Source of the DNA: a virus
Virus record (IMG/VR): IMGVR_UViG_3300001676_000018
Coordinates: 1-36,169 of that record
Direction: 5' to 3' (one strand)
Length of the DNA stretch: 36,169 bases
Each line of letters starts with the position of its first letter. Position 1 is the first letter of the stretch. This document shows, piece after piece, positions 1 through 36,169 of the stretch. A program made the position numbers and the translations under genes. The notes beneath the pieces were generated by a model that was not told where the DNA came from, did no database searches, and worked only from the letters and a program-made list of their open reading frames with translations.

Positions 1-67
1 TAGCCCGTCCTTTAATGTAGTCAACAACTTCTCCGTATCTGCAACGTCACGGAAACACTTGTCGAAG
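1..67. repeat. Left arm of a 67-bp perfect inverted repeat
   Basis: Bases 1-67 are the exact reverse complement of 1782-1848, so base i pairs with base 1849-i. Position 68 mismatches, then 69-73 and 75-77 match again before similarity ends. The right arm lies inside the coding sequence of the small gene at 1540-1878, so this arm is an inverted copy of that gene's 3' part. Because the repeat runs to the first base of the window, its true length is unknown. A fold-back chimera or an assembly-graph break is more likely than a functional terminal repeat, because the other end of the window shows no matching copy. Confidence 0.93.
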
Positions 68-117
68 ACGGCGTTGAAGCCCAGGAAGCCGGTGTCTTAG
101 ACTACAGTAGCCGACAG

Positions 118-492
118 TTGGCAGGTATTTTGAGCCAGTTGGCAGAAGAGGACGGCACCTTCGACATTGAAGAGGTCAAGCGTTTGATCAAGTTGAAGCG
201 ACACGGGGAGTTCAATCCTCTGCGACAGTTGCGCAAGCAATACAACCTCACACAGGAGAAGGCCGCTGAGTTGTGCGGTGTGTCCAAGTTGACAGTCTCC
301 AACTACGAGACGGGCAGGTGCTCGCCTCAACTGGACAGGCTGATCAAGTACTCAAGTGCGCTGTTGACCTGCGACAACGAAGACCCAAGCATAGACTTAG
401 GCACACGTGATGCTAAGTACGCAGCGGAGGACGAGATCGTTTCGCTGGTCGGTGACTACTGTCGCTGGTTCATGAAGTGCGAGGTGGCATAG
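118..492 (+). CDS. XRE-family helix-turn-helix regulator, 5' end uncertain
   Basis: This is a probable sequence-specific DNA-binding regulator. Residues 35-75 form a classic XRE/Cro helix-turn-helix: a first helix with LRKQYNLTQEKAAELCGVS, then KLTVSNYETGR, the usual recognition helix and turn ending in a glycine. The flanks match no known ligand or protease domain. The only in-frame start is TTG at 118, which has no ribosome-binding site in front of it. The frame stays open upstream to a stop at 13-15 and passes through the 67-bp inverted arm. The real N-terminus may therefore have been lost at a chimeric join, and the gene is best treated as possibly 5'-partial. It heads the recombination genes and could control them. 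The fold is well supported; the target is unknown. Confidence 0.75.
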   Translation: MAGILSQLAEEDGTFDIEEVKRLIKLKRHGEFNPLRQLRKQYNLTQEKAAELCGVSKLTVSNYETGRCSPQLDRLIKYSSALLTCDNEDPSIDLGTRDAKYAAEDEIVSLVGDYCRWFMKCEVA

Positions 493-516
493 TTGTACTT
501 CGCAGGAGCAATCATC

Positions 517-657
517 ATGTTGTTCCTGTGTTTGACCGTTCTTCCCCTTGCTGTGCTGTTTTCCAGTGAGCAGGTTGCATTCCAGGCACTAGCGTTAGTA
601 GTGGCTAGTGTTATTGTAACCTGTCTCATTGGACACAGTACCGATTCGGATACGTAG
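517..657 (+). CDS. Tiny two-helix membrane protein, unknown role
   Basis: This 46-residue reading frame fills the gap between the regulator and the exonuclease. ATG at 517 follows AGGAG at 504-508 with 8 bases between. A longer form from TTG at 493 is possible, because GAGGTGG lies at 481-487. The product is almost entirely hydrophobic: residues 2-15 (LFLCLTVLPLAVLF) and 24-38 (ALALVVASVIVTCLI) look like two membrane helices joined by a short polar turn (SSEQ), with a polar tail ending STDSDT. No family is recognised. Small early two-helix proteins in phages can act in superinfection exclusion or lysis control, but nothing here decides between these. Confidence 0.6.
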   Translation: MLFLCLTVLPLAVLFSSEQVAFQALALVVASVIVTCLIGHSTDSDT

Positions 658-677
658 CCCATGAAGGAGTAAGAGTC

Positions 678-1553
678 GTGTCATTAACAGGAAAACACCG
701 TCTCAGGCGCAGGAAATATATCGGTGCCTCTGACGTCCCGGCAATCATAGGTGTAAGCCCGTGGAAGACAGCGTCTGACGTGTACTACGATAAGACTGCT
801 GAGTTTGAGGACACCAAGGACACAGTTAACAAGGCGATACAGGCTGGCATACTTCTTGAGGATTCTGTAATAGATTTTGCAGCCCAATCGCTTGGTGTCA
901 AGGTGAAGCGCAACCAGTTCAGGGTGCACAAGGAACACAAGTGGGCCAGTGCTACTCTCGACGCATTGATTGTCGGAACAAACGAGGCAATCGAAGCGAA
1001 GACTACCAGTATGTGTGATGGCTGGGGTGAAGAGAGTACTGACCAGATACCCATACACTACATTGCTCAGGTGCAGTGGCAGATGTTTGTCACAGGACTT
1101 GACCGTGTGTGGGTGCCATGCCTCATGCCTGACTTTGTTCTTGCCTTCAAACTATACGTAGTAGATCGTGACGAGGACATAATCAGCAGGCTAGTTGAGC
1201 AGTGCGGTGACTTCTGGAAGGATAACGTCCTTGCGGGGGTGCCACCTGCTGATACTACACCTGCACCACGAACCATACAGCGTATGAAGCGTGTGCCCGA
1301 CAAGGTGGTACCGATAGACGACAAGTTGGTTGAAGACTACCAAGCGGCTATGGCTGTCCACCGCAAGGCAAGCAAGGTGCTCAAGGAAGCAAAGATGAAG
1401 TTGCTTGAGAGCCTTGGCGATGCAGAGGTGGGTAGTTACGGCGGCGGGGTGCTCAGGTACCACAAGCGTAAGCGTAAGGCGTACACAAAGAAGTTCGCGG
1501 CGTCCACTTACCGATCCCTCAAGATCAAGGAGGACCCAGATGAAACCACGTAA
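678..1553 (+). CDS. YqaJ-family phage recombination exonuclease
   Basis: This is a predicted 5'-3' double-strand DNA exonuclease of the PD-(D/E)XK superfamily, the partner of a single-strand annealing protein in Red-like recombination. At 291 residues it has normal length. It shows the YqaJ signatures in order: IGASDVPAIIGVSPWKT near residues 15-31, the G57-ILL-E61 motif, the metal-binding D95 (ATLDA), the E106-A-K108 core and the YIAQVQWQMFVTG helix near residue 130. The GTG start at 678 has AAGGAG at 664-669, 8 bases away, which fixes the start. The reading frame overlaps the next gene by 14 bases, and an ERF-type annealase follows, as expected for such a module. Confidence 0.93.
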   Translation: MSLTGKHRLRRRKYIGASDVPAIIGVSPWKTASDVYYDKTAEFEDTKDTVNKAIQAGILLEDSVIDFAAQSLGVKVKRNQFRVHKEHKWASATLDALIVGTNEAIEAKTTSMCDGWGEESTDQIPIHYIAQVQWQMFVTGLDRVWVPCLMPDFVLAFKLYVVDRDEDIISRLVEQCGDFWKDNVLAGVPPADTTPAPRTIQRMKRVPDKVVPIDDKLVEDYQAAMAVHRKASKVLKEAKMKLLESLGDAEVGSYGGGVLRYHKRKRKAYTKKFAASTYRSLKIKEDPDETT

Positions 1554-1878
1554 AGGTTTTGAATCTCTTGGTGACAACCAAGTACCCTACCGAGAGGAAC
1601 TACTCCGTGCCTTCAAGGAACTAGACCAAGAGGCAATGCTAAGGGAGATAGTGAACGGGGTTGGTAAGCAGTATGCAGAACTGACGATAACGGTAAACGT
1701 CAACTGGTTCGGCAAACTAGAGACCGAGTCAGTAGAGACACACCTTGTAGTAGGGGAGACACAGTCAGAGGTCACCGCCGACTTCGACAAGTGTTTCCGT
1801 GACGTTGCAGATACGGAGAAGTTGTTGACTACATTAAAGGACGGGCTAAGAGAGGCCCTTGACGAAATGGAGGACTAG
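1540..1878 (+). CDS. Small unknown protein in recombination operon
   Basis: This codes for 112 residues beginning MKPRKGFESLG. ATG at 1540 is preceded by AAGGAGG (1527-1533) with 6 bases between, so the longer frame that starts further upstream inside the exonuclease gene is not the real start. The start overlaps the YqaJ gene by 14 bases, and the stop lies 2 bases before the annealase start, so translation of the three is probably coupled. The protein is acidic. A central stretch (AELTITVNVNWFGKLE, then ETHLVVGE) could be beta strands, and the C-terminal part is helical and charged. I recognise no family. Its place suggests an accessory to recombination. Bases 1782-1848 of the gene are repeated inverted at 1-67. 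Confidence 0.82.
   Translation: MKPRKGFESLGDNQVPYREELLRAFKELDQEAMLREIVNGVGKQYAELTITVNVNWFGKLETESVETHLVVGETQSEVTADFDKCFRDVADTEKLLTTLKDGLREALDEMED
1782..1848. repeat. Right arm of the 67-bp inverted repeat
   Basis: This arm encodes the stretch DKCFRDVADTEKLL and following residues of the small protein at 1540-1878, in frame and unbroken. This copy is therefore the natural location, and the copy at 1-67 is the extra one. The 1714 bases between the arms hold the regulator, the tiny membrane protein, the exonuclease and most of the small gene. Confidence 0.93.
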
Positions 1879-1880
1879 AT

Positions 1881-2432
1881 ATGACGCAGAAGCGAGAGAG
1901 TCAAACCCAGAAGGCAGTGGTGAGGATCCCTGAGAACCTATGTGAGGCATTGGCCATGGCACAGGGTGAGTTGGCGGATGCTGCTGCTGATATGGAGAAC
2001 ACTCACTTCCGCAGCAAGTACGTAAGCCTTGGCGCATTGCTCAAGAGCGTGCGTAAGGTGTTGTCCAGGCATGGGCTATCCCTGCACACTGAGGTGTCGC
2101 CTGCTTACATGGACTACACGGAGGAGGAGCAGATCAATCACACTGACGGGTCGTCAAGTACTATCGTGCGCAACAAGCGTGAGCGTGACGGCCACTACAT
2201 CACAGCGGTACTGGCGTACGGCACTGACAGCCGGGATTCTGTGGTGCATTGCCCGAAGCAGACAGGTGTCCACCAGTTCGCCTCCTTCCACACGTACGCA
2301 CGTAGGTGGCTGGTGCAGGGGCTGTGTGGTGTGTCGGTTGACACGGACGACGATGGCAACGAGGCTTCTGGGGTGAGTGAGGCTGCGTCAGGGAACGACA
2401 GGCTCAGTCACGCAACGACTCGCAGAAGATAA
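1881..2432 (+). CDS. ERF-family single-strand annealing protein
   Basis: This is a predicted recombinase that binds resected single strands and anneals them, working with the YqaJ exonuclease two genes upstream. It has 183 residues. The two ERF hallmarks are visible: an N-terminal NTHFRSKYVSLGALL segment (about 40-54) and the C-terminal core SFHTYARRWLVQGLCG (135-150) followed by DDDGN (156-160), equivalent to the conserved TYARRY...DDDG of the family. ATG at 1881 has GGAGG at 1869-1873. The last 20 or so residues (GNDRLSHATTRRR) are short and basic rather than the longer tail often seen. The gene ends 90 bases before the convergent terminator-like hairpin. Confidence 0.9.
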   Translation: MTQKRESQTQKAVVRIPENLCEALAMAQGELADAAADMENTHFRSKYVSLGALLKSVRKVLSRHGLSLHTEVSPAYMDYTEEEQINHTDGSSSTIVRNKRERDGHYITAVLAYGTDSRDSVVHCPKQTGVHQFASFHTYARRWLVQGLCGVSVDTDDDGNEASGVSEAASGNDRLSHATTRRR

Positions 2433-2522
2433 TGGAGATTTCGAGCGCCTGTGCGCCCCGCTGTGGGCTCCGGAGCAACCGACCCGACCCGGAACACCTG
2501 GGAATATGGCGCTAAATGGACA

Positions 2523-2553
2523 GGGAGGGGCTGAATACCAATCGGCCTCTCCC
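2523..2553. terminator. Hairpin between convergent gene blocks, probable bidirectional terminator
   Basis: Bases 2523-2533 pair with 2543-2553 as an 11-bp GC-rich stem with two G-T wobbles and a 9-base loop. It lies where the plus-strand recombination genes meet the 3' end of the minus-strand late operon, touching the stop codon of the last late gene. Neither side has a long run of T (TACTTTG on the plus side), so termination may be partial or Rho-assisted. Bases 2433-2522 hold no gene that I can support. Confidence 0.55.
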
Positions 2554-3272
2554 TACTTTGCACCGAAGGCACGCTGTCGTTCCTTCTCCCTGAACCTCTG
2601 AATCCCCCGCAGTTGTGAGCGGTCGATCTCTTCCTGCTGCTTCATTAGTTCTTTTAGTTTTGCACTACCAATAGGCCATGCGTTTTTGTTCACCTGATTA
2701 GGGTCGTCGTCTGCTCCCTCTACAGGGGTTCGTCTATTGACATGGGTTTTGAATATATCCATGTGTGCAGTGCTGGTCCCTGCCCTCCTTGCCTCGTCTA
2801 CTCTGTTCTGTATAGCCGCTGCTGTCCAGCCGAACTGTGTTCTATACAGTGCGGTGCGAGGATCTTTGAACGCTGGGTGTGGCACGTCCATTGACCCTGG
2901 TGCCTTCTCACCCATTATGTTTCCTGGTCGTGGGCTTACGCTACCGCCCTCGTAGTGCCTTGTCGCAGCAAGCAACTTCGCAACGAATGCAAGGTCATTA
3001 GGCCTAACGTTCCCTTTAGTGTTAGTTGGGGTGCGTGCATCGAAGAGGGCGTGCAAGAATGCCGTCTGCTCCCGCTTCCCCTCTAAGGGTGTGCCCTTCA
3101 TGACTATGTTATGCGGGCGAATATCCTTATGAGCCTCGGACAGGGCAGGCTTCTTGTTAGCACCTATCCACCCTATGTAGTTGAGTGACGCAAGTATGTT
3201 GCGGTGGGCTGGCTCTTTCTTACGCTCAGGCACCCACTTGTAAGGCTTCCACTTAGCCACCTGCTTAGCCAT
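2553..3272 (-). CDS. Unknown protein, last gene of late operon
   Basis: This 239-residue basic protein starts at ATG 3272, whose A is shared with the TGA stop of the gene before it (TGATG). GAGGT stands about 8 bases upstream. A GTG directly before the ATG would add one residue. No enzyme motif is visible. The N-terminus is rich in Lys, Trp and Tyr (KWKPYKWVPERKK), the middle has conserved-looking polar stretches (KGNVRPNDLAFVAKLLAATR), and the C-terminus is a charged helix (EEIDRSQLRGIQRFREKE). It lies downstream of the lysis-like genes and is followed directly by the convergent hairpin. It could be a virion-associated or late accessory protein; this is only inferred from position. Confidence 0.75.
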   Translation of the reverse strand: MAKQVAKWKPYKWVPERKKEPAHRNILASLNYIGWIGANKKPALSEAHKDIRPHNIVMKGTPLEGKREQTAFLHALFDARTPTNTKGNVRPNDLAFVAKLLAATRHYEGGSVSPRPGNIMGEKAPGSMDVPHPAFKDPRTALYRTQFGWTAAAIQNRVDEARRAGTSTAHMDIFKTHVNRRTPVEGADDDPNQVNKNAWPIGSAKLKELMKQQEEIDRSQLRGIQRFREKERQRAFGAK

Positions 3273-4246
3273 CACTTCTTACCTCTGCCCCAAGGTGTTG
3301 AGCCATACACCACGGCTCCAGCCAAGCCATACTTCGCGATCTTCTTCGCCCTTGTCTTTGCCTTCTGCTTCTTGAAACTGCGTAGCCTTTCGGACAACTG
3401 CAACGGCTTGGTAGTTTTCTTTACTGGCTTACCAAACTGGATCAGCGTTACTTCGGAGGGATCCCCGCCATGCTTGGCCATTCCCCTACGAAACTCAGCA
3501 GTATGTTTGATGGCTGAGGGTGCTGGTACTTCAGCGATCTCCGCCTGGGCAGCGGGTCGATATATTGGTCGCTTCTGTTTCTCTAATGCACGCAGTAATA
3601 TATATTCCATGTCTTCAAACGGGTTCGCTATTATCCTGATCTGGTCTCGCTTCTCGCCCGCCATTGGTCGCATGTATTTTAACTCCTCCGAGGTAGGTCG
3701 AAGTAGTTTACCATGGCTATCGGCTAGTTTCCGGGTAATATCCATGCGGACAGCACGACTTGGTGCTACTTTTCCGGTAATCTTCGCTGACTCATTGAAG
3801 AAATGGCGTAGTGAAACCGCCTGATCATGCGCTTCTCCAGCGAATACTTCCCAAGTCCTTGGGTGTACTGGGTAGGGCACCTTGGCCTGATTGAGCCAGT
3901 CCTTAACGTTTTCATCCACATAGTCTGCGTAGGTGGTTTCCCTGGAGGGCTTCCCTTTGAACCATTTATTCCCTGACTCAGGTGGCATTCTATTCCCTGT
4001 CGCAGAACTGCCCAGGCGTGCGATGGGAATGTCGTCGGCCATTAGGTTCATGGGGAGTAGTTGGGGGTCATAGGTCACGCTTACTGCTGGGACTGTAGTC
4101 TTAGTCTTAGGTGTACGAGGTGTCTTCGCACCGTACGTACTCTTGAGGCTAGCCTTGGGGGTGTCAATGCCACGTAGTTTCCTTGAGGCCCTACCCCTGC
4201 CCAGCCCAAAGCCAAGCCCTCTTAGTAACTTGCCAAACACAGACAT
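3272..4246 (-). CDS. Unknown highly basic late protein
   Basis: The product has 324 residues and starts at ATG 4246, which overlaps the upstream stop as TAATG. A longer in-frame form from 4276 would run back into the previous gene and is rejected. The protein is strongly basic at both ends: GFGLGRGRASRKLRG near the N-terminus and SFKKQKAKTRAKKIAKYG near the C-terminus, followed by a short hydrophobic patch (LAGAVVYG). The middle is more mixed (DYVDENVKDWLNQAKVPYP and HDQAVSLRHFFNE). The charge fits a nucleic-acid- or envelope-binding late protein, but no family is recognised. Coupling on both sides places it firmly in the late operon. Confidence 0.77.
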   Translation of the reverse strand: MSVFGKLLRGLGFGLGRGRASRKLRGIDTPKASLKSTYGAKTPRTPKTKTTVPAVSVTYDPQLLPMNLMADDIPIARLGSSATGNRMPPESGNKWFKGKPSRETTYADYVDENVKDWLNQAKVPYPVHPRTWEVFAGEAHDQAVSLRHFFNESAKITGKVAPSRAVRMDITRKLADSHGKLLRPTSEELKYMRPMAGEKRDQIRIIANPFEDMEYILLRALEKQKRPIYRPAAQAEIAEVPAPSAIKHTAEFRRGMAKHGGDPSEVTLIQFGKPVKKTTKPLQLSERLRSFKKQKAKTRAKKIAKYGLAGAVVYGSTPWGRGKK

Positions 4247-4557
4247 TACTTCTTCTTTCTGTTCCTGAACACCCATGTGCCAAACACAGCAGTGAAGCCA
4301 GCAGCCAGCGCAGTGAAGATTGTGTTCCAGGGCTCCGGTAGCAGGGGTGCTAGACGTTCGACCACCTCATGGCCGACAGCCACCATGTCACCGCCCGGTC
4401 CCTCCACGACCACCGTCTCGACGCCTGTGGGCACACCGTCAGCGTCAAGCACGACCTCTCTGATCACCTCACAACCTGACGTGGCTACAATAAAGCATAC
4501 GCCCAGGATCATGACCCAGAACAAAACTACTCCCGACAACTTTTTATCAAACTTCAT
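4246..4557 (-). CDS. Candidate unimolecular spanin (lipoprotein with C-terminal anchor)
   Basis: This 103-residue envelope protein has hydrophobic segments at both ends. The N-terminus is lipoprotein-signal-like: KFDKK, then a hydrophobic run (residues 9-25) ending ATSGC with Cys29. The lipobox is imperfect because Thr stands at -3. About 50 strand-prone residues follow (EVVLDADGVPTGVETVVVE). Then comes a second hydrophobic helix at about 79-97 (IFTALAAGFTAVFGTWVF) closed by RNRKKK. Unimolecular spanins, known from phage T1 gp11, have this layout and fuse inner and outer membranes at lysis. ATG 4557 shares a base with the upstream TGA, and AAGGAG stands 6 bases before it. It directly follows a holin-like gene. 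The role is inferred from topology and position, and a minor membrane protein is the alternative. Confidence 0.6.
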   Translation of the reverse strand: MKFDKKLSGVVLFWVMILGVCFIVATSGCEVIREVVLDADGVPTGVETVVVEGPGGDMVAVGHEVVERLAPLLPEPWNTIFTALAAGFTAVFGTWVFRNRKKK

Positions 4558-4772
4558 CACTTACTCCTTAGTTCTTGCTGCATGGATTCCACTCGCTCCT
4601 CTAGCCTAGCCAGCGCCTTAGCCACTTGGCATATAGCCTGACTGTTCTCCCTCATCGCTCTAGTCATTGACTCGTTATACTTGGCAAGGTGCCTCAGGAA
4701 AGCCAGTACTACTACCAGTATAGCCACTCCCCATGGTGCCTGCAAGATCAGTTCTTTCAGTATTTCTTCCAT
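4557..4772 (-). CDS. Small single-helix membrane protein, holin-like (BhlA-type layout)
   Basis: This 71-residue protein has an N-terminal amphipathic start (MEEILKELI), one strongly hydrophobic helix at about 10-26 (QAPWGVAILVVVLAFL) and a long charged tail with coiled-coil character (ALARLEERVESMQQELRSK). Small holins of the BhlA/UviB type and related phage membrane proteins share this arrangement, including the Q-x-P-W/F-x-V/A start of the helix. ATG 4772 has GGAG 6 bases upstream and begins 3 bases after the stop of the giant internal virion protein. Its neighbour, the candidate spanin, starts on its stop codon. A holin role is likely but unproven; an anti-holin or other membrane protein remains possible. 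Confidence 0.65.
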   Translation of the reverse strand: MEEILKELILQAPWGVAILVVVLAFLRHLAKYNESMTRAMRENSQAICQVAKALARLEERVESMQQELRSK

Positions 4773-4775
4773 GGT

Positions 4776-7700
4776 CTACTCCATTATGCTAGTTTTAGGG
4801 TCGTATCCAGTGAAGTCTACGTCCATTAGCAGTGGAGCAAGGCGGTGTTCTATGTGCTTGAACTGCCTCCAGTAGAAGTCGGCTGGTGTCCAGTTCTTCT
4901 GCCAAGGAGACCGCTGGTTGTATGCCCTACCCGCCGCCGCCATCGAAAGTCCAGTGTCTACTAGTAGTGTGAAGGGTAGCACGTTTTGCCATGGCACGAA
5001 ACGCCTGCCTCGCGATAAGTGCTTGGCATTTAAGGGCTTACCGCCGACCATTATTTGTAGTGCCTCGTTACCCATCCACCACGCCTCGTGCAACTTGCCC
5101 ACAGTGGGCCCCATCATTTGCTCAACCCACCCCTTCTGCTGCGACCTGCTCAACCCACCACCAGTGTTGGATCCAAGGAGGTTCTGGGTAAGTATGTCGC
5201 TAGGCGGGTACGTGGTGCTCTCTAGCATGCCCCATGGCTCGCTGAGTATGGCCATGGCACCGCTTCTATCCACTGCGTTCATGGCAAGTTTGGCCACGTT
5301 TGCGTAGTACTGTTCTTTCGTGCTGCCCCTCGCTCTGCCGCCTGTGCCTGATATATGGGGGAAGGATTCACGCCCACGCATGGCGTCCTTGCCAGCAGTG
5401 ACCATGGTGCCTGCCACCATTAACCCAACGGCTGTTCCGTAAGCAGTCAAGTCGAACGAGCCCATCCTCTGCGCTAGTGGGATGAGCAACTGCTCCGTTG
5501 CGACAATGAAGAACTTCTTGAACTGTAGCATGACACGTGCGAAGATAGTTCTGTCCGCCATGCCCGGCACGTTGCCTGCTCCAGGTGTTATGATACCCAT
5601 TTCTCCCGCTGTAGTTACAGAGGCGGTAACCCTGGCACGCAGTTCCATGGCCCTACGTTGTGACACCCCGACAGTTGATGACCAGTCCTCCGCCTTCGTT
5701 TGGTAGAACTTACCTCCCATGTCATTCTCGTAGACACTACCGAACTTCTTGTTCAGTTTGTCTATGTCAAGCAGGTCTCTTTCGTTCAGGCGCATGTGCG
5801 AAATGAATCGCTTGTCGCCCCGGCGGTTAGCCCAGAACCTATCAATGCTCTTGCCCTTTGCTAGGTCATCTGCGATACGTGATATACGGCTGGCAGATGC
5901 AAGGGAGTTGACTGACTTCCAGAAACCATTCCACCTGTTGAGTAAGATCAGGTTGGTGGTTGCATTTGCGACGGCTTCGCTTGTCTGCTCTAACCTATCA
6001 GTCACTGAGTAGGATCGCTTCCCTGCCATCTCAGCCTTGACGCTTGCGATGGAGCCAGCCCTACCCTGCATGTTTGTACCGACTAACTCTTGAGCATATA
6101 TTAGGTCTTGAACCCAGTACTTCTCATCTGGTGGTAGGGTCTTGATCATCCTCTTTATCTTATACAGGCCATACTTGTAGGTGGCAGCAAGGAATGGCCC
6201 TGGGCCAGCGACAAAGATTCCCATGGCGATGTCGGGTAGGCTAGAGAATGTCACGCCACCCATGTTGGTTGCGAAGTTGTAGTTGCGAACCAAGTTAACA
6301 GAAGCAGACCATAGCCTATTCTCTGGCACTCGTTGCCACGTGTTGAATATCCTCTGGTGTACTATGTCCAGGTCTGATATGGCCCGGTCCTTAACCTTGG
6401 CGTGCTTCTTTGACCTGCCCGGATCTGCTTTAATGTTCTCGATAAACTCTCGCAGCAGCACTGCCCTGTGTGGTAGTTGACTTATGCTTACCTGCCAGGC
6501 ATGTGTACGCTCTTCGATTACACGGTCAGTCACCTTAGCCATGCGCCAAGCAATGATTTCCGCGTGAATACTCCTGTTGGAAGACACGGCAGCAAGGATA
6601 GTAGAGGAAGGTGGCTCGCTGCTTGACCATTCTAACACCCGGTCGGGGCGTATCTTACCCTCAGGCTCAATCGAACCGGGCACCTCACCCTTGGACACCC
6701 TCTTGCTAAGTTTAGTGTAATCCTTGTATGCCTTGTCGTATGCCACAGACAACGCTTCCTTGTCGTCATCGCCAGCCTCACGCACAGCCTTACGTGCCGA
6801 GCGCAATGCTTCCGTCACCTTCGTAACTTTGGCCAGCATCTTTTGTAGTTCTTCTTTACCGTAAGAACTATTCATACGCACGTCCATGCGTAGACGTTGG
6901 GTCTCTGTTAGTATGGACAGTTCGTCCTCTATCTCGATCACACGCAGGTGATTCTTGACGAGGTCCTCGTCTGTCATCTTGTCGGACACCTCACGGAGCG
7001 ACCGCTCTATCCGGTGGGCTTCCTCCAGTAACTTGTTTGTCTCCCTCTGGAACTGAATGGTGTCCCCGTGAGCAAGGCGGTGGAAAGCAACCACCTTGAG
7101 GCCAAGCCCTTGGTAGAAGTTGTGCCTCTGTGCGTCTGAGGATATACGAAGGAACCTTTCAACATACTTGTCCGCTATGAGCAGTGACCGTTGCATTGTG
7201 GGGTCGGTATGAACCAAGGAAAGGACGTCACCCTGTGATGGGGTTGACCACCCCTTCCACACAGCCTCGGCCTTGTCACTGTCCCACGATAGGTTATCTA
7301 ACTCTGTCTGCTTGGCATTGATAGCCTCGTCGGCCTCAAAGATAAATCTCTTTCGTTCCGTTATGCTTGACTCTGCGTCTGATTCGCCTATGAACTTCTT
7401 CATCTCTTCAATGAACGCCAACTCGTCTTTCTTCTTCACCTCTAGGCCCGGCAACCTGGACGTATCCGCTGCCATCTCGGCAATGCTTTCTATCCTATGC
7501 TCACGGACACTCATAGCGGCCATGTCACCCGGTTGAATCATAAATGTGTCAGAGAATCGGCTTGCTGCCTCGTCCCCAGACTCACTTATGTCAGACATCA
7601 CCTCCTTTGCTTCCTTCAAGGTTCGGAAACTCTTGGTATACTTAACACCTGAATCCCTTAAGTCACGCCCGGTGGTCTCTATTCCCTTGTGGATGTAGTA

Positions 7701-9824
7701 CAGGTGCCAGCCATCCTCAAGGCCCTCAGTGCCACGCACCTCAGGGTGAACGTCCCCGCCCCTACGCACCACAACCACAGTTCCACCGATATAGTTCTTA
7801 ACTGTCCTGGCTGATCGGTACGACTCCCCGAAGAGAACCTTCATGCTCCGCTCGGACTCCTTGTGAGTTGGTAGTTCTACGGAAGCATGAGACACGCTCT
7901 CTAGTTCCGTCTGTTCTTTTATCTGGCGATCTATCTCACGTATTCTCCTACGAGAGGACCTCAGTTCTTCCTTGGCCTCAACCACCGCAGCAAGAGAACC
8001 CTCCGACCCACGCAAGTGTTCCTGCGCCTCCACCTTTGCCTTCTGTAGGCGTTCGAGTGACTCCCTCAGTTCAGGGCGCTGCTTGTCAGCGAGGTCCTCC
8101 CATCCCTCCTTGAGCAACTTCAAGAACTCGCTACGGTGTCGAGATACCGCCTCTCTGTCAATGATCCTGTGAACGAAGTTCTCATTATGCGTCTTTACGT
8201 AGAACAACTTGCGATCAGTAACCTCCTTGCGTGTCATCATGCCAGCGAGTACTACCATGTCGTCGAACAACTTCTGCTCTTCGCCAAACAGTGCGCGTGC
8301 TTCCTTGATAGCCTTTATAGCAGCAGGGTTCAGTTGCTTTCCGTCGCTCGTCTTGAATGGCTGGAACCCGCTACCGTCTGCGCCCATTATTGTTAGGTTG
8401 GGATCGAAGTTGTCGTCGAGTCTTCGGTATGCCATCTCCACTGCTATGTCGAAGTGGTCGTAGCCTGAGTCGATGACGGGTAGGTCTCTCCTGAAGTTCG
8501 CACCCTCCGCCTTACCCTTGTCGTAGATTCCTCTTTGCGCCCTGCGTATACCCACTGCGTGTAGTTCGACCATGGCCTTAAGGCGTTCAAGACTCGTACC
8601 ATGTGTGGAACCTGTCTTCACAAGGGCGGTGTCCGTGAACACGTCGATAATACGGTTGGCTTCTTTACTCTTGCTAACAGCCATGCGCATGTTAGGGGTG
8701 AAGAAGAATAACTTATTAAAGAAGAAGTTGCCCCATGAACCACGCCGTAGCCCAATCAACTCGACGATGTTCTTGTTCACGCCGTCAAGTATCTGGTTCC
8801 ATGCGTCATCGCCAACAAGGTCCTCGTCCAGGGATCTACCCGCACGAAGGGATTCGATCAGCGACTCTACCTTACCCTGCAATGCTGGTCGGGCTTTTAT
8901 GTTGTCCAGCATAACTGCTCGGGCACTGTCTAACGCCTCCGGCACTGTGTCCTCACCGAAGCGACGACGAACGGCACTCCTGTACCCAACGGACATCGTC
9001 GCAGCGGCCCCACTCAGCACTGCACCAAAGGCTGTCTCAAATATTATGTTGGTGTAAACTTCCTTCGGTGTCCTGGTGCCAATGCCACGGTAAAGTATGG
9101 CCTCACGGACAGCAGAGGTAGCGCCCGCACCAGCAGTGGCAGCAAAGGAGGCGGCTAGTATCGTGTAGAGTTTACTGGCACCAGCAGCAGCACGGGCTCG
9201 GGTGAGTACGCCCCTTGTTATGAAGAAGTCTGCGTATATCTGCTCGTCCCATGGTGCACTTGTTAAGCCCGCAAGTAACTGCCACCCTATGCCGGACTTG
9301 TGTAGTGTATCCCTGTCCGCTTGGCTCTGCTCGTACATACGGATAAGGGCCGCACGACCCTCCTCTGTGAGTTCACTGTTCAGGCGATCTATGAACCTTT
9401 CGGCACGCTCCTCGTCTGAGAACTTGGGCAGGGTACCGCTGTAGTCGCCTTCAGTGGGTGTGTAACCCATGACGTCTGTACGGAATGTCTGCATCCCCTC
9501 CTCTGCCCAGTCATCAAGGTATGTTTTTACACCTTCGGCAAGGTGTTCGTCGGAACCCGCAGTCATGTATGACAGGAAGTCCCTGCCCCACTCGTACACA
9601 CCAGTGACAACTGGCTCATTACCAGTGAGCAGCAAGTCAGGATCTTTGAAGGCTCGTGATACTGTGCCACCTATGCCAAGGTATTCACGGTTGTGCGCAC
9701 CAAGGGTTGACCAAAATGACGGGCCTTCCTTGGCTGCTTCGATCATTTGCATCCTTGCACCAGGAGGTATGGCATATCCTGGTCGCCTACTATAGATACC
9801 CGGCTTGGTTATTCCATCATTCAC
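4776..9824 (-). CDS. Giant internal virion (ejection) protein, gp16-like
   Basis: The product has 1682 residues. GTG 9824 overlaps the previous stop by 8 bases and has GAGGG upstream. Its position after gp14- and gp15-like genes and its size match the largest ejected core protein of podoviruses. Visible parts are a hydrophobic alanine-rich region at about 225-300 (ILAASFAATAGAGATSAV), long charged coiled-coil-prone regions (about 590-660 and 860-1080), and a C-terminal region with ARVMLQFKKFFIVATEQLL and a following hydrophobic stretch (YGTAVGLMVAGTMVTAG) like those in gp16-type proteins. I see no lytic transglycosylase signature. Such proteins leave the capsid during infection and help form the DNA channel across the envelope. 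The family assignment rests on context and overall pattern. Confidence 0.75.
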   Translation of the reverse strand: MNDGITKPGIYSRRPGYAIPPGARMQMIEAAKEGPSFWSTLGAHNREYLGIGGTVSRAFKDPDLLLTGNEPVVTGVYEWGRDFLSYMTAGSDEHLAEGVKTYLDDWAEEGMQTFRTDVMGYTPTEGDYSGTLPKFSDEERAERFIDRLNSELTEEGRAALIRMYEQSQADRDTLHKSGIGWQLLAGLTSAPWDEQIYADFFITRGVLTRARAAAGASKLYTILAASFAATAGAGATSAVREAILYRGIGTRTPKEVYTNIIFETAFGAVLSGAAATMSVGYRSAVRRRFGEDTVPEALDSARAVMLDNIKARPALQGKVESLIESLRAGRSLDEDLVGDDAWNQILDGVNKNIVELIGLRRGSWGNFFFNKLFFFTPNMRMAVSKSKEANRIIDVFTDTALVKTGSTHGTSLERLKAMVELHAVGIRRAQRGIYDKGKAEGANFRRDLPVIDSGYDHFDIAVEMAYRRLDDNFDPNLTIMGADGSGFQPFKTSDGKQLNPAAIKAIKEARALFGEEQKLFDDMVVLAGMMTRKEVTDRKLFYVKTHNENFVHRIIDREAVSRHRSEFLKLLKEGWEDLADKQRPELRESLERLQKAKVEAQEHLRGSEGSLAAVVEAKEELRSSRRRIREIDRQIKEQTELESVSHASVELPTHKESERSMKVLFGESYRSARTVKNYIGGTVVVVRRGGDVHPEVRGTEGLEDGWHLYYIHKGIETTGRDLRDSGVKYTKSFRTLKEAKEVMSDISESGDEAASRFSDTFMIQPGDMAAMSVREHRIESIAEMAADTSRLPGLEVKKKDELAFIEEMKKFIGESDAESSITERKRFIFEADEAINAKQTELDNLSWDSDKAEAVWKGWSTPSQGDVLSLVHTDPTMQRSLLIADKYVERFLRISSDAQRHNFYQGLGLKVVAFHRLAHGDTIQFQRETNKLLEEAHRIERSLREVSDKMTDEDLVKNHLRVIEIEDELSILTETQRLRMDVRMNSSYGKEELQKMLAKVTKVTEALRSARKAVREAGDDDKEALSVAYDKAYKDYTKLSKRVSKGEVPGSIEPEGKIRPDRVLEWSSSEPPSSTILAAVSSNRSIHAEIIAWRMAKVTDRVIEERTHAWQVSISQLPHRAVLLREFIENIKADPGRSKKHAKVKDRAISDLDIVHQRIFNTWQRVPENRLWSASVNLVRNYNFATNMGGVTFSSLPDIAMGIFVAGPGPFLAATYKYGLYKIKRMIKTLPPDEKYWVQDLIYAQELVGTNMQGRAGSIASVKAEMAGKRSYSVTDRLEQTSEAVANATTNLILLNRWNGFWKSVNSLASASRISRIADDLAKGKSIDRFWANRRGDKRFISHMRLNERDLLDIDKLNKKFGSVYENDMGGKFYQTKAEDWSSTVGVSQRRAMELRARVTASVTTAGEMGIITPGAGNVPGMADRTIFARVMLQFKKFFIVATEQLLIPLAQRMGSFDLTAYGTAVGLMVAGTMVTAGKDAMRGRESFPHISGTGGRARGSTKEQYYANVAKLAMNAVDRSGAMAILSEPWGMLESTTYPPSDILTQNLLGSNTGGGLSRSQQKGWVEQMMGPTVGKLHEAWWMGNEALQIMVGGKPLNAKHLSRGRRFVPWQNVLPFTLLVDTGLSMAAAGRAYNQRSPWQKNWTPADFYWRQFKHIEHRLAPLLMDVDFTGYDPKTSIME

Positions 9825-12800
9825 TGATCGCCCTCAACTTCTGCTCAACGATCCTGGCATGGCGCTCCCAGTCAGCCCCGTATATTCCTGCGGAAGGAAG
9901 CCGATCAACCTGCTCCAGGTAGTATCCATAGGTCTCGATCTTGCGGGCCATACGATCCAGTATCAGGTTCTGATTCTCAAACCGTTTGTTCTTCAGATAC
10001 CATCGCTGTTCGTTTATTTCACCTGCGGTTCGTCGAAGGTTATTCCTACCCATGTCGTCTACGATCCTAATCTGCATTTCTGTCAAGTCCTCAAGGAGTT
10101 TTGGTAGATTCAGCGGGGCAGACATTTGCTTATTCCAGTCAGCCACGCCTTGCGTCATGGAGATCGCTGTAGTACCCGCTGCCTCAATCACCTCTTCTCC
10201 GGTAAGTCCTCTACCGTCCCCCTCGCCCAGATCTACGGTCCAGACCTTCTGTCCTCCCACCTTCCTACGCGTAGACCCTTGTACTTTCGTGAACGGCAGT
10301 GAAGGAATACCTTGTTGATCCAAGAAGTTCCAAAGGTTATCTTCATTGGCCATGATTGAGAGTTCATATCTAAGAACTCGATCAGTAAAGACACCCATCT
10401 CTTCCGTAGTGTACGGCCTTATCCTATACTCTTGCACCTCTCCAGGTTTGTCGGGGCCGGTAAGCGAGGGGTTTATGTACGCTACCCTTCCCACGTTACG
10501 TGTGTCGATGCCCATAGTATCCCTCATGTACTCACGTGTTGTCTTTCCATAATCACCCGCCCTACTGCGTATCGTCCTGGGTAGACGGGAAGCGAATAGC
10601 CCATACTCAGTTGTGTACTCATTAAGGGTCTTCGGCACCAAGCCCTCGTCCCTCAAGTGGATCATGAACTCCGGGGTGTCATGACTTAACTCAATCTCAT
10701 ACCCATACGTCATGCTTGTGGTGTCAATGTATATGCCTGTTGCGTTAAAGAAACTCTCTCCGGTTAATATGTCCTCCGCTGTAGTGGGGAAGAAGTCCGA
10801 AAGCCTCTTGTTCCTTTGCGGTTCTCCCGAACGGGCAGAGGGGGCACCTATGCTGATCCACGACAGTAGGTCTATGGTTAGTTTCTGACGGTCACTGAGC
10901 CCCTCAATGTCTACGGAGGGTAGGGATTCCTTGATGTTTGGATTCGACCTAGCCCAGTCGAGGTAGTCCTTTACTGTGTCAGCGAACTGCTCTACCATAC
11001 CTTCCGGCATGTTCTTATTAGAGGCTAGGGCGTGATCGTACCAGTCGTCGGCAAACTCAAGCGGGTCACCCCCAGGTAGTAGTTGATTAAACTCGTGCCA
11101 GCCACTAAGGATTGCGTCAGCGTCGAGCGCATCAAGGGGCTGGTCTCTTGTAAAGTCTTGCACCGTATTTATTAGACGGTGGGCTGAGTGCGGTATATCG
11201 TCCTGGTCTAGTAGGAACTTCCTTGCAGCCTCAACATCTTGTGGTGAGTATTTTAGATTGTCCTGGTCTGCGCTCACAGTTTCCATGAAGTCTATAAGAC
11301 CACCCATGTCGGAGTTGGCTACTAGTGTGTGACCTGCTTCGGGATTGAAGTGACCTGTACCAGCCCGGTTACTCCAGAACACGTCACCCCTTACCTGCAT
11401 CCCGGGTATCTCACCTTCCTTCTCATACTTTGGATCAAGGACATTGAGAAACGAGTCGTTAAGATTCAGGTATCTATCTTGGAAGTCTCCTCCGAACCCG
11501 CTCTCCGCTATAAGTCCCTGTAGGGCCCTGGACTCTGACGGGTCGTCTAACTTCACAAGCCTGCCCTGTCTCTCAAGTGCACGCATTCCAGTATAGGACG
11601 GTTGTAGGGCCTCTTTGAAGTACGCTCTATTGTCTAAGTCCAAGAATGAAAACGCTGTGTTGTAGTCCCTTATTATTCCTATATCCACCGCTGTTTGAAC
11701 TATGCTGTTTAAGTGGTTATCATCCTTATCTACCCATGCTGGGAGTTGATCAGCGGCACGGCCACGAGTAGCCAAGCCCTGTAAGAATGCTCCACCTTTT
11801 TGCCCAGCCAACTCACCCACCGACAAGCCAAAGGCTAGTTCGTACTCACCAAAAAGATTAGTGGCGGACCTAGCAACAGACCTAACCATCCCAGCAGCGC
11901 CTTTTCCTGTTGACAGTTCACCGAACATACCCATCGACCACTGTCCTACATAGTGGAGTGCTGTGCCTATGTACCCGGCATTATCTGGTGCAGGGGTGTA
12001 GTTGAATGCCGACCCTTCGACCATGCCAGCAGACAGTTCAAAGAAGCCGTATTTGTTGATCTTGTTAAAAGCACCAGCCACGCCTGACCTAATATGCGAC
12101 TCACGTATTGCTTCTATCGACTCATCAGTAGATAATCCGAACGCCAACATGTCACCGGCAAAGATGACAAGCCCCGCTGCCCCACCTGTCAACGTCTTCA
12201 ACTTCCGTCCGAGCCTTGTAAGTGCGGTCCTGGCACCCTTATCAAACTCCGCCCGCTTCAAGGCCTGCCTGATACCCTTACCTCCTCCGTATTCCTTAAG
12301 CAATCTTTTTAGTTCTTTTCTGTACCGGGCCTTCTGGTCTTTTGTAGCAGAGGAGAACTGGTCTATTCTTTTCCGGTCACCCGCTGGAACTTTCAGCACG
12401 TCATACAAGTTGTCAAGTGTCTTCTGTGACTGCCCGCTGTAGTGCGTAGCGAACTGACCACCGGAAGTTCTCGCCCCCCTGATAGGCTCTGGTTGGAACT
12501 GATTCCATAGGTGGTCTACCATGTCTGCCCCACGGGGCCCTATCAGACTTGTTACTCTCTTCTCTGCCGCCTTGTTCAACCTGTACATGGCGTACGACGA
12601 CGACCCGCCCGCTACCACAACGTCTGCTGCATCCGTGAAGATCATGGCATGGCCTGCGTCTATGCCCTCTTGGAACTCTGCGTCTGCCGCTGCCTGCTCC
12701 GGTGTGAGTTGCCCTATCGGCTCACCACCTTGCTCTAAACGCAGCCCTCGTTCTACTGCATCATGAATGTGACCTTCTTCAGGCATATCCAGTGGAGGTC

Positions 12801-14643
12801 GCTCCTGCTTCGTCTGCCCGAGTAGTGCTGTCAACTTCTCAAAGCCTATGTTTTTGACGTCAATGGGCAATGAAGACTCGCCTCTCTCCCCGCCCACTGC
12901 ACGCAACTCATAAACACTATCACCATGTACTTCGGTGACAGCAGCGAACACCTCTCCATCTCCTGTTGAACCGAAGACGGAATGTAGTTGCGCTTGAGTC
13001 ATGCGCCCGTTGACATTCAGTGGGTCAAGGTACCAATCCCCTCCACCCTTGGTTGCCATTATGCCCGAGTTCTTAATGCCGAGTTTTAGAGACGCTGAGA
13101 TCTCTTCCATGTTCTTTGAAGCGTCTATTCTTCCGAACAACTTACCGGACAATATCTGCCTATGAAGTTCCGCCCGCCTTCCAGGCGTTAGATCCCCAGT
13201 ATCAAGACCGACCTCCTCTAATAGTCCCAATAATGCTGCCTTAGCATTTGCGCCCTGCTTCACTTCGTCGGCGGAGTACGCACTATCTGCTGTAGTCCCG
13301 TTCCACCCAGCCTTCCAAGCGTCAGTCAGTTCGACCGCTGAACCACCGCCACCGCCAGTGCTACCACCACCTGGGCCACCCCATACCGATGCATTGCCAC
13401 CTGTGTCAATCTCCATTATTACGGGCGTCTGAGTAAGCCTGTTCCAAGCGTCAGCATTTGATTGCAAAGAGAACCAATGGCCTACCCTTGACCACTCAGT
13501 GCGAGAGATCCAGAATATCCCGTCATCGCTGTACTTGCTGATCACGTCCAGAAGAGCCTCAGCAGACGTGTCCAGTGAAACTTGTGGCAACTTAATGAAG
13601 CCTGCTAGTTCGCTAGCGCCGGGTACGTACCCATGGGATGACTCCAAGGCAATCCTGGCTTCGGTAATAGGGGTGCCGTCTTCAATCAGGTCTACTACAT
13701 ACTGTCCGTACGAACTATTCTTCAGGCTAGAGATCGCTTCTGTCTTTATCCCTAACTTCTCTAGTTCCCCCTCGTAGTCTTGCGTATCAGCACTGGGGTT
13801 TCCAGGATCTACTAGGTCGGATAGTACGCCCACGATCTGCGCTTGCCCGGCTGTCGTGGATGCGTGACTAGTGAAGTTCTGCGCTGCTGAACGTCTCGCA
13901 AGGTCTATGTCGATGGCGTTCGCACCACTTGCTTCCCACTGCTTTAATAGTAACTCTAGTTGGGCGGGATTCTCGACCAGTTCTTGCGGGTTCCTTATCA
14001 GTTGTGTTACTTCTTGTCCAACCGCTTCGGGTAACCATGCCCTTGCATTAGACTTACCCGCTTCTGTCTGCAAGGAAGACATCCACTCCGTGTGACCCGT
14101 AAACAACTTATTAACTAAGTCAGTCCTGGTGTCGTTCTCTGCAATGTCAACGTTTACTCCACGTTGCAGCCTTGCATTGTCGAACGCTATCTTGGCTGTC
14201 TCTTCCCAGTCGGTCTTGATGGCGGGGGATAGGTCAGTTCGTGCCTGTTCCGCTGCTTTCTTTGCAGCGCCCTCAAACCACTTGTACTCTTCCGTTTTCG
14301 GGAACAACGCATCCGCTGGTTTTTGGAACTTCTCTGGATCAAAGACAACGCCATCCGCATACGAACCGTTACCCAGGCCTGCCTCAGTACCCGCGGCGGT
14401 GGCGTCGTCAGTGACTGTGTTGCTTAATGTGGACAACCCAGCCTTCACACGGGTCTCAACTTCGTTTATCTTCTCATTGTTCGCACTATCTATTAAACCG
14501 GCTGCTAGTTTGGTTGCGGATATGATAGAGTTAAATGTTTTCTGGTGATCCTCATAATCCTCCTGAAGGTCTTCTAGTTTGGACGTATCTTGCTGTAGTT
14601 TGCGGGGACGTGGGCCAGTGCCTGAAATGTTTATAACTACCAT
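9817..14643 (-). CDS. Giant internal virion protein, gp15-like
   Basis: This 1608-residue protein starts at ATG 14643, sharing one base with the stop of the gp14-like gene (TAATG). The N-terminal quarter is helical and alanine-rich (FNSIISATKLAAGLIDSANN; AAKKAAEQARTD). Near residues 425-440 is a pure Gly/Ser linker (GGPGGGSTGGGGGS) that appears to join two separately folded halves. Further on are basic helical segments (QALKRAEFDKGARTALTRLG) and a hydrophobic patch (TGGAAGLVIFAGDMLAFG). No catalytic motif was found. Position between the gp14- and gp16-like genes suggests the middle ejection protein of the core. It is about twice the length of T7 gp15. The role is inferred from order. Confidence 0.72.
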   Translation of the reverse strand: MVVINISGTGPRPRKLQQDTSKLEDLQEDYEDHQKTFNSIISATKLAAGLIDSANNEKINEVETRVKAGLSTLSNTVTDDATAAGTEAGLGNGSYADGVVFDPEKFQKPADALFPKTEEYKWFEGAAKKAAEQARTDLSPAIKTDWEETAKIAFDNARLQRGVNVDIAENDTRTDLVNKLFTGHTEWMSSLQTEAGKSNARAWLPEAVGQEVTQLIRNPQELVENPAQLELLLKQWEASGANAIDIDLARRSAAQNFTSHASTTAGQAQIVGVLSDLVDPGNPSADTQDYEGELEKLGIKTEAISSLKNSSYGQYVVDLIEDGTPITEARIALESSHGYVPGASELAGFIKLPQVSLDTSAEALLDVISKYSDDGIFWISRTEWSRVGHWFSLQSNADAWNRLTQTPVIMEIDTGGNASVWGGPGGGSTGGGGGSAVELTDAWKAGWNGTTADSAYSADEVKQGANAKAALLGLLEEVGLDTGDLTPGRRAELHRQILSGKLFGRIDASKNMEEISASLKLGIKNSGIMATKGGGDWYLDPLNVNGRMTQAQLHSVFGSTGDGEVFAAVTEVHGDSVYELRAVGGERGESSLPIDVKNIGFEKLTALLGQTKQERPPLDMPEEGHIHDAVERGLRLEQGGEPIGQLTPEQAAADAEFQEGIDAGHAMIFTDAADVVVAGGSSSYAMYRLNKAAEKRVTSLIGPRGADMVDHLWNQFQPEPIRGARTSGGQFATHYSGQSQKTLDNLYDVLKVPAGDRKRIDQFSSATKDQKARYRKELKRLLKEYGGGKGIRQALKRAEFDKGARTALTRLGRKLKTLTGGAAGLVIFAGDMLAFGLSTDESIEAIRESHIRSGVAGAFNKINKYGFFELSAGMVEGSAFNYTPAPDNAGYIGTALHYVGQWSMGMFGELSTGKGAAGMVRSVARSATNLFGEYELAFGLSVGELAGQKGGAFLQGLATRGRAADQLPAWVDKDDNHLNSIVQTAVDIGIIRDYNTAFSFLDLDNRAYFKEALQPSYTGMRALERQGRLVKLDDPSESRALQGLIAESGFGGDFQDRYLNLNDSFLNVLDPKYEKEGEIPGMQVRGDVFWSNRAGTGHFNPEAGHTLVANSDMGGLIDFMETVSADQDNLKYSPQDVEAARKFLLDQDDIPHSAHRLINTVQDFTRDQPLDALDADAILSGWHEFNQLLPGGDPLEFADDWYDHALASNKNMPEGMVEQFADTVKDYLDWARSNPNIKESLPSVDIEGLSDRQKLTIDLLSWISIGAPSARSGEPQRNKRLSDFFPTTAEDILTGESFFNATGIYIDTTSMTYGYEIELSHDTPEFMIHLRDEGLVPKTLNEYTTEYGLFASRLPRTIRSRAGDYGKTTREYMRDTMGIDTRNVGRVAYINPSLTGPDKPGEVQEYRIRPYTTEEMGVFTDRVLRYELSIMANEDNLWNFLDQQGIPSLPFTKVQGSTRRKVGGQKVWTVDLGEGDGRGLTGEEVIEAAGTTAISMTQGVADWNKQMSAPLNLPKLLEDLTEMQIRIVDDMGRNNLRRTAGEINEQRWYLKNKRFENQNLILDRMARKIETYGYYLEQVDRLPSAGIYGADWERHARIVEQKLRAISE

Positions 14644-15107
14644 TAGACCACCCGAGTACTACTAGTATCGCCCCGGTAATGTCTACCTGGGTTTGTAAGT
14701 GTCATGTGCCTCCTTGAGTCCTTCCACCAGTGGTGCTTCTTCGGCAACCCCGCAAGTGTCGCTTCTTGCTGAAGGACGGACTCGATCATTATGTCGGACT
14801 CTACTGCCTGCGCTGAACCAGACCTCATGGACACACCTGACGCACCGTACAGGGCTCTCTGGCTTGCTGCCTGGAACCTTGACTGGCGACCTATGTCCAA
14901 GGCATGGAAGACAAGTTGCCCCGCCTTCAGGCGGTCCTTCTCCCGGCGAATCCTCTTCTTCTTCTTCCTTGCTTGGGAGCCCGATAGTCCACCAAAGAGG
15001 CCGCCAAGGATAGCGCCTACGGCTGTTCCAATGCCGGGTAAAATCGCAGTGCCTAAGGTCGCTCCTGCCGTTGCCCCAGATACTGCGGAGTCAAGTTCTT
15101 CAGCCAT
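14643..15107 (-). CDS. Internal virion protein with glycine zipper, gp14-like
   Basis: This 154-residue protein begins with a long glycine-zipper hydrophobic region at residues 10-43 (ATAGATLGTAILPGIGTAVG, then AILGGLFGGLSG). A basic patch (ARKKKKRIRREKDR) follows, and then the segment QRALYGASGVSMRSGSAQAV, which resembles the Y-x-A-S-G-V ... G-S/T-P motif common in gp14-type proteins. These proteins are ejected first and insert in the outer membrane to begin the DNA channel. ATG 15107 overlaps the nozzle gene's stop as TAATG. The order nozzle, gp14, gp15, gp16 is the standard podovirus order and supports the call. Confidence 0.83.
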   Translation of the reverse strand: MAEELDSAVSGATAGATLGTAILPGIGTAVGAILGGLFGGLSGSQARKKKKRIRREKDRLKAGQLVFHALDIGRQSRFQAASQRALYGASGVSMRSGSAQAVESDIMIESVLQQEATLAGLPKKHHWWKDSRRHMTLTNPGRHYRGDTSSTRVV

Positions 15108-18100
15108 TAGCCCTCCACACTCATGTCAACAGTATAGCCACATAACTCCACCGGGTACGGCCTGTTAGAACTTATCACAAGCAACGGCTGTATCCCGTAT
15201 AACCCGGTAGCAGCGCACTCCGTCCATCCTGTGTGTTCCGTGTGGGGAGTGATTTGGTTGCTAGTTAAGTCAAGTGGTATGCCGTCGATTTCTAGCCCAT
15301 TGACCTGGACTCCCTTGCTTCCATTGACATTGACCACGACCGACGAATAGTTCTTCATTCTTCCGAGGGTGGAAGTAACACGTATGCCTGTCACTACTTC
15401 AGGAACTCTAGGGGTAACTGAGAACGGTATGGCAAGACCTACAGTGGCGTTGGTGGCGGTGGTACCCATTGAGTCGTTAAAGTCCACCGCCCCATTCGAT
15501 GCCACCAGTACAGTGCCCTTGTATAGGCCATCTGCAATAACGTGAACGGTCTGCCCTCTGAGCGGGTGTCCGGCAGGGACATATAGAAGGTTATCCTGTG
15601 GAAGGGGGTTGGCAATGGAACCGTCTGGGGTGTACGACTGATCAAGGTATACGTCACAATCATACCTGGACAGGTGGTACTTGCCTGTGCCGTCAATGGC
15701 TGGATCGTCTACGGCTGGGACGTTCGTTAGGTAAGGTGGATAAGATTGAGCGGTAACAGGCCCAGTGGACTGGGTGGCTATGTAGAAGTCGTCTCCTGTA
15801 GTCGCATTAACAGTGCCGAGTGTGTTGTAGTGCCTTGCAGGGGATATAGAAGCGCATAGTGGCAACTTCATTCGGCTCCATCCGAACGTCCCCTCTTGCT
15901 CATTTATACGGCAGGCTAGTACCTCGCCGTCCGACATGCGCACTAGCACCACAGGATCCTCGTCGCCCTCCCAGACAACCATCTCCTTTATCGTGCGGCC
16001 CTTGAATAGGTGTCGGTGGTCCTCCGTGATGTTGAGGCTAATGTACCGCTGGTTCTCGAATCTGTACCTTTGCGCCCTTATGGTTCTCATATCCTTTTGC
16101 ACGTAGAAGATATAGGTCCCGGCAATCACTGGCCTGACAGCCGAGGAGCCGTAAGCACTGTGCCGCTGTACCCCTACGCTTGTCGGAGACAGTGGTGTGC
16201 CACCTATAGCGAACTCTCCACTCGTCGTGCCTAGCATAAGATCTGTGCCAGAAGACATCCAGCGAACCATGCTTCCTCTCATATCATTGACAAGGAAGTG
16301 CATTGCATCTGGTGAGGTGCCCCCTAAAGAGAAGTCATATCCAGAGGGTGCGGAACTACCTACCACTACCTGCGGAGCCCCCTTGAACCCAGAGAAGTAC
16401 ACACGTCCTTGGTGGCTAGTGCCGCAAGTGGGAAACCCTACACCCTCCGACCAACCGAGGCTGTACTTCGCGGTGACGGTCTGATTGATGGGTGGGGTAA
16501 TGACGTACGCATGGTAGTATAGGCGCCAGTTCGCCGAGGAGGCGACAACATCAGTGTCTGACAACTTCTTGAGAGAAAGAGCAAACGTCCCTCCGTTAAG
16601 GTGCACTACTCCGCCTACACGTGGCTCGTTAAACGGGTCTATTCTATCCAGGTCGCCACGGTCCCTGGTATCAAATACATTCTCGTGATCCATGGGTATA
16701 GATTTATGTGTCGAAGCAGCCCCAGTCGCGCTGGTTCTGACCCTCTCATGGTTTCCTATATGGATAAACACCTTGTCGCCAACCTTTGGGGTGTGGTAAG
16801 TATCGGACAGTGAGTCAGTCTCTTCCCTACCTATCTGGTGGGACCATGACAAGGTTCTTTCGTACCCGTTCCTGTTGACGAGTCGGTAAAGATCTGCGTT
16901 GCCAGTGCCTACAACGTACGAAGCGACTGGCCCGCCGCCACTGCCCTGAAAGCCTGTGCCAACAAACCTTGTATAATCATGCTCTAAGCCTGAAAGTCCT
17001 GTTATATTTTCTACAGACCCATACTTACTAGGAGGACCTGAGGCATTCCCGGAGTTCCCTCCCCCCCGCGTGAGTGCTTCCTCAGTCGGATCGGTGTATA
17101 ACATATAATGTATGGTTTTACCAGACGATTGGTACGAACCCGCGCCCCTATACTTAGCATGCCCTATTACAACACCGCTATTGTTCTTGAACCTGATCGT
17201 GTCCCCGTATGAGCCACCAATAGTTCCCAAGGTCTTAGTATGGTCGTCCCTATGGTTTTGGTCAACTATCTTGTAGACGTCGATTCTCCTGGATACTCTT
17301 GGGGTTGTTAGGCCGCTGCCTGCGTTATGCCATATACCTGCCACGTCACCGTTTATGCACGAAGCCAGGAAAGGGGTATTGTCGAAATCGAGTGTTTGAT
17401 GTGCGGGATCGTCCTCGCCACCTGCATTATCGTAACCCAAATCTCCCTCAGGATCGGTCTTAGCACTAGGGGCGGAAATGATAGCATAGCCCTCATTTGC
17501 CGGATTTGCCGTGCTTGTCTTGGAAATAATGCAGCCTACGAGGGACGACTCCTGCATGTTCATGCTTGACTCAGTTGCCGATTGGGTCAGACTAATAGCC
17601 GTTATGTGCATTTCCGCTTTACCCAGTCCCGCCACTAGAGTGCCCGTTGCTTTCGTTCCTCTCACTGTGTGACTGAATACTAGCGACCCTTGATCCTGCC
17701 TGACCCACGGGCCATCCCAATCATTAGGGTCTGATATGTCTGCTCTGAAGGACCTACTATTTACCGACAAGTCCGTTATGTTCTCTACCCTTACCAACCG
17801 AGGAGATTCTACGGCACGCACACGCACGAAGAACCCGTGCCTGGACTCATGTGCGGTATTTGTTGCGAGGCTATATAGTCCAGAAGCGGTCGAAGTCGGG
17901 CCAGTGGAACAATGTCCTATTCGGTAAATGTGCCCCTTGTCCCCTTGGGTGAACCAATCACGATTTGTCACCATGTTATAGTTGTGACCATAGTTTTGAA
18001 CCCACGTGGCATCGGGTTCGATGTCCAGTGTGAACCGCTGCCCTTTTATGTCTACAGGTGGCGACCTGTCTACGCAGTCGTACGGTCGTGTGTCGAATGC

Positions 18101-18730
18101 GACCAACCCCCCCTTAGTCCTGGAAATGAACAACTCGAAGGGATGAACTTCACTGTGGCATATTATGAGCGATTCTTCGTGCTGGAAGTACTGGACCTCC
18201 TCTAGTTGGGCGGCATTGAATGGGTGTAGTCCGCAAGACTTAAAGAGGTTCTTATCGGCGTCCCCCGTTTCTACACCTAGTGGAATGAAGTCCGTTGCGT
18301 CACTTGTTTCGCTAAATGGCTGGGCGGAGAATGGGAGATTGCATCCCTGGTTAGCCAGCCATGTTGCTCCATGGTCACGGAACATAAAGTTGGCAGAGCC
18401 CGCACCCGGATAGGTGTTGTTAAGCACTGCCGTGACTATGCCCCAGGTCTTACCGTTGGCTGTAACTACCTCAAACACCATTACGTACTGACTACTAAGG
18501 TGGGTGTATGGGATCAGTTTGATAGCAGTAGAGGTGTATGTGCCCAACGAAGTGCCACCTGTCGTACCCTCGTGAACAGTCCCGCAACGCTTCTCAATAG
18601 ACCCGCCAGAGGACACTATCCCACCCTCTAGATTCCTGCACGAGGTCTCATACACCTTAGGGCGTGCCTGTGAGTCTACATGGGGAGAGACTTCGCCATT
18701 CCTGAAACTAGTCTGTGGAACCCATACCAT
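15107..18730 (-). CDS. Tail nozzle / tubular tail protein B (gp12-like)
   Basis: This 1207-residue protein forms the distal tube of the short tail. The N-terminal signature is clear: VPQTSFRNGEVSPHVDSQ, then a conserved C-R-N-L/F segment, then IEKRCGT, the equivalent of the usual S-F-x-x-G-E-x-S-P ... G-G ... R-R-P-G-T of tubular tail B proteins. Near the C-terminus the family motif LRGQTVHVIADGLYKG is followed by ATVGLAIPFSV, matching the usual LEGQTV-x-V-x-A-D-G ... VGLPY. A family member of about 700-900 residues is usual, so the middle probably carries inserted beta-rich domains. ATG 18730 overlaps the upstream stop as TAATG. Confidence 0.92.
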   Translation of the reverse strand: MVWVPQTSFRNGEVSPHVDSQARPKVYETSCRNLEGGIVSSGGSIEKRCGTVHEGTTGGTSLGTYTSTAIKLIPYTHLSSQYVMVFEVVTANGKTWGIVTAVLNNTYPGAGSANFMFRDHGATWLANQGCNLPFSAQPFSETSDATDFIPLGVETGDADKNLFKSCGLHPFNAAQLEEVQYFQHEESLIICHSEVHPFELFISRTKGGLVAFDTRPYDCVDRSPPVDIKGQRFTLDIEPDATWVQNYGHNYNMVTNRDWFTQGDKGHIYRIGHCSTGPTSTASGLYSLATNTAHESRHGFFVRVRAVESPRLVRVENITDLSVNSRSFRADISDPNDWDGPWVRQDQGSLVFSHTVRGTKATGTLVAGLGKAEMHITAISLTQSATESSMNMQESSLVGCIISKTSTANPANEGYAIISAPSAKTDPEGDLGYDNAGGEDDPAHQTLDFDNTPFLASCINGDVAGIWHNAGSGLTTPRVSRRIDVYKIVDQNHRDDHTKTLGTIGGSYGDTIRFKNNSGVVIGHAKYRGAGSYQSSGKTIHYMLYTDPTEEALTRGGGNSGNASGPPSKYGSVENITGLSGLEHDYTRFVGTGFQGSGGGPVASYVVGTGNADLYRLVNRNGYERTLSWSHQIGREETDSLSDTYHTPKVGDKVFIHIGNHERVRTSATGAASTHKSIPMDHENVFDTRDRGDLDRIDPFNEPRVGGVVHLNGGTFALSLKKLSDTDVVASSANWRLYYHAYVITPPINQTVTAKYSLGWSEGVGFPTCGTSHQGRVYFSGFKGAPQVVVGSSAPSGYDFSLGGTSPDAMHFLVNDMRGSMVRWMSSGTDLMLGTTSGEFAIGGTPLSPTSVGVQRHSAYGSSAVRPVIAGTYIFYVQKDMRTIRAQRYRFENQRYISLNITEDHRHLFKGRTIKEMVVWEGDEDPVVLVRMSDGEVLACRINEQEGTFGWSRMKLPLCASISPARHYNTLGTVNATTGDDFYIATQSTGPVTAQSYPPYLTNVPAVDDPAIDGTGKYHLSRYDCDVYLDQSYTPDGSIANPLPQDNLLYVPAGHPLRGQTVHVIADGLYKGTVLVASNGAVDFNDSMGTTATNATVGLAIPFSVTPRVPEVVTGIRVTSTLGRMKNYSSVVVNVNGSKGVQVNGLEIDGIPLDLTSNQITPHTEHTGWTECAATGLYGIQPLLVISSNRPYPVELCGYTVDMSVEG

Positions 18731-21700
18731 TAACTACTCCGATACCTTGATTCAACCAGTTCAGACGGGCCGAAGAATATCCCAGAGGACTCTTGACCGT
18801 CAATACCACGTGCCTTGAGTATGGCCTCCCGTGCCTTCTGCTCAATCATTGTAATCTCGTTCGCATTCTTGCCAAAGTTCGGGGCAACGAAGGCGGCAAA
18901 GGCCAGCCCCAGTGCGTGCTTCATGGCCGGGGCCAGGAAGGTTCCTATGTTAGCGTCTCCTGGATCGAAAACATACTCCAACTTGGCTGTACTCTGGTTC
19001 GTGCAGATACAGCGTGACTTAGCGCCTGCGGTGTCAGAGACGATCTCGATCTCCCACATGACCCGCTCTGCGTTGCCAGCCTGATTCGGGTGCCCATTCA
19101 CAGTTAGCGCCCGGAGGTAGTCTGACGGCAGTGAGAAGACATTACCCCACCGCTTGGTGTCCTTGAAGTCGGAGTTGGCCAGTTTGGTAAGGGCTGCGGT
19201 TGTCTTGCAGCCATTCCATGCGTGGTCGCTCACGAACTGTTTTCTGAAGTTGTCCCAGACCTTCCTAAGTAGGATTGCCTGCCCAGTCTGATCCGATACT
19301 GCGGAGTCCACCGTACCCACCCCTAGTTGGGTCAGCCCGGTATTCCATATTTCCTCTAGTGACATTATCTCGCTCCTTTTCAAAAGATTGTGGGCTAGAT
19401 CTCCAACCCCGTCTATTGTAACAGATATAGAGGTCTGACGCTTCGCATATATTGCGTTATACTGCCTGTACACTACAAAGAATCCTGAGTGAGCGAGGGA
19501 GTGCAGGGGGTTAGAGAAGAGGATCGCCTCGAAGGTGAGAGACTCTACTGAGCCTGCGTGAGCCAAGTCGTGCGTCTGGACAGCAGTTAGCACGCTTACG
19601 ACAGAAGTTAGTGGCTCAACCGACCCTGCATGCGATAGACTCCTGAAAACGGCTAACCTGGCTATGACATTTGGGAAGAACGCTAGGGGCCCACCAACGT
19701 GCGAGAGGCTATGTATGATATTAGAGGTTATATCTTGATCAGAAGTTAGTGGCTCAACCGACCCTGCATGCGATAGTTCGTGTATCTTGCCCGATGTAAC
19801 CTCGGCTGCGGTAGCGGAAGGGTCTTCGACGGCACTTGTATCTGATAGATCGTGCGTCTGTATCGCAGTTAGTACGCTTACTATAGTTAGTTCGTCTGTA
19901 GTGGCAACGCTCGATAGGTCATGTATCTGAACAGCAGTTAGTACATTTACTATAGTTAGTTCGTCCACCGTGGCAGCATGGGACAGGTCGTGCGTTCGTA
20001 CAGCAGTAAGTACATTTACCACAGATAGGTCGTCTGTTGTGGCAGAGTCAGACAAGTCATGGGTTCGTATTCCAGTGATCACATTCACAGCAGTTAGTTC
20101 ATCTACCGTGGCAACGCTCGATAGGTCATGCGTCTGTATCGCAGTTAGTACGTTTACTAGAGTTAGTTCGTCCAATGTAGCGGCATGAGACAGGTCGTGC
20201 GTTCGTACAGCAGTTAGCACGTTTACTACAGTTAGATCGTCTGTTGTAGCGGCACTTAACAAGTCATGGGTGGTTGGGCCCGACTCCGAGGTTATCACAT
20301 CCACGGCAGTTAGTTCGTCTACTGTAGCGGCATGAGACAGGTCGTGTGTCTGGACAGCAGTTAGTACATTTACGCCAGTTAGTTCGTCTGTTGTTCCCGC
20401 ATGAGATAGATCGTGAGTCTGGACGGAAGTGAGCACGTTCACAACAGTTGTGTCATCTATTGTGGCAACGTGAGACAGGTCGTGTGTCTGGACAGCGCTG
20501 ATGCGACTGGACAGTGTGTATGTGCCGATAATGTTTCCGCCGCCCGGAACTACGTGAGACAGGTCGTGCGTGACACTTGCAGTAATAACATTCGTCGCGA
20601 TGAGGTCGTCTATCGTAGTGGCATGAGACAGATCATGAGTCTTTATCGCAGTGAGAGCATTTACGACAGTTGGATCTTCTACTGTAGCGGCGCTTGATAG
20701 GTCGTGCGTCTGTATCGCAGTTAGTACATTCACTACAGTTAGTTCGTCCACTGTAGCGGCATGAGACAAGGCGTGGGTAACATTAGCAGTGAGTACGTTT
20801 ACTGTGGTTAGTTCGTCCACTATGGCGGCATGAGACAGGTCGTGTGTTCGCACAGCAGTGAGCACGTTGGTAGTTGCAGTTGGGTCGTCCACTGTAGTGG
20901 CATGATCCAAGTCGTGCGTCTGTATCGCAGTTAGTACGTTTGTGGTAGCCGTTGGGTCGTCTGCTGTTCCCGCATGGGACAGGTCGTGTGTTTGGATCGC
21001 AGTTAGTACGTTTGTGGTAGCCGTTGGGTCGTCCACTGTGGCAGCACTAGCAATATCGTGTGTTTGGATCGCAGTGAGTACGTTCACAGCGGTTAGTTCG
21101 TCTACTGAGGCGGCATTCTCTAGGTCATGCGTGGTCCCACCGGCAGTCGCCTCCTTGAAGATGATCGTGCCGGACATCGTTCCATAGATGCCGGTTTCAC
21201 CTATATCCCAGGCGTATCTGGAACCATTCGTTCCATTCCACTCATTGTCAAAGGTGGTAAATGGTGTGCCCCCGTCATACACCTTCCAGTACACCCATGC
21301 AGAGTGGTTCATCCCTGTAGCCACATAATGACCACCCTCAGATACAGTCGGTGTTCCACCTGGACTTAGTAGGGTATCGTCAGTTCGTCCTGCAACTGGA
21401 GATGATCCCGTTGCTAGGGTGGCACTGGGTACTGGGGCTTGGTTAGGCGGGATAACCGCAGTCCAGATTGCAACAAAGTTTCCGTCGAGGTTGCCGCTGG
21501 AATAGTCTGAGTGGTTGGGCCTGGGCCATTGGATTTCTACTTCCTCAGTGGCGCCACCTCTTGAGTTCTTCATGGCACTAAGAGCGACGTTCTTAGTTAT
21601 CGTCACATCTCCTGCAACGACACTTGCACCAGATATGATAAGCATTCGTAACGACAAGTACCTACCGTCACGCAAAGTATCAACCTCTACTGTAACGTCG

Positions 21701-22155
21701 AAGGTATTGCCAGTATTCGGGTTGTCAGCAGCAGTGTATTTCTTGACCCAGCACCCGTTGAAGTTTCTTCCTTGTAGTGTCCCCGCACTTCCTGTCCCAG
21801 CGATTGTTGGATAACCACCGACCTGATAACCGAGGTCTTCCCAACCTGTAGAGATACCAGTCCCGCTGCTATTGACATTCGTAATCGTATGCGTTGTGGG
21901 GTGTGTGCCACCACCAGTTAGAATGGCGTTACCACCAGAAACTAAAACTGGAAGAGATGGGAAGTCGCTGTTAGAGTCGTCTGCACTTTGGGTGTTGCTA
22001 TCCCCGACTGTCCCGTTTCCCTCACTTGTGCATTGAATCAATACGAAGTCATCGACTGCTATTGTATCTGTAGTGAACACTCTAACGGTTTCTGCGGTTG
22101 AACCAGTAGAGGCTTGTGGCGTACCACCTGTTGGAAAGCGTACCTCGATAGCCAT
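18730..22155 (-). CDS. Repeat-rich adhesin-like protein fused to tail adaptor (gp11-like)
   Basis: This single 1141-residue frame has three parts. Residues 1-340 are beta-rich with no known family. Residues about 341-893 are some 24 tandem units of about 23 residues (consensus THDLSHAATVDELTVVNVLT). Residues 931-1141 are a complete tubular tail A (adaptor) protein, recognised by SLEEIWNTGLTQLG, the LPSDYLRALTVNG motif, a WEIE strand, YVFDPGD and an alanine-rich C-terminal helix. The adaptor binds the portal and carries the nozzle. No stop separates the parts. An ideal ribosome site (AAGGAG, 7 bases before ATG 19365) begins the adaptor, so a separate 211-residue adaptor is likely to be made too. 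ATG 22155 overlaps the previous stop as TAATG. A lost stop codon or sequence error is the main alternative. Confidence 0.82.
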   Translation of the reverse strand: MAIEVRFPTGGTPQASTGSTAETVRVFTTDTIAVDDFVLIQCTSEGNGTVGDSNTQSADDSNSDFPSLPVLVSGGNAILTGGGTHPTTHTITNVNSSGTGISTGWEDLGYQVGGYPTIAGTGSAGTLQGRNFNGCWVKKYTAADNPNTGNTFDVTVEVDTLRDGRYLSLRMLIISGASVVAGDVTITKNVALSAMKNSRGGATEEVEIQWPRPNHSDYSSGNLDGNFVAIWTAVIPPNQAPVPSATLATGSSPVAGRTDDTLLSPGGTPTVSEGGHYVATGMNHSAWVYWKVYDGGTPFTTFDNEWNGTNGSRYAWDIGETGIYGTMSGTIIFKEATAGGTTHDLENAASVDELTAVNVLTAIQTHDIASAATVDDPTATTNVLTAIQTHDLSHAGTADDPTATTNVLTAIQTHDLDHATTVDDPTATTNVLTAVRTHDLSHAAIVDELTTVNVLTANVTHALSHAATVDELTVVNVLTAIQTHDLSSAATVEDPTVVNALTAIKTHDLSHATTIDDLIATNVITASVTHDLSHVVPGGGNIIGTYTLSSRISAVQTHDLSHVATIDDTTVVNVLTSVQTHDLSHAGTTDELTGVNVLTAVQTHDLSHAATVDELTAVDVITSESGPTTHDLLSAATTDDLTVVNVLTAVRTHDLSHAATLDELTLVNVLTAIQTHDLSSVATVDELTAVNVITGIRTHDLSDSATTDDLSVVNVLTAVRTHDLSHAATVDELTIVNVLTAVQIHDLSSVATTDELTIVSVLTAIQTHDLSDTSAVEDPSATAAEVTSGKIHELSHAGSVEPLTSDQDITSNIIHSLSHVGGPLAFFPNVIARLAVFRSLSHAGSVEPLTSVVSVLTAVQTHDLAHAGSVESLTFEAILFSNPLHSLAHSGFFVVYRQYNAIYAKRQTSISVTIDGVGDLAHNLLKRSEIMSLEEIWNTGLTQLGVGTVDSAVSDQTGQAILLRKVWDNFRKQFVSDHAWNGCKTTAALTKLANSDFKDTKRWGNVFSLPSDYLRALTVNGHPNQAGNAERVMWEIEIVSDTAGAKSRCICTNQSTAKLEYVFDPGDANIGTFLAPAMKHALGLAFAAFVAPNFGKNANEITMIEQKAREAILKARGIDGQESSGIFFGPSELVESRYRSS
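19363..19378 (-). promoter_or_regulatory. Internal ribosome-binding site and start for a separate adaptor protein
   Basis: Inside the long fusion frame, AAGGAG (19378-19373, read on the minus strand) stands 7 bases before ATG 19365-19363. The start is in frame and gives 211 residues, the normal length of a gp11-type adaptor. The site is as good as any start in the operon, which suggests that the adaptor is translated on its own whatever happens to the fusion. Confidence 0.72.
19480..21135 (-). repeat. About 24 tandem repeats of about 69 bp
   Basis: The units encode H-D-L-S-H-A-(A/G)-T-V-D-(E/D)-L-T-x-V-N-V-L-T-A-(I/V)-(Q/R)-T, usually 23 residues and sometimes 24-28. The His, the alternating Leu/Val positions and the D-E/D-L-T turn are most conserved. 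Central units are closest to consensus, and the last five or so (towards 19480) are worn. One unit (about 20520-20570) carries a glycine-rich insert (VVPGGGNIIGTYTLSSRISA). Regular spacing with alternating hydrophobic residues suggests a stacked beta structure or fibre shaft. Confidence 0.92.
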
Positions 22156-23291
22156 TAGGAGTATGTCAGGAGAACGGTTATGTCCCCTGGATTCTGACTG
22201 GCAGGGAGGAAGAAGGACATTCTGTCGGTGTTAGCCATGGTGGGAGATGTTGAGTAGGACAGCACTGAATATGAAGACGAGAGAACCATGTCGGAAGTGC
22301 CCAGGTAAGATGTGTGAACTGGGTTGGTAGTTTTGTATGGGTGGGCTGCTGGTAGCGATCCCGTCATGGAGTATTTATGTGCTAAGTATCCTTCAATGCT
22401 CTCTCTGTCTGTCTGACTTAGTGCGGTATCAAACAGCATCAGTTCGCTTATAGATCCGCTATATACCTTGGCCTGGAATGAAGCAGAACGCTCTCTTTCC
22501 GCACCCCCGATAGCGTTGAGGGTCCAACCTCCAGTGCTAGAGTTTACGGTTAGGTTTTGGTTGAGATACTTCGTTGTAGCACCCGCTGCCTCAATCACAT
22601 ACTCGGACGCCTTACTCACTGTGGCTGAAGAGTTACCTATAGTAAGCACACGAATCTGGTCTGTGGCTAAATCGTCATTATTGAAGTTATACTGGCCACC
22701 TGAGTCGTTCCGCACTCTGAGGTCTCCACCATGGTGGCCCCACCGGGTTTGCCATGAGGTATTAGTGTGGTCTGAAGTGCCCATGATCGGTCGATTGTTG
22801 CCACTAACGAAGTCCCCTAAGACTGCAACTGCTGTAAGGTCGGCATCATAAACCAACTTGGCTTCTCCGGCAGTCATTACCAATACGGAGTCAGACCCGT
22901 CAAACGCAACAGCCTCACTTGAGCCGGGGCCACTATCGGATTGCCATTCCGGTTCGACCGTAGCCTCGAACTTAGCAAAGGCTCCATCTCTGCCCTGACA
23001 GTTGGAATACCATGTGGGTACAGCATCGTCCTCAGACGCTCCAGCGGGGGCACCAAGGTCGTCTGCCTTTAGGTGCCACAGCAAGTCGCCTAGGGCTTCA
23101 TTGTCTACAGTCCATCCGCTATGTGTGTCACCCGGAGAGGTTATTTGTGCATTGAAGGTGGCTGTACCGGACGCTATCTTTGCCTGCACACGGTCCAAGG
23201 TGAAAGAACCTAGCCTCCACTCGATGCCGCCAATACAGTACCCCCCTGTAAGGCCAGTCTGACCCCCAAAGGTAAGTTCAATGGTTGCCAT
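22155..23291 (-). CDS. LamG/concanavalin-like virion protein, possible carbohydrate binder
   Basis: This 378-residue beta-rich protein shows the end motif of LamG-like jelly-roll domains: ISELMLFDTALSQTDRESIE (281-300), GYLAHKYSM (301-309) and LPAAHPYK (313-320). An earlier strand pair includes SSEAVAFDGSD (124-134), and WHLKADDLG at 72-80 is the usual domain start. Such domains often bind glycans or other polymers. The gene lies between the small virion proteins and the repeat/adaptor fusion, where phages place head fibres or receptor-binding parts. ATG 23291 has GGGAGG 4 bases upstream, and the next gene begins on its stop. A surface-binding role is inferred. Confidence 0.78.
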   Translation of the reverse strand: MATIELTFGGQTGLTGGYCIGGIEWRLGSFTLDRVQAKIASGTATFNAQITSPGDTHSGWTVDNEALGDLLWHLKADDLGAPAGASEDDAVPTWYSNCQGRDGAFAKFEATVEPEWQSDSGPGSSEAVAFDGSDSVLVMTAGEAKLVYDADLTAVAVLGDFVSGNNRPIMGTSDHTNTSWQTRWGHHGGDLRVRNDSGGQYNFNNDDLATDQIRVLTIGNSSATVSKASEYVIEAAGATTKYLNQNLTVNSSTGGWTLNAIGGAERERSASFQAKVYSGSISELMLFDTALSQTDRESIEGYLAHKYSMTGSLPAAHPYKTTNPVHTSYLGTSDMVLSSSYSVLSYSTSPTMANTDRMSFFLPASQNPGDITVLLTYS

Positions 23292-23316
23292 CGGGCCTCC
23301 CTAAAAAGGCCTCTCA

Positions 23317-23412
23317 CTAACTGGCAGTAATCTTCAACCCGAGTGTACCAGCAGCAACCTGTACGGTATCACCTGTGTTTACAACCGCTGCGTCGGCCCA
23401 TTCGCCTACAAA
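23317..23412 (-). pseudogene. Out-of-frame C-terminal end of the small virion protein
   Basis: The gap between the stop at 23406 and the LamG gene is coding in the -1 frame. It reads FVGEWADAAVVNTGDTV, then QVAAGTLGLKITAS and a stop at 23317-23319. The upstream paralog (23795-24223) ends in the same way (YWEALDTNITTAPEEE, then IAFGTGELKVRED). One missing base in the short T run (AAA at 23410-23412 on the plus strand) would join the two parts into a 159-residue protein. A sequencing or assembly slip, a recent mutation or recoding could explain it. I favour an error or mutation, because the site does not match the usual -1 slippery heptamer. Confidence 0.7.
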
Positions 23413-23795
23413 GACACAAGATGGGTGGAGATGTGAATACCATAGTGGGTGACTGTGCCCCAGGTTCCGGTGGCGTTGGTGGTGAACTCTGCAACGGCAT
23501 CTAGGTCACACGAGTTGGTGCCGGTGGCAATGGCCTCAGTGGATCCTACATTGCTGGTGAATGTCACCGTCTGGGCCACATAGTTGGAAGTTGCGCCACC
23601 AACGACCTGATTAATCTGGTCGCCGCCACTGACCGTCATAGCATCCAACAGGGCATCGGTTAGAGTGCCAGTTGAAGTGTACAAGACGAGTTTGACAGTT
23701 ACCGTACCGTCCAGTTGTGCGTTCACAGTTCCTAAATCTTCGCTGCAAAACAATCTATTAAGGAGGACTTGCTCCCCCACATTCGTAAGTCCCAT
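23406..23795 (-). CDS. Small virion protein, paralog of upstream neighbour, 3' end frame-broken
   Basis: As read, this makes 129 residues starting at ATG 23795 (TAATG overlap with the previous stop) and stopping early after HISTHLVSL. The body is a beta-rich pattern with TVKLVLYTSTGTLTDALLDA, AQTVTFTSNVGS and TGTWGTVTHYGI. This is the layout of a small phage structural family found next to capsid genes, ending G-I-x-D/S ... L-x-x-G/A-L ... V-x-x-G-D-T-x-x-x-A-A-G. The neighbour at 23795-24223 has the same layout with its end intact. The natural product was probably about 159 residues. The role could be decoration, head fibre base or tail attachment; the family has no firm function here. Confidence 0.75.
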   Translation of the reverse strand: MGLTNVGEQVLLNRLFCSEDLGTVNAQLDGTVTVKLVLYTSTGTLTDALLDAMTVSGGDQINQVVGGATSNYVAQTVTFTSNVGSTEAIATGTNSCDLDAVAEFTTNATGTWGTVTHYGIHISTHLVSL

Positions 23796-24223
23796 TAGTC
23801 TTCCCTAACTTTTAGTTCGCCAGTACCGAAGGCTATCTCCTCCTCCGGCGCTGTTGTTATGTTCGTGTCAAGTGCTTCCCAGTATAGCAGATTGCCAACT
23901 GTAGCAGCGTCGTAAATACCAATGCCCACAATGATCTCTTCCGTCCAGCCACCAAGGACTGTTTCGGTATTCCAAGACACAGTGCCTACATTGTCGATTA
24001 ACTTCTTGTCACCCTCTGACTTCACCGCCGACCAGTACGGAGCAGTGGAGCCGTCAGTGTTTACCAGGGTCCTATCTAGACCTGGGCAATCCGTTGCAGC
24101 CTCACCGTCCCCAGTTGGGTTCGCAGTGAGAAGAGCAACCCATGTTGCAGTGACCCCCGTGACCGATGCACCACCGATCAGTGACAAGCACTTTTGCGAC
24201 CAGTAGTGTGTCTTACCTGTCAC
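23795..24223 (-). CDS. Small beta-rich virion protein beside the capsid gene
   Basis: This 142-residue product starts at GTG 24223, with GAGGGG 6 bases upstream and 20 bases after the capsid stop. The longer frame reaching 24334 runs into the capsid gene and is rejected. Visible blocks are TATWVALLTANPTGDGE, a central VGTVSWNTETVLGGW and the end IVGIGIYDAATVGNLLYWEA ... TGELKVRED. This pattern is frequent in small structural proteins of aquatic phages. It pairs with the next gene as a tandem paralog. The function is not known; decoration or fibre attachment is a reasonable guess from position. Confidence 0.78.
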   Translation of the reverse strand: MTGKTHYWSQKCLSLIGGASVTGVTATWVALLTANPTGDGEAATDCPGLDRTLVNTDGSTAPYWSAVKSEGDKKLIDNVGTVSWNTETVLGGWTEEIIVGIGIYDAATVGNLLYWEALDTNITTAPEEEIAFGTGELKVRED

Positions 24224-24243
24224 GAGGGTCCCCTCAATCAAAC

Positions 24244-25620
24244 TTAGGCTGCGGTAGTTCCCTTGTGACAGGGGATCGCAATCATCTTCTTGGGGTCCAT
24301 GCGAACGGCACCAAGACTGAAGTCGTGGTAACACTGCAAGGAGTACCCGCGGTCTGGGATCTCGTCGAATCGAACCGTCATTTCGTCACCCATGCCGAAG
24401 ATGTTCGCATCCTCTGTGTACATCCAAACGTAACGACCATTGGCGGCGGTTGTTAACGCACCCGTTGCATAAGCGTCGTCATTGGCTGACGCAGCCTCCT
24501 CTGCAATGGTAAGTGTGCCGCACCCTGAGAGAACAGTCTCTTTCGGAATCTGATTGCAGACACGGAACTCACAACCCAGGAACGGAACAGGTTGCCCGTA
24601 CATGAGAGGCTGGAGTGCGTTGTAGTCTGAACTGGTGTACTGGGCTTCGTGCATCAAATCATTGACCTGATCCGGGTGGAGCACAACGTAAATGCGCTGT
24701 CCCTGCCAAGCACCGTTCGTCTGAAGAACATTGAGGCCAGTCAACAACTTCTTGATGTGAAGCCCTTGTGCCGCATCAGTACCAACTGTTCCAGCAGACG
24801 ACGCAACGCCAGTACTGCCAATGGTCTGGACGTCACCCTCGACGATCTGCTGACAGCCAAACTCCTGTGTAAGGGAGAAGGTGGGGTCTACCGCAGTGTC
24901 GGCAGGGGAGGTACCAAAGCCGATACCCCCTAGTTCAGCGACAATCGCAGCACCAATAGTTCCGCCAATGTTGTCGCCAGAAGCAGAGGAAGCATCATTT
25001 GCTGTTCCAGTCCCTGCGCCACCAAGCAGGTCGGTAGAAGAGCCCTCTGCCAGTGCGTCAGCAATCGCAATCGTGCTACCGTAAGCGGCATCGCAGTCCT
25101 TGCGGAAACCATGCAACTGTACTGTGGCTGTGTCTGCGAGAGCCGTACCATTGATAGTCACGCCACCCCTGAAGGCATTGAGGATAACCTCGTCCTTCTT
25201 GCGGTTGAACGCCGCTGCCACGTTGGCAACATAAGCACCGTCAGGCTGGATCGCACGCATGAGAGCACGCTCGTCACGAGGATCAAAGAGTTCAGCGAAC
25301 TCATGGAACTCAGGACGAAGTTCTCTACGCTCGTTGTCGGTTTCCTTGTACGGCTTGTCGCTACCGTTAGCACCGTACTGCTGACCACGGTCACGGGTCG
25401 TCAGGGTTACCGACTTGTAAGAGTCAAGCATCAGGGGGTCACCGCGAAGTACCTCAGGCATGCAGGTATCAGACAATGCAGAATGTAAGGTCTGCGCCTT
25501 CAGTCGAATCATGTCCGCATAAGCGGTCTTGAACAACTGTGTGTAGTTATTTGAGGCACTGTTGGCGGCGCCACCTGCTGTGGTACCGGGCCAAGAAGCG
25601 CCAAAACCTGGATATGCCAT
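24244..25620 (-). CDS. Major capsid protein
   Basis: The 458-residue shell protein lies two small genes after the scaffold. The sequence has the pattern of the large podovirus major capsid family (HK97-like fold): a helical N-terminus (NNYTQLFKTAYADMIRLKA), the RGDPLMLDSYKSVTLTTRD segment, FDPRDERALMRAIQPDGAYV, a long insertion rich in Gly, Ala and Ser (about residues 180-260), and a C-terminal part with IYVVLHPDQVNDLM, FLGCEFRVCNQIP and DRGYSLQCYHDFSLGAVRMD, typical of the final domain of such shells. ATG 25620 has GGAGG 7-9 bases upstream and shares a base with the stop of the tiny gene before it. Length and gene order agree with the call. Confidence 0.93.
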   Translation of the reverse strand: MAYPGFGASWPGTTAGGAANSASNNYTQLFKTAYADMIRLKAQTLHSALSDTCMPEVLRGDPLMLDSYKSVTLTTRDRGQQYGANGSDKPYKETDNERRELRPEFHEFAELFDPRDERALMRAIQPDGAYVANVAAAFNRKKDEVILNAFRGGVTINGTALADTATVQLHGFRKDCDAAYGSTIAIADALAEGSSTDLLGGAGTGTANDASSASGDNIGGTIGAAIVAELGGIGFGTSPADTAVDPTFSLTQEFGCQQIVEGDVQTIGSTGVASSAGTVGTDAAQGLHIKKLLTGLNVLQTNGAWQGQRIYVVLHPDQVNDLMHEAQYTSSDYNALQPLMYGQPVPFLGCEFRVCNQIPKETVLSGCGTLTIAEEAASANDDAYATGALTTAANGRYVWMYTEDANIFGMGDEMTVRFDEIPDRGYSLQCYHDFSLGAVRMDPKKMIAIPCHKGTTAA

Positions 25621-25754
25621 TAGACATTTCCTCCAAACAAAGTATTAAGTTTGCTACGGAAGGTTGTCCAACACATGGGCCCGCCTTGGTAACTACGCTT
25701 ACCCTTCTCGCCAGTCTTTCCCGGTGCCAGCCCCGCCCGAAGGTTATGGAGCAT
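25620..25754 (-). CDS. Tiny basic protein just before the capsid gene
   Basis: A 44-residue frame fills the space between the small acidic-basic gene and the capsid gene. It starts at ATG 25754 (MLHNLRAGLAPGKTGEKGKR) and ends LNTLFGGNV, and its TAA stop forms TAATG with the capsid start, the same join used across the operon. GGAG lies 10 bases upstream. The residues look coding (basic, with one Cys and one Trp) but match no family that I know. A role in head assembly is only suggested by position. Confidence 0.55.
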   Translation of the reverse strand: MLHNLRAGLAPGKTGEKGKRSYQGGPMCWTTFRSKLNTLFGGNV

Positions 25755-25761
25755 TGCTAGA

Positions 25762-25902
25762 TTACTCCATGCCCTTATCCTTGTCAAGTACCTCTTTGGG
25801 TTTCCCTACACTAATGTTACCTGTTACCTTCAACTTGCCCAGAGGGAACGAGAACGGCTTGGTCTCCTTCTCCTGCTTATCCTTGTCGGAGTCTTTACTC
25901 AA
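25762..25902 (-). CDS. Tiny charged protein after the scaffold gene
   Basis: This 46-residue product most likely starts at TTG 25902, which overlaps the scaffold stop by 8 bases and has AAGGGGG upstream. Longer frames that begin deeper in the scaffold gene are less likely. The N-terminus is extremely charged (SKDSDKDKQEKETK), then comes a short hydrophobic and Gly-containing section (PFSFPLGKLKVTGNISVG), then a charged end. No family is recognised. Small genes at this place sometimes encode head decoration or assembly helpers; this is inference. Confidence 0.55.
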   Translation of the reverse strand: MSKDSDKDKQEKETKPFSFPLGKLKVTGNISVGKPKEVLDKDKGME

Positions 25903-26659
25903 GCCCCACCCCCTTGAACGGATTCGGCTTGAGGCGTGCGTCAGACACCCCCTCATAGCCACGGTTGACCAAGTCGGTGATCTTCTCGTAGTACTCGACC
26001 TTTATCTTCTCGTGCTCGGGGTCCCTTATGTCAGAGAACGCTTTCATCTTCATTATTTCCCGAACCCGAATGGCAATAGCCATATCATCGGTCTCTCCAG
26101 CCATGCTGTCTCCTTGACCTTGTGTTGGTGCACTGCCGTCCATGAGCAGTTGCCCGATTGTTGTAAATAACTCATGAGATCCCTCGTCGCGTAGGTCAAC
26201 ACCAGACAGGGCTTCTTCTAGAATCTTACTATGTTCGGAAAGGGCTTCGACAGCACCTGCTGCGACTCCATGCGCCATGTCATAGTTATCGCCCCACTTC
26301 CCCTTCAGGCGATCCTCTGAGGCCTTCAGTGACGCTTCCGCTGCGTCTGCCGCCTCACCCTGCGCCTTGGCAAAGTGGTCAAACTGTCGCTGCGTTAGGT
26401 TGGCAGAGTGCGCCATGGGCTTGAAGCCCGCCAGCATCTCCTCCATACCCTCACCCACTGTGTAACCCTCAGGAGATTCCGGCATTCCCATCTTCTGGTA
26501 AAACGACGATACCTCCTCGGCTGACGAGTCGGCATTCGGAATACGAACAGAGTTACCCATGCGACTCTGCAACTCCTGGTAACTCTTAGCAAGAGAGTCC
26601 ACGTCATCAAACTTGCCCAGGATCTTATCTTCGACCACCGGGGTTTCGCTATCCTCCAC
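25895..26659 (-). CDS. Capsid scaffolding / assembly protein
   Basis: This acidic, helical 254-residue protein should guide assembly of the major capsid protein and then leave. The N-terminal signature of this podovirus family is present: LGKFDDVDSLAKSYQELQSR, then VRIPNADSS, then FYQKMGMPESPEGY, the equivalent of K-F-x-s-v-D-x-L-a-k-a-Y ... P ... LG.P..P.gY. The middle is alanine- and glutamate-rich helix, and the C-terminus is basic (RLKPNPFKG), which is usual for capsid contact. The GTG start at 26659 overlaps the previous stop by 11 bases. The major capsid gene follows after two tiny genes. Confidence 0.9.
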   Translation of the reverse strand: MEDSETPVVEDKILGKFDDVDSLAKSYQELQSRMGNSVRIPNADSSAEEVSSFYQKMGMPESPEGYTVGEGMEEMLAGFKPMAHSANLTQRQFDHFAKAQGEAADAAEASLKASEDRLKGKWGDNYDMAHGVAAGAVEALSEHSKILEEALSGVDLRDEGSHELFTTIGQLLMDGSAPTQGQGDSMAGETDDMAIAIRVREIMKMKAFSDIRDPEHEKIKVEYYEKITDLVNRGYEGVSDARLKPNPFKGVGLE

Positions 26660-26912
26660 TACTCTTCTCTTTTCTAGCGTTCTCTATCATGGCGTATATC
26701 TTCCAGTACGCCGAACGCAATCCGTGCCTCTTAGACATGGCCAAAGGATCAATATGCACCCTCAGTAGAGACCCCTCGGCCTCATGGCTCTTGTTTACCA
26801 ACTCTTCAGGCTCAAGTGTATCCTTAGCACCGAACATAGATTCTAGGTGCTTAAGTACCCTCTGACCCGCTGGATTATCAAACACAGCAAGATATGCGTC
26901 ATTTAGCGGCAT
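26649..26912 (-). CDS. Small Bbp19-like phage protein
   Basis: This 87-residue protein lies between the portal region and the scaffold. The pattern YLAVFDNPAGQRVLKHLESM (7-26) followed by a charged segment and AEGSLLRVHIDPLAM resembles the small Bbp19 family found at the same place in BPP-1-like podoviruses, where an F-x-x-x-x-G-x-x-V-L helix is followed by an E-G-R/S motif. The function of that family is not established. The start at ATG 26912 overlaps the previous stop by 14 bases. The similarity is by eye and is moderate. Confidence 0.65.
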   Translation of the reverse strand: MPLNDAYLAVFDNPAGQRVLKHLESMFGAKDTLEPEELVNKSHEAEGSLLRVHIDPLAMSKRHGLRSAYWKIYAMIENARKEKSSGG

Positions 26913-27783
26913 TCTTCTCTTTCCATCCCCAGCCTAGATTTGGTATATACTTGTCATACCACGGGGGCGGGGTCCAAGAAGCGCCTGAAGTGGTAGTGTG
27001 CAGACTGCGGGTCTGTGTCCCTCTCCTATGCATCTCACCAATAGCCGTGTTATTGGAAACGTGTTCTCGCATTAACTGGTACCTAGCGAAAAGAACAGGA
27101 GCAGACGTCCCGAGATTCAAACTACCGCTCTTGCTAGCCCAAGAGTATAGGGAGTCCAGTTTTCCTAGAGCCTTCCTGGTTCTACTATAACCGTCAGTTG
27201 GCTTACCCATAATGTTGGCGAACATCATTCCTACACTGCCTACACCTCTCGCCCTATTATGGAACTCACTGACGTTCCGCAGAAACTCTCCGCCTTTGGT
27301 TCCTGGACGCAACATTGCGAACGGCTTTGGAGCAGTAAGAAACGGGGTTGCCCACTCGCTTACCATTTGGGTTACTCGACGTCGTTTGTCTATTGGCCCC
27401 AATGTGGAAGGACGCATGGCATGCTTGAATACGTCATGACCCGCCTTCCCCATTTTTTCTTGAAGTTTCCCAAGTTTACCTAGCGTTCTTCCAACAGCAC
27501 TAATAACCTTGTGCTTTATGGGGTTGTCTAGTTTGCTCTTTGCCGCCGCTGCGTCCCCAATCCAATCAGCATGTCGCAGCATTTTCCACTTCTTTGCAGC
27601 AACAAACGCCACTTTCGTTGCCTTATGGGCAGCAGCCAATGGGATAGGTATTAAATAACTTGCTGTCTCCAAGCCAGAACTCGCTCCTCTGGCCTGTGCC
27701 TTACTGGTACCCTTGTTGAACTCTACCAGATCATTCCCCTTGAAACCGGATCTGGCGGCTATTAAGTGATCGAACTTATCCAC
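26899..27783 (-). CDS. Unknown basic protein between portal and scaffold
   Basis: This 294-residue protein starts at GTG 27783 (MDKFDHLIAARSGFKG), overlapping the portal stop by 8 bases and preceded by AAGGGG. The longer frame to 27852 is read from portal sequence and is rejected. It is Lys- and Arg-rich with helical parts (LGKLGKLQEKMGKAGHDVFK; RKALGKLDSLYSWASKS) and one hydrophobic patch (ASYLIPIPLAAAHKATKVAF). There are no known motifs. Its place in the head gene cluster suggests a structural or head-completion role. Confidence 0.75.
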   Translation of the reverse strand: MDKFDHLIAARSGFKGNDLVEFNKGTSKAQARGASSGLETASYLIPIPLAAAHKATKVAFVAAKKWKMLRHADWIGDAAAAKSKLDNPIKHKVISAVGRTLGKLGKLQEKMGKAGHDVFKHAMRPSTLGPIDKRRRVTQMVSEWATPFLTAPKPFAMLRPGTKGGEFLRNVSEFHNRARGVGSVGMMFANIMGKPTDGYSRTRKALGKLDSLYSWASKSGSLNLGTSAPVLFARYQLMREHVSNNTAIGEMHRRGTQTRSLHTTTSGASWTPPPWYDKYIPNLGWGWKEKNAAK

Positions 27784-29374
27784 CTGGGGGCCCCTTCTGT
27801 GGTGAATCCTGTTGCATTTGCTGCAACCTATCTTGAGCCGAACGCTCCGCACGCGCCTGCCTTATTTCGTCTATTTCCTGTTGACTCCTAAAGATTTCCG
27901 CCGGAACGTCCGACATCCTACTATCGAAGGAACGTAAGCGGTCAGGGTCAATGTCCTCTATATAAGCAGGATCCTGTGTCGCTTGGTACAATGCAAGCCT
28001 GCGCTCCAAGAACGACATAACCCGTGCAGCAGATTCCTGCTTCTGTGCAGAGAAGAACGGGGAAGCAAACCTCACCACCGCTTGAACCTCGCCACCTACC
28101 GCATCAGCCATAGCCTCTGCTTCTGGTAGTTTACCATTCCTCGCCATGATACCAATCACCGACTGGATTGCCGGACCAAGGAACTCGTCATTAATGATGT
28201 CGGCTGCGGACGCAAGTCTCTGGAGGCTCCTGGCCTGCCGCTGCCTGGACTCCTCGGCAGAACGGGGCTGACTGGTAGGTTCAGCAAGAACGTCGGAGAG
28301 GAACGCCTGTCGGATCTGGTCCCGGTCGTCCCTGGCGATCTTGTCAGCAGCAGCGTAGTCGGCGCCACTACGGAGGTAGTTTGGGGATATCTTTACAGGT
28401 GGTCGTGTCACCAGCATACCCCCTGCTGTCATGTCCATGTCAACCATACTATCGTCTTCAACCATTAGTGGCGGGTTGAGATCTTTACCTGCGGCGATAA
28501 GTATTTGTCTCCTTAGTTCACTTAGCCCTCTAGCGTCGGCCCTGGCTAAGTGTCCACGCCCACGTCCGTACTCCTCGCCGTCAACACGGTGAAGCCTGCT
28601 AACAACGAATGGTGGAATGTCGTAGCCGTCCTCTTTAAGTATACGACCGCCTCCCGACTCACTAACATAGAGACTACGGTATTTCTTGGTTGTTTTTGCT
28701 GGGAGGCCACCGAACACCCGGTTCTCGTTCTCGAATACAAACTGATAGTAATCTACCAGTTCCATTTGCTTACCTTGGGAAAGGTTCTGTAATGCGTCTT
28801 TGCCTGGGTCCTTAAAGAATCGCGCTGCGTCAATAGAGGGCATCTGGTACCTGCGGGCAACCATAATGATACGCCCACCCTTACCCTGAGACCACCACAT
28901 TTGACCTATAGGAACAGACTCAAAGGTGATCCCATTGTTTGAGTTAGGACTTAACGTGTCTTCCTCTATCATTAGAGTAGCGTTGCCTAGCACAATCAGA
29001 TCCCGCAACACCGACGTAGACTCGCTATAGAAGTTGCTATCGGCCAGTTGGGCTAGAACCCTCTGTGCTGTAATGTCCAGAGTCTTCTTCGCAACGTCGT
29101 CGTGTGTGAAGTCGTACGGGGGGACAAGCCTCAACCAGTCCTGGGACGGTGGAAGCAATGAACCCTTCATGAAGTTAACTAACTGGTCTGCGGCAATCAT
29201 GGCTGTAGAGTCAAATACAGGGTGGACCCTCTGCGAGCCCTTAGCCTTCTTGGTTGTGATGTCACCCCTGAAGGGCATCATGTAGTTTGAAATGTCCTGC
29301 CATGCCCCCTCATGGGCAGAGCGACTGGACTTCATCGTACTTAACCTGGCTAATAGTTCTTGTACTTCTGTCAA
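27776..29374 (-). CDS. Portal (head-tail connector) protein, T7 gp8-like
   Basis: This 532-residue protein forms the dodecameric ring through which DNA enters and leaves the head. The start is TTG 29374, with GGAGG 5 bases upstream; an earlier in-frame TTG at 29386 has no such site. Family features are GAWQDISNYMMPFRG near the N-terminus, the LVNFMKGSLLPPSQDWLRLV segment (matching the usual G-L-T-S-P-x-x-x-W-F), the region with TSQPRSAEESRQRQARSLQR and LGPAIQSVIGIMARNGKLP, and a Gln-rich coiled C-terminus. It follows TerL with a 1-base gap between stop and start. Confidence 0.93.
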   Translation of the reverse strand: MTEVQELLARLSTMKSSRSAHEGAWQDISNYMMPFRGDITTKKAKGSQRVHPVFDSTAMIAADQLVNFMKGSLLPPSQDWLRLVPPYDFTHDDVAKKTLDITAQRVLAQLADSNFYSESTSVLRDLIVLGNATLMIEEDTLSPNSNNGITFESVPIGQMWWSQGKGGRIIMVARRYQMPSIDAARFFKDPGKDALQNLSQGKQMELVDYYQFVFENENRVFGGLPAKTTKKYRSLYVSESGGGRILKEDGYDIPPFVVSRLHRVDGEEYGRGRGHLARADARGLSELRRQILIAAGKDLNPPLMVEDDSMVDMDMTAGGMLVTRPPVKISPNYLRSGADYAAADKIARDDRDQIRQAFLSDVLAEPTSQPRSAEESRQRQARSLQRLASAADIINDEFLGPAIQSVIGIMARNGKLPEAEAMADAVGGEVQAVVRFASPFFSAQKQESAARVMSFLERRLALYQATQDPAYIEDIDPDRLRSFDSRMSDVPAEIFRSQQEIDEIRQARAERSAQDRLQQMQQDSPQKGPPGG

Positions 29375-29375
29375 T

Positions 29376-30821
29376 CTAACCTCCAAAGAAGTCCTGCTCG
29401 GGGAGCCTGAAGGACCTCATCTGCGCCCTTGCATTCCCTGGCTTCGCTAGGTGTAGCATCATAATAGCCTTATGCAAGGAGTCAATGCAGTGATCTTCCT
29501 GCCGTGGAACTATTTTTCCACTTTTATGCCTATATCTCCGCATCTCTGTCAGGATCTCCTTAGTTCCCCGTAACATGAATAAAAGGTTGCCCTGGTTCAT
29601 CATATCCAAGGTCCGCTCTATGACGCTCATTAGAGCACGAGTCTTCGATCCAGTCATAGGGTCTATCATGTGCGCGGCCTCCGGCAGAACATTGACACCC
29701 ATTTTCCTGAGTTGGGATACAACGGTTCCAGACGAGGTCTCCCTCATTGCGTCATGGGGCCAAGCCACGGGGATCTCACGACCACCCATACCGATCAACC
29801 GACTGCCAAAGTCAGCGACAGACATCCTCTCCGACTTGAAGTCCTGAACAACGTAAGTAATGCCAGAGTTTGGGTCGCTTGATAACTTTACCGCAGCCCA
29901 CTTGCCCGTAGTGTGCGCAAGGTCTATGCCTATGATCTGCTTGTGGTACTTGGCCACCTGGAAGTCCGCAGTAGTGATCACCTCGTGTGGAACATTGTAG
30001 ATCAACCCCTGACTGGCGACCGGCCTTCCGTACAGACGCGCCTCTGCGAATGGGTTGTTCTCATACTTCTTCAACAAGTGGTTACGCTGTTCAACAGCCA
30101 TGTGAGTAGCCTTGGTTATGTCGTAGTTGAGCAGTCTCTTGATCTCACCGTTCGACCCCTCGAACATTAGGTACAGTTCAGTCTCACCCCTCAGTGGAGT
30201 CATTGCGATGTCTACATATCCGCCAGTCGCATTTGTACGTGCGGACAGTTCCTCGTAGACCAGCATTTCAGGTTCCTCGTCAATCGCTACCAAGTCTAGC
30301 GAGTAACCCTGGAGCCTGCGCCACCCCGTAGAGTACGAGAATACATAGGCCTTGCTGTACCCGTCGAACTCGCCGTTCGCGTCGAAGTGCTTGACCCTGA
30401 AGTAGTCGATCTGATTGGCCACCCCGCCCGTCATTCGGGTTATATCCTTTTCTGGATCAAAGGAGCCCTTTGGGAAGTAGCCAGCACCCCGGTCTTCTGG
30501 TGGGCCAATGAGTCGGTTGACTAACAAGTCACGTGTTGATTGTGCCGTCTCTCCACCTAGTCCAGCAGAGATAGGCTTCTCAAACCTGACCCCCGTATAC
30601 CAACTAGGGTAGAGCCCTGTCATGTGATACGTGAACTTCATCATTAGAGCAGTGGACTTGCCCGCCTGATTAGCACCAGTGAGCATCGTTTCCTTGCTGT
30701 CCGCGTTTATGAAGTCACGCTGGCGCTCGTTCGCAGAGATAGAACCAAGTAGATCCTTCTCCCTTCGATTAAGCAGTTCCTGCTCTATCTCAATGAGACG
30801 AAGTAGTTCTTCATTCTCCAT
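29376..30821 (-). CDS. terL: Terminase large subunit
   Basis: This 481-residue ATPase-nuclease packages DNA into the procapsid. The ATPase half shows Walker A GANQAGKST (49-57), Walker B LVAIDEE (177-183) and the coupling motif AMTPL (206-210). The nuclease half shows the RNase-H-like acids: IIGIDLAHTTGKWAAV with D300, WPHD with D357, and the late ED-x-x-x-D cluster (442-447). ATG 30821 lies inside the end of the small subunit gene (11-base overlap), so translation is coupled; no strong ribosome site precedes it. Length is normal for the podovirus type. Confidence 0.97.
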   Translation of the reverse strand: MENEELLRLIEIEQELLNRREKDLLGSISANERQRDFINADSKETMLTGANQAGKSTALMMKFTYHMTGLYPSWYTGVRFEKPISAGLGGETAQSTRDLLVNRLIGPPEDRGAGYFPKGSFDPEKDITRMTGGVANQIDYFRVKHFDANGEFDGYSKAYVFSYSTGWRRLQGYSLDLVAIDEEPEMLVYEELSARTNATGGYVDIAMTPLRGETELYLMFEGSNGEIKRLLNYDITKATHMAVEQRNHLLKKYENNPFAEARLYGRPVASQGLIYNVPHEVITTADFQVAKYHKQIIGIDLAHTTGKWAAVKLSSDPNSGITYVVQDFKSERMSVADFGSRLIGMGGREIPVAWPHDAMRETSSGTVVSQLRKMGVNVLPEAAHMIDPMTGSKTRALMSVIERTLDMMNQGNLLFMLRGTKEILTEMRRYRHKSGKIVPRQEDHCIDSLHKAIMMLHLAKPGNARAQMRSFRLPEQDFFGG

Positions 30822-31374
30822 CCAGGCTCAGCCTACCCCTCTGTAGCAACCTTAACATTTCCACCAGTTCCTTGTCTGACTTCTGGTTAAGCCGTACCTC
30901 GTCCTTGTCGGTCTGATCCTGCTTTGGCAAAACCTGCGGTATTATAGACCTGCCGAAAAACATTAGTATTTTGTCGCCCTCAGTAGTTCCGGGCTCCGCA
31001 AGAGAAGCCATGTGTACCAGTTTATTGAACAGCCCAACTTCGACCAGCATGTTCAAGAACTCCGTCTTAACCTCATAGCCGTCCCGCCACACTGTGCTCG
31101 GACAGGGTAGCGTATCTAAAGAACCATTGGACCTCGATAACTGCCATATCTCACGGAAGTCGTCGTCCGTCTGAGAGGCTGAGAACGCATACTCATAAGG
31201 GATACCTACCAGTTCACATGCCGACTTGAAGGAGTGGCCAGACTCAACGGCCTCCTTCAACTTGTTCTTTACTCCAAGTCGGAGCATCATGTCATCATAA
31301 TCGGACTGCCTCTTTGGATCCACCTTTGGCGGGTCTGGATTTGACACATTAACTCTTCCGTTGGGGACTAACAT
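30811..31374 (-). CDS. Terminase small subunit, probable
   Basis: This gene lies directly before TerL and overlaps it by 11 bases. The product (187 residues from ATG 31374) has helical segments that fit a DNA-recognition domain: LGVKNKLKEAVESGHSFKSA, then CELVGIPYEYAFSASQTDDD, which reads like a helix-turn-helix with a typical x-x-A-C-x-x-x-G-I-x-x-x-x-x turn. The C-terminus is charged (KSDKELVEMLRLLQRGR) as in TerL-binding ends. The start is uncertain: ATG 31374 has no ribosome site, while GTG 31347 is preceded by GGAAGAG at 5 bases. Longer starts to 31455 overlap the divergent gene. The call rests mainly on gene order and the helix-turn-helix. Confidence 0.78.
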   Translation of the reverse strand: MLVPNGRVNVSNPDPPKVDPKRQSDYDDMMLRLGVKNKLKEAVESGHSFKSACELVGIPYEYAFSASQTDDDFREIWQLSRSNGSLDTLPCPSTVWRDGYEVKTEFLNMLVEVGLFNKLVHMASLAEPGTTEGDKILMFFGRSIIPQVLPKQDQTDKDEVRLNQKSDKELVEMLRLLQRGRLSLDGE

Positions 31375-31573
31375 GGCATTCAAGTGTGACCGCTGCCTAG
31401 AAGCATACGACCACATACCTACTGTGATCAAGGCCGTGTCGGAGAACCATTTCATTTGCCCCGTCTGCGCCTACGACCTAAGGCTACTGCTCGAAGCGTT
31501 CGTGGACAAGAGCCCACACAACGGGGCGAGAAGATTAGTCGGCTCCAAGTTGGTATTCAGAACCGACTTATGA
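31373..31573 (+). CDS. Small zinc-ribbon protein, divergent from the terminase genes
   Basis: This 66-residue protein has two cysteine knuckles, C5-x2-C8 (KCDRC) and C29-x2-C32 (CPVC), that would bind one zinc ion. The remainder is a helical region (YDLRLLLEAFVDKS) and a basic end. ATG 31373 has GGGGA about 5 bases upstream; a TTG at 31361 is also open. It is the first plus-strand gene of the right arm and starts on the same CATG as the possible ATG of the terminase small subunit. Small zinc ribbons in phages may bind DNA, RNA or polymerase, but none can be specified here. Confidence 0.75.
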   Translation: MAFKCDRCLEAYDHIPTVIKAVSENHFICPVCAYDLRLLLEAFVDKSPHNGARRLVGSKLVFRTDL

Positions 31574-31590
31574 AAACTCGATAAAAATGT

Positions 31591-31620
31591 TTGACACGGA
31601 TACCCGGTCCATGGTACGGT
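31591..31620 (+). promoter_or_regulatory. Sigma-70-like promoter before the SSB gene
   Basis: A perfect TTGACA (31591-31596) is followed after 18 bases by TACGGT (31615-31620), preceded by TG as in an extended -10 element. The -10 itself matches only three of six bases. The spacer and -10 also hold an imperfect palindrome centred on CCATGG (31609-31614), which could be an operator. The SSB start is 38 bases downstream with AGGAGG at 31646-31651. Confidence 0.55.
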
Positions 31621-31657
31621 CTCCCGCCGTTTAGTACCCCTAGTTAGGAGGACTGCA

Positions 31658-32047
31658 ATGCAGTTCAACAATCTCACCATCTCAGGCAACCTCGTTGGTG
31701 CCCCTGAGATGGACATCACCAAGAACGGAACAGACGTAGCACAGTTCCGTATCGCCAACAACCTCGGTTCGCAGGAGAAGAGGCACACCAACTTCCTCGA
31801 CGTGACTGTCTACGGGAAGGGCGCCGAAAACTGCGAGAAGTATCTGGCAAAAGGCGACTCCGTGCTTATCACTGGGACCCTCCGCATTGACGAGTACAAG
31901 ACTCGTGACGGTGAACCACGGAAGGCTATCATTGTCGAGTGCAACAACGTTCAGTTCGTCAAGTGCAAGGCGTGGGCTGAGTCTGAGGAGTACGTGGCCA
32001 CTCCCAAGCAATCCAGGGCCCCGGTAACTGAGGAGACACCCTTCTAG
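31658..32047 (+). CDS. ssb: Single-stranded DNA-binding protein
   Basis: This 129-residue OB-fold protein coats single strands in replication and recombination. The family pattern is clear: NNLTISGNLVGAPEM, AQFRIANN, FLDVTVYGKGAENCEKYLAK, GDSVLITGTLRIDEYKTRDG and the final strand of the OB fold. The tail is short and ends EETPF, a variant of the acidic DDDIPF tip through which SSB recruits partner proteins; only two acids remain next to the tip. ATG 31658 has AGGAGG 6 bases upstream, and a promoter-like site lies before it. It is likely to serve the YqaJ/ERF system and the primase-helicase. Confidence 0.95.
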   Translation: MQFNNLTISGNLVGAPEMDITKNGTDVAQFRIANNLGSQEKRHTNFLDVTVYGKGAENCEKYLAKGDSVLITGTLRIDEYKTRDGEPRKAIIVECNNVQFVKCKAWAESEEYVATPKQSRAPVTEETPF

Positions 32048-32064
32048 TACCGCCGGATGAGGAC

Positions 32065-32093
32065 GGTGGCTGCGCCGTGGATGCGTAGCCACC
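32065..32093 (+). other. Strong hairpin after the SSB gene
   Basis: Bases 32065-32074 pair with 32084-32093 (10 bp, one G-T wobble, 9-base loop), starting 17 bases after the SSB stop. A competing stem can form between 32049-32054 and 32061-32067, which shares three bases with the first. No T run follows, so a simple terminator is not supported. An attenuator or an RNA-end-protecting hairpin that keeps the SSB message separate is possible. Confidence 0.5.
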
Positions 32094-32111
32094 AAACTCT
32101 AGAGAATCACC

Positions 32112-32708
32112 ATGAAGATAGAAGACCACATATTCAAGCAGATGTGCGACAGAAAAGATAACTACCCAGTCCACCCAGAAATGATCAGGCTCTACCTACC
32201 CTGCATAGAGGACTTCCGAAAAGTAGTCCCACCCATAATGTCGTCAGAAGACCTCGATTGGATCTACCTCCGCCACTGCAACCACGGTAGGGACTCCTCG
32301 CCAGCGTGGCGTAGTAGACTAATGTACTACATAAACCACTTCGTTAAACTCAGGACGGACCCTGACTTCATATCCTCCGAGGCTGCGGTATGCCACCTAA
32401 CGAACAACCAAAACTATCAGAAGAATCGGTGGAAAGTCATTCGCAAAATGGAGGAGGCTGCGGGAGCAGACGGAGACGAGATCGACTTCGTTGAATGGTA
32501 TACCAACAAAGGAAACAGGGACTACAGGTCGAAGAAGTATATCCCAGTCTCGCATGACGGTAGACCTGTGATAAGTAGGGACCACAATGGTTGGTATCCC
32601 ACACACCATATAAACGGGCGAAGATTGCCTTGTAAGCGACTAGCACTACTATACGCAAAAGCAAAAGCCAGGGAGAGATTTATGGATATGCTAGAAAGGG
32701 TATTATGA
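32112..32708 (+). CDS. Unknown protein in replication block
   Basis: The product has 198 residues from ATG 32112, with only a weak ribosome site (TAGAGA). It is rich in aromatic and basic residues: MIRLYLPCIEDFRKVVPP, DLDWIYLRHCNHGRDSS, SRLMYYINHFVKLRTD and KKYIPVSHDGRPVISRD. His and Cys are present but do not form a clear HNH or zinc pattern. The last part is a long basic helix (LALLYAKAKARERFMDMLER). No family is recognised. It lies between SSB and the primase-helicase, with a 4-base ATGA overlap to the next gene, which points to a replication-linked role. Confidence 0.75.
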   Translation: MKIEDHIFKQMCDRKDNYPVHPEMIRLYLPCIEDFRKVVPPIMSSEDLDWIYLRHCNHGRDSSPAWRSRLMYYINHFVKLRTDPDFISSEAAVCHLTNNQNYQKNRWKVIRKMEEAAGADGDEIDFVEWYTNKGNRDYRSKKYIPVSHDGRPVISRDHNGWYPTHHINGRRLPCKRLALLYAKAKARERFMDMLERVL

Positions 32709-32914
32709 ACAAGAACGGGTACCATGCTATTGAGGGCAGAGGCGTGCTATACGAAGTGATCACACGTGTCCATATTGACAAAGACACGGTCACAATACAA
32801 CTTTTTAGGGCCCACACTGTCGAGCCCTTTGGCGAGTTGCAAGTACCCAAAGAACACATACGGGGACTTGTAGCGCAACTTCTTCCACACGAAAGGTGCG
32901 CAGGAGATGCATAG
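32705..32914 (+). CDS. Small unknown protein before the primase-helicase
   Basis: This 69-residue product begins at ATG 32705, inside the ATGA overlap with the previous stop. Its own end overlaps the primase-helicase start by 8 bases, so the three are probably translated as a coupled set. The pattern is beta-rich in the middle (GVLYEVITRVHIDKDTVTIQ, LFRAHTV) and helical at the end (HIRGLVAQLL). No known family. The tight packing with replication genes suggests an accessory protein. Confidence 0.72.
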   Translation: MNKNGYHAIEGRGVLYEVITRVHIDKDTVTIQLFRAHTVEPFGELQVPKEHIRGLVAQLLPHERCAGDA

Positions 32915-35087
32915 CGATCTACTAGATGCCCTCTTCACTGAAGGCGAGATAATAAACGTACGGGGTTTTGGAGCCCCGAACCCCACCGGGAACTTCAGCA
33001 CCATGCTGCCTTACGGTGACGACGACCAACTACGAACACAAGTCGAACGGGCTCAATCGCAGTTATCCAACTCTGGGTTCGGCGTTGCCGTACGTAGATC
33101 CGCAGAAGGCAATGGGGGACAGGGAAACCTACTACACTCCAGAGCACTGTGGGTTGACGTAGACGACCCCGAAATAACACTCGAAACCCTCGACGAACGT
33201 GCAATGCTGGCGGGGTATCCCGCCCCGACCATTGTCGTCTCTACAGGTGGTGGCGCACACTGCTATTGGTGCCTGGACGCACCCGCACCGCTACATACGC
33301 TAGACGAGCGTGGGGACTTCAAGAAGAGGCTACAGATTCTGTCCAAGGCTATGTCGGGGGATCCGAAGTGTGCTGAGCCTGCCAGGATCATGCGTATCCC
33401 TGGTACGGTCAACATGAAGAGACCCGGACGATACGAGACGCACATGGTGTGTTCCAGGAGTACCACTTACCCTATCCACCGCTTCCCTGACAAGGACTTG
33501 ATTATCAGGAGCGGTGAACGGAACAACGCTATCTTCCAGGAGGCGGTGCGTCAGAGAAACCTTTCGGTACCCAGGGACGCTGCCTATGATGTTATCTGGG
33601 CAATGAATGAGGTATGCTGCCGACCCCCACTTAGCCCAGAGGAGGTTGGTACAACTGTATCCTCTGCCTATAACCGGGAGACGGGCGCTGGGGCACCGGG
33701 CGTGCGTTTTCCAGAGGCGATTGAGCGAGAGATAGCGATCTCCTTTATCCGTGAACGTGGAGATAACCTCAAGTACGAGGAGGGTTTAGGGTGGCTCCTC
33801 TATAACGGAAAGCACTGGGGGCGCGACGAAAACGAGGCATTGAACATGGTGGGTGCGTACATCAACTTGCTGCGCATCAGAGCAGGCGAAGCCGGAGGTG
33901 CCCAGGAAAGGCTCAGTAGCCTATGCTCCCGAAGCCTGACATACAGAAAGATCAAGGATATCCTAGCACTCTCCTCAACCGTGAGGGAATGCCGTATCAA
34001 CGCAGAGGACTTCGACAACGACCCCATGAAGGTAAACTTCCAGAACTGCACCCTGACCTTTAGCGAGGACGGGGAGTTCTCTCAAGGCGAGCACAACCGT
34101 GACGACCACTTAACTAACATACTACCAAGTAACTACACGCAAGGTTGTAGCAAGCCAGAGGGGTTCCTGAAGTTCCTCAACGAGATCTTCAACGAGGACG
34201 CAGACGTCATACGATACCTACAGAAGAGGTTGGGGTCATGCCTCCTGGGTAACGTAGGCGACTCCAAGGCACTGATCATGTTCGGAGACGGAGCGAATGG
34301 GAAGTCGGTGCTTGCTGGTATCCTACAGGGGTGCCTGGGCGAGTACTGCTTCCCTGTTCCGGCTTCGACGCTCACAGGGGGCGAGGGTGGCGAGACAAAG
34401 GTAGCCAGCCTCCAGGGGAAGCGTGTGGGGCTGGTTCACGAGTTCGGCAGCAACACCCAGTTGAACGACGAGCGGTTCAAGATGCTCACCGGGGGCGAGG
34501 CTCTGATAAGTGGTAGGCATCTTTATGGCAGACACTTCTCTTTCCGTCCGGTGACCAGTTTCCTTATCATGTCGAACTACCTACCCACGGTCAACGACAT
34601 GTCGCACGGCCTATGGAGGCGTATGGCCCTGATCCACTTCCCTGTCATTATCCCAGAGCACGAGCAGGAGAGAGGTCTCATGCGGCGGCTAGTGGACAGT
34701 GAGCGCGACCAGATCATGTCGTGGCTAATCGAGGGGACTCGGGGGTTCCTTCAAGAGGGGCTCGAAGAACCGGAAGCCTGCCGTGCCGCATTGGAAGACT
34801 ACAAGGACAGCGAGGACGTGATCTCCGTGTTCCTCCACGAGAAGTACGAGCCCTTTACTGCTGGGCGTGTACGTATCAGTAAGGTCTACGAAGCGTTCAC
34901 GGAATGGTGCAGGCGGAGGGGTCAGAAGCCCGGCCTGAACATTAACAACTTTGGACGGCTAAGTCACGGACGTATGATTGGTGAGGGTGAGAATCGGTGC
35001 AGGATAGACAAGGGGAAGAAGGGTGGTGACGTGTACCTCTTCGGGATCACCGAAAAGCAGGAGGAGCGTATCAGTTGGATGGATTAA
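32907..35087 (+). CDS. Primase-helicase: AEP-type primase, PriCT and D5-like SF3 helicase
   Basis: This 726-residue replication protein has two enzymatic halves. The N-terminal primase shows W82-V-D-V-D-D87 for metal binding and STGGGAHCYW (112-121, with H118), the second AEP motif. A PriCT-like helical region follows (AMNEVCCRPPLSPEEVGTTV), then a D5_N-like linker region. The helicase half has Walker A GDGANGKS (460-467), an acidic Walker B near E512 (GLVHEFG), the SF3 sensor SNYLP (556-560) and a following GLWRRMALIHFP with a likely arginine finger. It would make primers and unwind DNA as a ring. ATG 32907 has AAGGTG 8 bases upstream. No DNA polymerase gene accompanies it in the window. Confidence 0.94.
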   Translation: MHSDLLDALFTEGEIINVRGFGAPNPTGNFSTMLPYGDDDQLRTQVERAQSQLSNSGFGVAVRRSAEGNGGQGNLLHSRALWVDVDDPEITLETLDERAMLAGYPAPTIVVSTGGGAHCYWCLDAPAPLHTLDERGDFKKRLQILSKAMSGDPKCAEPARIMRIPGTVNMKRPGRYETHMVCSRSTTYPIHRFPDKDLIIRSGERNNAIFQEAVRQRNLSVPRDAAYDVIWAMNEVCCRPPLSPEEVGTTVSSAYNRETGAGAPGVRFPEAIEREIAISFIRERGDNLKYEEGLGWLLYNGKHWGRDENEALNMVGAYINLLRIRAGEAGGAQERLSSLCSRSLTYRKIKDILALSSTVRECRINAEDFDNDPMKVNFQNCTLTFSEDGEFSQGEHNRDDHLTNILPSNYTQGCSKPEGFLKFLNEIFNEDADVIRYLQKRLGSCLLGNVGDSKALIMFGDGANGKSVLAGILQGCLGEYCFPVPASTLTGGEGGETKVASLQGKRVGLVHEFGSNTQLNDERFKMLTGGEALISGRHLYGRHFSFRPVTSFLIMSNYLPTVNDMSHGLWRRMALIHFPVIIPEHEQERGLMRRLVDSERDQIMSWLIEGTRGFLQEGLEEPEACRAALEDYKDSEDVISVFLHEKYEPFTAGRVRISKVYEAFTEWCRRRGQKPGLNINNFGRLSHGRMIGEGENRCRIDKGKKGGDVYLFGITEKQEERISWMD

Positions 35088-35379
35088 TCGTCTCCGGTAG
35101 ACCGGGTCTCATGCGTAAGCGGTCGGGTCTCATGGCCCTGTTCAGTTTGGTTATTTCCTTCACAGCCCCAGACGGAATCGAGGTGACTGACCCCACGGTG
35201 TCGTCCTTTGGTGAATAGCAGGAGGTGATCACCAGCATGTCCTTGGTGTGGGTTAAGACCCATCCAATGGATATGAATAGGTGAGGTGTGACCTTGCGTG
35301 CCGCCTCCAGCGGTGTCCAGGAATCGTCTCCAACAATGTCCACCCACTTGACAAAGACCAATGTGTTTTGTTTAATCAT
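35071..35379 (-). CDS. Small unknown phage protein on the opposite strand
   Basis: This 102-residue product reads against its neighbours and overlaps the 3' end of the primase-helicase by 17 bases. ATG 35379 is supported by GGAGAG 6 bases upstream. The sequence is natural-looking: VFVKWVDIVGDDSWTPLEA, ISIGWVLTHTKDMLVITS and VTSIPSGAVKEITKL. It resembles small phage proteins with a V-x-W-x-D ... S-x-G-W/F-L ... I-P-x-x-x-I-x-x-I pattern whose function is unknown; the resemblance is from memory of such genes. It may be transcribed separately or from a plus-strand-opposed promoter, which I could not place. Confidence 0.7.
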   Translation of the reverse strand: MIKQNTLVFVKWVDIVGDDSWTPLEAARKVTPHLFISIGWVLTHTKDMLVITSCYSPKDDTVGSVTSIPSGAVKEITKLNRAMRPDRLRMRPGLPETINPSN

Positions 35380-35394
35380 GGCGTACTCTCCGTA

Positions 35395-35436
35395 GGGAGT
35401 GTCTCAGTCGGGCTTCTGAGGCACTCCCATTTTCTT
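35395..35436 (+). terminator. Strong Rho-independent terminator
   Basis: Bases 35395-35407 pair with 35416-35428: a 13-bp stem with one T-G wobble, an 8-base loop (TCGGGCTT) and an immediate T-rich tail (ATTTTCTT, 35429-35436). It would stop plus-strand transcripts coming from the primase-helicase after they pass antisense through the gene at 35071-35379. It also lies about 15 bases ahead of the nuclease start, so the nuclease needs its own promoter or read-through. On the minus strand it lies just upstream of the ribosome site of the opposing gene. Confidence 0.8.
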
Positions 35437-35451
35437 AAAGAAGGAGTATCC

Positions 35452-35808
35452 TTGCCAAACGTAGATCTAATAAAACACATGGAGGACCCCTTGATAACAA
35501 TCCCCAAGGACCCCCCACCCTGCATTATCGTCGTTGACACCCGTGAGCAGAAGCCGTACAAGTTCAAGACCCCCACAATAAAGCACGCACTGGCTACTGG
35601 GGATTATAGCGTAAGAAACTTTGAGGACGACATGACGGTGGAGAGAAAGTCCCTGGACGACCTGATCAAGTGTGTGGGGTCGCAGCGGGATCGGTTCATG
35701 GATCAAATGCGCCGCCTCCAGTACTTCAAGCACCGTATGTTAATGATCGACTGTTCGTGGGACCAGATCGACATGGGGGGGGTGGCGAGCAGGGAAGATC
35801 ACCCCTAA
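35452..35808 (+). CDS. ERCC4-type nuclease, N-terminal catalytic part (frame-broken)
   Basis: This is a predicted structure-specific or single-strand nuclease of the XPF/ERCC4 fold. The TTG start at 35452 has AAGGAG at 35441-35446, 5 bases upstream; earlier in-frame starts lie in the opposing gene. The catalytic pattern is complete: V28-D29-T-R-E-Q33, G50-D-Y52, then the V-E64-R-K66-S-x-x-D motif followed by GSQRDRF (76-82). The frame then meets eight Gs (35775-35782) and ends a few residues later (GVASREDHP). The missing C-terminal part is found directly downstream in another frame. As read, the product is 118 residues with all catalytic groups but a truncated fold. The family role is in cutting branched DNA; here it may help recombination. 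Confidence 0.88.
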   Translation: MPNVDLIKHMEDPLITIPKDPPPCIIVVDTREQKPYKFKTPTIKHALATGDYSVRNFEDDMTVERKSLDDLIKCVGSQRDRFMDQMRRLQYFKHRMLMIDCSWDQIDMGGVASREDHP

Positions 35809-35971
35809 CCACGTCAAGGGGACGCTGTGCTCGATCATGAGCATGGGGATCCCCGTAACTGTGGCTGGCGACCGCAAGAGAGCCACGGATCTCACAGCCC
35901 GTTTCCTGACGGGTTGCTATCGACGTGAGTGGCTATGGCTACGCAAAAGACTTATGGATAGAGTAAACTAA
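35783..35971 (+). pseudogene. Out-of-frame C-terminal part of the ERCC4-type nuclease
   Basis: In the +1 frame the sequence after the G run reads WRAGKITPNHVKGTLCSIMS, then MGIPVTVAGDRKRATDLTAR and a basic end (CYRREWLWLRKRLMDRVN), with a stop at 35969-35971. This is the normal end of the nuclease family, where a G-x-x-R-x-K-I-x-P segment is followed by a G-I-P-V-x-x-A-x-D-R/K strand-turn. Removing one of the eight Gs joins it to the preceding part as a 172-residue protein. A homopolymer error is the simplest cause; true inactivation or slippage-based expression are alternatives. Confidence 0.85.
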
Positions 35972-35972
35972 G

Positions 35973-36083
35973 ATGCATAGGCATGGTGAACTAAGAGTGC
36001 GTCATAATGAGGCAGGACGAACCATGACGTTCTCACCGAAACTTTCTTCTTACCGTACAGAGCAGAGAGAGAGAAGGGTATAG
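35973..36083 (+). CDS. Possible tiny protein at the right end
   Basis: A 36-residue frame starts right after the nuclease's true stop (MHRHGELRVRHNEAGRTMTF, ending RTEQRERRV). It is basic and His-rich. No convincing ribosome site precedes ATG 35973; an internal ATG at 36024 has AGGA 7 bases before it. It may be chance. I list it because nothing else fills this space. Confidence 0.22.
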   Translation: MHRHGELRVRHNEAGRTMTFSPKLSSYRTEQRERRV

Positions 36084-36169
36084 TTGTATACTACTTCTTG
36101 GGTGAAAGTGTCATACTTCGTCATGGCTGGTTCTTAAGTAGTTGTAGGTACTAGACTTACGACCAGGAC
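36084..36169. other. Right-end non-coding stretch, AT-richer
   Basis: This stretch has no gene that I can support. TAGTTGTA occurs at 36081-36088 and again at 36139-36146, each followed within two bases by TACTA. GTATA and TATAC form a short inverted pair near 36078-36091. These could be promoter or origin elements, but they are too short to be confident. No match to the first bases of the window was seen, so ends do not obviously overlap. Confidence 0.3.

Follow-up and report, generated by a model that had tools for sequence, protein, structure and literature searches.

Our results point to a 103-aa lipoprotein-like product with a C-terminal membrane helix as a u-spanin-like lysis protein, acting in outer-membrane disruption and belonging to a new sequence family, a reading to which we assign a probability of roughly 60%. 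Its gene (4246–4557, minus strand, from the ATG) lies in a virus record of 36,169 bases, probably a fragment; this whole stretch of DNA was the object of the analysis and is referred to here as the window. The minus strand of the window corresponds to a podovirus late operon carrying terminase, portal, head, tail and internal virion protein genes, and the last four genes of this operon encode, in order, a 71-aa one-helix protein (4557–4772, minus strand), the 103-aa protein, a 324-aa basic protein without family match (3272–4246, minus strand) and, as the final gene, a 240-aa protein (2553–3275, minus strand). The first two genes overlap via TGATG, the start of the 324-aa gene overlaps the lipoprotein stop (TAATG), and Shine-Dalgarno-like motifs are located 6 nt before the ATG of both the 71-aa gene (GGAG, 4779–4782, minus strand) and the lipoprotein gene (AAGGAG, 4564–4569, minus strand). 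An earlier note on this DNA had described the first pair as a two-gene lysis cassette with a candidate unimolecular spanin, and the layout and coordinates that it gave were right. The best of the matches listed for the window portal, with 28% identity, belong to Pelagibacter phages, HTVC028P among them, so that no close phage appears to be present in the GenBank phage collection.

The 103-aa protein starts with a signal-peptide-like segment (residues 1–28; 4474–4557), modelled by AlphaFold as a helix over residues 5–26 and followed, after Thr-Ser-Gly, by the presumed lipidation site Cys29 (4471–4473). Next come a 45-residue ectodomain from Cys29 to Leu73 (4339–4473), which includes the block VVVEGPGGDMV, a weakly hydrophobic, Gly/Ala-rich C-terminal helix running from PEPW to WVF (residues 74–97; 4267–4338), and the basic tail RNRKKK (4249–4266), expected to be cytoplasmic, all encoded on the minus strand; Cys29, the helix and the tail are present as previously claimed. 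A second AlphaFold helix spans residues 77–102, the mean pLDDT of the model being 60. Within the ectodomain, values fell below 50 at residues 30–38, 41–54 and 56–71 with no confident fold, and the model thus lends no support to a beta-rich ectodomain of the T1-family type. When the window was scanned for ORFs combining a signal, a lipobox-like Cys and a C-terminal hydrophobic stretch, this gene was the sole match, and such an ORF appeared in 0 of 20 dinucleotide shuffles; a looser scan added two spurious ORFs, both antisense to genes.

A profile scan located the family at 16 loci in viral contigs (34 matching stretches); the scan with a single sequence had recovered 6 lipoprotein loci, and the later scan with 11 sequences recovered 15 of 36. 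Three loci were set aside as identical (100%) to the window protein (L001, L002 and L003), and L005 (the same as L004), L021 (the same as L020/L009) and L026 (a 48-residue fragment) were also left out, resulting in a family set of 11 distinct full sequences, window included. The carriers are marine phages known from metagenomes alone. No match to the lipoprotein was found in a search of 50,697 GenBank phages, nor was there any GenBank phage match for the 71-aa or the 240-aa protein, and none of the 353 stretches of GTDB genomes that fitted a pattern encodes a relative at the sensitivity of that search.

All 11 members have, by sequence pattern, a hydrophobic segment closed by Gly-Cys and one or more Lys or Arg among the first seven residues, together with an ectodomain of equal length free of Cys, and a basic tail of net charge +3 to +5, and the distances from the Cys to PEPW (45 positions) and to WVF (66 positions) are constant throughout. 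Conversely, the part preceding the Cys differs among members both in its residues and in its length (12–32 residues), which fits a cleaved signal rather than a functional domain; the shortest, in L011 and L024, consist of a bare 12 residues ending in LAG. The lipobox consensus of published u-spanins is given as [LVI][ASTVI][GAS]C in PMC6139136, where deviations are reported and AWAC is shown to work. This consensus is matched in 6 of the 11 members, the remaining five deviating at position -3 (TSGC in the window, TAGC twice, TVGC and MSGC). Invariant columns amount to 23 of 45 in the ectodomain and 11 of 24 in the helix. Over a 70-codon core, dN was far below dS in every pair with a computable dS (window versus L008: dN 0.105, dS 1.21), and the lipoprotein gene is under purifying selection. 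A chance or spurious ORF is ruled out by the conservation, the dN/dS values and the shuffles.

The ectodomain is better conserved than portal and terminase when distant relatives are compared: the window and records G009 and G010 share 73% and 76% identity in the ectodomain, as compared to 51% and 40% in the portal and 53% and 40% in TerL. The pattern is reversed in the near relative G006, with 67% identity in the whole lipoprotein and 95% in the portal, and the window lipoprotein is nearer to that of G002 (77%) than to that of G006, which suggests, on sequence grounds, that the gene has been exchanged among these phages. An ectodomain that outconserves the portal is unlike the fast-diverging spanins. 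Together with a short fixed gap, a weak helix and an off-consensus lipobox, this strong conservation leaves some room for roles outside lysis or within a single membrane. The protein might instead be a phage lipoprotein that binds a conserved envelope component from the periplasm, whether to exclude superinfection, to mask a receptor or to protect the infected cell, its placement being fixed tightly by both anchors; the ectodomain identities cited above, as well as the invariance of the VVVEGPGGDMV block, which suggests a specific binding partner, speak in its favor. However, the gene sits late in the operon, after an internal virion protein gene and close to the operon end, a one-helix protein is its constant neighbor, and exclusion lipoproteins such as T5 Llp and HK022 Cor are not known to carry a C-terminal membrane helix. 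We regard this alternative as rather unlikely.

The u-spanin-like reading is best assessed against known systems. T1 gp11 and KP34 gp54 also are single-gene products with two anchors, an N-terminal lipoprotein signal, a C-terminal helix with a basic tail, and no ectodomain Cys, and Kongari et al. (2018; PMC6139136) count 58 of 58 u-spanins without a periplasmic Cys. They differ in their anchor gap (86–88 residues versus 50 in the present family), and T1 gp11 additionally in its adjoining endolysin gene and stronger membrane helix. Alignment with hhalign of the family against T1/KP34 covered 15 columns at the signal only, with a probability of 1.9%. The T1 gp11 family criterion appears as 40% over 40% of length in PMC6139136, and by sequence the 103-aa protein would stand outside that family. 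The earlier proposal of a u-spanin laid out like T1 gp11 is partly supported, the layout being conserved in 11/11. Similar in setting are the candidate gene assignments SIO1 gp22 and VpV262 ORFB, from marine podoviruses with matching layout and a late-module position; the Cys of ORFB is preceded as in the window (TSGC), and both phages appear among the u-spanins of Table 5 of PMC6139136. For cobaviruses such as SIO1, which are marine podoviruses, PMC6775973 describes a two-anchored spanin in the late module adjoining the internal virion proteins, and the SIO1 gene order agrees with this. The family showed no similarity to the SIO1 and VpV262 proteins (profile probability 1.7%), and nothing similar was found past the signal end in any of the four known or candidate u-spanins. 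More than 40% of spanin families are singletons (PMC6139136), which sets the strong conservation seen here apart from known spanins. In lambda, the presumed end result achieved by Rz/Rz1 would be equal, with two proteins there and one here.

In our reading, the 103-aa protein would undergo export, signal cleavage and lipidation at Cys29, the lipid directing it to the outer membrane, while the C-terminal helix would hold it in the inner membrane with its basic tail in the cytoplasm. Permeabilization of the inner membrane, for which the 71-aa one-helix protein may be responsible, and degradation of the peptidoglycan would come first; the 103-aa protein would then pull or fuse both membranes together. 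The anchor gap in the window protein is 45 residues if counted from Cys29 through Leu73, just ahead of PEPW, and 50 if counted from Cys29 to the point where the best-scoring 17-residue hydrophobic segment begins, which agrees with the approximately 50 residues estimated earlier. By the latter measure, the gap is 50 in all 11 members, 59 in SIO1, 86 in T1 and 88 in KP34, and about 79 in VpV262 from positions (Cys33, helix at 113); the suggestion that this protein is among the shortest thus holds against the four measured. Fully extended, 45–50 residues would reach at most approximately 15–18 nm, less if folded, which is about the width of the E. coli periplasm, and a bridge of this size is at the physical limit for spanning it.

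Given this limit, both anchors might instead reside in the inner membrane, the protein being a holin, a pinholin partner or a wall-synthesis inhibitor that forms no bridge. Besides the fixed 45–50-residue ectodomain, this is favored by a Gly/Ala-rich helix that is weakly hydrophobic (C-terminal hydropathy 1.5–2.0 in 11/11, versus 2.3–3.2 in SIO1, KP34 and T1), and by the fact that no hydrolase was recognized among the scanned proteins of related records. Nevertheless, the residue right after the Cys is Glu in 8 and Thr in 3 of the 11 members, never the Asp that, by the classical rule, keeps lipoproteins in the inner membrane of E. coli, and we consider a same-membrane placement improbable.

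The 71-aa protein combines an acidic N-terminus, one predicted transmembrane helix (approximately residues 12–26), a basic flank and a coiled-coil-like C-terminal half; with a net charge of -2 before the helix and +3 after it, an N-out/C-in topology is predicted. Its earlier description as holin-like draws on its size, its single helix and a weak match to a PHROG holin family (E 0.0016, residues 21–60), with no match to any Pfam holin family; we retain it as a holin candidate. Weak Rz-like PHROG matches were also obtained (phrog_1403, E 0.049; phrog_89, E 0.058). These matches, the coiled-coil-like half and the overlap of the two genes would fit a variant two-component spanin, with the 71-aa protein as i-spanin and the lipoprotein as an o-spanin bearing an extra C-terminal helix. 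Against it, the predicted topology is opposite to the N-in/C-out of an i-spanin, the ectodomain lacks Cys, and the helix is kept in 11/11 although an o-spanin needs none. Furthermore, at least one gene intervenes between the two in L004/L005, L011, L018, L023 and L024. This arrangement is, in our judgment, improbable. The presence of a one-helix plus coiled-coil protein upstream of the lipoprotein, either directly or a few genes off, speaks for the u-spanin-like reading. The counterpart of the 71-aa protein in G010 is 28% identical, and in G009 its place is taken by an unrelated 102-aa protein of similar type. In L001 (170–289) and L003 (6565–6684), where the lipoprotein is identical to that of the window, the reading frame of the one-helix protein breaks off after residue 39, owing either to a true mutation or to an assembly error.

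A separate Rz/Rz1 pair, which the earlier note had named as evidence that would count against a u-spanin, was sought via its lipoprotein half and not found: six-frame lipoprotein scans returned no credible Rz1-like gene in the window, G006, G005, G009, G010 or G004, and the initial 20 kb of G003 likewise yielded none. The few other lipobox matches in related records lacked a C-terminal helix and ran antisense to genes or in a different frame from them, and the only ORF combining lipoprotein signal and C-terminal helix in the window and those five records was the 103-aa family gene. A u-spanin layout is supported by the conservation of both anchors and of the exact ectodomain length in 11/11, and by the fact that neither the window nor the five records offered a second plausible lipoprotein. 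In the pelagiphages HTVC010P (L058) and HTVC028P (L059), no coding-strand ORF of the lipoprotein-plus-helix type was detected, with one spurious antisense match in the former; these two phages may use a different lysis route.

The earlier remark that no endolysin gene adjoins the pair is confirmed in so far as hydrolase profiles match no neighboring product, a point that counts against the lysis reading. The search covered 26 window proteins against PHROGs and 16 against Pfam, and 111 selected proteins (50 + 61) from six related records against Pfam, 50 of which were also compared to PHROGs (25 of the 70 families listed), with full tables for ten G006 proteins. Among the scanned proteins of the window and the related records, none gave a match to a lysozyme, amidase or peptidoglycan-peptidase model. 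The evidence for absence is weak: the records are probably fragmentary, the scans took in less than half of the 252 ORFs listed for the related records (some counted twice at overlaps) and few of the short ones, and novel hydrolases would be missed. Endolysins are recognized in most cobaviruses (PMC6775973).

Several candidates were rejected. The 154-aa protein (14643–15107) gave PHROG matches labeled "endolysin" and "tail associated lysin" that cover its glycine-zipper stretch; this protein also shows a weak likeness to the internal virion family phrog_418. The 1682-aa protein matched phrog_342 ("internal virion protein with endolysin domain") at the C-terminal end of the profile, and the lysozyme domain of that family presumably lies elsewhere. 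A scan for the motif E-x8-[DC]-x4/5-T produced scattered, unconvincing matches, a PDB sequence search with three large proteins yielded nothing relevant, and the PDB matches of profile A7 (designed repeat proteins and fusion constructs) were read as composition. The nearest endolysin candidate is, speculatively, the 240-aa protein, by a faint motif without tool support: an EG...GNI...GE stretch that we take to resemble lysozyme-like proteins. It is confined to the window's own group and G009 (31% identity), the G009 copy is devoid of the PGNI part, and AlphaFold gave a mean pLDDT of 34 over four sequences. Lysis might also dispense with a conventional endolysin. The lipoprotein, held by its two anchors and bearing the invariant VVVEGPGGDMV block in its fixed-length ectodomain, would then itself block wall synthesis or wall-membrane coupling, with the one-helix protein acting as trigger, rather than join two membranes once a hydrolase has done its work; we deem this scheme quite improbable.

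If confirmed, the u-spanin-like reading would describe a u-spanin ectodomain little over half the size of that of T1 gp11 and of strictly fixed length, a tether that could hardly be a folded beta rod across a full-width periplasm, which would limit the mechanism of one-protein spanins. It would also indicate hosts with an outer membrane, and the strong conservation in otherwise differing phages would make the gene a useful marker.

The lipoprotein gene adjoins that of the 1682-aa internal virion protein homologue and genes for small basic proteins, as might be the case for a virion component or an ejected protein made alongside the internal virion proteins; a conserved export signal with Gly-Cys would be unexpected there, and we find this highly improbable. 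One to three very basic proteins surround the lipoprotein (window, 3272–4246; L008, 10557–12364; L009, 7918–9782; L011, 6919–8230). Several of them have in common an N-terminal GLGRGRASRKLRG-like motif and a basic C-terminal motif, and by sequence they look like tandem paralogues. Elsewhere in the window, positions 9817–14643 encode a 1608-aa protein without convincing family match, whose relatives among nine records compared are confined to G006 and G008.
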